Assembly (NCBI GenBank): GCA_026874595.1
Contig: CM049320.1
Coordinates: forward strand, 23,323,714-23,387,713
Source of the DNA: Sipunculus nudus
Lineage: Eukaryota; Annelida; Sipuncula; Golfingiida; Sipunculidae
Length of the DNA stretch: 64,000 bases
Direction: 5' to 3'
This document shows, piece after piece, positions 1 to 64,000 of this stretch. Below the pieces are notes generated by a model, which saw only the letters and a list, made by a program, of their open reading frames with translations, was not told the DNA's origin and ran no database searches. The position numbers and the translations under genes are program-made. Position 1 is the first letter of the stretch; each line of letters begins with the position of its first letter.

Positions 1-900
1 AGGATGTCAAGTAAGAAGATTCCAGGTCTAGCGGTTATGATTTGTGCCCTGTTAACAGACAGACGCCTGGATGGCCGGACAGACGACGGACAAAAGGTGA
101 TCCCTATAGCTCAGATGACTTTCAGTCAGCTGAGCTAAAAATTGAAAAAATACAGGTGGCGCCAGAATGCAGAAACTGATGAAACATTTCATGATCAATA
201 TCCATGCAAAGAATCATGGTGATCAATATAATAATTGTTCAGATACTTGAGCTTTTGTATCAAATTTTCCATTATTCTGGGGGGTACTTCGGAGCCCCAT
301 AGCTCAGAGGTTATGGGTAACAGAGACCTAATTTCAAGTTTTTAAGGAGACTTTTCATGGGCCTCTCAGCATGTCAAGAGAGAAGATTCTAGGTCCAGTT
401 GTTACGATTTGTGCCATGTTAACAGATGACCGCATCTTATGAGGTCTCAAAAATAGAGAAAAAAATTCGTAAAAATTAAAAAAATACAGGTGGCGCCACC
501 ATACTGCAGAAACTGATGACACATTCCATGATCAATATCCATGCAAAGAATCATGGTGATCATTGCAATAGTTGTTCAGATACTTGAGCTTTTGTATCAA
601 ATTTTCCATTATTCTGGGGGGTACTTCAGAACCCCATAGCTCGAAGAATATAGGTCACAGTGACCTAATTTCAGGTTTACAAGGAGAATTTCTATAGACC
701 TCTCAGGATGTCAAGTAAGAAGATTCCAGTTCTAGCGGTTATGATTTGTGCCCTGTTAATGGACAGACGGCCGGACGGACGACGGACAAAAGGTGATCCC
801 TATAGCTCAGATCACTTAGTCAGCTGAGCTAAAAATCCGATAAAAATTCATTAAAAATCATAAATTGTAGGTGGCGCCACCAAACTTGTGAAGCAGGTAC
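1..900. repeat. ~350-bp tandem repeat, about 2.5 copies
   Basis: The phrase ATGTCAAG followed by GAAGATT recurs near 4, 370 and 709, giving units of about 366 and 339 bp. Each unit carries, in order, a block ending in a GGACGGAC-type run, a hairpin (AGCTCAG/CTGAGCT, for example about 108-138 and 805-835), the palindrome GGTGGCGCCACC or a variant (155, 489, 870), and a block about a dim match to 40.6-40.9 kb. No coding sequence is visible. The copies probably lie in an eIF5A intron, because that gene continues to the left. Confidence 0.75.
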
Positions 901-1248
901 AGACCATCAGTCCTAATAATCATAGTAAGTTTTGTGAAAATCCACCAAATGGTTCCTGAGTAATAAGCATCTAAGTGTTTTTCTATAATCAGCTCTAAAA
1001 TGTAGAAAAATAGGTCAAGGTCACCCATCTTCGAACTTGACCGAGATTTTGTCGATATACATCTTTACGGAGGAAATAAAATTCTGACGGTGAATCCTTT
1101 TCAAGATATCCCGCTCACAAGGTAAAAGTTAACGGACGAAGGACGGACAGACGGACGGACAGCTTGGGTGACGACAATAGCCCATCAGCCTAGGGGCTGA
1201 GGGCTAAAAAACTGGCATAATGCATGCTGAAAATCCCAATCTCTTTAC
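901..1248. other. eIF5A intron 3' of the first coding exon
   Basis: Non-coding sequence on the downstream side of the eIF5A exon. It includes a short GGACGGACAGACGG-type run near 1141-1162, a signature shared with the repeat family on its left. The next eIF5A exon is not in the window. Confidence 0.5.
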
Positions 1249-1410
1249 CTTAGCGTGACCGTGCTTGCCAGTTTTGGATGTGGACATGTCTACGATTTTG
1301 CACGGTTTTCCCTTGATGACGACATGGCCGTTCTTTTTCAGAGCTGAGCACTGTCTGGGGAAGGTCTTGGATGCCCCGGCATCAGCTCCCTCAAATTCTT
1401 CATCGGCCAT
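1249..1410 (-). CDS. EIF5A: eIF5A, first coding exon (gene continues past the left edge)
   Basis: Translation factor eIF5A rescues stalled ribosomes (notably at proline runs) and promotes elongation and termination in the cytoplasm. The exon encodes residues 1-54 and starts [18 protein letters not shown]. It includes QCSALKKNG and the hypusine loop [12 protein letters not shown]; Lys49 is the residue expected to become hypusine. The ATG at 1410-1408 is the only start before the conserved N-terminus. The exon closes in phase 0 at AAG|GTAAAG (donor at 1248), the same place in the protein as in vertebrate genes (after HGHAK). An acceptor, TTTGTTTGCAG, precedes the exon, so its 5' boundary is 1427 and 1411-1427 is 5'UTR. 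At least one non-coding exon must therefore lie upstream (higher coordinates). The remaining two-thirds of the protein is outside the window. Confidence 0.93.
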
Positions 1411-1427
1411 GACAGATCTTGGTTAAT

Positions 1428-4400
1428 CTGCAAACAAACAAACTCAGTTCACTTCAGCTGTTACACATTTGTTCAATTAGATATTTTTTATAAAACCATT
1501 TTTTTCTATTCTTTATAATGTATACAATTGCCATAATATTCTAACTCTATAGGTGGAAGGACCTGATGATGGTTGTTTGGGGTGGGGGTGAGGGGGCTGG
1601 AATATGATCAGAGTTACACCTCTTCTGTAGGGAGATGACATAAGAATAACTGTACATCTGTGACATGAGAATGCTCCACCAGTGTTGCATCAATTATCAG
1701 GTTACCCAGGCAGGGCTGAAGTGACCAGAAGTGGGCAGCCTGCAGCTTGACAATGCAAATTAATACAATAACCTCTGAAAAAAAACTTCCCAATGACTGG
1801 CCTAATTTTTAAGTTTTTATTTTCACATTTCAGAATTTAACAGATTGAATCCATGTGAACTTGCTGTGCAAATCAAATCAAATGTACTAACAGGAAAAAA
1901 AAAAACATGCTCTGGTCAAAATTCAAGGTACTAATGTTATATTTGTGCTAATAAATTAAAATATTAACAAAATTCAGAGCTAAATTTGGGTATACAATTG
2001 AATCTTAATTAAATAATGTAATATCTCCGGAACAAAGGTCTCTATTTTCAACGGTTATGATAAGCAAGTAAATATCTTTCCTGATTTTTACAAAGTGCAT
2101 TATGTTTGGGCTCATAACTTTTTTAAATTAGGTAATACTGACCTAATTTCTGGCATGTATATAGAAACTATCCAGGGGAATATTTATCGTAAACAGATCA
2201 TTAGTTTTGATATAAGGCAGTCTTGAAGTGTGATAATAGGTTCTTAATGGAAAATTGGGGGCATCTTAAAGTATGCCAAATTTTAGATTTGTAGGTCTAA
2301 TGGTTTCAAAACGTGCCAGTCTAATGGATGATGGACCATAACTGTAGCTTAGATGACTTATAGTCAGCTGAGCTAAAAGACTTGTGTATGCTCCAACTTG
2401 AACAAGTTCAAAGACAGTATCTGGTAATGATCAACTAGGGCTCTTTATCCTACATTTTGAGTCACAGTCAAACAAGTGCTGTCAATAATCAGAGGTTCCA
2501 GGGATAAATTAAAGTATTGGAAAATAACCTGGAGAAGGTTATTTTGAGACACTAAGCTTAACTATTGTCAATAATATTAGGAAAAACTTGTGTGATGCAA
2601 AGATAAATGTTCTTGTACTACCTTAGTTAATTTTGATTGTAATTGACCCAAGAGGTAAGGTCATAGCCCAAGAGGTAGGTCAGGTAGCTAGCTGCCCAGG
2701 AGGTCGGCCAGTTCATATAATTCATTCCTGGGCATGATGGTAAAATATCCCCTAGGGTACCGTGAATTACCTAGTGATGGGCTGATGACTGATTATCAAT
2801 GATGATAGGCCGGATCTGCTGATCAATCTTGCAGTGCCAAAGACTATTAGTTGATTGGACATTCCTGCACATAACTTAAGCTTTGCCATGAGGAAATGTG
2901 TGCTGTCATATACATTACAAGCAAACAAAAGAAAAGTTTATGTTTACTAAATTATATTACAGGAATGTAGGGTATAGAACTATGACATTATTAGCCTGAA
3001 TGTAGACCTACACACAAGTTAAAATGTCTAAATATGGGATGAAGTTTCATACTTCTAAACAACCAATTATTCCTAATTATAGAGGTCAACCCATTTTCAT
3101 GGATGACTGATCATTAAATTTCAACTGATTCCCAAAACTAGTACATCAGTTGAGCACTTAAAATCACACAACCAGGTTACTACACAGGTCAGGTGTGAAA
3201 CCAGGGGATGAACAGGACTTGTACCAGTATTTGTTCCTATCTCGAGTACATCAGAACATCCACTACTACTCAGTGATGATTGTCAAGGTCAAGTAAGGAA
3301 CCAAGGGTGACCAAGCGTCAATTTCAGGGCCTTGATTTAAGAAATAACAGTTAAGATTTGTATACAAATCTCATACATGTAACACCAATACATACCATCC
3401 AAATTTTCTGTTTAACAGCATTTATCAGGCCTTGCCTTTTGAAAAGGGCACGGGAGTGAAAAATCACTCCCCTCATAGAGTTAAGGCGAGTGGTTCACTC
3501 GCCTTAAAAATTAAAGAGTTAAAATTTCCCCTCTAATTCATGAATATATCATTATATAGTTCAGTAGGGTATAATTTACCTTTCTGTGCAGTAACAGGTG
3601 AAAAGTGTTTACCCATAAGGTCAACAGATTAACTCATATTGTAATATATAACTAATAACCATAATTTAAATGTTTACAAAAAAAATTCCATGATCATTTA
3701 CTAACAGCATAATTTGTATTTTAATACACTAATAACTAAAATATTTAGGTTGTGATGGCATTATTACCCATATATTTCAGAATACATTATTCAAAATTAA
3801 ATATTTACAAACAAATATTTATTCGAGATATTTTTGTTGAAGTTGGGCCGCATGAAATCTCATCAACTGATGAGTCCCAGGGATACTTCAGTTAATTGGC
3901 CCTTTAACATATACGAAAAGTCTTAACAAATAAAAAGATAAGAAAGAAATTATTATAGGGAGAGGAGAAGATAATACCATAAGTGTTGAATTATAGGTAT
4001 ATCAAATGGTATATGAATCGACATGTATGGCCTCTGTGCTAAATCTTTATTATTTAGTAGGTTTGACGGAAAAACACATGCCAATGTCGATCTGTTCATT
4101 CTTCTTCTTGGTTAAATAAAAAAGTCAATGATACAGTCAATAAAATACAAAATATATATATATTTTTAAAAAATCTTTACGATTATTGCATCTAGTACCT
4201 GAACACTTCTAAAAATCAACTGTTTCCCGTTTGTTAATCTAAATAAAGATATCAGATAGCCGCGTCAAAGTGTAAATTTTTTCGTGGTGCCATGTGTCAG
4301 TTGACCATCGCTAAAAACGCGTATTATCAGTTCATATATCGTTCGACAAATGTCAACTGCAGAAACTGCCAAGCTTCATTTCAGAAAACAATAATCATAA

Positions 4401-4660
4401 ATAGACCTAACTTGCGCTTTAAACGGGCCTGACATGTTTTGCAACTTGCTCTTCAACGGCGGGAATTCATGTCACATACTGACATAGGGCCTAACTGCAG
4501 AAAGTGTCAATTGCGTGAACATACAACAGGTCACAAAAGTCACGGGACGACAAAGGCTTGCACATGCGAATATTGATGTGAGGGAATTCCTATTCAAATT
4601 AAGGCATGTGACAAATGTATCCAATAGCGCCCGAGAAAGTTCTGAATATTATAAAGAACA
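1428..4660. other. eIF5A 5' intron or upstream region, no gene seen
   Basis: AT-rich sequence upstream of the eIF5A coding exon. A copy of the AGCTCAG-type terminal hairpin lies at about 2350-2377. The stretch 2780-3150 resembles 22970-23230 in the Y-box intron in the same orientation (shared words include GTGATGGGCTGATGAC and TATTAGCCTG), so it is an old dispersed repeat. No ORF looks coding. Confidence 0.5.
3420..3510 (+). repeat. Palindrome-rich dispersed element, copy 1
   Basis: Starts ATCAGGCCTTGCCTTTTGA and contains two short hairpins, GGGAGTGA..TCACTCCC and AAGGCGAG..CTCGCCTT. The same head sequence occurs inverted at about 5346-5364. Non-coding. Confidence 0.5.
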
Positions 4661-4930
4661 TAAGACATGCGCAGAAAACAAGTGATTGAGTAGGCCTAAT
4701 GACGATCTCTGTCTAGACCAGACGCAGTCATGGATTCCGCAGTTGTGGCAGCGTGTAAGATTATTCGCACGACAAAGACAAGAAATTAACTAAATTCACT
4801 TTAAGTTGTCACGTTTTCATATGTCATAAAAGTTTTGGACTGAAGAGAATCTGTGACGGTCGGAAGTGACAGTTCCGGTTAAAATCGTTCTTCTGTTAAC
4901 AGATATTCCATTGTAATTGAAGCCGGACTT
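4660..4930. promoter_or_regulatory. Promoter-like patch, candidate eIF5A promoter
   Basis: A cluster of housekeeping-type motifs: CATGCGCAG (half an NRF1 site) near 4666, the ETS core CGGAAGTGAC at 4861-4870, and a second ETS-like CCGGAAC on the minus strand just beyond it. It lies about 3.3 kb upstream of the eIF5A coding exon, which needs a distant 5'UTR exon. Assigning it to eIF5A is inference; no first exon could be pinned down. Confidence 0.25.
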
Positions 4931-5254
4931 GCGGTCAATGTATATAATTCTTAATTATAATTTTGACTCGCGTGTTTCTTCATTGAATATTACAAAAATT
5001 TAAACAAATTCATACAGATTTTAAGGCACTAGGCGACATTTCCTCAAGTTGAAGTCGATACCCTCTCAGCTGGTCAGGCGGTTCCATCAAGCAAACAAAT
5101 CGTCCAGCTAACAACATGTCTTGCATCAAAATACCGGGAGGTTGTTCAATACGTGTAACGGCACTGCTTGGCTGCAACCGTCTTCTAATTCAAGTACCCG
5201 TACCTGCCCAACTCTGGACTTCGAGCCAATCGTTTGAGATCCGAAAAAAATTTT

Positions 5255-5365
5255 GGAAGGCTCTAAATGCCAGGAGAGCGATTATTAGCTCTCCTAAAGT
5301 CTGTTTTAGGGGAGCGATGGCGCGCGGGAGCGATCGCTCGCCTCAAAAGGCAAGGCCTGATTTAT
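5255..5365 (-). repeat. Palindrome-rich dispersed element, copy 2 (inverted)
   Basis: Ends in the inverted head seen at 3420 and contains palindromes GGAGAGC..GCTCTCC and GAGCGATCGCTC. With copy 1 it brackets about 1.8 kb containing the candidate eIF5A promoter. A 103-codon ORF across it (5116-5427) has arginine/serine-rich composition explained by the repeat and is not called. Confidence 0.45.
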
Positions 5366-5849
5366 TGTCACATATCACATCAGCACATTGGTTGATTTGT
5401 AGCTTTTCTATGTTGTTCACCTTATAATTGTTAATCATATAAACTCATAACATAATGGCACTAGTGAAGCAGTCCTCTATGGCGGAATGGCCTCCCCATA
5501 GGTACGTCTATTATTTTATCTTAAGTTGCTTGAAAGGTACCCTAAATGTCCTGAGAAGCATTATTTTCTATATATCCAAATAAATCAAAGAGAAACTTTA
5601 AATTTAGGAAATATTATGAATTCTATGACATCCATACACAAACATAAATGGACATATGATGTCCATGTCTGCAAGAGAGGAATATTAAAAGACAAACCAT
5701 TTTATTGCCATGGCTTTGTGCGTTTGTCTGGCATCTGAATACATATGATATGATAAAACCACCTTTACCGAAAAGCTCTTCATAACAAGCAAATTCGTGG
5801 AATTAATGTCCTCCGCTTTGGGACCTTGTTGTTTTTCATGCTTGATAAA

Positions 5850-6570
5850 GGACGGACAGACAGACAGAAGCTAGACACTCCTAAACAAATCCCAACCAGG
5901 GTATGCATGAGAGCAATCAGTGACAAAAATTTGAATGAAATCAGATAATATTTAGGAAAGTTATCCCACAGAAACGAAAACCTGACAAACTGACAGACGA
6001 ACATAAGCCAGACACTTCAAAACAAATCTGAACCAAGGTATGCATGAGAGCAATCACTGACCAAAATTTGAATGACATCAGATAATATTTACGAAAGTAA
6101 TGGCACAGATGAGAAAACCTGACAGACAGAAGCCAGACACTCCAAAACCAATCCCAACCAAGGTGAGCATAAGAGCAATCACTGACCAAAATTTGAATGA
6201 AATCGGATATTTAGTAAAGTTATCACACAGAAATGAAAACCTGACAGACAGACAAAGTGATAGACATACATAAAGACAGACCCCAGACACTCCAATCCAA
6301 AACAAATCCCAACCAAGGTATGCATGAGAACAATCACCGGCCCAAATTCGAATGAAATCAGACATCTGAAAAGTAATCGTACGGAAACAAAAACGGATGG
6401 ACAGACAAAGTGACAGACAGACAGAAGCCAGACACTCCAAAACGAATCCCAACCAAGGTATGCATGAGAGCAATCACTGACCTAAATTTGGATGAAATCA
6501 GATAATATTTTTATGAAATTTATCGCACAGAAACAAAACCTGACAAACGGACAGAGAGAAAGACAGACAA
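5850..6570. repeat. 127-154-bp tandem repeat, about five copies
   Basis: The phrase GCATGAGAGCAATCACTGAC or a close variant recurs near 5910, 6041, 6168, 6322 and 6461. Each copy also carries GACAGACAGAAGCCAGACACTCC-like text. Three overlapping minus-strand ORFs here are read-through of the repeat, not genes. Confidence 0.8.
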
Positions 6571-6599
6571 ATTCAAATCAATATCCCCCTCATCCGCAG

Positions 6600-9400
6600 A
6601 GCGGGGGACAACAAGCCCCTACCAGTTAAGGATGGTTGGAAATGCTCTTTCAACTGTAAACTTCAAATTAAAAAAATAAAATTCACCTTTCAAGAAAGCC
6701 TTTAAGATTGCAAGAAAACATGAGATTAGCCTTGCAACAATTCTTATTCAACATTTTTTTTCAGAATCCATCTACTTTTCATGTTATGGCTATGCCTCTT
6801 GTATATTCCAGAAGTGCACTGTGGGTTATGACTCCATTACCTGAAATCCTAACAAACAGAGTCCATCTTGTGAGTATGATTCTACTGCTTGTTGACAAAA
6901 CCTGCATCACCGACAAAATTGACCTGCTTCCAACAAACTAGCCCAATATTTGAACTGACCTAATGACCACAATCCATATTCTCAGCCCTGTTAACCTAAT
7001 TATGAGGAGCTCCCAAACACTCCTACACAGAAGGCCTTCCACGCCCATGGTTGTGAGAATTTTTTACAAGACAATAGTGACATAACAAAGGCCGAAGACA
7101 TATGACGTCACATTCGCTAATGTCATCAGCTGGAATTGCTATATATCACTGTTCTCCAGTGATGAATATATCGCATTCATTGTGAATTATTTAGCCATAT
7201 TTTGGGTTGTCTCGTACAAATTACAGGCCAGGTAAGCCATTTTTTGTTCGGAAGTTGGTGGAATGGCTCCTGCCACCTTTGGCCTATAACTGTTTATAGT
7301 GTCTCCTCTGTATAAAAAATATCTTATGGAGACATTGGGAATGATATAGACTACACGTTTAGTTTGGAAGAGTTGCCTATATTAGACAAATTTTGTGATT
7401 GTGGGGTGATTGACTGTTTACATTGCCAACAGTAACTTGATTAGTTGATTGCAACTGCACTGCTCATGATTATTCATTGATTGAATATGGGATTGAGTCA
7501 CACAGAGTTCAAGAACAGGTCAATTAAATCTTGCTCGTCATAACAAGGCCCTGACCATATACTGAGCATTATGACATACAGTGGCAGCTCCTAACATGAA
7601 ACATGCAAAAGATTAACTGTGTGTACTTCATCTTACTCTGTATTAACAAAACAGGAGTACACCATCAAACAACATAATATGCTTTGTGGTCTTTGTCTCG
7701 ACTAAAATTAAATTAGGATCCTCAGTACCTGGTCTTTTTACCAGAAGAATAGTCACAACTTTAGAATGGAAGAGGAAAGAAACTGCCCCATGGATGATGG
7801 ACACAGTCACTTGATGAAATACCTCACTAGGAGCCACACTGACTCAAGAAAAGGAGCCAGAATTTATTACATTTTGTGTAAAATGCCCTCTTGGAAAAGT
7901 AATGCACTAGTTACACATGTTAACACCAGGTTGCAAGGGCCTTGTTTATTACAAAACAGTGCGCTGTCAAAGGGTTTTATTGATGAATCTACCACGTATG
8001 GACATCAGAAAATGTATGACAAGCAAACCTGGGAGCCACCGCCAAATTGAGCCAGCCGTCGCCGTTTATTTTATAAGCAAGCCGCCGCCGATTATTTTAC
8101 ACCGGCTCCAATAGTATAATGGACTAGATATTGGTACTAGGTCCCGTTGCAGGGGAAGGATATATTGCCAGTGTCCCCAGGCCCAAGTAAGGCAAGGTAG
8201 GGACTTCTGGTAGTTGATACAGAACATTTTTTTGTCTGTGTGGTAATGGGCCATGGAGTGGGTCAGCAATGGCCAGGTAGAGAGCCCAACATGCATGTGA
8301 TGTTATCTGGTGGGAATTCAATTGTGTACAAGTGGAAAGCCCAAATTGGTGTGCACTCAAGTTATTGCAATGGACTGACTGAGTTCTGGGACAACAAAAA
8401 TACAGACAGGACAATTTTTGGTAGTAGATAGATGATCATCTGAAGTTTACTGTGCAGTGACTAAAATGGAACCTTGCTGTACAGTGAATAATTTATAATC
8501 ACCTAAAGTTACTCTAGAACATGTGAAGCCAACCACAGAACACATTTGTGAGAAGCATCTTCACAATGCAATCCTAAGAGGGACAAACATTTCTTCTGAA
8601 AGCAATATTATGAAAATTCATTTACCAAACTGGCCTTTTCCTCATGCTAATAATGAATGAACTGACAGCACACTGAATCTATTCTTGGAAGTCAACTGAA
8701 AGTGTTTGTGTCTCTTTGTCCAACAGCAAACCAAACACATGATGCAGGACTCACATGTCATTCCTGTGGGTGACTATCTTTCATTCATTCCGAGACTCCA
8801 ATGAAGCTTATCAGTATCAGGGGAGGAATCCAGGAAAAGGGGAGTCCCCAGGTCCCAAAAAGGCGAGGTCAAGGCCACAAAGTTTTTTCTGACACCTTTA
8901 GAAAAAGGTAGCTTCTGGTGAAATAATAGGGGGGGATCTGGACCCTCTGGGTTTGCTCAGGAGTATATAGACAGTAATGCTTGGAATATACTTGCCTTTG
9001 GGCAAGGCTGAGAATCACACACCAGGTGACCCGGGCTCCATACTCAAATCTCATTTCAGTGATGAACCCATAACAAGGAATATACGGCCACACTACTTTC
9101 AATCCGAACAAACCACTATCATTGTCGCATAAAGGCAATGAATGGAAACAATTGAATCTTCAGGGTCACCCAGTATGACCTGCTAAATATCAGATTATAT
9201 GTATAGTCCAATAAATACAGGTCTGGATGACTCAGCTGTGACAACATGTAATGCAAAGTGAACTCCACAGGGGGAAAAGGAATTTCTTGTACGACGTGAC
9301 ATCACTGAGTTACATTGGGAAAACTGGATTTTTTTCGGTCCTAGGTTAATTAAGGAGTGGGGTTTTAAAAGGAAGTAGAACAAAAGTCAAATAATCTGGA
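6600..9400. other. Intergenic, no gene recognised
   Basis: Only short unrelated ORFs on both strands, no splice-linked coding signal and no strong repeat. The opposing ORFs at 8066-8431 resemble nothing I recognise. Confidence 0.4.
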
Positions 9401-9955
9401 TTATTGCACAACATGTGGAAATCCACGACGCCATTCTTTGGTGTCATGACCGGCCGCATGGTGTTTTGACGACCACGAGAACTGACCAAATGATGAGGCC
9501 AAAAAAGGCAACACCAAACCAAAACACGTGGAGATAAATCTAAATAATCTCACAAACTCGAATGTGTGATCATGCCCATGTTCTTATAACAATATCCCAT
9601 CAGTTTCCCATTTAAAGCCACTTATTTCAATAAATCGGACGATAGCACAAGGATTTCCAACATGGCGGCAACCAGCTCCAGAGAGCCTGCCAAAAGCCGG
9701 TCTGGAGGTTCGCGGATGGGAAGGGCGAGAAAGGCTTAATTTCGCATTAATTTTACACCAGTTAAAAACGACAGTAAATAATAGACATGGGTGTACATTT
9801 TTGGTCGAAATGTGAGGCAGGAATTAGTAGGTATTTCAAAATATAATTTACGAAAACACAACTCACGTGCTGTCAAGATTCTGGCAAACTGGAAAGAGAC
9901 TGACAGCGCGCATGCGTACCACGTTATTGAGGTCAATTCCCCTCAGAGGGGTATG
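9400..9955. promoter_or_regulatory. CpG-richer, promoter-like patch
   Basis: Richer in CpG than its surroundings. It has a near-consensus NRF1 site (GCGCGCATGCGTAC, 9906-9918) and a start codon in good context (CCAACATGGCG, 9659-9669). No downstream gene body was found before the Y-box gene at 20 kb, so the target is unknown. Confidence 0.3.
9662..9739 (+). CDS. Orphan 25-codon ORF, possible first exon
   Basis: Begins MAATSSREPAKSR, is rich in Ser, Arg and Gly, and ends in TAA at 9737-9739. It resembles the low-complexity N-terminus of a housekeeping protein and sits in the promoter-like patch. I do not recognise it. It could be a first exon using an internal GT before the stop, the remnant of a lost gene, or chance. 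The only GT near its end (GGAG|GTTCGC) is a weak donor. Confidence 0.2.
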   Translation: MAATSSREPAKSRSGGSRMGRARKA

Positions 9956-10298
9956 CACAATTAAGAATAAGTGGGAAAATATCGCGCCTATGTGACAATC
10001 GCAGGTGTCGCAGGCACACTGTGATAAAGATATCATGGATATTTACTTTCTGTAAGAACAGATCGTATAGATTATCTCGTTCAAGGGTGTTATCACGCCG
10101 CTTCTCGAAGAGATTGATTTCTAGAAATATGGTTCGAAATTACTGTCTGCACTGGAGAAGATACTTTTTTAATTTGCCACATTTAAATTTATCGAGCTTT
10201 CTGTTGACAAATAATTGCATAAATAATGTTATATTGATCGAAATATTAACATGAGGCAAGTAAGATCCGCGTGTATGCTCTTTGGAATTGAATGGACA

Positions 10299-10352
<54 letters not shown>

Positions 10353-10786
10353 CTATGTGCCGACTAGTCAATTAAATCGATGATATTGGTCGTTTTGTTT
10401 CTAAATCGATTAAATCGATTGTATTTATGCATAATCGATTAAAAACGGTTATGTATGCACATGAAAAGAATCTAATTCTGCCAAAGATATACGAAGACAA
10501 AGTTACGAATAGCATTAAAACGGAACCTTGCCAGCAGCAATTAAGGAATCGTCAGACGGCAAGTCAACCTTGGATGCCGGTAGATTGATGCATATATGAT
10601 TTCATTATGAATACCGATGTACATGTCCGACTCTTCTCGGGTCAATATTGTAGGTGCAAGTATACAGCGGATTTCAAGGTACTATAGAAAGTATATATAA
10701 AATAATCGATTAATAATCGATCATCAGTCGTTTTTATTTTTCAATCATCGATTATGATTTTAAAACCAATTCCTACCATTAATATA

Positions 10787-10843
<57 letters not shown>
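10299..10843. repeat. ATCGAT-rich element bounded by two (TA)n arrays
   Basis: Two (TA)n runs (about 10301-10350 and 10793-10842) bracket about 440 bp containing many ATCGATTA/TAATCGAT words, including GTGCCGACTAGTCAATTAAA near the left edge. Repeated ATCGATTA words at both ends suggest a hAT-like MITE, but no target duplication was established. Confidence 0.4.
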
Positions 10844-10846
<3 letters not shown>

Positions 10847-11264
10847 TTTGTAAGTGCTTATCTCTTACTTTTGAGGAAAAGTATTGTATCAGTATTTTGT
10901 ACAGTATTATATCGGCAGCATGGCCAACTGGCCGCCATATGGTATTCAGGGCTATTTACGTCACCGCAAACGATTCCCTCACGGCAGCCCGTTTGAAATG
11001 TTCTTTTATTTCACACACGCAGGTGTTTTCTTTAAATAAAATCCACGTCCACAATTGACACAGAGAAACAAGTCGTCAAAAGAACTTTCTAAAATCTTAA
11101 ACGGCATTTGCAGAGTATAAACGGATTTTTTGCAGTTACTATTTTCCAAGCCATATTTCACTCTTCTGTCAATCAATATTCTGTTCTTCTGTCATTCCCT
11201 ATGCATTTGAATTACTGATTTTAAGAACGTGCCCGGCCAAGTCAAGCCTGTTATCTTTTGACGG

Positions 11265-11300
11265 TCACTTCGTCACCAATTTCCTTTGGTGACGAAATGA
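11265..11300. repeat. 15-bp hairpin
   Basis: TCACTTCGTCACCAA (11265-11279) pairs with TTGGTGACGAAATGA (11286-11300) with one mismatch across a 6-nt loop. A third GGTGACGAAACGA copy follows. Probably the tip of an inverted repeat element. Confidence 0.6.
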
Positions 11301-11899
11301 CTGTGGTGACGAAACGACTGGTTCCCGGGGGGGGATGCAATGGTGGACACAAAGTAGGATATGAGGATAACCCATAATTCGAAACCGTTAGAACCGGTTA
11401 GATGTTTTTAATATTTGAGTATCTTCCAGGTCTACACATAAACCGGGGGAAGTTGGATATAAACTTTGTAGAGATGTTAAATATACCACAAGTCTTCATG
11501 TTTTATTTTTTCAATTTCATGATCAATTACTCTTTGAGTGTTTTGAGTTTAAACGTTAACAGATTGAACAGTAAATTTGTTAACACCGAATTAAAATATT
11601 TGCGACAAACAATTTAAATTACGATAAATTAACCATTTATTTACAACAAATACCCTTAAATCATAAATTTCTAGGATGGGCGATGGCCCCACTGTATAGC
11701 TAGACAAGTATACACTTAAAACTTGCTCAAGCAGTGCAAGTATATATATATATAGGGCTATTTTTAAACACAGAGGCACTGGCAAGATATATATATATAT
11801 ATACTCTCACCTGTATCCAAAAACAAATATGTATTTACTTTAGCGTTCTTATATTGCTGAAGTGCTCTGCCTGCATGGTGAGTATGCATCCATGCATCA

Positions 11900-12195
11900 A
11901 TGTTCGTGTGTGTGTTAGTGCATGTGTGATTGTTCATAGCAATAACTCACGCAATCACGAACTGATCGAATCTCATGAACTTTGCAGGGCATTTCGGGAA
12001 TGGGCAAGCAAAGAATCGATTAAATATGTGTGTATCCGGCACAAGGTCCGGATTTAGGAACGTCTTAAAGGAATATTCACATACAAGTACAGTCACTTAT
12101 GCACGAACCTGGGGATATGGACCGAATGAGTGAATGCAAACACGGTTTGGGAGGGTCCCCACATGGCGGAGGCTTGCATTCCTTAGAATGCATTT
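11900..12195 (+). repeat. Dispersed repeat A, copy 1
   Basis: Shares an ordered series of phrases with four other places (14105, 42825, 44125, 54130): a TG-rich head, TTCACAnnATAACTCACGCAATC, GGGCATTTCGGGAATG, GAATCGATTA, a CCGGAT block, AAGGAATATTCACA, and ATGGCGGAGG near the end. All copies have the same orientation. Non-coding; class unknown. Confidence 0.75.
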
Positions 12196-12298
12196 TTTTA
12201 GTTTTTTTTATATAAGGTCCGATATCGCTTTATTCCTTGTATCAAGAGTGGATAAAGGATTTTAGTATATAGTAAGGTGCATGGCCCTTTATTTATAA

Positions 12299-12412
12299 TT
12301 ATTTTTATAATAATTATTATTATTGTTGTTGTTATTATTATAATTATTAATATTATTAATATTATAATTTTTATTATTATTATTTTTTTTATTTTTTTTT
12401 TTATTTTTACTA
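12299..12412. repeat. ATT-type microsatellite tract
   Basis: Degenerate ATT/TTA runs passing into T-rich sequence. The opposing Ile- and Asn-rich ORFs over it are artefacts of the repeat. Confidence 0.8.
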
Positions 12413-13107
12413 CTACATGTACTTTTGGTTTCGGTGTTCGCTGGTTTCAGTCCAAGCGTCACCTTCTTCTGAAGATTTCCAAACGTTCTTATTCCTCTCA
12501 TTTTGTTGTGCAGAGTCTCTAATGCGAGTGAAAGCATAATAAACTTCGACCAAAAGTGAAATATGCAATTGTGCAGCAAATATTTTAAAAGCAGTTTTGG
12601 TTTAACTATTCAAATATAACATACCTGTTCTCACTAGCGCCATCTATATAATGAAGACGAAGGGCCCTGAATCATCGAGACTACTGCAAGCTGACAGGAA
12701 ATTATTTCTTGTTTTATCTCAAATAATAAATGCTATTTTTAATTACGAATTGTTAATTGAAGCCTCTGAAATGTATATGTTAGATCTATATTTGCAATAC
12801 TGGCTTGATCGTGACTTGCATTGCGCATGCTCGTACAGAGTATGGGCTGAAGTGCAATCATGGAATATGGTGTGCACCTTTTGCATGCACTGTTTGGACC
12901 CAACGTCAGGGTAAAACCATGTCATAGGCTATTAGTGAGTTAGAAAGAGAGTAAAAATACCAGCCCTCAGCAGATTGATTGCCTATACTAAACAATGACA
13001 GGCTGGGGCAGTGCTGGGGTAATGTATGCAGTATATTGTAAACAGGTCGGAGACTGCTGTTTGACCACCTATTGTTGAAGAGACATATATTCACACAACA
13101 GGTATGT

Positions 13108-13110
<3 letters not shown>

Positions 13111-13164
<54 letters not shown>
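13111..13164. repeat. (TA)n microsatellite
   Basis: An uninterrupted TA run of about 54 bp. Similar arrays lie at 16987-17044, 17178-17247, 17531-17573, 18157-18202, 18380-18416, 37003-37053, 42267-42317, 47649-47697, 57227-57290 and 59499-59575. Confidence 0.95.
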
Positions 13165-13166
<2 letters not shown>

Positions 13167-13189
13167 GATATAGTTTTTTTCTTAAATAT

Positions 13190-13640
13190 TATGGTACCTG
13201 TAAACATTTCGTTCTAAAACCGCTTGCTTATTCCTGTACACAAGTGCGTGGATATAAGCTTACACTGGGCGCGATCAGTAGAGCAAACCTTCAACATGGC
13301 GCGCCATTAACCTGGTGGCCGTACCGCGCAACTTCAGAAATCAATAATTTTCAAGTTTCTTACCGGTGTTTCTTCTGTGCCGTTTCTTTTTTTTTTTTCT
13401 TCTCCTTCTTTTGTATATTTGTCACGCAGTTTTGTTATGGTGAAAAGACACACCTGGACTGTTTTTACTCACACACATAAAACCATGATCACTTATAAAA
13501 CAACCGAACAAAAAGCTTGTCCCCCGAGGCTTTCGGATAAACGATGCTACTGTAGAAAGTTCGTCTGTCAAGATGGTTTTGTATTCAACCAAAATGAACT
13601 AATAGCGTGAGGCACATTATAATACAGATATTATTGAAAA
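13190..13640 (+). mobile_element. Degraded relative of the TTAA-flanked MITE
   Basis: Shares GCTTATTCCTGTACAC, TGGGCGCGATC and GAACTAATAG-type phrases, in order, with the element at 52409-52900. Its outer ends have decayed and no TTAA boundary is visible. Confidence 0.45.
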
Positions 13641-14104
13641 TGATTATCTACCATTAATATAAATATTATTCTTACAATGTTCTTTTTATTATACTTCTCT
13701 ACTGGTAGTTTACTGAACATAATATTCATTATGCATATATATACTCACACTTTTGCAAATACGAATGTCTTTATTATTTACAGTTTAATTAAATATTTAG
13801 GCATATGATATATCATAATGGTATATACAATAAAAAAATGAAGTGATGCTATATTCATTCATGTTTTGAACAAAATAAGGAAAAATAAACAAAGAAATAT
13901 AATTTTAATATCAAGGCTGGTGAGAAAAGGCATGAAATATCACACGCAGCACAAAAAAACATGTGTACAAAGTAACTATATAGTGAGCTGCATTCCCAGT
14001 ATTAGTATGAATATATTTAGAAAAGTTTGTATCCATGCAGCCTACAAGGTTGGTTCTAGCTATAGATGTTAAATGTATATTATACACATTCATCCCCGAA
14101 CTAG

Positions 14105-14355
14105 TGTGTGTTTGTGTGTGTTTGTTCACACAATTATGAACGGAATCTCATGACATGTGCAGGGCATTTTGGGAATGGGCCGACGTGTAATTGATATATT
14201 TTTGGTGTGGATCCGGCACAGGATCCGGAGATCCAGGAATGTCATCAAGGAATATTCACAAATGTACAACCATTTGAATGAATGAATGAGCTTGGGAATA
14301 TGGGTCGAATAAGAGAATGCCAACACATGGCGGAGGATTACATAGTTCATAATGC
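14105..14355 (+). repeat. Dispersed repeat A, copy 2
   Basis: Same phrase order as copy 1, including GGGCATTTTGGGAATGGGCC, AAGGAATATTCACAAATGT and ATGGCGGAGG. Confidence 0.75.
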
Positions 14356-15260
14356 AGATTTCTAGTAAATTATATTTCTTTATACCCAGCTGGTCAAAGA
14401 TAGGAACCAGTAATTTTAGAACAGATTATACTTACTCGATCTGGACACTGCCTGCATGAGAAGATTGCAAAGTAAATGGAATAGAGGTTTAACCCTTAAC
14501 TGTTTGGCTACGATGGACAGTAATGGAACATTTCCATTCGGTTTAAAATCACACATGCACAGGGGTTAAAAAATAAATCAAGTTTTATAATGTAATGAAA
14601 ACGATTTTGAAAAGTTTTGTCATGAAATATTTTAAGGCTGTAGAGTGAAAATAACCTCTCACCCCTTACATTTGGAAATTAATAGATTTAAATCATTATA
14701 AATATGAGCAAAATATAATTAAATCATAAAAAAGTACTGTTTTAAAACGATATAATCAAAAACTTAATAATTTAACTTTTTCTTATAGTGGGCTTTTAAT
14801 GTTTGTAATATTCAGTTGAGTCTTTCCAAGCAAAGAAGAAAACATTTGATATCTTATACTTTTGAAAGGTATAATATATTATAAAAGGTGAAGATGCCGA
14901 AGATCGTTTACCTCAAACATGAAAAAGAAACTGAAAATAATCTGATTCATAATTAATGATTTAATTCATGCAGCTAGCAGGCTGTCAGTTATTTGTTGAA
15001 AAGAAGAAAATAAGTAACTCTGATTTTCACACAATCATCCATGGGGACCATTCTGCAACCTATATATACAGTGAAATCATTAAACACCGAGACAGTGCAT
15101 GGATCCTTTAGATTAGAATACTGTGGTTAATTGGCTTCATATTCACGAAGTTAAATTTTTTCAATTTTCATTTTTCTTTGTTTCGCGAGGGTTCCTTTTT
15201 GATGATTTTACCATAACCAAAAATAACCTCACATATAGTACAGTATTCATTATTATACGA
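14356..15260. other. Intergenic, no gene seen
   Basis: Very AT-rich sequence with no coding or repeat signal I could support. Confidence 0.4.
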
Positions 15261-15267
15261 GTTAATT

Positions 15268-15970
15268 ATATCGAAGATTGTAATTATAAATGATAAAAGA
15301 TCTTGTATATGACCAGGATATCAAAGATTGTTATTATACCGGATATCAAAGATTGTAATTATAAATGATAAAAGATCTTGTTTATACCCCGGATATCAAA
15401 GATTGTAATTATAAATGATAAAAGATCTTGTATATTCCCCGGATATCAAAGATTGTAATTATAAATGATAAAAGATCTTGTATATACCCCGGATATCAAA
15501 GATTGTAATTATAAATGATAAAAGATCTTGAATATACCACGGATATCAAAGATTGTAATTTTAAATGATAAAAGATCTTGTATATACCCCGGATATCAAA
15601 GATTGTAATTATAAATGATAAAAGATCTTGTATATACCCCGGATATCAAAGATTGTAATTATAAATGATAAAAGATCTTGTATATACCCTGGATATCAAA
15701 GATTGTAATTATAAATGATAAAAGATCTTGTATATACCCCGGATATCAAAGATTGTAATAATAAATGATAAAAGATCTTGTATATACCCCGGATATCAAA
15801 GATTGTAATTATAAATGATAAAAGATCTTGTATATACCCCGGAAATCAAAGATTGTAATTATAAATGATAAAAGATCTTGTATATACCCCGGATATCAAA
15901 GATTGTTATTATAACTGATAAAGGATCTGGTATATAACCCTGATATCAAATATTGTTATTATAAATGATA
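15268..15970. repeat. 50-bp satellite array, about 13.5 copies
   Basis: The start phrase GGATATCAAAGATTG recurs every 50 bp exactly from 15341 to 15941, with one shortened unit near 15318. The unit continues TAATTATAAATGATA, AAAGATCTTG and TATATACCCC, and holds a GATATC and an AGATCT palindrome. Inner copies differ by only one or two bases; the outermost copies on both sides are more diverged, which is typical of an array homogenised by unequal exchange. Confidence 0.95.
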
Positions 15971-16544
15971 TACACAATATTTTAAGTATATGTATAGAGA
16001 AAATATTCTTTGACACATGTTTTACGTATACACTATACTTAATTATGAAGGTAGATAGGTTTGAATGATAAAAAAGTGCAATACCTTTAAATCTGTGAAT
16101 CACCGGTTGTAGACAGATTTGACACAAAATTTGATCATATATATATAAAATATTATATATATATATATTCAATATTTATATTAAATCAGACAGAATAAGG
16201 TGGTTTAAAATGATCATTTAAATTAAGAAAACTTAATTATTAATTTTAATAACTTTAAAAGATTATTCAATTATATTTTATTTTCTTTAATTCATTTGTA
16301 TGATTATTTTATATATGATTGTACTATAAAAGGGTTTAGATTGATTCATTAAATCATTAAATCATTAAATTAAGTCCTGAGGTAAAACTTTAATCTATTT
16401 GGGGAACCATACGATACTTGAACATTTAAGCAAAACAATATAACTATATGTGGAGAACATTTCTCTATCCTGTGAAATTCAGTCAGTTTTTATAGATCAG
16501 TGAATAAACTTTTCAATATATTAAATTTCATTCAATAATTTTAA

Positions 16545-16870
16545 ATATCATCGGGGGGGGGGGTCGTATTTGAAAAATCTCTTTATTGGAGCCTCAAATG
16601 CTATATAAAACGGGAAAGCCAGCTTGCCTATACACTCTCGCCCCTATTTAATTATAGCCTATGGCGGGGGGGGGGGGGGGGTTCCAGTCTAATTAACCTA
16701 GGAGGATTTATGACAAAACCCCACGTCGGGAAAAGGGGGGTCCAGGCAGCATGCACAAAGTGCCCTGAACCCTGAAAAAAGGTTGTTCCGGCTGAACGGG
16801 GGGGGGGGCGTGTCCAAACACCCTGTGCACCCCGACCCCCCCCCCCCCCCCTCCACGGGGCCCTGAATGC
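16545..16870. repeat. Cluster of poly-G and poly-C tracts
   Basis: G runs near 16552, 16664 and 16800 and a C run near 16839 lie within 330 bp. The sequence between contains GTCCAGGCAGCATGCAC and TGTCCAAACACCCTGTGCAC, resembling the degenerate ends of the hAT-type elements. The two opposing Pro/Gly-rich ORFs are artefacts. Confidence 0.6.
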
Positions 16871-16982
16871 CATGTTTTTCAGGCACCCTGCTCTGCATCG
16901 AGTGCATGCATGTAAAAGATCAGTATATACATTTATATATATAAATTAATGTATAATGTTATAAAAAACGAGCTATGCAGGA

Positions 16983-17046
<64 letters not shown>

Positions 17047-17176
17047 CTGTGGTCCTCTATGTACTAGCTGGTGGTGTGTATATACGTTAACTGTTGTTTG
17101 GTGTGTGTTTTGACACGTATAGTTATGTAGTATAGTTCATCTCCGAATCCTGTATTTATGCATCTATTATGGCTTG

Positions 17177-17247
<71 letters not shown>

Positions 17248-17527
17248 TAATGTTTATTCCAGTTCCCGTAAATGCGCAATGAATTTTATTGTCACATGCA
17301 TATTAATATATTGTTCTGTATGTATAATTGCTTTGACAGTAGCGCATGTTCCGAACAGTAATAAGATTGCCCAGAAAGGCCTGTATGAGCTCTGATGATA
17401 ACTTGGATGCCTTCCTGAATACATATACATACAGAACATTGTTGTTCATGATATAGTAGGAACTTAACTTTGTTACATATTGTCCAGGGAGCCTGTATTA
17501 AGCTTGTACTCCTGCAGGTTGCAGTCA

Positions 17528-17577
<50 letters not shown>

Positions 17578-17635
17578 GCAGTGTGTGTATGTATGAACGT
17601 ACTTATCTATGTGTGCGTGACATCACCAATAAAAT

Positions 17636-18126
17636 CAGTGGCGGATCCAGGATTTCGGTACAGAATTCAAAATAAATTTTATGAAACCTATATCGCATCA
17701 ACAACAAATTTTCTAGCGATCCTACAAATAGAAATGTTTACATTCATGAAATATGAATACCATACATTATTTAAACTATAGTTACTAAACCGTTATAGAA
17801 AATGCATTTTTCATTGGAATATTTGACAAAATTATATAATATTATACATTTAAACAATTTTGAATAGTATGAGGCAGACATACTGGCTGTATAATATACT
17901 AAATAACAGGGAGAGAAAATCAAATAATTATTATACATGTATATTGTCAAAGAACAAAATTTTGAAGAAATTGTTAAAATTTTATTAAATATCTCCATGA
18001 AATTGTCAAATGAATCTTACATAATTTATAGGCAAACTAAAAACAGGAAAGCTAAATCAAGGATGATGGGTGGGTATATATGTGCCCTCTGTGCACCCTT
18101 CCCCCCCCCCCCCCTATCCGCCTATG
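17636..18126. mobile_element. hAT-type MITE with 5-bp target duplication
   Basis: Left end CAGTGGCGGATCCAGG; right end, read inward from the other strand, CATAGGCGGATAGGGGG. The element is flanked by the exact 5-bp duplication AAAAT (17631-17635 and 18127-18131). It is 491 bp with a poly-C run just inside the right end and no transposase ORF. A hAT lineage with 5-bp duplications (hAT5) has been described; assignment to it is inference. Confidence 0.65.
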
Positions 18127-18145
18127 AAAATCTGTAATAACTTAT

Positions 18146-18204
<59 letters not shown>

Positions 18205-18378
18205 CGAATTATGAGAGATCAATACTATCCCAATCTATCTTACTCAAATCGCTGTTTATATAGCATATTTAATCTGCAGCCAACATCTCCACAGTCTTCC
18301 AGGTTGATAAAACTATTTCGTCACTCACTTTTTCATCCTATATAGAGTTTTGTCATACTAGTTTAATAAAAAGAATCG

Positions 18379-18418
<40 letters not shown>

Positions 18419-18507
18419 TCACCACCAACACCCCCACCACCCTTCCTTTCTTTCTAAATTCTTTGACAGATTTTGGCTATTCCTGACGCAGCTGCATAAG
18501 CGAACTA

Positions 18508-18700
18508 CAGTGAAACCTCGTTGTGTCGACGTCGAAGGGACCCTAGCTCAGAAAACTTCGACACATCCAAGGTTCGACACAAGCGGGTTTTATTTGGTTA
18601 TTATTTAACTTTAGTTAAATTATATAGCGTTGTCCGGAATATCGAGTCAGTAGGCCTAACTTCGACATAAGCGAGTTCGACACAACGTTATTTAAACGTA
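18508..18700. mobile_element. Tigger/pogo-like MITE
   Basis: TA followed by CAGTGAAACCTCG, the terminal pattern of pogo/Tigger elements, with TTCGACAC/GTGTCGA repeats inside. The right end keeps TTCGACACAACG, the inverted match to the inner left end; its outermost bases have decayed. Confidence 0.5.
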
Positions 18701-19858
18701 CGTCCATTCATGAATATGATCTTTATCGCTGACAACCTTCATATAGGTTCATAGGTTTGTTCTAGCTGTTCTAGGCCATTAATTAAGGGCCTCTGATGCC
18801 AACTCGTTTTTCTTGATCTTTATCTTTTCAGATCAATTATTATTATCTTTTCAGATCGATTATTGCATATGCTCAGCTAGGGCGTGGCTTTATAATCATA
18901 TTTAATTTATTGTTTCTAGCATGTGTGCAGTCTTCTTTTAAAAATATTTAAATTTGCAGACTAGATAATATTGTTAGGTAAACTGTTCCAGTAATCAATA
19001 CTGTTCTAATGAAGAAGGCATATATTTTCTAATATTTAACCTTGATCTTTCCGTATATTATTTATATTTGTGCCCCTTGTTTCACTGTTTTCTCTTAAAA
19101 ATAAAGTAGTCCCTGGGTCACATCCTTATCATATATCCCTGTAGCTATTTTGTACATATCTCCTCGTAGTCTTCTGTATGCCAATGTTGGTAATTTTAGT
19201 TCCCTAACCCGTCTTCATATTCTAATTTTCCAATTTCTGGAATATATGACAACCTTAATTCACGTATTATGATAATATAATCAGAGTTTGGAAATATTAA
19301 TTTAAATTCATCTTTTAGTATTTATAATAAAAGGAAGCATTTTGATTTTTATCGTGCATCGTGCAAGCTAAACGGGGGAGTAAATATTATTGGTAATATA
19401 TTAATGAATTCACTTTTGTTAGCCGTTTCGTTTGGTGGTTCTTATTTCTTATGCAAGACCAGCTTTCGTTTTCACCACTGCCGAACGTCGCAACGCGGTC
19501 CCGTACACGTTTAAGCAAGGATCTTGTGAAGGAATTACAAATACAAGGTAATATTGCACGAGGTACAAAATTATATGAGACACCGATATCCTCTTTTGAC
19601 GTCTGAACTTTTCAGTACACCTGCGGGCTAACAGGGGTATTCCAGCCAGTTTTGACATTTTGAAGTACTCTAAACACAAAATTATGAGTATATAATCCTC
19701 CCACAACTTCACGCTAGCAAATATCGATATATATTTTTTATTTGAACTATCAAGAAATGTTTTCATGATTCATTTTTAGGAATAGTCACAAAGAAACTAT
19801 TCCGAGAACGCCAGACCACGAGGTAGATTTTTGATTCAGTGGAATGAATGGCATGCAA
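18701..19858. other. Intergenic between Tigger-like MITE and Y-box promoter
   Basis: No gene or clear repeat. The minus-strand ORFs at 19449-19989 overlap the Y-box promoter and have no family resemblance. Confidence 0.4.
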
Positions 19859-19859
19859 A

Positions 19860-20044
19860 TTGACCAATCAAATCTAAGGATGGTGCCATGTGACGAAGCA
19901 AGATGGCCAATCAAAATGGCCGGAAACGAGACCGAGGCGAAAATCGGACGGCCATCTTTAGCTGTGGGAACAAAGGAAAGCTGCTGCAAGTCCAGTGACT
20001 AGCGGGAGAGCGGAGTTCCACCCGTTTTGTACCATCAGAAAGCC
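19860..20044 (+). promoter_or_regulatory. Y-box gene promoter and 5'UTR
   Basis: Two reverse CCAAT boxes lie 43 bp apart (CCAAT at 19864-19868 and 19907-19911). The second, read on the minus strand, is TTGATTGGCCAT, a 10 of 12 match to the Y-box CTGATTGGCCAA. YY1-like AAGATGG/GGCCATCTT words occur near 19900 and 19945. No TATA box is seen. The transcription start is probably between about 19960 and 20010; that position is inference. Confidence 0.5.
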
Positions 20045-20105
20045 ATGTCCGACTCCGAAAACCAACCGGAGGATAAGCCTGCTGCCGTCCAGAAGAAGGT
20101 CATAG
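20045..20105 (+). CDS. YBX1: Y-box gene exon 1
   Basis: Residues 1-20 plus one base ([20 protein letters not shown]). Donor ATAG|GTAATT, phase 1. Confidence 0.93.
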
Positions 20106-23100
20106 GTAATTAAGCCTCAGATGGCGTAATTTAGTTATTTCCGAGATTTTTTTGACAGCTGCCCGATCGCTCGTCGGCCGCCGGCGTCCATTTTACCTCG
20201 TGCACGTTGTTCAGAGTTAATGATGCTTTCCAGTTCCGGTGCATGTTACCGCGTGATTTTAATGTTTTCAAGTCCTGAAGCTTAAATTTTTCTACATCCA
20301 TATCTATTTTATCTTACAGCCACCAAAGTTACGGGTACTGTGAAGTGGTTCAACGTAAAGAGCGGATATGGCTTCATAAATAGGTAAGAAAGCCGATTTT
20401 TCCGGGGGGGGGGGGGGGGGGGGGGGGGCTCAGCCTGAGCACGAGGTTAGGCATTGCAGAGATTTATCTTGGGGTCTTAAGTTTGCTTTGCATAGGTTCT
20501 TGCATTAAAGCCACATCATTTCTGTGGCATTTCCTCATACTCATACTCATAGTCATTTTTCATGATTAAATCAAGTGCTGGCACGCTGAAGACTTTTGAA
20601 GTAAAGGATAAATCAGATCCATTCACTTGCACCTGCTTTTTTCCGAACATTTCCTGCTTTTTATTTTTTTATATATGATTGACTCTGACAGTTGCATGGT
20701 GATGATGTCACTGGGAAGTGGGTGCATTTTCCTGTTCTGAATCAGGAAATGTTTCCAAGATTGGGAAGAAACCATGATTGCATGAACCCATGGGAAAATA
20801 TATTACTTGCATCTTGTATTTTTATAGGATGAATACATTAACTTCTCTCATTGTAGACATTCCATCAAGATTTTTTAAGTGAATACTATTTAGATTTTTT
20901 TTGTGTTTGGTAAACTAACTCCAAATATAAGTAGTTTCTATGTGATAATCCCATGGTTCCTGCCTTCAGACACCTTGCTGACAGGCCTGTAGGATATATT
21001 TTTCCAAACATAACCAGATTAATAAAAAAATTATACTTCTACCATTTCCTGCTTATATGCTGGTTATTTCCAATCAACTCACACCTTTGTCAGCTCACAC
21101 CATACCAACTCACTCCATACAAACTCACTCTCCAGTGGTTACAACTCGCACCCCAGGGCTCAACATTAACTGTTAACCGCTTGCCCAGGGAAAGTGTAAG
21201 TGTAACAAAAAATTTAGGGGGACTACTAGAAGGCCGACTGGACAAGTCTTGAATACAATCAATTATATTTGAAAGACAAGTAAAAGCTAGATGTTTCTTC
21301 CCCCACTGGGCAAGTACTTTAAGAAGTTAAATGTCAAGCCCTGCACTCAAAGCCATACCAACTCACAGCCTGCTGCACACCCATTCTCACCAAATGTTGA
21401 ACTGTGACTCGCTGTTTCCTTGCCCTTTTCAATAAACATTTTACATACCCCCTTTTCTTGTGTATTCAAACTAATTGTTTTATCTCAGTATTATATGTAC
21501 CTTTTCCTTGTCTCGCATCCAATCTCCCCCTTTTTTCTCCCCCCCCCCCCTTCTCTCTCTCCTCCTCCCATTCATTCATTCAATCTTCTTTTTACCTTTA
21601 AATCTCTCTCTCTCTCATATATATCAAATCACTCCCTCTTTCATCTAATCTCTCTTTCATTCATTCTCATCCAAATCTCTAATTCCCCACCCCCTCTCTC
21701 TCTAATATTATTCTTTCCCTATTTTACCTTGTAAAGGTATCATTTTTAATAAGGTTTATAATCTAATAACATAATATGTCGGTAACATTAAGGGTTAAGT
21801 GGTAATTAAGGGGTGTGAGTCGGTATGGACCAGGGTGAGAGTTTGTATGGCTTGGGCTGTGAGTTGGTACACTGGGGTGTGACTTGCCCTAGGTGTGAGT
21901 TTGTATGGAGAGAGTTGGTAATGGTATGGTGTAAGCTGACAAAGGTGTAAGTTGACTCTATACAATCCTGGCTTGTGTCTGGGAAAATGATGCACCCATA
22001 TGTTCAAAAATTTGTTGTCAATCAATCTTTACAATATATATATACTACAAGTAAATCCACATAGAAATATACATGCAGTACCTGAGCCTGAACAGCTCAG
22101 ACTATTGACCGGGCTGGTCTGCTGCTGTTCACATGGATCAGTACCTTGATTTGCCCCAATTTTTAATAATCATAATCAGCATTTTTGGCCATTTTAATAG
22201 ACTTTGATTTAAATATTGCGAGTTGTTTTATGTTAGCTGTGGGAGATTTTCTGCACATTATTCTTACTAATAAATGTATTGAACTGTCTGTTTTCTTAAA
22301 TGAAAACCTTAATATACTGAAACAAATGCTTTTGTTACTTGAATGTAAAAAAAAAGTGAGCTCAATTTTTTCTGACTTCTTTGGTTCTTGCTTAATTTCT
22401 TTACATCTGTGGATCCTGAACATGAATACTGCCACCTATCTCAATAAGAGCCAAATGTGTATACATGCTCAATTTCACATTTTCAGGCCTGGTTTGTTTA
22501 TTTCAAAAGAAAGTTTTTTTTTTTCATATCGATTTTTGCACTGAGAGAAGAGACTGGGGCAAGTTGAATATATTCACTTATCAATATCACTTTGCTGTAA
22601 AGCCAGATGAGCAAATTATATTTTGATCAGTCTAGCAATTGACTGAAGTCTGTCCTTGTCATTGCTTGTATATTGCATTTAACCATGGTGTACAATACAT
22701 TTTGTCATCTTACTATATTGCTTTGATGCTATCAGTATATGCCATCAATATAAGTTCTGCCATACCATATGGAGGTGGTTCGACAAGCAACTTGCCAAAC
22801 CTCAGCTTTGCATAATTTTATCAGATTTAATATTGCCCTCATAGGCGTTGCCAGGGAGATGTATCTCTCTGGTGTCAGAGAGGGCAGACAGTAATTAAGA
22901 AAGTCACATGACCAGATTCATCCTACAGGAACTTGTTTCTGTGACAATCTTACACATGGTCAGAAAGTGATGGGCTGATGACCCATTATAATATATGATC
23001 AGTTGGGTTGTTGCAAATGCCATGCCATGATTGATTGTAATATTTACATGGAACTTTGGCTTTGTGTTTGGGACATTTGTGCTTATATATAAATTAGGTA

Positions 23101-26100
23101 AGTAAACTAAAGGAAAGTCTACATTTATTAAAGAAAACCTAAACCCAAAGTCACTATACAGACATGTTGTCTGTAGAATAATGACAGTATTAGCCTGCAT
23201 GTAGTCCTACATGTCAGTTGAGATTTTGTACTGGTCTATATGGTCAGAAAGTTCATTGTTCTAAACTGATGATCGATCAAGATATTACAACAGATTGCCA
23301 ACACTATTGTAAAATTACCACCAATAACATCTTTCCACTACTAAATATTTCACTGATGACTGTTTTTATGTATGATGCATGGAAAATGCTTGAAACTGAC
23401 GCATGACTTTTTTCTGTTCATTTCAGGGAAGACACCAAGGAAGATGTCTTTGTCCATCAGGTAGGATTTATGATTAATTTTTTTTTTTTGTTATTGTTTG
23501 TTTTTTTTTTGGCAAACAAGTCATTTAAAAGCTTCCACACACTGAAGTTCTTGTGATCCCTTTAATGAATTCTGCAGGCTTCCCATAGAACCCATACTGA
23601 TTTTAGGGTTTTGAGAGGAGCAGGTGTTTTCTTATTATAATATTTTAACACTGCATACAGTCACTCTGTAAATCACCAAATTTATTGTGAATAAACATTA
23701 ATGAATTTAAAAAAAAATACTGTCTAATTTGCATAGCTATCATTGTTAACCTGTGGTTTGAATTGCATCCCTGCACATGAGGCAGTTTGATGGAGACCAG
23801 TTCTGGCAGGCAAAAATTAATACATAATGCCTGGGGCTTTCTCTGTTATGACAAGTGCATTATATCTTATCATTACTTCAAATGATATTGCCCTCATAGG
23901 CGTTGCCAGTGAGATGTATCTCTCTGGTGTCAGAGAGGGCATACAGTAATTAAGAAAGTCACATGACTAGATCCATCCTACAGGAACTTTTTTCTGTGAC
24001 AATCTTACACATGGTACCTGACCCTTTCTTAAGTACCTGTACATAGATACTATCACATGTACCTTGCCCCAGACCTTAACCAAAACCATACTCAGGTTTT
24101 CAATCCCACTCATCCAATATCTCCACAAATATTGGATGAATCTGAGCTAACCACGCATGAGCCTGTCTAAGATTTATTAATGTGTGAGCAAATGGGTACT
24201 TCCCTGCATGGAAATCCAGGAAAAATACTGGACCTTTTGAGCCACATGGATAACAAGTTTAGTAAAATGTCTTTGCATAGGAACCCAGGTAGATATGATG
24301 AAGAGGGTCAGAGAGCTAGGTCAGCCAGGAGATCAATGAACAGGGACCAACAGTTTTTAACCTTATTTCAGGTATATCTTAGTAGTATGCTCAGAATTGA
24401 TTGGCAATCAACAATTCATCAGATATGCTAGTTGTCTCTCCAGACACAGTTAGGGATAGAACATATTCAACATAAAGATCAGAAGTTGGTTATATTACAG
24501 AGGGCTAAGCCTGTGAAAGCTTGAGCCTGTGTTTTTGTGTGACTGAGACTATATATAAAACAGGAGGCCCATGAAAGCCATGAAAAGTTTTGTTTTAGTC
24601 CCAGTCTTATTTGAATAACACGCAATTAAATCTTAATGGTTAATGACGGCTATATATTTTAGCTAATTTATTTTGCAGGTCGACATGGCTATATTCATAA
24701 AGCAATATAGAGTTAGATATAGATAAGTTTAGCTTGTTGGCTCAGACCTGCTGGTTAGCTGGCCTTGGCAAGGGAAGTTTTCAAAGACATGGTTTTAAAT
24801 GCAAGTTTATGTTGGGAAAACCATGATATGTATGTCAGGGTTCCCTGGAAATGAGAAAACCAGGAAAATTAGTTTCCCTTTTTCCAGTCAGCTGAAAGTT
24901 GGGGAATTTCATTGTCCCAGATTAGAAAATGAGCAGGCAGTATGCTATTTTGTCTCAGCATTTCACTCTATTATTTGCCGTGGTGACTCACAGGTGTGCT
25001 AATCCCTTTTAAGTTCTCTTTTTTAAGAAATGCTTGTAAACTCCCATTTAATTACCTAAGCATCCATTTATCCTAATGTCACAGTGCTGTGTATGATTGA
25101 ACACGCGGTCAAAAATAACTGGTCATGTATGGTTAGTCCTCTCTTTCAGCAGATGTATAAAGAAATGGAATATGCATCTTCCTTGAACTATACATTTACC
25201 ATATCCGTAAGGCTTATATTACAAATAATGTTAATAGTAACATAGTTGCTATTTCTGATCATTTGTGTCTCACAGCCCCTAACTTAATATTAAAAATAAA
25301 TGTTAATTTTCAGACTGCCATCATTAAGAACAACCCACGTAAATACTTGCGCAGCGTGGGTGATGGGGAGACCGTAGAGTTTGATGTAGTAGAGGGGGAG
25401 AAGGGCAACGAAGCAGCCAACGTCACTGGACCAGAGGGCGCTCATGTCCAGGGCAGCAAGTACGCTGCGGACCGCCGCCGCAACCGCCGATTCTACCCAC
25501 GTCGTGGAGGAGGAGGGCGCAAGAAGATCGAGGTAAAATCTATTCCTTTTTTAAAAAAATTGTTATTTATGTCTTAAATACTGCTTTTTTAATTCTCATT
25601 GTGCTGCCATATTAGTAAAATTATAAGATAAAATGGATCCAGAAAGTGTCTGCTTTTATTGTCCTTTAAATTAAACATGTATTTAAAGTAAAAATGAGCC
25701 AAGAAATTTGAATGAGTATCTCAGGAATGGTTCAAGCAGTTGGCCTTTAATTTCAATGAAAATTGTTACCCAGCCTTCCTTGGAGCCCTTCATCTTTTAT
25801 TATACACCCATCATATGATGAAAGTAATATGGTTTACCCACTGTCCATCTGTTGACTTTTAGTGTCACGGCGATAACTTACAGGGGCTTTGATTGATTTT
25901 CACGAAACTCATAAGTACTTCCCAACAGACTCTCTTGCCCGAGTTGATTATGGATAACATCACTGCATATTTAATAAGATCACAGATCACTAGGCACTTT
26001 TGTCGTCGCGATAACTAATTAGGAATTTGAAGGATTTTTATCAAACTGTTAATCAATTAAATATCTCGTGTAAGTTCGATTTTCAGCAAAATCCATACAA

Positions 26101-29100
26101 ATTTAAAAAGGGGTCAGAGGTCACCACACTTTGGAGGCACCTTGGTGACTTACCAAAACTTCTATGGATTTACATGAAACTCAATATACATATTTACCAA
26201 TACAATAGTTTCTCACCTGAATTTCCTTCTCATCAGAATTCATGCATATTTAATGAGGTTGAGGTCACTAGATTCAAAGATGGGCATGTAATGCATGTTT
26301 GTGGTGCTCTTGTTACTAGATGTTACATAGGTCTTCACATACCCCACACCTGTGGTTTTGTGTTAATAAAGGTGATGAACTGGTGAATAAAGGTAATGAT
26401 AATTTGGTCCCAGAACACAGGGTTAGACTTTTGATCATATTTCATACCTTGCAGCTGGCTAAGATTAAATTTCTTACCTGGCAGCTGGTTGATAAAATTC
26501 CACCTATCAAAATTTCTCATGCCCAAATTTAATCATTTGAACATAAAATTGTTTAAACTTGTTCCTGCAGAGAAATATTTTAAGCTATCCATTCATAAGG
26601 GTGCTTATAATAGATGTGTGACGAGGCTGTTCTTAATAGAATATTACTTAGTGAGTTATTTGGTCAGCCTGACATTAATTGTTGAGGATACAAGGAGCCA
26701 ATAGTGAAGTTAAGAAATCAGGAAAGTAAGTTTTCCATGTCAGGTTGAAAGAAGTGACACCAGTTGATAATCAATTTTTCTTTGATATTAAAAGAAAGTT
26801 TGACCCTCTGCCTGCTCTATAAGGAAAGTTTTCACCTGCCTGAAGGCCTTCATCACCTGCCCCAGGCAGACTGGGAAATATTAAATGTAAAATCTCTGAA
26901 AACAACAAGAATTGCATTGTTTGACACCTGCATGCCATGATTATGATATGGTTTGTGGGATATAAAAAAATGCTAGAGAAAGTAGCCAATCCGCTTACTG
27001 TGCTACCTGAATGTGGTTGACTCAGCTTGAAATTGGCTTAACATTGTTAACATTTTAATTCTGTCTTCTTCTTAAGGATTGCATTATCAACAGATATGTA
27101 ACAATTTCTCAGTCATTTTACACAATTTTCCTGAGTGCAAGATATATTGATTATTCAACTTGTATATAATAAATATATGTCAACACCGCCACCCCCACCC
27201 AACCGACAGAAAAAGTTTAAAAAATTTAGTCCTGAAGGCTATTTTTAGTGGGGAGGGGGGATGGATGTCACATTTGAGGCCAAACCTTGTACAATCTCTC
27301 CTTTCATCTGTATCTTTGTTTATTTATAATTTGATAAATCTCTACCTATACATATATTAATATTTGTATCCGCCAAAACGAAGTTTTGCGGATACTATGT
27401 TTTTGACCGGGTTCCGCCTCCGCGTTCGTTTCCGGAGAACTCCTCAAAAGACTACTGGACAGATTTTTCCGAAATTTACACAAATTTTCAGGTCACATGT
27501 GAACTGGTGCCTAACCAAGTGACCTTGACCTTTGACCTTTCCTCTCTGCCCAGTGTCTGTTTGTGCGTCTGTTTCAACACATAAACCCACATATCTCGGG
27601 AACTGTTTGACCAATCAGGAAAAAAATTTTTCACAAATGTAGCCCTGGGATAGCTTTATAACATACACAAAAAAGGTGGCGCCACCTGCAACCATGTTTG
27701 CACAGTGTCCATCTGTTCATCTGCCTTGCGTTAAAATCACTCATATCTCTGCAGTGGTTTGACTTATTCACCTAAAATTCGGCATGCGTATACATCCTAG
27801 ATAGCTTTCTTGATTTTATGACAGGTGGTGCCACCTACATTCACATTAACGCTGCAGACATCCAAGCTCATATCTTGGGGACCGTTTGACCGATCAGGAA
27901 AAATTTTTTACACAAATGTAGCCCTTGGATAGCTTTATAACATACACAAAAATGGTGGGGTCACCTGCAGCCATTTTTGCACTGCGTCCATCTGTTTGTC
28001 TGCCTTGGGTTAAAATCACTCATATCCAGTGGTTTGACCAAATTACCTGAAATTCGGCATGCGTATACATCCCGCAAAGCTTTCTTGATTTTATGACAGG
28101 TGGCGCCACCTACATTCACTTTCACGCTGCAGACATTATTGCTTATATCTCCGGACTCTTTTGACCAATCAGGAAAAAAAATTTACACAAATGCAGCCCT
28201 TGGATATCTTTATAACATACACAAAAATGGTGGCGCCACCTGCAGCCATTTTTGCACAGCGTCCATCTGTTTGTCTGCTGTGGGATAAAATCACTCGTAT
28301 CTCTGCAGTGGTTTGACTTTTCCACATAAAATTTTGCATGTGTATACATCTTGGATAGTTTCTCATTCAAATAACAGGTGGCGCCACCTACAATCATGTT
28401 TATGTGGCAGAGATCCATTCTAATATGTAACACATATCACTCTATTTCCCCTTGCCACTCAATCCATGCCTCACTTCACCTGTCCTTATCTGATTTTGGC
28501 GGATACACGTAGTCGCTTGTCGACTACCCGTATTCTAGTTTTACCAGTTATTGTTCACCAGATATTCTGATACAATTATCCCAGCTATCCCCTATAATTC
28601 AGCGTGTGTTTGTCATTTGTAGGATGGAGACAGGGGTGATGCAGGAAGTGGAGGAGAGAGTGGGGACGGAGGACAGGGTGATCAGGGTGACCAGAAGAGA
28701 ACCCCACGTCGCCGCCCATTCTACCCTCGCCCAAGATATTACTACTACTATGGCCCCGCACGGGGTCGGGGTGGTTACCGTGGAGGTTATAGAGGACCAC
28801 CACGCAGACCCCCACCAGATCAATCTGAAGAGGGCCAGGAGGTGAGATATTGATCCTTTAGGATCAGCTAACACATGTACCCTTTTTATTGAGTGATTAT
28901 ACACTGCAGTTGTTCCTGATCTCCACTTTTAACTGTTTTTTTTTTGTTTTTCTAGTTTCTTGTTGTTTCAGCACCAGGGCCAAGAATTGTAGCTTAGACT
29001 TGTGAGATCAGGTGTCTTGGGTTTAAAACATGTTGGATGCACAATGCCAAACTGTGCTCTCATTGGTCTGAGCCACAGTTCAAGGCCATGTGCCAGCCCT

Positions 29101-31769
29101 GGTGTTTAAACCTAGCAAAACTTCCTGAACTAAGCAGCGGTAAAAGAGCAAAGGAGATCTGGAGCGTCAGTAGTGTATAACAGCTCTGTAAGGAGTTTTC
29201 AGCCTTCCTGAAATGCTATTGGATTGTCATAGGTTCTTTGATATAAATTGAGTGTCAGTTATTGCCTTGGATTTAGTTCTCAGTTTCATTATTGTAAACA
29301 ATCCTAATAATTATATATATATACTGTCAGAAATGTATATCAGCTAAATATTTCTTCATAAAAGTTGCTAAGATGATCATTATAGCAAACCAGATATGTT
29401 TATGTGGACCAGGTAGTATACTTAACTTCTTGTGAATCATTGAGCTAACATCTGTTTAGGGATATAATGTTACTTCATTCCTAAAGGTGTCTATTCTCTA
29501 TTAGTATGTAAGGTATCAATCAAAGTGATCTCTCTTAGACGTATAACATTATCTGCCAAGATTCTGTTCAGAAACTTATCCTTACTGGACACAGTAGAAA
29601 TAAACTGATTGGGTGCAGTCAGTGGCGTGAAGGAAAATAGTTATATACATTGTCTTTGCTCTAACATAACAGTGTAAATTTGAGACTTCTGACAGTAATC
29701 TCTGTTAGGACATTACTTTGAAGAAAAAGAAAAACTTAGATAACGCTGGCATTTTTGCCTTCATCCATGTATAATTGTTCATCTTTACAGTTTGACCAGG
29801 GTTACCAACCACCAGTGAGGGGAAGAGGCAGAGGAGGGCGCAGGGCTTATTACCGCAGCTACTACCGCCCACGTCGCCCCTACAACCCCAACTACCAGCA
29901 GGAGGGCGGTGAAGAAGGTGCCATGGAAGGCGGAGAAGGTAGACCACCCCAGCGTCGCCGTCGTCCCTACCGTGCAAGGAGAGGAGGAGGAAGGAGACAG
30001 GAAGACGGAAATAGAGAGGGAGGAAAAGAGGAGGGAGGAAATGTAAGTGATAATGTTAGGTAGAGGGAGGAAGTATGTTATAATGTCAAGAGAAGGGAGG
30101 AGATGTCACTTATAATGTACAGAGGATGGAGAAAATGTAACTTGTGATGTAATGAGGAGGGAGGAAATGTATGTTATAATGTAAAGAGGAGGGAGGAAAT
30201 GTATGTTATAATGTAAAGAGGAGGGAGAAAATGTAAGTGATAATGTAAAGGGGAGGGAGGAAAAATCAGTTATAATGTAAAGAGGAAGGAAAATCAATTA
30301 TAATGTAGAGAGGAGGAGGAAATGTCAGCAATAAAGTAGATGGGAGGGAGGAAATGTTAGTTATAATGTAAAGAGGAGGGTGGAAATGTCAGTTATAATG
30401 TAAAAAGGAGGGAGGAAATGACAGTTATAATGTAAAAAGGAATGAGGAAATGACAGTTATAATGTAAAAAGGAATGAGGAAATGACAGTTATAATGTAAA
30501 AAGGAATGAGGAAAATGACAGTTATAATGTAAAGAGGAGGGAGGAAATGTCAGTTATAATGTAAAGAGGAGGGAGGAAATGTCAGTTATAATGTAAAGAG
30601 AATGGAGGAAATGTAAGTTATGAAGTTAAGGGGGGAAATGTAAGCAATGACGTTCAGATGGTGGAAGTAATATTGTTAATTGGAGAGAGGAAATGTAAGT
30701 TATAATGTAAAGAGGAGGGAGGAAATGTCAGTTATAATGTAAAAAGGAGGGAGGAAATGACAGTTATAATGTAAAAAGGAATGAGGAAATGACAGTTATA
30801 ATGTAAAAAGGAATGAGGAAATGACAGTTATAATGTAAAAAGGAATTAGATAATGACAGTTATAATGTAAAGAGGAGGGAGGAAATGACAGTTATAATGT
30901 AAAAAGGAATGAGGAAATGTCAGTTATAATGTAAAGAGGAATGAGGAAATGACAGATATAATGTAAAGAGGAGGGAGGAAATGACAGTTATAATGTAAAA
31001 AGGAATGAGGAAATGTCAGTTATAATGTAAAGAGGAATGAAGAAATGACATTATAATGTAAAGAGGATGGAGGAAATGTAAGTTATGATGTTAAGGGGGG
31101 AAATGTAAGCTATGACGTACAGATGGTGGAAGTAATATTGTTAATTGGAGGGAGGAAATGTAAGTTATAATGTAAAGAGGGGGAGGAAATATAATTAAGA
31201 GTAGTATTGTAAAGAAGTTAATATTTTTTAAGTAAAAGAGGAGGGAGGAAATTTGGTATATATGTTGCAGATAAAAAGTTATGAAGAGTACTTGTGTAAA
31301 GAATATAAAGACAAGTCAGGAAATCCAGTTTTATAAGATCAGTAATATAAAGAGGGAAGAAATGCAAGTTGTTCTAAAGTTATAAATTATCAAAAGTGAG
31401 GGAATGGAATTTATCAGGGTCAGGATACACTTTAAGGAACACAAGAGAGGTATATGATAATTCAAAGGTAACAAATTCATATTGTGAATAGAAAAAGACC
31501 ATCAATTGTAGCATAAGATTCTCTGTATGTTTTCATGGTTTGCTATGATTTGAAGGTCAAAGTAAACCACCTGCAAACTTTTCTGGCAGCGTTTGTTTGA
31601 TAGTGGTGTTGATTCATTTGAAAATTCCTGAGTGAAGGCTGGCTGGACTATTCACTGTTTAATTGTTAAAATTTACTGATTTCAGAGTGAAGGCGGTGAG
31701 GGAGGAGAGAAGACTTCTGATCCGGCCCCAGCACCAGCAGGGGATCAAAACGCCGGCAGCAGCGATTAG
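20045..31769 (+). CDS. YBX1: Y-box (cold-shock domain) RNA-binding protein, seven coding exons
   Basis: Exons 20045-20105, 20320-20383, 23427-23460, 25314-25532, 28623-28841, 29791-30042 and 31686-31769 join in frame to 310 residues, close to the vertebrate length of about 324. Y-box proteins coat mRNA in the cytoplasm, regulate translation and stability, and also bind Y-box DNA and splicing targets. The cold-shock domain spans about residues 19-95, with RNP1 GYGFIN (36-41) and RNP2 DVFVHQ (48-53). Then come alternating basic, aromatic, Arg/Gly-rich islands ([46 protein letters not shown]) and acidic Glu/Gly stretches, and a short Ala/Pro tail. The N-terminus before the domain is only 18 residues, shorter than in vertebrates. 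The ATG at 20045 (AGCCATGTCC) is the first in the exon. All junctions are GT..AG. The symbol denotes the family; YBX1, YBX2 and YBX3 cannot be separated here. Confidence 0.95.
20320..20383 (+). CDS. YBX1: Y-box gene exon 2 (start of cold-shock domain)
   Basis: Acceptor ATCTTACAG, donor AATAG|GTAAGAA, phase 2. Encodes [20 protein letters not shown] with RNP1. Confidence 0.95.
21076..21957. repeat. Inverted repeat in Y-box intron 2
   Basis: The sequence at about 21076-21135 (CACCTTTGTCAGCTCACACC, then CATACAAACTCACTC) is the near-complement of about 21893-21957 (GAGTTTGTATGG, then AAGCTGACAAAGGTGTAAG). Further GTGAGTTGGTATGG units occur at 21350-21385 and 21795-21870. About 760 bp separate the main arms. 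Confidence 0.7.
22833..22960 (+). repeat. Hairpin-headed repeat, copy 1
   Basis: Begins ATTGCCCTCATAGGCGTTGC with a GCCCTC/GAGGGC hairpin, then a CACATGACCAGATTCATCCT block and CAATCTTACACATGGT. Almost identical to 23887-24014 in the next intron. Confidence 0.8.
23427..23460 (+). CDS. YBX1: Y-box gene exon 3 (34-nt micro-exon)
   Basis: Acceptor TTCATTTCAG, donor CATCAG|GTAGGA, phase 0 out. Encodes [11 protein letters not shown] with RNP2. Loss of this exon would shift the frame and destroy the domain. Confidence 0.95.
23887..24014 (+). repeat. Hairpin-headed repeat, copy 2
   Basis: Direct copy of 22833-22960, 1054 bp away on the far side of micro-exon 3. Confidence 0.8.
25314..25532 (+). 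CDS. YBX1: Y-box gene exon 4 (rest of cold-shock domain)
   Basis: 73 codons, phase 0 at both ends, acceptor TTAATTTTCAG, donor ATCGAG|GTAAAA. Carries [20 protein letters not shown] and the first basic island. An ATG upstream at 25263 is intronic. Confidence 0.95.
25533..27368 (+). other. Y-box gene intron 4, part before the Helitron-like element
   Basis: AT-rich sequence without exons or strong repeats. ORFs of 60-119 codons are scattered and show no conserved motif. Confidence 0.5.
27369..28538 (+). mobile_element. Non-autonomous Helitron-like element
   Basis: Starts with TC after an A (27368) and ends in CTAG followed by T (28539), as Helitrons do when they insert between A and T. A perfect 7-bp hairpin (GTAGTCG, loop CTTGT, CGACTAC, 28509-28527) lies 7 nt before CTAG. 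The 5' end forms its own hairpin, GTATCCGCCAAAAC/GTTTTGCGGATAC. The body has three or four subrepeats of about 140-280 bp, each carrying GGTGGCGCCACC or a near copy (27675, 27826, 28099, 28229, 28377). No helicase or Rep ORF. Length 1170 bp. Related 5' ends occur near 33053 and 34980. Confidence 0.65.
28623..28841 (+). CDS. YBX1: Y-box gene exon 5
   Basis: 73 codons, phase 0 both ends; acceptor CATTTGTAG, donor CAGGAG|GTGAGA. Encodes a Gly/Asp-rich acidic stretch, then an Arg/Tyr/Gly-rich island with five tyrosines in a row. It begins only 84 bp after the Helitron-like element ends. Confidence 0.95.
28842..29790 (+). other. Y-box gene intron 5
   Basis: 949 bp, AT-rich; no repeat or ORF worth calling. 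Confidence 0.6.
29791..30042 (+). CDS. YBX1: Y-box gene exon 6
   Basis: 84 codons, phase 0 both ends; acceptor ATCTTTACAG, donor GGAAAT|GTAAGTGA. Two Arg-rich islands alternate with Glu/Gly stretches. The last 33 bases are purine-only repeats of GAGGGAGGAAA, and the minisatellite that follows shares this sequence. Confidence 0.95.
30026..31190 (+). repeat. 32-bp minisatellite seeded at the exon 6 splice donor, about 36 copies
   Basis: The unit runs GAGGAAATGTCAGTTATAAT then GTAAAGAGGAGG, 32 bp. The first unit is the exon 6 end plus its donor (GAGGGAGGAAAT|GTAAGTGATAATGT). At least seven later units keep GGAAATGTAAG or GAAAATGTAAG (about 30233, 30608, 30641, 30696, 31076, 31106, 31158); most others read GTCAGT or GACAGT. 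A block at about 30608-30715 is repeated at about 31076-31180, showing a higher-order duplication. Confidence 0.9.
31686..31769 (+). CDS. YBX1: Y-box gene exon 7 (last coding exon)
   Basis: 27 codons plus TAG (31767-31769); acceptor TGATTTCAG. Encodes a Glu/Gly stretch followed by an Ala/Pro-rich tail ending AGSSD. Confidence 0.93.
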   Translation, partial: SEGGEGGEKTSDPAPAPAGDQNAGSSD

Positions 31770-32300
31770 GCCATCGTAATGCCCTTCAACACCATCAGAG
31801 GTCACCATGCGTAGTTTATAGACCCAACCAGCTGGCTTTATACTATACAGCAGTACTCGTAAAGATCAGACAGCATAATGAGATCAAAAAGAGTACCCCA
31901 GACCTTTTGACAACCTTCAGAACATCGATTTTTGGATAAATTAAACAAAACATGGCCGCACAAGTTTAGTGACACCAAGAGCAGGGCTTGTGACAGCCTC
32001 CTAAACCAGTTCAGTATCATGACCGTATCAAACAAGTGCTCAGTGCTTGATGGTAAATCGTTAAAATCTATCAGGGGAACTTTGAATGGATGCTTTTTTT
32101 GCATTTCATAACAACATCGGCGTTTTCCATTGAGTTTTTGTACAGTTTGGACTTTGAAAATGTACGCCCAGTGATGTTTTATTTGGAAGAGTATGTTCAC
32201 TTTCTTATTATAGAGTGCTTGTGTTTAACATCTTGGTTTGAGGATATATTTGTTCTGTTGTATGCCAAAAATAAAATGGCTGTTTCTTTGTTAACACCTA
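31770..32300 (+). other. Y-box gene 3'UTR
   Basis: Begins after the stop. A poly(A) signal AATAAA lies at 32270-32275, so the transcript probably ends near 32290. A second AATAAA near 32545 could give a longer form. ORFs on both strands here have no family resemblance. Confidence 0.6.
32270..32275 (+). terminator. Poly(A) signal AATAAA of the Y-box gene
   Basis: The first canonical hexamer downstream of the stop, 501 bp into the 3'UTR. Confidence 0.6.
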
Positions 32301-33050
32301 GAGGCAACAGAGGTTGATATAAGATTAAGAAAAAAATCGTCGATTCACAAATGTATGGTCCATCATCCTGAGAAGGTCTGTGATGTCAAGTAAGAAGAGT
32401 TTCTCGAACGAATTCTGTGTTTTGATTTCAGGAAGAGCGTAAAAGAAAGAGCAGGACTTGGCTATGCATTTTGGAAATCACAAACAGGCAGCTCATATAT
32501 CTTTTCAAAGAACAAACAACAAAAGCGTAAAACTAAAAAATGAAATAAAAAAAACTAGGAAACTGAACTTGTTTTTACCCTTTTGTGTGTTGTGTAGTGA
32601 TCTGAAGTTTGGTGTGATGAGCATTTATCTGGTGTATGTGAGAAGTGATGAAAGCATGCAAGTTTGCATTCTGATTTAACTGATCGGGCCTATTTGAGCT
32701 GGGACACAAGTGGCCCTTCAGTATCCATCTATACTATCAAGATTCTGTAAACCACAGGAAATTTTAACCCATGAATACCCATTTCCTACAGCCCAGGGTT
32801 GGTTTAGGGGTGAGAGAATCCACCATCCCCCCCCCCCCCCCCATTTTTAAGGATCCATTCCCTGGGCAAGTTCCCCCTCCTAAACTGAAGATGTTTCCCT
32901 TTTACTGTATATTGGTATCCATCACAAGAAATGAAGGTCTCTCAAAAAGAGTAGCTGCCAATGCGTTTTTAGCACATTATTTATAGTCTGATATTATGTG
33001 CAGGGGTATGTATCGGTATGCTTCATTGGGTTTGGTTCAGAAAAAGTTTG
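32300..33050. other. Intergenic, no gene seen
   Basis: AT-rich; includes a poly-C run at about 32824-32841. No coding evidence. Confidence 0.4.
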
Positions 33051-33052
33051 TA

Positions 33053-34165
33053 TCCCAAAACAAAGTTTGGATACTATGGTTTAAGCACGGTCATGCCACT
33101 GCCTTGGAGATTTTGTTTGGACGCGATTACTTTACCAAACTTGACATGTGCATAGATATGGGTGAGAGGACAAAGCCTATTTAAAATAGGGTCATGACCT
33201 TTACTATGAGAGTGACTGACCTTGAATAGGTCCATTTTGGGGAAAAATCACACAAATTCCTAAATATCTTGAGAAATCTTGCATGGATTGATTCAAAAAT
33301 AAACTTGACCAACAATCTTGGATATTGATGTCATGTACCGGAAACTGGTGGCGCCATCTGTTATCCTTTTCTTGTTTTTGTGCCATTTAATACCCCCATA
33401 ATTGCCACTTGACAGTACTGTGAGCATTATAATTCAAAAACTAATGGACAGAGAGTGGCCTTGACTATGAATATTGCCATACATGGTGAAAATCACACCA
33501 AATCATAAATATCTCAATGAGGGATGCATGGATTGGTCCAAAAACACATTGACCGAAGATCTTGGATAGCTTTGTCTTCTGTGGAAGACAGGTGGCGACA
33601 CCTGTCCTTTTCTTGTTTTCGCGCATTTTAATACCCCATCATTGCCACTTGACTATACTGTGAACATTATAAGTCTAAAACTAATGGACAGATTGGGCTG
33701 AATTTGTTCGTGTCCATTGATCTTGGATACCTCCATCTTGTATTCAAGACTGGTGGAGCTATCTGCAATCGTAATTGTATGGCGTCTATCTGTACTTCGG
33801 TCAAAATTGCTCATATCTCCGGAGTGGTTCAGGGTATAGGTCTGAAATTTGGCATGTCCATCCATCTTGGAAAGTTTTCTTATAAACTAGACAGGTGGCG
33901 CCACCTACCTTCTCTTTTTGTAGAATAAATTAATGCCCTTTTCTGAGGAGTGGTTTGCCCTATTGGCCTGAAAATGTGCATATCCATAGATCTTGGACTT
34001 CTCCATCTTTCAAGACTGGTGTTGCCATCTGCAATAGTTTTGGCGTGGCGTCCATCTGTACATGTGCTTCAAGTGGTTCAAGGTATTGGTCTTAAATTTG
34101 GCACATCTATCCATTTTGGAAAATTTTCTTGTAGACCTATATTCCCGTTTTCCCTAAAATAAATT
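33053..34165 (+). mobile_element. Degraded Helitron-like relative
   Basis: Starts with a hairpin like that at 27366 (GTATCCCAAAACAAAG then TTTGGATAC) and carries ~245-bp subrepeats with GGTGGCGCCA variants at about 33347, 33590 and 33894. Each subrepeat includes TCTTGGATA and GCCACTTGAC-type phrases. No clean 3' end was found. Confidence 0.45.
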
Positions 34166-34979
34166 AGTGCTTATTTCTGAAGAGAGATTCAACATATTGG
34201 CCCCCATATTTGGTGAAAAATATTGTTTCTCACGTTGATAGATAGGAGAAACCATATGGTCGCTTGCCAAGTGTAAGTATATACTGCTGAAGATGGGGGG
34301 CCTATTCTTAAAGGGGTGGAAAGGGGGGGGGGGGTTATTGTCTGGGGATACTATGGCACCTGTAGTGCCAAGAAATATCTAGTTTTCAGTAGTTTTTGGA
34401 CTGATGATCGGTTTACAGAAAAAGAGTATCGCTCTTGTATTGCCATAATCGATAACAGAGTGTTTCACAAAGGCTAGGCTTGATAGTAAGGGATATTAAT
34501 CTTTCATAATATTTATGCAAAAAACACTTTAGAACAATGTGTTTACTAATAGATCCACACCTTGTTTACTATAAACACATGCAGGCTATAGAGTTATTAT
34601 ATATATTAGCAAATATTAGGCTTCAATGTCAATTGAGAGGTTGGCAGCTCTGTGTTTGAAAAGAAATTTTATACTCTGAGAGGTCAACCAGTTGTTACTG
34701 ATGATTAATTATGAATGGAAACTGATTCTCAATAGTTCTCAAAAAGCAACTAATAATCGTCGGTTGCTTATATGCCGTCAGTTATGGATTGTGATCAAGG
34801 AAGCAACTCCCAACACTAATTTTACAGTACTTGCTCATTAGGATTTTCAGGGCATTATTGACACAACATTTGGTACCATTGATATTCCGTTGACTTTTAT
34901 GTATGGCTGGCTACAATCCTAGTAGTAAGGAACAACTTGGATCATGGAAACACTGCCCCATATAATTGTATCGATCAAA

Positions 34980-35130
34980 AAGTTTTGCGGATACTATGTT
35001 TCTGTCAGGGTTCCGCCCCCACTGCCGCGTTCGTTTCCGGATGACTCCTCTGAGACCACTGGACCTTTTTTTCCTAAAGTTGACCCCATTATCGGGTCAC
35101 ATGTTAACTGGTGCCTATCCTCTGACCTTT
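34980..35130 (+). mobile_element. Fragment of Helitron-like 5' end
   Basis: Matches the left 120 bp or so of the 27369 element (AGTTTTGCGGATACTATGTT, then CGTTCGTTTCCGGA and ACTCCTC). The extreme 5' bases are missing. Confidence 0.55.
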
Positions 35131-35456
35131 CCAGAGGTGGATTTTCAGCATATAACGGGAAGAAAACTTTAAATTATAGAACTGCATGAATCCAGAATAA
35201 CAACTACAGGTTTTTCATTTACAACTGCACAAACAGGGGTCATCTACAGGGTAAAAAATAACCAGCATGCCATTAACCAGAAGCAATTAAAATTAGGCAT
35301 CACCAAAACGTAGTTCTGGGAATAGTATTTTTAAGAAAAATGCCATTCAAATAATCCTCAATCCATTCCCCATTCTCTAAAAAACAATGACATTAAAAAA
35401 CTAAAGCCTTAATATTTTGGACTTTTAAAGAAAAACCTGGAATAGGTATTTTTCTT

Positions 35457-35665
35457 TTGGAAGGGGGGGGGGGGAGGGCCTTTAAAGGACCAGTGGCGCC
35501 AACAAAAGTTAATTTTACATTTGGTTACATGATCAGTATGTTTGTAAAATTTCATGACGACAGCTGCAATGAATGGTTAATGAGATATTCGGCAAGAGAC
35601 GGTGGACGGATGATGAAAAGAGAAACTGAAAAAAATGCAAAATTGTAGGTGGCGCCACCAGTCTT
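35457..35665. repeat. GGTGGCGCCACC-bearing repeat with G-run
   Basis: A G-run at 35463-35474, an AGTGGCGCCAAC variant near 35490 and a perfect GGTGGCGCCACC at 35648-35659, with AAAAATGCAAAATTGTA immediately before it as in the left-edge repeat. Confidence 0.5.
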
Positions 35666-36345
35666 GCATTGCCCTTGAAACCCTTTAATAATAATAACTA
35701 CGCCAACTTATATGCAAGTCCTTGCATCTGTTCCCGAGAAATCAAACCATTTATATGTAGTCTACAATCAATAGACCACCTCTGCCGTGCTCACACGTGT
35801 TTGTGGTATAGGGGCATTATACGGAGCTGATCTTCAGGGAGCTAAAATAACCAGTCTATCCACAATTTTAAGCAGACAAAAATGTGGGTTCAATGTCTAA
35901 AAGACACTCAACTAGTAAACCTATATTTTTATTTTTAGGAAGTTTCACATTCTGCTTGTGAACTCACATTTACTTTGTGCAAAGTTAACCCAGTTATGGT
36001 ATTTTTGTCAGTTCCATCGCGTAATACGTCCAGAAAAATAAGTCAAGAAGTGACACTTATTTTTAATGCATAATTCTGACTTATAAAACATATCACATAG
36101 TATATTATATAGTAGAAGCCTATTAGGCGCTGAACCCAATTTTTTGTGAGACAGTGTGAGTTCACTTGTTCTAGCTGATCTATGTATGTTTTTGATGAAC
36201 CCACATTTGGTATATTTGTCAATGACGTCTCGTACAAATATCACGTCAAGAAGAATAAATAAAATTTGCGCTTAATTTTACTATATAACTTAGACAATTT
36301 ATAAAATATTAATATATTATTTATATTAAAGTATAGTAGAAGGCT
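35666..36345. other. Intergenic, no gene seen
   Basis: AT-rich; two partial copies of a GAACTCACATTTnnTTTG-type phrase in opposite orientations suggest an old repeat, but nothing firmer. Confidence 0.35.
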
Positions 36346-36349
36346 ATTA

Positions 36350-36996
36350 CACTCTTAGAACAGATTGGTCAAATATTTTACCAATTTGTTTGGTTGGGAT
36401 GATATTGGTAGATTTAACCAACACATTGGTTATTTCAACCAACTCTTTAGTCAAGCACTAACTAAAACGATTTGTCATTTTGACCAATTCTTATTGGTCG
36501 ACCATTTTGTTGCATATATTTAACCAATTTTATTGGTTCAGTTAAAAGTTGGTTGATGCCATTTTATAAAAATATTGGTTATTTTTTTCCAATTGATCGG
36601 TCAAGCACTGACCAAACAGATTGGTCAGTTTTACATCAGACATAAAAGTGCTCCTGATCAGTTGCAAGTGAAGCAAGGTGAACTGGCTGAGCAGCAAAAC
36701 GTCTGACCTGTATGCGAGCGGACACAGGTTCAGTTCTACGATCGGGCGGAATTTGTTTCCCCCTTGAAACCCACAATAAAACAACCCTAATCTGAACAAA
36801 GGCTTGTAACAAGACTTCTAACCAATCCGGAGAATAAAACAAAGTGAAAGTAGCGGTGCACCCACTGGTCTAACCAACTGGAATTGATTGATATGACCAA
36901 TTTAAAAAAAGATTGGTTGCTGTGACCATGAGATTGGTTGGACACATATCTACTAACTAAATTAGTTTAAAACAACTAATTAATTGGTCATTTCAA

Positions 36997-37002
<6 letters not shown>
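36350..37002. mobile_element. CCAAT/ATTGG-rich MITE
   Basis: At least 15 ATTGG or CCAAT words, mostly as ATTGGTTA or AACCAAT, fill both flanks of the element. It starts near ACTCTTAGAACAGATTGGTC and ends in TTTCAACCAATA at a (TA)n array. The centre (36655-36745) looks like a different insertion. Confidence 0.45.
36655..36745 (+). mobile_element. Possible tRNA-derived SINE head
   Basis: A-box-like TGGCTGAGCAGC followed about 48 nt later by B-box-like GGTTCAGTTCTAC, the spacing of a pol III promoter. No poly-A tail or target duplication was identified. Confidence 0.3.
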
Positions 37003-37054
<52 letters not shown>

Positions 37055-37284
37055 TACTGAACACAAAGTTCCTAAAATTGAATATGTGGGTACAGTTGCT
37101 GTTTTAGCCCCCTGAAGGTCAGCCCCGTATTATGTACCTATATATACTGTGTTTGTGCGGCATAATCGAGAAAATACATTACACCAAGATATCTTTTCAG
37201 ATCCCCAGTGTGACCTCATCAGGGCCTTCCGTGGTGTGACACTGGAGCTGTCTGCGTTTAGCGACAGTGATGTCGAGTCCATAA

Positions 37285-37535
37285 TATCCGAGTCCGAGTG
37301 CTAGTCCGAGTCCAGACCACTCGAGTCCAAGTTCGAGTCCTTGAGGTTAAAGTCCAAGTTCGAGTCCTTGAGGTTCAAGTCCCAGTCCGAGTCCTTTAGG
37401 TTCAAATCCAAGTCAGAGTCCTTCAGGTTCAAATCCAAGTCCGAGTCCTTCAGGTTCAAGTCCAAGTCCACCGAGTCCTTCAGGTTCAAGTCCGGGTTCA
37501 CCGAGTCACCTCGAAGCCGAGTAGGCCTGTAAGTC
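37285..37535. repeat. 27-bp minisatellite (AGTCC-rich)
   Basis: Units of 27 bp built on GAGTCCTTCAGGTTCAA plus TCCAAGTCC, about five good copies with degenerate AGTCCGAG words around them. Being a multiple of three, both strands stay open (SESFRFKSK on plus, NLKDSDLDL on minus); no start context or splice signal supports a gene. Confidence 0.75.
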
Positions 37536-37751
37536 CGAGTCAAATACACATCTCCTTGAAATAAATTTTTAATGGATATTCTAGATAATCATTTGAATTT
37601 TTAAGTTTTTTATATGTGCTTTTTACTTACTGCTTTTTAAATCACTGATGCCGATTTAAAGTTTTGTAAATATATAGTCTTATGTTGTATGCCTAACATT
37701 ATGTTGGTAGTTTGCGTATGTAGGCCTTTACACTTACAAGTCTTTATAGTA

Positions 37752-38560
37752 TGTGACAGGAATTTTTTCTCTGGACTCAATCTTGTGTTACGGAACCTAA
37801 TATAAACAGATCAGGTATGCGTGATGAACACAAATTCTATAACGGAGATAAAAAAATCAGATTCTTTAACACTAGGCAGCGGGAAATGTCTAGGGGAATG
37901 AATATAGAAGTCAGTGTTTTTTTTTTGTTAGCAAATAACTATAATTTATCCTTAAAACAATCCTAACAATACAATACACTAAATAAATACAGTAAAACAG
38001 CGGTAGAACAACAAGTCAATACAATCACATAGAAAATGCCCACAGTACCTGGATACCAACACCATCACAACGATAAGTCCTTTAAATGTAAACTCCCGGA
38101 GAATGACAGTCCAGTTGCAACACCCCAGTAACTGGGTAAACTGAAGTCCAAATGCATAAAATCCAGGAAAAAGTCTTTGAAAATGTATAATTTCCGCATT
38201 CGTCGGATAAGGTCCTAGAATCTGACACACGCTTCTGCGTCCGCTGGAATCTTCTCTGCTCTCTGCCTCTCCCTCCTGCTTAAACACCGCCCCTTATATA
38301 CTCTTCACCCCAAGCCGAGAACCTTCCACTTCTCGAACAGTCCATAAGATCTTGCACAACACAGTAAGCACGCGTTTCAGGAATTCTCTGGAAAAACAGC
38401 GTTGTGTATCTCTACATACCAGGCTCATCACGTGACCTCGGCCAGGCGTGAAAACCCAAGGCTTACATGACAACGAGAGTTAAAACCAGTATGGATTAAA
38501 CATAGAATGTAATACGCGGCCAGACACGAGCGCCACAACAGGAGCTACGGCCGCGTCACA
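37752..38560 (-). mobile_element. Probable solo LTR
   Basis: Bounded by TGTGAC (37752) and GTCACA (38555-38560), perfect short inverted ends with TG..CA. Flanks TAGTA and TAATA match at four of five bases, like a mutated target duplication. On the minus strand a TATA box (GTATATAAGGGG, about 38292-38303) lies within the element. It splits an AGTCCGAG-rich repeat (37285-37535 and 38585-38705). No internal gag/pol was seen. Confidence 0.5.
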
Positions 38561-38584
38561 TAATAAAAAGAGCACCTGTAACAC

Positions 38585-38705
38585 ATGTTTCCCCGAGTCC
38601 TCGTTGTCCGAGTACATGTCCGAGTTCAGAACCTTCGAGTCCAAGTCCGAGTCCGTGTCCCTCAAAAAGTGGACTCAAGTCCAAGTCCGGACTCGAATCC
38701 TACAT
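38585..38705. repeat. AGTCCGAG-rich fragment right of the LTR
   Basis: Words such as CCGAGTCC and AAGTCCAAGTCC match the minisatellite at 37285-37535. Confidence 0.6.
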
Positions 38706-39077
38706 CACTGTTTAGCGGCCTGTTGAACGATTACTGTCACGTGCCATGATTCTCAAATAAAAAAAAAAGTTAAAACATCATGCAGGAAGAACAATAAATA
38801 ATAGCCGTTCAGAATTTCCTGTGACCCCATTTCAGGTGCACGCTGGATCCTCCCAACCACGAGGATAACAAAATAGGTCATCGTAGCCTACTTTGAGTTT
38901 CCAAGGAGAGTTTACCTAGATATGTCAGCATTTTAACTTGGTCATACGGTTTAAAGGTCACCATTTGTGCCCTGTTAACGGAAGTGCTGGACTATTCAGA
39001 ACCTGTGATGCAGTAGACATTTACTTAAACACCCATGTTGGTGACATTTATACAACTTATGGAAAATATATTTTCAA

Positions 39078-39154
39078 ACGACTTCGTTTTTGAATTCTAT
39101 TGGTTGGGTATACCCTTTCCCTTCAGTTACCACACTTTTTCTAAACGAAGTCGT
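39078..39154. repeat. 12-bp inverted repeat
   Basis: ACGACTTCGTTT (39078-39089) and AAACGAAGTCGT (39143-39154) are exact complements, with about 53 nt between. Confidence 0.65.
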
Positions 39155-39729
39155 AATATATGCTTATCGGGCGACAAAACATACTTCAGCTGCTTATGAT
39201 AGGAATAGGGCATCCATTTAGACGAATTTTTTCGTCCGTCAGTATGTACCGTATTGAGTCAGTGATTGCATTGGACATTTACTGAAGATGGGTACCTGTA
39301 TACAAGAGGAAGTGCGCCATCGCATTTATTTTTAACAACAATCCAATGTGGCCCACAGGCAGCCATCTTGGAATTCGGGAAGAGGGTCATGTTAACCTGA
39401 GGACCATGTTTTAATCCGGCACATGCACCCCCCCCCCCCCCCTCCCCCCATAGTCCGGCCTGGAACTAATGATATATGATCGTATATTGTGATATATGCG
39501 AAATGTTTCTACATCATTATGACCTCCTGATGCCGAATCTAGTGGGTGCCAAATGATAAACCTAGGAAAATGTTTTTAAAACGGGAAAAACTAAATGGCC
39601 GCTGGAAACAAAGACAAAGGCCCATGGGCCATGACGCTCAGTTGAATTTGACATACAGGTGACACAGTGCATGCATTAATTATTTATTTTGAGTTGAAAT
39701 CTGGTGACAAATATTTGATCAGGAACCAT

Positions 39730-40937
39730 GAACCATGACTTCCAAGTTCATGACTTCCTAAGTACTCAAATCATGCTTTTTGCCCATTGTCCTCAGAAAA
39801 TAGGTTACAGTGACCTTATTGAGGTTTTCCAAGAAGATTTTACAAGGAACTCCCTAGATGTAAAGTTAGTAGTTTCTACGTCCAACTGCTACAGTGTGTG
39901 CTCATCTGACTTATAGAGTGCTAAAATCATACTCTTTTACACAGCTCACATAATATGGGCCACAATGACATTAAATCAGGTTTCAAAGGAATTTTTACAG
40001 GAACCTCCCTAGATCTTAATCATATTAGAGGTTTCTAGGTCCAACTGTAACCAGTCATGCAAATTTGTCTTATAAGGTGCTCAAAGCATGTTCTTTGACA
40101 TATCTTGCAGAATATAGGTCACGGTCATGACCTAATTTCTGGTTTCCTCAAAGATTTATCCAGGACCTCCCACAATGTCATGTTAGAAGAATCTAGACCA
40201 AATGTATACGATTTGTGCCCCGTCTGACTCACCGGGGGCTAAAAATCATGTTTTCGGCCTGTAGCTCGCAGAATATAGGTCACTATGACCTTAAATTTAG
40301 GGATTCCGTGGAGGTTTGCCCAAGACTAACCTAGATATAGCCTTTTAAGATTTTAGGGCTAGCGGTTACAATTTGTGTCCTATCTGATTCACTGGGTGCT
40401 CGAAACAGTTTTCGGCCCAAATAGTTCGCAAAATAAAGGTCACCATGAACTAATTCCATGTTTCCAAGGAGATTTGCTTAGGACGTCCCTGGATTTACAG
40501 GTACAAGTTTCTAGGTCTAACGGTTACGGTTTGTATCCTATTTATGGCCGGATTGCTTCATTTGAAGGTCATAAATATTGAGAAAAAAATGGGTAAAAAT
40601 TATAAAAAAAAATACAGGCGGCGTCACCAGTCTTTAGGAACTGATGAAACATTCCATGATCAATATGCATGTAAAGAACCATGGCAATCAGTACATACGT
40701 TATTCAGATACTGGAGCTTTTGTATAACTGTTTAAATTATTCTGGGAAGTACTTTCTATTCCCATAGCTCGGAGAATTTAGGTCGCAGTGAACTAATTTC
40801 AGGTTTCAAAGAATATTTTTATGGACCTCCAGTCAGTTTCTAGGTCCTGCTGTGACGATTTGTGCCCTAAGCCGGCCGGCCGGACGACGGACAAAGAGCG
40901 AATGCTATAGCTCAGATGACTTTCAGTCAGGTGAGCT
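39730..40937 (+). repeat. Tandem repeat related to the left-edge family
   Basis: Six or so diverged units of about 150-180 bp share AGAATATAGGTCAC, GACCTAATTTC, GGACCTCCC and GATTTGTGCCC. The right part (40560-40937) matches the units at 1-900 across the GGCGGCGTCACC variant, the TCCATGATCAATAT block, a GGACGACGGACAAA run and the terminal AGCTCAG..GTGAGCT hairpin. Confidence 0.75.
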
Positions 40938-41758
40938 TAAACCCTATCTTTTTTGTTCTTATCTTACCGACTAACCACAGTTGTGTGAGTAAGAGTACCC
41001 GTTTATGGCAGATATATAATGGCAAGAGTTTAATAATTCCTTTATTTTTTTACCACCTTCTTGCCTTGGCCCTCGGCCGGGATAAAGAAATTGCCCTATT
41101 TCTCAGCGGTAAAGTATGCAATAAAAACATAAGAATGATCAATATAACCTCCAAAATTGTTCCTTAGGTGTTACTTTAGCCCTTTACGCAATTCCCTAAA
41201 TAATAAATTACGTGGGAAAAGCTAAAACAAAAAATGAAAATCTTTCTCTCTGAAATCATACAGCAAAATTGTTCAATATTTTTTAGAAATAATCCTAGAG
41301 GTAAGCTCTCTCAAGTTTGTTCAAATGGTTTGGATTTGGTGAATTTCGGCCGAGTTACAGGAATTTGAACTTAGTCATTTGGCCAAGTAAGCATACTAAC
41401 ATAACAATCTCAGAAACGACAGGAGCTAGATTCACCAAGTTTTGTGCAAATGTTGGTCACATGACCAATATTTGAAATTGCAGTTTTTGTGGTGCCACGT
41501 ACATCGACGGGTTTTTTTACGGACAAAAACCTCATAATGTTAACCTTTTTCAAATGTTTTATGATGAAACTGTCAAGCTGAATCGTTACATTTTTCACAA
41601 ATATAATCATAGGGTAGGATTCTTTCAATTGTATAGGAAAAGATAGGGTTTGTTCATTTTTGGTAGAGTCATAAAAAGCTGAAGTTGGTCTTGTGGCCAT
41701 GAGTAAGCCTATTCCAAACTGAGGCCTTGAAAAAAGCATTGTAGCCAAAGGCTTTTAG

Positions 41759-41810
<52 letters not shown>

Positions 41811-42220
41811 CAGATTTACCTACAGGCCAAGATTGAGTCTGTATCTGTATCAGCCTGAAATTGTACATATTTATACAGAACAGTTTTGCTTTGTCGTATA
41901 CAAGACTGGTGGCGCCACCTACAATAATTTTGTACAGTTTATGTCCAGTTTATTTCTCAGGAGGGGTTTGATATAACAGTATATCAGCCTGAAACTGGGC
42001 ATATGTATAGGTTAAAAATAATACCACGCCACATCTATATTTAACACATGGGGACTATTGTTAAAAGATTTATTAATAAATAATCGTTTAATACTACAAA
42101 CGATTCTTAAGGAAATATTTATTTCAGGGTTTCATCTTGGCTTTCTACAGATTGTAAGAGGGGATCTACAACCCCATCTCAACTATATAAAAGTACAAAC
42201 TCTATAAAAAATACATTTCA
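40938..42220. other. Intergenic, no gene seen
   Basis: Contains a (TA)(TG)n tract at 41759-41806 and a GGTGGCGCCACC palindrome at 41908-41919. The 112-codon minus ORF (41410-41748) shows no family features. Confidence 0.4.
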
Positions 42221-42261
42221 TAGGCGGCGACCCCCCCCCCCCCCCCCCGAATAAAATGATG

Positions 42262-42321
<60 letters not shown>

Positions 42322-42529
42322 GCCGTGGTCACTAAAGCTACGGACCCACACCTTACTAAATAGTACCTCCGTGGCGGTATATGCGTCAGGTGCTTGTAAT
42401 ACCATAATTGAATAGCGCATTTTCCTACCCGTAAATGCTTACCATGCAAATACCTTTTATCGTTCCATGCCGTTGACGTTTGCTTTTAAAGCAACTAGAA
42501 GTTTTATTTACACTTAATTTGCACTTACG

Positions 42530-43006
42530 ATAGGCAGCATCTATGTATGCAAGGCTACATGAGTGGTGAGACACGTTTATAATATATGGTTTGTGTTCTG
42601 TCTACACGTGGTTACAAAGTAAAACACGCCCCTGTACTGTATGTTGCTCTATGGAACCTCAAGCTTGCCGGGAACGGCAGACGGGACACGGGCTGGCAGT
42701 GCGTGTTAGCATTTCGTCTCTAACTTGCGTCGAGGAATTACTTCAAACAACGCTGGGCTGATTTCGAAGTAGAGTCTCGGTTCTGATGCGATGTGGCTGT
42801 ATTTATTGCCTCAGCCAGCAGGGTATGCGTTCATTCCAGTTGTGTGTGTGTGTGTGTGTGTGTTTATTCACAACATAACTCCCGCAATCGTAAATTAACG
42901 GAACCTCATTAATTTTTCAAGGCATTTCGGGGAATGTGCCTAGGAAGAATCGATTAGATTTTGGTGTGCATCCAGCATCTTCTCGGGATTCTGGAGCGTC
43001 ATCAAG
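42530..43006 (+). repeat. ~0.5-kb direct duplication, copy 1
   Basis: From ATAGGCAGCATCTATGTATG to GGAGCGTCATCAAG. Aligns with 43809-44307 by eye at about 90 percent. Its last 180 bp is dispersed repeat A. Confidence 0.85.
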
Positions 43007-43085
43007 GAATATTCACATGTGTATGGTCACTGACGCATGAATGAACCTGGGAATATGGGAGAAAAAAATATGTGAATGCACAGAA
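42825..43085 (+). repeat. Dispersed repeat A, copy 3
   Basis: TG-rich head, GGCATTTCGGGGAATG, GAATCGATTAGATTTTGG and AAGGAATATTCACATGTG in the order given for copy 1. Confidence 0.75.
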
Positions 43086-43808
43086 GTTCCCGCCTCTTGA
43101 GTGTGGCGCGGTCACCTGTTCAGGTCACGCTCGAGCGACCAGTACCTCGAAGTATGTCCATACAGTGTGTTCGCATAGCGTTTATGAAACTTGTGCTCCA
43201 ATAGCGGAGGCACATGTATCTATTAGATTGCATATTTCTATTCTATATTATTATGCGGGTCTGAATAAGAAAGTTTGTCCACTGAAAATGTTTGAGATTG
43301 AATCGGGAAGACAGTGAAATGACTGGGAGATAACGATGACTTTAATACAAGTTTTTCTTAAGTATATCGTATATCAAGATATGAAAAAAAAGTATACCAC
43401 ACAATCACTCCCGCGAGAATTTCTGGTTATCTCTGCCAAGGGGCGGGAGCAATGATTTTTTTAAAGTTTTTTTTTTTTTTGGGGGGGGGGAAGGTATATT
43501 TGTTTTCTGTCAGCCACATACCTCAAAAAGTTATCATCGGATTTTGATGAATTATTCAGAATAGCTCGGCAATGATACAAGAAACAATTAGGGTGATCCG
43601 TATCATCATCTGGGTCAAGATTTCTCTAAGGAAAAAGCTGCATTTCTGATATATGCTGATAATGAGCTACCTTGAGCTTTTGCGATGGCGCAGCGTCGTC
43701 CGTCCGCCGTCGTCTGTCCGTTAACCCACGCTATCTCTAAAACCATTGGAGCTAGCATCACCAAATCTTATGCAAAAAATTAGTCATCTAAAAAATTTTA
43801 GCGCCACT

Positions 43809-44307
43809 ATAGGCAGCATCTATGTATGCAAGGCTATAAGAGTGGTAAGACACGTTTATATGGTACACCACTAGCAGTGCACCAGGTTTTTGTTCTGTCT
43901 ACACGTGGTTACACAGTAAAACACGCCCCTGTATGTATGTGGCTCTATGAAACCTCAAGCTTGCCGGGAACCTTGTATTTGTAGACGGGACACGAGCTGA
44001 CAGTCCGTGTTAGCATTTCGTCTCTAACTTGCGTCGAGGAATTACTTCAAACAACGCTGGGCTGATTTCAAAGTAGAGTCTCGGTTCTGATGCGATGTGG
44101 CTGTGTTTATTGCCTCAGCCAGGAGAGTATGCGTTCATTCTAGTTGTGTGTGTTTGTGTGTGTGTTTATTCACAAAATAACTCACGCAATCATGAATAAA
44201 CGGAACCTCATTAATTTTTCAGGGCATTTCGGGAATGTGCCTATGAAGAATCGAATAGATTTTGGTGTGCATCCAGCATTTCCTCTGGGTTCAGGAGCGT
44301 CATCAAG
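43809..44307 (+). repeat. ~0.5-kb direct duplication, copy 2
   Basis: Copy of 42530-43006, 1279 bp away, with small indels and a TG tract of different length. It includes another copy of dispersed repeat A (about 44125-44307). Confidence 0.85.
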
Positions 44308-44309
44308 AT

Positions 44310-45480
44310 TGCAAGCGTTGGTGTGTCTGTTTGTTTCTGATTAGCCACATGCTTGTAATGAGCTGTCTTGAAGGAGGTCTGCACTCTCTAATTGCTTTTA
44401 AGTTCTTTATTAAATCCTTTTGATTTTGTCGTCACGCAAAGTTTATCTACTACCCCTGATCAAGCATACATGCATGACAGTGGTAAGAATTTATCCGATC
44501 ACTGCTGAGAGATGTATTCACTTGACGAACCTCCCTTAATATAAGGAATTCATTCACAAACTGTTTATGATATATCACAAACATGTACTAATATTTTCTT
44601 TTACTTAGTAATTTTAAATACCATCTAAAACTAAAAAGGTCTTAGTCAAATAATTTTATTCTTAACTAAGAGCTTATTAAAGGTCTAATAAGGATCTGCA
44701 TTTAATTTCAGGTCAGAAATATTTGAACGTAAGATGAGGTATAGACTGGCCCAGTCGATTCAGTGGTAAGGTTTAATTCCTTTCGCCTGCAGAGCCATCA
44801 ATCCTGCTCACGCTGTGTCGTATCGTCTAGAGCAGGTACTGCCACCTCGCGGCTAATTATATAACTAATTTATGGCTCTCTGACCGACCAACTTCATCTG
44901 ATAAGAGTCACGTCAATCGCTATACATGGAATCACGTTTGTTTTTTACCCATTTTAGTGGCAAGCATAATACCAAAGCCCTGGCAGGGCTAAAGCAGAGG
45001 ATAAGTAAGAATATTGAATTTCATCTACGTCTTATCAATGAAACTAATCCTAGAAAATATTTAACGATAAACGATACACAATAATGTCGGGTCCGTCATT
45101 ACAAAAAGTAAATGCAATGTCAATGTTACAGAATTAACCTTCACTCGGCAGAAATATTGATTTTTTTAATAATGCATGTATAAATAATTAACTTCACATC
45201 CGTCTTATGAATGATCGTATATCAACATAAAAGTTTATTTTTTCGCATAACTTATGTTTAAGACCAATTAATTTTACTATAATTATATAAAGCCGAATAT
45301 CTCTCATCCAAAAAAATATTAATTAAGGAACTTTTTTACATGGATAGTACAACTATACTTTAGGCACTCTCCATGACTCGGAGGATGGTGATCAGTAGTC
45401 TCCACACAAGTATATATAGGAAACCGGAGGACCCCTGACCTTGGACGGGCTATTACAGGTATAAAATGACCACACTTTAG
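44310..45480. other. Intergenic between duplication and chordin 3' end
   Basis: AT-rich. GGAGGTCTGCACTCT near 44373 looks like a repeat end. No gene seen. Confidence 0.4.
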
Positions 45481-45496
45481 GACGCCCATAAAATTG

Positions 45497-45502
45497 TTTA
45501 TT
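45497..45502 (-). terminator. Poly(A) signal AATAAA of chordin
   Basis: TTTATT on the plus strand, about 200 bp downstream of the chordin stop in transcript orientation. Confidence 0.55.
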
Positions 45503-45504
45503 TT

Positions 45505-45701
45505 ATAACCACAATATTAAAAACTGTACAGACAACACCATATGTTTACATAGGTAATCCACTGGATTAATACGGGTCGGACTGACTCCGTCACACAGAG
45601 TTCTTATACCATTAAATAAAGTAATAAAATAATTAAATAGTAAGCACAAGTATGTACATATATGCAGGCTTGGTTAAAGATCTGTATTTTCCGTATCTAT
45701 G
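45505..45701 (-). other. Chordin 3'UTR
   Basis: Sequence between the stop codon (45704-45702) and the candidate poly(A) signal; no features seen. Confidence 0.5.
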
Positions 45702-45766
45702 CTAACCACGTTTGCTATGGGAACGCGTTCTTCTACGAATCTTCTTTCTGTTGCCACCATGCTTTT
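45702..45766 (-). CDS. CHRD: Chordin last exon, basic tail
   Basis: Acceptor TTTTTGCAG; encodes KHGGNRKKIRRRTRSHSKRG and TAG. Eleven of these twenty residues are Lys, Arg or His, unlike the acidic tail of human chordin. Confidence 0.88.
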
Positions 45767-47645
45767 CTGCAAAAATGGGGAGAGAATTATTAGGAAATGA
45801 TGCCACAACAGCTACACCAAAAGAGAAAATATAAAATAACGTTAACTGATCTTCTACGAGACGTAAATGTATTCATACATATATACTTATATAAGTCTGC
45901 AGCTTAAACATGCAAGCTCTGCTGAGTATGGAAGGATAAACCTTACATACGATGAAGTAATAAAGCAATTTTCTGGTACAGTTGTACAGTAAAATTGCTG
46001 ATTCCTTCGACTTCTCTACTTATTTTCCATTGTTTCAATAAAACAGACCTGCGACAGAAACTCTTTATTACTCCTTTTACACGACAAAGTTTTGCTTCCC
46101 ATCATAGGTATTACATAACTGCATGCTTTTCGCTTAATAAAATTATCCGTACTTTCGACATAATATTTCGTCTCCATTTTGCATATTTTTATTTTTTTTG
46201 TATTCTGGGAAGAATAGACGATCATATCTTCCTAGTGCTCAATCCTTAATTCATATTTTTTCTACGTCCATTTAATATAATAACATTGTAAATATAATGT
46301 ATATAAATTGCACAAATACAAAAATAAATAAAAATATGAAATCTTCACTCCTTTCACTGTAAGATATCTTTAGCGGTACTATAGACAGCTGGTTCTAACT
46401 GTAACAGCACTGTTCCATTATCTTATAGGCACTCTCTAAATTCTACTTTTATTTCAGACCCATTTAGGAAACGTCTGGGGAAGAGAAATCGTGTTGTACA
46501 ACAGAGCGTCGTTAATCCGAACGCTGTTTATCCAAAATATTTTATCCGAAATTGAACTGAGAACCGGAACTTTGACAGTTTATCCGAAATGTAAACATAG
46601 TTACATTTTGCCATACACCTACGGAGATGCATTTTTAATGCAGATTATATCCTAGATACTGCGCATGCGCAAAGTAAAGTTAATCCTGGCATGAGCGGTC
46701 CGCTGTACATCTAATTAGCGATCGTCCGTTTTACCGACTGAGACTTGAATATTTTAAAGTTTGTGATCCAACGAATACCTTCCTTCAAAGTCTAACCTCT
46801 ATGTAATTTTAAAATTGACAAAGTTAGGAGGAAATTGTGAAATTACGTTGTAGACTTGTTGTTAATAACTAATGTTTCTACCATTACAGTACGTTGCCAT
46901 GACAGCAAGTTCTATGCTTAGTATAGTTAACCCACTTTCAAGTACAAGTATACAAGTAAACAAGTTAACTCCATTGGATGAATGTCAAACAAACATAGTC
47001 CAATGCATACTGCATTATCATTAAACACAAATACTGGGGCAATTTGTTACATTGTTGCATATGCCAAGCACGTTTTCGTGCAGATAAAATGCTATTTAAC
47101 CCCTTCCCCCGAAGAATAAATCAAACAAAACCGAAGTTGTGTGATTTTGCTAAGAACTGCCAGGGTTTATGTTTTTTTTCACATATATAAGAAATGGAGG
47201 CTGTGTGATTATTAAGGCACTGTCGGCCCCATGTAAAGCAACTTTTGCAGCAGCCAGTATTCTAGTGTCTCTCTTTCTAATTCATCCATGTAAAGTCAAT
47301 AGTGGCGATTAGGTTTTATTTTTTTATTGCATACAAAGAAAAATATACATATACTGAAACAGATAAATACAAATACGATGAACAATATAGACATACATAT
47401 AACACAAAAGGAAAATGACAAATGGTCATTATATATATACTAGCTATTATATAGAGATAAGTTTAACATTTTTTTATCTTTCGGCACATAGCAGACCTTC
47501 AGATTTTCAAGATCTCAACACATCTCTCCCACTTTTTATTGTGTGGTCTCTTTTACCTTTCATTTTGCTGCTCTATCTTCTATACTTACAATTTTAGCTA
47601 AGAATTCTTTAAATAGCTTAAATATTGGTTTCTTTTCCTCACATC

Positions 47646-47700
<55 letters not shown>

Positions 47701-50700
47701 CTTTTCATCAGAAGTATTACTGCATTTAAAGTAATATCATGGCAAGTACCAAGCATCACCTGCACATAGTCTTTTAAAATATTATATTTTTTTAATAAAA
47801 CAGAAGTTTTAGACCATATATTTTGCACAAAAGTGCATTCCCAAAAGAGATGGTTCATAGTTTCTTCCTCTTCCTTACAAAAAGTACAGTTCTTATCTTC
47901 TTTTATTGAAATTTTACTAAAATTGGGTTAAATGTCAAGCATCTGTGCAATATACCAAGTTGAAATATCTTAACTTTGTTGATATTGTATTTCTATAAAT
48001 GTTTTCAAAACCTCTCCTAACTAAATCCTCCTCTATACCTAATTCGCTCTTCCATTTCATGGTGGATTTCAGGGGTTTAACACACTTCTACGTTATCAAT
48101 TTTTTATAAACATACTTTGACAATTTCTTTTGTTCCAATAAAAGCTCATATTTGGGTTTTTTTCCTTATTAATGTCTGAAAGTGTATCTAACATTTTTTT
48201 CCATTTTTGTGGAATTGCATTCAAGAGGCTTATATAATGCATATAATTACACTTACAGTGAAATTTGTCTTCTAGTTCTTTAAACGTAAAAGATTGAAGC
48301 CTTCTGTTTTGCTTGTAATTATAGATAAAATTTCAATTCCCAGATTTAAGTCGTTTATAGAAGGCACAATGTCCATTGATTTTAATATTTGAGTTAAACC
48401 AAAGAGACTGAGTAAATATGTTATTTTATTTACCTCTTCAAAATTATATGCACACCAGGCTTCGATAACATTAAACCAAAAAGGCGATTTGTATCTGAAA
48501 ACATGTGCATCTTGCGGTTTCAAGGTTACAAAGACAGATAGATAAGTCAGTTCTTAGCATCTCTAAGATAACAATATATAGTTTACTTGAATGTGATTAA
48601 TTTTTTATCGTTTTATCCAGTTGATTTTTAATGCCTTTTCTTGTGATATTACGTCAGTCATACCTATACCACCCTCTTTTTTGGAGGCTATCAAAGTTTC
48701 TCTTATTATCCGTTTTCTACCTTTTGATCAAACAAAATCTCTTATTAACTTATTTAATGTTTTGGAATTGATTACTTGGGGAAGGAAGGACGGAAAATAA
48801 GTAAACAATTTTAGAAAGAATCTGAGAATTCAGAATTGTCACTTTACCATATGGTGTTGATAATCTATTTGACCATAGTTTTAGAATGTCTTTTATTTTT
48901 TCTAGTTTTCCCCCATAATTAAGACTAATCAAATCTTTTGTATCTTTTAGGCAATTAGGTTAAGAAAAATAGGTTTTTCAGTATTGACTGTATACAAACC
49001 TGCACATATGGGGCAGCAAGTGTTAGAGATCTGAACCTTTCTCTTGCATGCAAGCTTTGGACATTTCGTTCTTTGACAACGTGCTTTCCCTTTCTGAAAA
49101 CAAAGACGGATATAATGAAAAAAATAATACCTCAATGACAAAGATTATCGATTTAGCTTTCTTCGCAGAGTTAATTTATCATTTACAAGGTTTTCAAACT
49201 ACCTTGAATTCGTTCTTTAATCCACCACTGCATTTTCAAAAAGGTTTTATTTATATATATATATATATATTTTACTTCTCTTGGTATACATTATAATATC
49301 ATTTATTATAAAAGAATCCAATATTTCTCTAAATGATAAACGGGTATTTCTTTTCAAATGTAATGCAATAAAATGGCCGTTTTTATAATCGCAAGAGCAA
49401 TTTTTTGAATGGCCGATGACAAATAGGCATGCACAATTCGGATAACTATGACGCTATATTTAAATTGAATGATTAATGTTCCTTACCCCCTGTAAAATAA
49501 AGTATGTGAGTGTAAGAAATTACACTTACTCTACAGAGGCACGTGACACACTTGAGCGTTCCAAATGGTTCCACCCTGGGGTTCCATCGAGCCCCGTTCG
49601 GATACTCCAAACCACGGAACTTACAATCTGAAAATACAGAATGGTCACGTGATGTCATATGCAATCACTGATTTATTCAATTGTTCAAATGTTACTTTGA
49701 AAGTTAAAAAAATCGAACACAACAAATAGTTAATATCACAAAATTCTCATTTAACGTGATACCCTCGCGATACCTTTCACTTAAACAGATTGTGAATGAA
49801 TGAATAAAATATTTATTCCTGAAATAAGGCCTTATGCCTAAAGATTCATCGATGTTAACATTTTTACAAAACACATAATAATACAGGTTTAAAACAGAAA
49901 ACTGGTGGTATACGTACAGTGTAAATATTGTTATAAGAACTTATATAATCCATGCACATTGCAGTTAAACAAGGAATCGTTCCAAGATAAGCACCATATA
50001 CATGGTACTGATAAGAAACGTATATTGCCTTTGTTGGAATAGCACATACGTTCTCTCAAGTTAAATAGACTGTATACTCACTACCATATTTCAACGTTCT
50101 GTCTTTTAACATTTTCTCACTATTCTTTTTCCTCGGGTCATAATCCTCTGCGAGAAACAAAAGATGGATCAGTTTATGTGGCATACATAAATATGGCCAT
50201 AAAAATAAAACGTTGCATATTTTATTAAGTATTTCGAAGTTTTTACAGATTAGATAAACTATCAATTAGAACATGTTCATGCATGTAATATTATCTAAAA
50301 TAGGTAAAATATATCTGTTGACACAATAATCGTTATTAGCTTCAGTTTTGCTTTTATCCGGGTAACGGTATTAGAAATAAGATCAATATTTTCAGACCGA
50401 GTTATTTCTTTGAATATCCACATGAATACAAAGAGATGCTAGAAATATGAAAAATAAGGTCCATCTTTGCTACCTTTTAAAAATGAAACCCCCTGAGACA
50501 TTATGGTTTCAAATCATGACTTAGTTCTAAATCATGACCGTGGTCTAAACTGGAGGTATAAACTTGCAGATTTACAAGATGTTTTATAGGTAGCGTTAAT
50601 GTGAATAAATTTCCTTGTTTTATAAGCATGGACTCACTTGGACATGATTTACAGCAGTCAGTGCCGTTCTTTCTTGACGCCATTGATTCTGGACAGTCGA

Positions 50701-53700
50701 GGGGAGGACACGTTATCCTTGTACAGTTGTACGGACTATTACCTCGCTGGAACACAAACAAAATTGACTGTATACATTCTACTACAAACCGTTGTACGAA
50801 CAAATAGAAAAAAAAATGTTTCATCATGCGAAATATTTCTGTACGAATAATTCGTACATTAATTAGAAGATCTTATTTAGATGTATGTCGGTTTTCAAAC
50901 CGCTTAGTAAAAAAACAGGGTAAATACTATCATGCGAATTGTGCTGTACGAAAAGCTAGAGGATTAATGAAAGTTTAAAGCTCTGCCCTTGTCATTTATA
51001 GGAAACAAAGAAATATATGATTAAGCGCAAGATAGTCCCTGGAACATGCAGAAATGTTCGTTCCTTTTCATTCAAGCTCCAGCAGATCCTTCCATTAGAT
51101 TTTCTGACGACTACTGACTTTTGTAATTTGCTCTACGGGATTTATTTTTACTTTTTTCTTTCAATACGTCCTCATTGATAAAATTGCAATTGTAAAACCG
51201 TACATATAGGCAGTGCAAAACATTTGTTGCGTCATGTATATTATCGCTGGTAATAATTAAATTTATATTCTGAACATTAAAATAGATAAAATAATCATTC
51301 CATCACAGAAGTAATTGCATTTGGATTTAATAACAATTTGTTTCGAAGAGATGTCAGGTTTTCCTCTGAACTTGACCCTGGGCCTTCAAGTATACTTTAT
51401 TTGGTCTAAGTTTATATCGATTTCTTGAGTCGTTTTGCTTACCGAACATGAGCAGATTGCACACTCTACATAGCCGAATGGTGGAACGTACGGATGCCAT
51501 AGTGTACCAAACGTGTGCCAGCGTTTGTCCCCGTTAAAGAAACACTTCTCTTTACTGGGAGTCCCTTCTGAAATATTATAATTATCATATATAAACTCTT
51601 CATCTATATGCATATAAACATTTTCAAGGAAGCGAGGAAACATCTCCAATAATTTTTCATTAAAAACTATACACGAATCAATTTATTTTTTTCAATGTTT
51701 TATTCTACATGATTTACCAATAACTTTCTTTTAAATGCGTCCTTCAAAAAGTCCTTGAAAAAGTTCGCCTACTCCGATTGTCAATCAGTCAAAGCAGATT
51801 TCCCTGATGTTTGTATTGTATGTTAAGGAAATATCCCTATAATATAATCCCTTATTTATTAAAGGTGACGCTGAAATAAGTAGGGTACACATTTATTAAT
51901 GTGAGAATGCAACTACCTTTTTCCTCACTTATATTATCTCACATAAATACTTATAAATATTAATACAAATTATGCAAAAAAAAAACTTATATATATACCT
52001 TAGCTCGACATTTATCAAAATCATAAGGCAACTGAAAGCTAATATATGTGTAAACAGGAATCTGTTTGTTTTCTGATCAAGTCACTCAAATACAGAAAGA
52101 GAATATTTCTTCAGCAGCCATTAGATGATGCCTTATACTGCGCATGTCCGATGACCCCGTATACACTCACTGATGCATTGTGGGCAGCAGTCTCCCGGAA
52201 CTTTGACTGGACGATCACATTTTGGTCTTGGACACTGCACGTCATGACAAACAACTTGGCCATTCTGTGGAAAATAAAATAAATATCATCATTCATCAGT
52301 CTGAAATAGAGTAAAGACATACTTTAATTTTCTTTCCTGGTGCGCCTAAACAGATCTGTAAAGAAACGGCTCAACTGTAGAGCCTCAAGCCTCACACCGT
52401 GCAACTGTTTAAAGGGGCCCAATCACCTATAAAGCATGTTGAGATAACACGAAAAACAGCTTCTTCCCTTTAAAATAAATCTATACCTGCCAAAATATTG
52501 CCTTGAAACCGTTTGCTTACTCCTGTAAACGAGTGTTAAAAACAGTGAACCGGGCGCGATCGCAGGTGTAAACATAAACACAGTGCGTCGGGCCGTGTGC
52601 TTTGCGGAGCCACAACACATGCCAATCAGGAGATGCCCTGACTGACTTGGCTAAAATAATGTAATACATGTTCCCGCTAGCTGAAACTCCTCTTAATTGG
52701 ACCTCCGGTCACGCGGCCTTGTTGTGGTAAACAGACTGTGTTTACCAACACGGAGGGCTATAACAAGGTGTTAAACAGTCGTATGCGAGGAAATGAGACT
52801 GTGCTAGAATGATTTTGCTGGGATAATTTTGTATAAAGCAAAACTGAACTAATAGTATGAAATAATAGGCATTATATTGCTCCTGATTATGTCCCTTTAA
52901 CTTCTATCTACGGTTTCCAAAGCTGCGACACTTTAAATATTTTTTCCCTCACAAAACGCTGCGATATTCGTAAGCAATCTCCGATGTTTAGGTATCAAGC
53001 TTTGCCAGAGCTACTTCAGCCGGATGAATTATGTACGTGCATGGGTGCGTGTGTTTGTGTGTGTACTCTAGCTGTGTGAACTGTGTGTTTTTTCACGTGA
53101 CTGTACCTTGCAGCTGCACGTGCTGCAGCTATTCTTAGGATGTTTAGGGATCCAGCTGTCCCCGAGCTGGTACAGTCGTCCGTTATCTTTACATCCTGTG
53201 AAGCCCGTCGAACCGTTCGTGTGAACGCCACCTACCGGCGTGTCGTCTAGTATGTCGTTGATGGACGGACGCCGGGCGTCAAGTTTATAACACTTGTTGC
53301 TGATTTCAACCTGAAGAAAAAATCATATTCCTTGTAATTTTTGGTTTTTACCTTTGTTCAGAATCGGTGTTGCTTGGCTATGTTCTGGTGACATAGTTTT
53401 ATATTGCGCACACACTTATTTTCGCATAAAATAGAAATTTTAATATATTAAACAACACAAAATAGGTAAAACATATGTAGGAAACTTTCTTAGGACAAAG
53501 CTACTTCTTGCCGATTTGATCACTTTTACCTCTTGTTTAATCTAACAAGGTGATCGATACCAATATTTTTTCCCATTTTTCGAAAATTGACTCGATCTAG
53601 GTGCGGTACATACAGAGCGAATTCGAGGTCGTATTATCTCACTGACTATTCAAATGTAGCATTCTTCAAGAAAAAACATTTATCACATTTTTTCACTGAA

Positions 53701-56700
53701 TTTTAAAAAAAAACATTAATTGGTTTCTTTCGAACTGTCTGTATCATGCAGCCAGATACCTATACGGGAATAAAACGTGTAGCGAAAAAATGGTGCGCGT
53801 GAACGTTACCGCAAGCGGGTCGTATAACTGTCATCATGGTTCATAACTCATTTGATCAAAATGGGAAAATTTTATCAAAATTTAAATAATTACTCTTTGT
53901 CATTGCTATTCTCCAGCAGAGTCAGATATCGGTTTGAGTAGCAATATTTCCTGCCTTCTTGCCTCCCTCACGGTAAACATCTTCCCTATAAACATTTTAG
54001 TTGTGTTTTACCATAATACACGGGTATGATTGCTAATATTTATTTTCTTTATCATAAAACATTCTATTCAAATAGTAAATTTTACAAGGAGTTAATTAAT
54101 TACACTTTCCATATATTTCCCTCCGCCGGGAAGGTATGCGTTCATCCCCGTTCGTGTGTGCGACTGTGCGTGTGTGTTTGTTCACAACACATAATCGATT
54201 AGATCTTGGTGTGAATCTGACACATGATCCGGATTGAGGAGCGTTATCAAGGAATATTCACAAATGTAGAGTCACTTAAGCACGATTGAACCTAGGTATA
54301 TGGGCCGAATAAGTGAACGCAAACACGCTTTTTGGAGCATCCCACAATAGACACCCCTTTATGGCGGAGGCCAGCATTCCATAGAATGCAGATTTCAAGT
54401 TTATATATGCAGTACGACAGTAAAGAAAGAAATCACTTAGAGTAACAGTACTGTACCTGAGCACTGATCTCTCCTGTGGGTCTGGCCTTAGTCGCCACCA
54501 CCAGTATTGCCGTTCCCTGCCCCAGGGCTCGGTACAAGTTTTCCGACAGCTCGCTCAGCTGGCCCAGCAGCTGAAAGTAAACAGTCCGCCTGGTAACACT
54601 CGGTTTGTTTATTCCTTGACCGACATATACTGGGAACGCAAATGTAAGGCAAACAATACGGCACTGCTAGCTGTATATTTCATCTCTACCCTTTCTGTTT
54701 CTTTCCTTTTTTTATAAATTATTTGATAACTGAACAATAATTTGATTTAATGCACCATCAAATAAATAATATTCACCTGATTCGAGTTATTTATCTATTT
54801 ATTTTTCCTGAAGTAACACAATATTTAACTGCGTCACCGATTAAATACCAATTACCAAGTTCATTTTATAATATTATTCAACTTATTTATACAATGATTA
54901 ATTGTTCAGAAAAGACTCTTTTCCAAGAGTTCGATGATTAGTTCACATAATTAGTTTACCAGATGCCACATTTCGGGGGAAAAAATCACATATTTAATAT
55001 ATTATTGCGAAGGCGGAGGTAATTGTGCTCTATCCAGTGCTCTCTAGTTTATCATAAGAAAACATCTCCTAACCCTTCCTTCCGTCAGATCTCCGAGCTT
55101 CTCCACGTAATCCGTCCTTTTGGTGATGATGTCATAATTAATCGATCTCATCTTAAGAAATACGCCCACGCTGCCTCGTTCTGACCGCTCGTATCCTGAC
55201 GTCACAACTTGATAATGGAGAGTACAGCCGTCCTTGATTGACAGCCAAGCCACGCCTCCTGCTTCTGTAGTTACCCCTCTTTTTCCGTCTCTGGCTCCCG
55301 CGAGGATAAAATTATTTTCTGGACAAAACAAATTATTACAATCGATGTTATTTATCACTCAAAAAATAGTTCATTAATATTCAAAGACTATTCATACGAA
55401 TCGGTAAGGAAAAAGATGGTATTTTTTATAAGAAAGGATTTATAATATTAAAGCTTCATCACGAATAAAACAACGCTAAAATATGATTTTAATATCTAAC
55501 AGCCTGTTTCAACCGTTCCACTGGTGTGGCCCGAGGTCAGTTAATTATCCCCCACTGTTTGCAAACTTCCTCTCTTGCAGTGCCGCACAACGAGCTTCGT
55601 ATAGGCGCAGCCATTTTTGTTTACACGCTGAGCCAATCAGATTTCCTTTTACGAGCTACGCTTGGCGCAGTCATCGCTGTTTACACGCTGAGCCAATCAG
55701 ATTTTACCTCTACTAGCCTCAAATTTTTGGGTGTTTGACAGCTTGTCAAACCTGAAGAATCCTTCCAGTTCTCACAGCGTGTGAGTGGAAGGTTCCCGGG
55801 AAGTCACGCGCTGTGTAGCAGAGCAGCAGCACCAACGCCCCCTCAGCGCCGAACGCCCAAAACCCAAGCAACCAGCATGCAAACAGTATGGCACTAGTTT
55901 ACAACCTTTACTACGAATGATGACAGAGCCATCGTTGTTTTCTTCATTTGTCGAATTAGCAGAAGTATCTTGGACGTTAATGCCCGGACGAGTATATTCG
56001 TTGCACTTACCTGACCTAGGTTGAAACATTGCGTCATAGAGCAGCTCTGTCAGACGCCCCCGGAGAACGCTCTTGGAGTGACCTTGACGACCCAGGTTCA
56101 GGTACATCTGACCTAGCAGTAACCTGTGAAGCTGAAGAGCGTCGGCTCTCTTACAGGTAGCGCTTACCTGTAACCAGCAGTAAAGATATATTTACTATTA
56201 CATTTTGAGGTTTCTACATTGGTGTTCGTAAATCGATGACTGCAGTCCTGTAAATAAGTATATGACATATATATCTTAAAGATATATACCGATTCATAAA
56301 ACCAGACATATTAAATATACATGGAATATAGTGGGGTTTTTTTTCCTTAAGATATAACGGGGTATCTTTCAAGATTTCGTTCTGAAACCGTTTGCTCAAA
56401 TCAAGATTTTTTTTAAGCTTCCATGCCCCCCCCCCCTGTTACTTCTGTGTTTCTTCTCTCAAGTTTCTTCTTGCAAAGTTGTGGTATATGCACAAGATCG
56501 AAACTCTGGTTACGTAGTCTTGTTGTCGTATTAAAATAGATACGAATGGACTGTATTTATTTATTTACTGTTGTTACAAGATTAGTATATAGCTGTATTT
56601 TATTACGTGTATGTAAATCATATATAACGGGTGTTACAGAATGGAATGCTTAATTGAGCATCCTGGTTATATCTTTGTATTATATTTACTATTTACTACA

Positions 56701-57228
56701 TTATATAACCTCTTTGCCCTGCCCTGTTATGTTCCAGTATCGCACGTGTACCCCGACCATTCCTATTGTGCACCCGAGAACAATAGGATCAGTGTCAGTC
56801 TTTCACATGCCCCCCCCCCCCCCCGACCCGAATCGCACAAAGCATAATCTCGTAATCTCGTATAGTCTCGGCTTTTCAAACCACGACGTTAGCTTCATTC
56901 TATCCACATTCACCTGATGATCGGGTCGCATCCCGTGAAACAGTCTGTTGTGAATTAACAGTGTTGTTTTTCTTCAGAGTTATATATATATATATATATA
57001 GAAGGTAGTGTTACGCTCCGATGTAAAGTGCTCTATGGCCTACAAACTAGACCAGAGCGGTATAACTCTGAAGAAAAACAACACTGTGAATTCATAACAG
57101 TCTGTTTCACGGGATGCGACCCGATCATCAGGTGAATGTGGTTAGAATCTAACCACATTCACCTGGTGATCGGGTCGAATCCCGTGAAACAGACTGTTGT
57201 GAATTAACAGTGTTGTTTTTCTTCAGAG

Positions 57229-57293
<65 letters not shown>

Positions 57294-59502
57294 TCATGTA
57301 TCTATGTTCCCATGCCTATATATAAAGTAAGTGAAATTAGATAAATATAAAACTTACGCTAGCAGTAAAGTTCTCGCTCTGTGGGTTGAGCGTTCTGGAT
57401 ATCTTACACAGCCGCTCTGCTCGCCCGGTCTTGGGTTTCTCGGCCTCGATGGTCAGATAGTTGAGAGGTGACACTAGCCCTGCCACGTCCACCTGTCGTA
57501 AGGATAACATTAATACACATCAGGGTATCATGATAGGGCTTATGTCATGGCAATCCAAATCCACACGCATAAGTACAAACAAACCCACTCCCAGGCATGC
57601 AGTGGCGTCAATTTATCTTAAAGGGTCGGGTATAGGGTGGGGGTGGGGGATTACTCGCTCGCTGGCTTTGGAGGGTAATAAAAATTGGGACAACTTTTTT
57701 TTAATAAACATACATATATAACAATTAAGTATAAAGTTAAAAAAAAGTAGTATTTTTCCAGTATATGTTAATTCTAAAGCAGGTTTAGATATATAATATC
57801 TTATAGTAAACCCATGCAGAAATTGACCCAAAGTCTATAATTCTAATTATTAATATATTTAATTTCAAATAAGTAAATAATATAATTACTACATGAATAT
57901 CAGAAGAGTGATCAGATTGACACCCCCCCCCCCCCCCACCCATCCTAAGAAGGGGGAAGATAAATACCCCCCACCCCGTATTAACGACCCTGACTATACA
58001 GGGTCGCATATAGCTTTGAAGGTTGTTAGATAGATAGCAGTGGCGGATCCAAGGGGGGACACAGGGGGCGATCGCCCCCCCCCCCCCTAGAATTTTTTCA
58101 GGCTCATGAAAATTGCAAATTGTATCAAGGTTTTGTGGGAAAAGGTACCTTTTTTACCTTGCCTTAATTAACTTCTTGGCAGTGAAATATTACATCAAGA
58201 TTTCAGGATAATCGGCACTGCATTAAACACACACGGAACAAACAGTACCAGAAATAACAACTTGTCACATGAGTAAATGCCCAAGGAATAAAGTCTTATA
58301 TCTCCGATACTGTGTCCACTTGAAGCTAGTCCTTGTACTGGCAGCGCTGGAAGATAAAGTCCAATACACCAGTGTCAGGACCATTCGTATACCAGCAAGT
58401 CATGAGGTATTACAAGGTGACAAATGGTTAACTTTTAGAACTTTTCAGACAAACTGAAGTGATTAAGGCCTATATTCTAAAACTTTTGCTTTGTTTCCAA
58501 TTTATCAGAAACCAAAAAGTCTGGTTTAAGTGCCCGAAAATGCTCAAATTTGATTTCTTAATCATCATGTCTTCAAAAAAAAATTTCTCACTGCATGTGT
58601 GAGGGGATAACCCCTCCCACACCCTCAATACAACAAGTAGAAGTGCCCGAAAATGCTCAAATTTGACTTCTTAATCATCATATCTTCAAAAAATTTTCTC
58701 ACTGCATGTGTGAGGGGATAACCCCTCCCACACCCTCATTACAACAAGCAGAAGTTCCCCAAAATGCTCAAAATTGACTTCTTAATCATCATATCTTCAA
58801 AAAATTTCCTCACTGTGTGAGGGGATAACCCCTCCCACACCCTCAATACAACAAACAGAAGTGCCCGAAAATGCTCAAATTTGACTTCTTAATCATCATA
58901 TCTTCAAAGCATTTCCTCACTGTGTGAGGGGGACACACCCTCCTCCCTAGGGCGCTACGCGCCCTCGTCCACCATGGAAGCTATAGAATCTGACCCGTTG
59001 CCCCCCCTAACAGTTTGTTCTGGATCCGCCACTGGATAGAGGGTAGGAGTGGGTATATAGCCTATAGGAGGAAGTGTTATAAAGTACCATTCCAAGTAAG
59101 TACTGATTGACAGTATATACTATAGACTAAGTATATGTGCTCAGCTGGAAAATGTTCAAGGCGAAAGTACAACTTGATTCAAGATTCCCGAAACAAAACG
59201 TATTGCCTATATATATATTCACTGCGTGGCTGTATAATGAAGGGCGACACCATATGATGAGAATGGTGGCGATGAGTATCAGGGTTCTCCACTTCCGGAA
59301 ATTAAAGAGAGGTATACAGGAAGCGGGCCAGTCATCGACGAGCTCTCATTGGCAACAACTTTAACGCTCTTTTCATCATTTCATGCGTCATTTCATCATT
59401 ATTGCACCATTTTGTGCGGGGAGGCAATCTCTTTTGCAATTTATATAGGGAGGCGGCCCACCTCGCTGTCTAAACGAATGGGGTATACCCTGATATAAAT
59501 AT

Positions 59503-59576
<74 letters not shown>

Positions 59577-60801
59577 CTGCGAATGATCAGCGTCCTTCCT
59601 CTTGCTGGACCACACAAAAGCATTTGACACAATATAGATCGTACTACACTATATATATACTGAACATAATTCATGCTCTTGCCAAGTTGGTGTTCCAGAT
59701 ATCCCTTAGTTCGTGTTTTTTTTTTTTTCAAGATATCTCGCAATCAGGATGCTGAGAGCTAATGCTGCGGAAACAGGTACATCCCAGAGGCTTTTCCGTG
59801 CGTGGTGCTATGCCACAAGGGTCGTGGTTTGTCCTTCTGTGTATATGTCAGTGCACCATGTTAAAAATCGAGGAGTCTTTAGTAAACAGATGACAGTGCG
59901 ATATCTGTAGTCATCGACACAGCGGAAGACAGCCGATACAGCAACTTCGTAGCCAGAAAAAAAAAAAAATACCGCTCCACACGCGTAAAGCATCACGCAA
60001 TGCAATTCTAATCTCAGCGGAACCATATGAATTCTTGAAAAAAAAAAGCTTTCAAGCTACTTGGCGTGTACATAAATATATTTATATACTGTTGGTACTT
60101 ATGCTTATTTTATGCAATTAAACATCAACGCTTGCTGCAGTTTCATCAATACATAATCTATTTATCTATATGTCTATCTATCATTCAATCGTTCTGTCGT
60201 TAAATCTATATTCGTTCTCTCGTTCTTTCATTAAATATATCGTTCTGTATCTATTTAGGCCTATCTATTGATTTTTTTCGTTCTATCTATCGTTCTAACT
60301 TTAACGTTCTATCTATCGTTTTATCGTTCTATCGTTCGTTAAATGTTGACAGACTGATATGAATTAAGCCCTCCGAGTCCTCCAGTTTGATCAAAGGTCT
60401 TAAATTAGAATCGTTCCCTGGGCGCTTCCTGGGCGTTAATTTTTTACTGAAATGGAAGACGCAGATGCACAACACTTAGGCGGGTATATCGGTGAACAGG
60501 CACAACAGCTCAGACCACGCCCACCAGGACATTCCAAGTTGGTATCGCCAATATTACTGAGACATACCGTTATCGACCATCGTTAAATTAAACTATATCG
60601 TATATCGTTCTATATCTAGTGTAAACCAGGTTAGTTTTTTTTTGTACTTTTTGCGCAATCCTACTAGCAAACAAACAACATTCCTAAAAGACAGCGGCGA
60701 AGACATAACCTCCTTGGTGTGGGTACATGTTAGTGAAAGAAATATGACCACGTAATTCACAAAAAAACCCTGTTAATTAATCAACAAAGTGTAACACAAT
60801 C

Positions 60802-60855
<54 letters not shown>

Positions 60856-60868
60856 TAATAAAAGGTCT

Positions 60869-60908
<40 letters not shown>

Positions 60909-63900
60909 GTAATAATACTATTAAAACAATCTGCATCAAATAACTATCCCAGGGTTCTAATACAAAATTAATGCTTTAACAAAAACAAGTAAATAATTGA
61001 AAATATATCATTATGGTTTGAAAAATTTACTCGAAGCGATTCGGTGTTAAAAAGTTAATTTCGTTTCAAAAGATATAATTCCTGATTATTAGTATTTAAA
61101 TGAAATAATGAAATAGTAAAATATATTAATAAAACAATTTAATTGTAAAATTAATGAAAACAAATATTTGTGTTAAGTGGCTGATTGAATTGCAAACTTA
61201 ACTTAATGCTGAACTGGATGGCAAGACTGATATGGTTTAATGGGACAAAAAACAATATTTAATTTGAATATACTCTCATATAACAAAACGAATCAATAAA
61301 ACGACGTAGAAGAATTGAAACATCTGGTTACAATCCTATATGAACCATGAAATACTCTTTTAACCAGCGACACCAGGATGGCCGAGTGGTTAAGGCGTTG
61401 GACTTAAGATCCAATGGACATATGTCCGCGTGGGTTCGAACCCCACTCCTGGTAGCCTATTTTACATTTTCTTTTACATTTGTGCAATTCCATTTCTCCC
61501 ACATGCAATACAAAATGTTACACTAGCTAACTCTAGTCCAGAAACAAAATATTAACTACCAAAAAAAAAAAAATGGAAATGCTTGAAAAACCTTTTCGTT
61601 AATACTTGTGGCCCCGTCTCTCGGCAAAAGTTGGTACTGAAATACCGCTGTTCCAATCTGCTCATTCACAGAGCAGCCAGCAGACATCAGTGCCGGCGTG
61701 AGTGTGCTAAATATATCTGTACATACATCAGCAGGCTGATCTATGTGTGCGCTACCTTGTTAGTGCCGACGGAATGTGCCGAGACAAGATTATTCACTTT
61801 AGCCTAGGCACTGTGTATATTACCCGACTTCCACGCTACAAATCCCGAACATTTGTGAATGACTGATGTATGTACAAACTGACCATATATTTACAAAGCG
61901 AGATAAGAATAGACCCGACATGACCAGCTACATGATATGTAGCACCTAATTTGGTCGTACATACCACTAGATAGACGTATTTTCCTCAATTTAGACTTAT
62001 ATGCTATGCGAGTAACGTTTTTATTCTGTTGAAACTTTGAAACATGGAGGAGATCGCACTGTCCAGAACGTGTGAATTCATGTCGTTTGGTAGTAGGCCT
62101 ACAAACATTGTATATGCCGATTAATTATTATAATTATATTAATACGTATAATGCATTCTGAATTGAGAGTTGATCTGAACCTAGCAGTTTATCCTGTACT
62201 AAAAAAGCAACATAAATAAAACATAAACAGCAGGATGGATACTGTTAGCCGAACTTTAGACGGTTTTCTATATAATGTAGTTACATGCAGACTATCTGTT
62301 GAAAAATTTAGAATTTAAACCACCTTGGGTCTTTTATGCTAATATATATATATGTATATATATAATGCCTATATAAACTGAGTCATTATATATATATACA
62401 TATAAAATGACTTAGTATATATAGGCATTATATCGGCCACTAAGCAGCCCCACTTATGACGGAGGCGAAGTCTCCCGCCAGCCATAGACATTTAATTTTA
62501 CTCAAATGATAGAACAACTGAGGCACAAAACTTGTGCAGAAGTCAAAGGAGAAAATCAAATTATGGGACCATCCTTTGCGGTTTGTCAAAGGTAAATTGA
62601 TTGACTGAAACCAAGATGCTGATTGAGAAAGCCGTCTCCTCAGGATGGATATCACTAAATGTAGGCTACTGACTATGAGGTAGGTTTTATAGTAACGCGG
62701 CTGTAACTAACCAATGAGATTTGTATTTAGAAATTTATGGCACGGCTATAATTATCGGTGCATGCTATTAACACTTCAAACCATGCATCTTGACTGAAAA
62801 GTCCTAACTGGGTTGAAAGGTAACTGGCTGAATCCAGGATTTTGGAATCAATGGGAGGGGCCTTGGACCCTAAAAATGGTCCACAACTCCAGAAAGAGGG
62901 GTGTACCCTTGCAAGCACTGTAGAAAACATGCAGAAGGTCAATTCCTTATAGCAAAGGAATAGGAGTGGTGGTAGCGGGGAATAGGGTGGTTTACCCCCC
63001 CCCCCCCCTCCCCATCCCACACACCTCGTGGATCCGTACCTGAGGTACGAGTATATTGTATATTTATATACGACTTTATAGACCATTCACTTATAATATT
63101 ATACATGTATAATGCCAATCCCATTGTAAACGTGCAAACGATGCATTCATAGGAGGCTATACAGACATAGAGATCATATATATATATATATATATATAAT
63201 GCTTAAAATAGACAGGGACCACACTAGTCTATAATTGACATTATACTACGCCCAAAATACCACACTGACGTACAAATCTAACGATATATTTTCCATCCCA
63301 CCTATAGGCACGTGACTTTTTATCGGCTTGTGTCTGCCTCTCTATTAATTAATGTGTGCCACATGTTGAAATGCTCAGATGTAACATGTTCTAGTTTATA
63401 ATACGCCGCACAGGGGACGCCACTGAGTTAAACTAAAAAGCCCCCTGAAAATCGGAGAAAAAAGGCCTAAATATTACGTGGAAGTCCTTCTCATATCGTA
63501 ACTCACTTTGAATTAACAGACACATATACACACATTGATTTAACTATATTACGTAAGAAAAAAAAAGAATTAAGAATTAATTCTTTTTATTAATGAATGA
63601 ATTAACTGAAACATCTCAGAAACTTAAAATCTCTATTGGATCATATAAATATTTAAATGTCGGGCATAAAATGGAGAAGAATAATTCATGAGCAAGAATT
63701 AAAATATAAAGTAACAGATAAAAATTTGGATTTTACAATATTTCTTAATAAATGTCTGCAGTAATACGGAAATAATGTATTAAACATTGTTCATACTTTT
63801 GAATTTGCGTTAACGAAAAATGGGTAAAAATAAGACAACATCAAACTTGATTCAAAGTAAATGATAAATACCTGTTTGCAGCAGTTCACTAACAAAAAGT

Positions 63901-64000
63901 TAGGCTATATTTATTTATTATAGATTAAATTATACTTTTACGGGAAAATGTTATTAAGTTTAGGCCTACTTGTGACTTACGTGGCCGTCCATCAGGTCTA
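45702..64000 (-). CDS. CHRD: Chordin, C-terminal part (5' end beyond the right edge)
   Basis: Chordin (Sog in flies) is a secreted antagonist that binds BMPs through its VWC domains and shapes the dorsoventral axis. It is released by tolloid proteases and modulated by Tsg. Exons in transcript order: 64000-63981, 57492-57358, 56167-56011, 55318-55074, 54570-54457, 53310-53107, 52264-52171, 51567-51443, 50746-50638, 50147-50082, 49627-49530, 49093-49000, 45766-45702. They join in frame to about 507 residues. Order: end of CHRD3 (GHSKSVLRGRLTELLYDAMF), CHRD4 (AGGVAWLSIKDGCTLHYQVV to KARPTGEISAQ), VWC2, VWC3, VWC4, then a basic tail. Each VWC keeps the CxxCxC and CCxxC cysteine pattern, and the order matches vertebrate chordin exactly. 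VWC1 and the first CHRD repeats must lie to the right of the window. All junctions are GT..AG. Kielin-type proteins lack CHRD repeats, so chordin is the sound reading. Confidence 0.93.
45767..47590 (-). other. Chordin last intron, 3' part
   Basis: A Tigger-like end (CAGAGCGTCGTTAATCCGAA) lies near 46502, with several TTTATCCGAA words after it. Otherwise AT-rich and without exons. Confidence 0.4.
47598..48945 (-). mobile_element. 5'-truncated LINE remnant (L1/Tx1-like)
   Basis: In separate frames the minus strand reads reverse-transcriptase C-terminal motifs (LSTPYGKVTILNSQILSKIV at about 48750-48930, then FVWSKGRKRIIRETL and KEGGIGMTDVISQEKALKIN), a linker, and a zinc-knuckle region (NCTFCKEEEETMNHLFWEC, about 47830-47900). 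Frameshifts, stops and a (TA)n array at 47649-47697 show it is dead. It lies in the same orientation as chordin. Confidence 0.75.
49000..49093 (-). CDS. CHRD: Chordin exon, VWC4 second half
   Basis: Encodes KGKARCQRTKCPKLACKRKV and NTCCPICA; acceptor TTGTTTTCAG, donor GTGCAG|GTTTGT, phase 1. Confidence 0.93.
49530..49627 (-). CDS. CHRD: Chordin exon, VWC4 first half
   Basis: Encodes CKFRGLEYPNGARWNP, then PFGTLKCVTCLCR with the CxxCxC motif; donor TGTAGA|GTAAGT. Confidence 0.93.
50082..50147 (-). CDS. CHRD: Chordin exon, VWC3-VWC4 linker
   Basis: Encodes the charged linker DYDPRKKNSEKMLKDRTLKY. The donor can be GGTA|GTGAGT (chosen, stronger) or, 3 nt earlier, ATG|GTAGTG. Both keep the frame and would add or drop one residue. 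Confidence 0.8.
50638..50746 (-). CDS. CHRD: Chordin exon, VWC3 second half
   Basis: Encodes RGNSPYNCTRITCPPLDC, then NGTDCCKSCP; two N-glycosylation sequons (NCT, NGT). Donor CCAA|GTGAGT, phase 1. Confidence 0.93.
51443..51567 (-). CDS. CHRD: Chordin exon, VWC3 first half
   Basis: Encodes CFFNGDKRWHTFGTLWHPYV, then PPFGYVECAICSCS, close to the matching human chordin segment. Donor TTCG|GTAAGC, phase 0. Confidence 0.95.
52171..52264 (-). CDS. CHRD: Chordin exon, VWC2 second half
   Basis: Encodes NGQVVCHDVQCPRPKCDRPV, then GDCCPQCI; acceptor TTTTCCACAG, donor ATCA|GTGAGT. Confidence 0.95.
52409..52900. mobile_element. TTAA-flanked MITE (Kolobok/piggyBac-like)
   Basis: Starts TTAAAGGGGCCCAATCA and ends with the inverted form of TTAAAGGGACATAATCA, so the ends match at most positions and TTAA sits at both borders (52409-52412, 52897-52900). 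492 bp, no transposase. Both Kolobok and piggyBac elements target TTAA. A decayed relative lies at 13190-13640. Confidence 0.6.
53107..53310 (-). CDS. CHRD: Chordin exon, end of CHRD4 and start of VWC2
   Basis: 68 codons, phase 0 both ends. Begins VEISNKCYKLDARRPS, has a variable spacer with an NGS sequon, then CKDNGRLYQLGDSWIP and CSTCSCK of VWC2. Confidence 0.93.
54130..54405 (+). repeat. Dispersed repeat A, copy 5
   Basis: In a chordin intron, only about 50 bp from the exon ending at 54457; contains AAGGAATATTCACAAATGT and ATGGCGGAGG. Confidence 0.7.
54457..54570 (-). CDS. CHRD: Chordin exon, CHRD4 C-terminal half
   Basis: 38 codons: LLGQLSELSENLYRALGQGT, then ILVVATKARPTGEISAQ, aligning with the last strands of human CHRD4. 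Acceptor TACTTTCAG, donor GCTCAG|GTACAG. Confidence 0.92.
55074..55318 (-). CDS. CHRD: Chordin exon, CHRD4 N-terminal half
   Basis: Carries NNFILAGARDGKRGVTTEAG, then GVAWLSIKDGCTLHYQVV, the core CHRD motif. The donor GGAAGG|GTTAGG is weak but is the only one that joins to the next exon in phase. Confidence 0.88.
55590..55705. repeat. Two-copy 59-bp repeat with CCAAT box
   Basis: TTTACACGCTGAGCCAATCA occurs at about 55620 and 55679. On the minus strand each has TGATTGGCTCA, a Y-box-like word. Lies in a chordin intron. Confidence 0.6.
56011..56167 (-). CDS. CHRD: Chordin exon, end of CHRD3
   Basis: Encodes SATCKRADALQLHRLLLGQM, then YLNLGRQGHSKSVLRGRL. Donor TCAG|GTAAGTG, phase 1. The exon itself begins GTAAGC right after the acceptor TTACAG. 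Confidence 0.9.
56904..56983 (+). repeat. Hammerhead-bearing repeat arm 1
   Basis: An 80-bp unit from CCACATTCACC to CTTCAGAGTTAT, nearly identical to 57153-57232 in the same orientation and to 57062-57141 inverted. Confidence 0.85.
56908..56955 (+). ncRNA. Hammerhead ribozyme-like motif 1 (most intact)
   Basis: Reads as a type I hammerhead: helix I strand ATTCAC, core CTGATGA (56914-56920), helix II CGGG/CCCG with loop TCGCAT, core GAA (56937-56939), helix III ACA/TGT with loop GTC, cleavage position T (56949), then GTGAAT, the exact complement of ATTCAC. All conserved core bases are present. Weak points are a U-U mismatch at the base of helix II and a 3-bp helix III. Such minimal hammerheads are known from Penelope-like elements and retrozymes of invertebrates. 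Activity is untested. Confidence 0.6.
57090..57137 (-). ncRNA. Hammerhead ribozyme-like motif 2
   Basis: Same layout on the minus strand with intact CTGATGA and GAA. The first base pair of helix I next to the cleavage site is lost (ATGAAT instead of GTGAAT). Helix III is ACA/TGT with loop GAC. Confidence 0.5.
57157..57204 (+). ncRNA. Hammerhead ribozyme-like motif 3 (core mutated)
   Basis: Same layout, but the core is CTGGTGA: the invariant A6 is G, expected to disable cleavage. Helix I (ATTCAC/GTGAAT) is intact; loop II is TCGAAT. Confidence 0.5.
57358..57492 (-). CDS. CHRD: Chordin exon, within CHRD3
   Basis: 45 codons, phase 0 both ends: VDVAGLVSPLNYLTIEAEKP, then RAERLCKISRTLNPQSENFT. 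Acceptor TTACGACAG, donor GCTAGC|GTAAGT. Confidence 0.88.
58038..59034. mobile_element. hAT-type element with perfect 14-bp TIRs and 5-bp target duplication
   Basis: Ends CAGTGGCGGATCCA and TGGATCCGCCACTG are exact inverted repeats, flanked by GATAG (58033-58037 and 59035-59039). 997 bp with poly-C runs near the ends and an internal ~110-bp tandem repeat. No transposase. Its terminal sequence matches the left end at 17636. Confidence 0.75.
58531..58935. repeat. ~105-115-bp tandem repeat inside the hAT-type element, four copies
   Basis: GCCCGAAAATGCTCAAATTT or a close form recurs near 58532, 58647, 58757 and 58863, each followed by CTTAATCATCAT and a GGGGATAACCCCTCCCAC-like palindromic block. 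Confidence 0.85.
59040..61370 (-). other. Chordin intron between hAT-type element and tRNA
   Basis: Holds (TA)n at 59499-59575, degenerate CGTTCTATCTAT repeats at about 60170-60345 and (AAT)n at about 60804-60914. No exon is seen. Confidence 0.6.
61372..61454 (+). tRNA. tRNA-Leu (UAA)
   Basis: 83 nt. Acceptor stem ACCAGGA/TCCTGGT is perfect, discriminator A. The A box is TGGCCGAGTGGTTAAGG. Anticodon stem TTGGA/TCCAA has loop CTTAAGA, giving anticodon TAA (61405-61407). The long class II variable arm is GGAC-ATAT-GTCC. T arm GTGGG/CCCAC with B box GGTTCGAAC. No intron. It lies antisense inside the 6.5-kb chordin intron and looks functional. Confidence 0.95.
62363..62431. repeat. Long imperfect palindrome
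   Basis: ATAATGCCTATATA followed by CTGAGTCAT on the left is mirrored by ATGACTTAG and TATATAGGCATTAT on the right, around a (TA)-rich centre. Probably a small foldback MITE. Confidence 0.65.
62440..63980 (-). other. Chordin intron, 5' part
   Basis: AT-rich; poly-C run at about 62996-63008 and (TA)n at 63178-63198. No exon before the donor at 63980. Confidence 0.5.
63981..64000 (-). CDS. CHRD: Chordin exon fragment at the right edge
   Basis: The last 20 nt of an exon, reading DLMDGH before donor CCAC|GTAAGT. Phase 0 joins to VDVAG of the next exon. The short length makes this the least certain exon. Confidence 0.65.

Follow-up and report, generated by a model that had tools for sequence, protein, structure and literature searches.

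How did three hammerhead ribozyme-like motifs come to lie within 300 bp of an apparent chordin intron of Sipunculus nudus, and do they belong to the gene or to something inserted into it? The motifs had been noticed in a sequence-only reading of a 64,000-nucleotide stretch of the genome (GenBank assembly GCA_026874595.1, contig CM049320.1, positions 23,323,714 to 23,387,713; hereafter the window), and all three proved to be real (motifs A, B, and C, Table 1). With a probability of about 0.9, we consider them to be minimal type I hammerheads carried by the terminal repeat of a retrotransposon of the Penelope type (Penelope-like element, PLE).

Motif A parses as AUUCAC / CUGAUGA / U-CGGG..CCCG-U / GAA / ACA-GUC-UGU / U17 / GUGAAU, with a full core and U17; helices I and III have 6 and 3 bp, respectively, and the 4 bp of helix II sit on a U.U mismatch. 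The sequence-only reading had credited this motif with every core base and a perfect 6-bp helix I, as we also found, and the cleavage position it had predicted agrees with ours. Both motif A and the 48-mer common to 23 of the 25 repeat units fetched from the genome (see below) carry C3 U4 G5 A6 N7 G8 A9, G12 A13 A14, the A15.1-U16.1 pair, and H17. The hammerhead order attributed to all three motifs is intact in A, but B breaks the pair 1.1-2.1 and C alters the core base A6, so that two of the three are damaged at or next to the core. The U.U at the base of helix II (10.1-11.1), previously regarded as unusual, is present in motifs A, B, and C and in 24 of the 25 fetched units, the exception being the C.U of the unit at L018 6567. 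It has a precedent in the axolotl hammerhead HHR_Amex2, as described in PMC7229834. According to the curation rule given in PMC3088659, core-adjacent bases are paired in all stems, and a U.U at 10.1-11.1 would be rejected; all three motifs depart from this rule by the U.U, and B also by its pair 1.1-2.1.

Table 1. Features of the motif-bearing intron (positions in the window; R1, covariance model described in the text)
Feature	Positions	Strand	Remarks
PLE copy truncated at its 5' end (terminal portion of the 3'UTR, repeat A with ribozyme, (TA)n)	56653..57000	+	98.3% identical to the 3'UTR-hammerhead-(TA)n of L024 over 352 aligned columns
88-bp terminal repeat (pLTR-like), copy A	56897..56984	+	1 mismatch to the sequence common to 23/25 units in loci L009-L028
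Hammerhead motif A	56908..56955	+	core intact; predicted cleavage after 56949; found by the descriptor and by R1 (26.1 bits)
60-nt tail (start of the element's 5'UTR) joined to inverted repeat B	57001..57060	-	class as in L014, L018, L019
Inverted 88-bp repeat, copy B	57061..57148	-	3 mismatches
Hammerhead motif B	57090..57137	-	C.A at pair 1.1-2.1; on the strand of chordin; R1 23.8 bits
Direct 88-bp repeat, copy C, head-to-head with B	57146..57233	+	4 mismatches
Hammerhead motif C	57157..57204	+	core A6 changed to G (CUGGUGA); R1 19.9 bits with filters off
(TA)n tract, 3' end of the second insertion	57230..57290	+	20/25 fetched units lead directly into (TA)n

The combination had been judged very unlikely to arise by chance. 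Allowing up to 3 mismatches, the 33-nt core block is present at three places in the window, against an expectation of 0. With a descriptor allowing the U.U, motif A was the single match in the window and 40 dinucleotide shuffles of the 64 kb gave none; with loosened stems, there was one match in the window versus seven in the 40 shuffles. Because the descriptor was shaped on motif A itself, it constitutes only moderate evidence on its own. The three motifs are not independent of each other but copies of one repeat, 95–96% alike.

Related hammerheads elsewhere in the genome (1.43 Gb, 153 contigs) allowed the helices to be compared. A pattern combining a canonical G10.1-C11.1 hammerhead with (TA)n gave 343 matches genome-wide versus 0 for the reversed pattern; 100 of the 343 fall at 36 places by hand count, the others being phase repeats, and comprise at least four further hammerhead families. 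We fetched 20 siblings (L052-L071), chosen by the core and the first helix II pair, so that their G-C at 10.1-11.1 reflects selection. Some have decayed, with 0 or 1 pairs left in helix I in L054, L061, and L063 and no parse for L062. In an alignment of 26 rows reduced to their stems (23 distinct, loops cut out by hand, all 20 siblings kept including the decayed ones), 84.6% of the pairing cells are paired versus 66.4% in shuffles. The covariation score amounts to 0.487, compared with 0.183 (sd 0.024) for shuffled alignments, none of 500 of which reached it, and with at most 0.104 for slid ones. Both-sided changes occur in 9 of the 13 pairs, in each of helices I, II, and III, across five families; taken as counts, the 9 pairs were reached by 61 of 500 shuffles and the 20 further pair types by 185 of 500, which is not clearly above shuffles. 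Helix covariation, proposed by the sequence-only reading as a check, is by the covariation score found in all three helices across the five families.

The Rfam hammerhead models gave no match at gathering in the 64-kb window and none at E ≤ 10 in 2.5 kb or 101 nt. RF00163 searched genome-wide produced matches of 23 and 21.9 bits and none above its cut-off among the 73 scored of 150,758 candidates, and models of the Rfam hammerhead clan touched 11 of the 20 siblings at E ≤ 10 (best, RF00163 with 27.6 bits), 0 of 20 at gathering. We built a covariance model, R1, from the 20 siblings alone, leaving out the family of the window. Over the 64-kb window, R1 ranked A (E 3.6e-5) and B (E 1.7e-4) first, followed by a match of 12.8 bits; copy C was not listed at E ≤ 10 with default filters over the 64 kb. 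When R1 was applied to the locus with filters off, A, B, and C were all found and the next match had 2.6 bits. R1 also recovered 25 of the 25 units in the 20 fetched loci, together with a further sibling at L018 6889-6940 (32.8 bits). A covariance-model score at background had been named beforehand as evidence against a hammerhead; such scores were obtained with the Rfam models, but not with the sibling-built model, in which A and B came first. Matches of the locus to microRNA and virus-UTR models of Rfam were rejected, as they follow the inverted-repeat hairpin and lie far below the cut-offs.

What carries these hammerheads? The 88-bp repeat that contains them has at least 43 matches in the genome, the window included (842 first-look candidates, 40 scored). 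We fetched 10 kb around each of the 20 best matches (L009-L028), a biased sample that holds 25 units, 23 of them identical. On the 5' side, 17 units follow one and the same 3'UTR, four stand in head-to-head inverted pairs, and four adjoin foreign flank. On the 3' side, 20 units lead into (TA)n, three into a 60-nt tail and (TA)n, and two into the 5'UTR and an ORF. In L024, this ORF of 700 residues lies between two direct ribozyme-bearing repeats, the predicted cut site being located ~180 nt before the ATG. All 64 scored matches (of 4,224 candidates) in a protein search with the ORF are 99–100% identical to it and without internal stop; pieces of the ORF occur in seven of the 20 fetched loci, the one in L021 comprising just 15 residues.

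Reverse transcriptase models of PADLOC match the 700-residue ORF weakly (E 9.2e-6, 1.1e-4, and 1.2e-4), whereas profiles of Pfam, NCBIfam, PDB, and PHROGs do not recognize it. No profile match to a GIY-YIG endonuclease was found in the ORF, and tblastn detected no relatives in IMG/VR. The reverse transcriptase that a PLE encodes in a single ORF is thus represented by weak PADLOC matches, with Pfam silent. The ORF carries LYRDDG and, after a cysteine cluster, YIG..RYNNHK..NTELSKHIW, which together we take to be motifs of Penelope-like elements; the tentative GIY-YIG assignment is based on the latter. Related ORFs accompany the siblings in two of eight longer stretches (L072, 48% over 277 aa, E 1.9e-80; L079, 42% over 88 aa, E 1.6e-15), and the other six gave no related-ORF match at E < 4.

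Two full-length copies of the element (L012 and L039) begin (TA)n/CCGCTCTGG, where the slash marks the boundary, and the L012 copy ends GAGTTATA(TA)n. The second type of end, found in L014, L018, L019, and the window, is CTTCTA(TA)n, at a distance of 60 nt beyond the first. With pLTRs, tandem or partially tandem copies, and an inverted pLTR with an optional tail, the element shows the layout described for PLEs (PMC3846280, PMC11167929). The guess of a Penelope-like carrier is supported by the ORF with weak reverse transcriptase matches between ribozyme-bearing repeats, the sibling ORFs, and the PLE-pattern insertions, and the hammerhead reading itself by the sibling families, their covariation, the sibling-built model, and the ORF between ribozyme repeats. 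Two further inverted arrangements were observed: at L015 5947-6026, the last 27 nt of the element form a palindrome (92.6% alike) with (TA)n at its center, embedded in another repeat, and L069 7-68 consists of two head-to-head hammerhead repeats of another family, a long palindrome that matches a microRNA model below cut-off and resembles the window in its inverted arrangement.

Intact elements often stand in tandem, with units of ~2.92 kb that include the ORF and one ribozyme per unit. On contig C17 (42.720-42.858 Mb), 24 of the 64 listed ORFs lie at whole multiples of ~2,924.5 bp over 137.5 kb. The array amounts to ~48 positions of ~2.92 kb, of which 30 were seen, counts that are taken from the genome assembly as it stands. 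Six of six checked gap positions contain an ORF start and a ribozyme unit; compared without gaps, five of these units match perfectly and one has 11 mismatches. In its assembled form, this array of an open retrotransposon is satellite-like. On C12 (49.443-49.507 Mb), a minus-strand and a plus-strand series of units face each other. The junction between units, GTTATA/CCGC, is exact in 12 of 16 stretches taken as upstream of ORFs; the remaining four comprise a (TA)n/CCGC start, another sequence, an N, and a stretch on the wrong side of its minus-strand copy (L044), which is as uninformative as L051, whose bounds leave no room for a ribozyme.

Would such a hammerhead still cut? The hammerhead fold differs from the fold of minimum free energy, with −6.9 versus −11.3 kcal/mol for the 48 nt of the motif, −10.6 versus −19.0 kcal/mol for the 88 nt of the repeat, and −73.7 versus −79.0 kcal/mol for a 308-nt tandem junction. 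Together with the U.U at helix II, these more stable competing folds would suit a relic motif, in which the helices are kept as a structure for protein binding or for the start of reverse transcription and the ribozyme no longer cuts. In the same direction, hammerhead cleavage in PAc (Poseidon from Anolis carolinensis) is reported to need protein and to be dispensable for insertion in vitro (PMC11167929). However, the core bases are retained in near-identical copies beside open ORFs, the core is also kept in sibling families with different helix sequences (the sibling rows having been chosen by the core), and the repeat of the axolotl hammerhead with a U.U reportedly cleaves 22% in one hour (PMC7229834). 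We consider the relic unlikely, albeit a serious alternative; the hammerhead of the PLE probably cleaves in some setting. Within the window, copy A alone looks capable of cleavage, and pairing with the inverted copy B would lock it into a long hairpin.

One such setting could be a dimer. In each of the five families, the main variant has a helix III segment that is self-complementary over its whole length, except for an unpaired central base in the 9-nt segments, and this self-complementarity suggests dimers. Ten of the 12 typed segments are self-paired, and two minor variants lose a pair; the segments of L062 and L063, in which A15.1-U16.1 is broken, were left out of the typing. The chance figure for this self-complementarity is 4e-4, assuming independent families and equal bases. 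We see about even odds that the hammerheads act as dimers, in which helix III pairing from one copy to another could favor the active form over the more stable single-motif fold. Dimeric cleavage has been reported for newt and axolotl hammerheads (PMC7229834, PMC6155905), and dimeric action has been proposed for PLE hammerheads (PMC7761336).

Beyond the observed motif anatomy, covariation, ORF, insertion boundaries, and one array, we infer cleavage, dimerization, and processing as steps of the following mechanism. Transcripts of tandem copies would carry a ribozyme at each unit junction, the self-complementary helix III segments would let two ribozymes pair, cleavage would follow after U17, and cutting at successive junctions would release unit-length RNA. 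Target-primed reverse transcription would start at GUUAUA or CUUCUA, 35 or 95 nt past the cut, on (TA)n DNA. Since the GUUAUA start is 35 nt past the cut, a full-length insert requires a template that is either uncut at that junction or closed there; as such a template would lead one to expect, the junctions GTTATA/CCGC, which have no extra TA, do not coincide with the site of ribozyme cleavage. RNA cut in vivo would show ends at GUGAAUUAAC, and circles would show U17-G1.1 junctions. Short inserts starting exactly at the predicted product end occur at C3:51182513, C8:19179589, C11:2175539, C11:70582104, C1:11550893, and C6:19697994, although TA microhomology confounds such start counts and the C1 and C6 cases come from 100 of 216 matches, many of which are phase repeats. 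Among 100 of 180 matches binned, the 5' ends of short inserts form no clear peak at the cleavage site, neighboring positions being as frequent. An extended version of this scheme, in which the autonomous PLE would work as a giant retrozyme, with dimer-cut array transcripts giving 2.92-kb circles and rolling or concatemer copying building the arrays, appears quite improbable to us.

Short ribozyme-only insertions do exist (L011, L013, L016, L027, and the B-C insertion of the window), as would be expected of a non-autonomous retrozyme or satellite of the kind found in mussels, corals, and newts, i.e., a short unit (a few hundred bp) in tandem, with transcripts that the hammerhead cuts and that are then circularized. 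Retrozymes are described as carrying type I hammerheads in repeats of 150–450 bp (PMC7229834). The tandem units in S. nudus, however, span ~2.92 kb with an ORF instead of being short and non-coding, and no short-unit tandem array of the repeat is present in the 20 fetched loci. We regard a non-autonomous retrozyme as highly improbable; with a PLE as the carrier, the solo ribozyme units have the appearance of incomplete insertions of this autonomous element.

The motif-bearing intron itself holds two (TA)n-ended insertions, namely the truncated copy with repeat A and, at 57001-57290, a tail-inverted-direct insertion of the class seen in L014 and L019. The placement of the motifs in a chordin intron holds in part. 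An exon at 51389-51682 on the minus strand matches chordin (PDB 9rd6, E 7.2e-21), but the two putative exons flanking the intron gave no chordin match; the host intron is apparently that of the chordin gene. As chordin runs on the minus strand, motif B alone is in the sense of the gene. It is barely conceivable that a retained intronic ribozyme acts here on chordin RNA, like the conserved intronic hammerheads reported from amniotes (PMC6155905), because the motifs do have putative exons on either side, in a gene that matches chordin, but the only sense copy has its 1.1-2.1 pair broken, the locus folds as a long hairpin on both strands (about −215 kcal/mol), and the repeat recurs elsewhere in the genome with the many matches given above. 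Retrotransposition brought the motifs to this place, and they are foreign to the chordin gene itself; a possible influence on the splicing of chordin is unsupported.

Elsewhere in the window, we noted a SNORA17 match at 22832-22948(+) (30.6 versus a gathering threshold of 29, E 0.062), a tRNA gene at 61372-61454 (65 bits), an open frame with a cold-shock domain at 25161-25574(+) (E 1.5e-6) on the strand opposite to chordin, and a retroelement remnant with a zf-RVT domain at 47601-47927 (E 4.5e-8).

Minimal type I hammerheads of Penelope-like elements were reportedly described by Cervera and de la Pena in 2014 and by Lunse and co-workers in 2017, and the hammerheads of the window look like a new family of this known kind. 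A literature search tentatively suggests that the family is unrecorded. Like the PLE hammerheads described in PMC7761336, they are of type I with a small helix III, reside in a pseudo-LTR, and occur in tandem copies for which dimers have been proposed. They differ from those by a 3-bp helix III within a self-complementary segment of 9–10 nt, by the U.U, and by belonging to another sequence family. PAc, as described in PMC11167929, shares the tandem copies, a hammerhead near the start of the ORF, AT-rich targets, and two start sites of reverse transcription that define an optional tail; unlike in PAc, the whole hammerhead in S. nudus precedes the ORF, (TA)n forms the end of insertions, and one array extends to ~48 units. 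The Penelope elements of Adineta vaga resemble the present element in their direct and inverted pLTRs, head-to-head palindromes, and optional tail, which measures 31 bp there versus 60 nt here (PMC3846280). The parts of PMC3846280 drawn on here make no mention of hammerheads in the Adineta vaga elements, which the present element does possess. The axolotl retrozyme hammerhead HHR_Amex2 likewise has the U.U at the base of helix II and a short helix III and works better as a dimer, but its carrier consists of non-autonomous 350-bp tandem repeats (PMC7229834).

The present case indicates that the hammerhead models of Rfam can miss elements of this sort. The role of hammerheads in Penelope-like elements has been termed a mystery (PMC7761336). 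The S. nudus genome offers at least five hammerhead families sharing one layout, open copies that are nearly identical, and an array of ~48 units with ribozymes at the checked junctions, so that the processing of tandem transcripts and the idea of dimers are directly testable in one genome.
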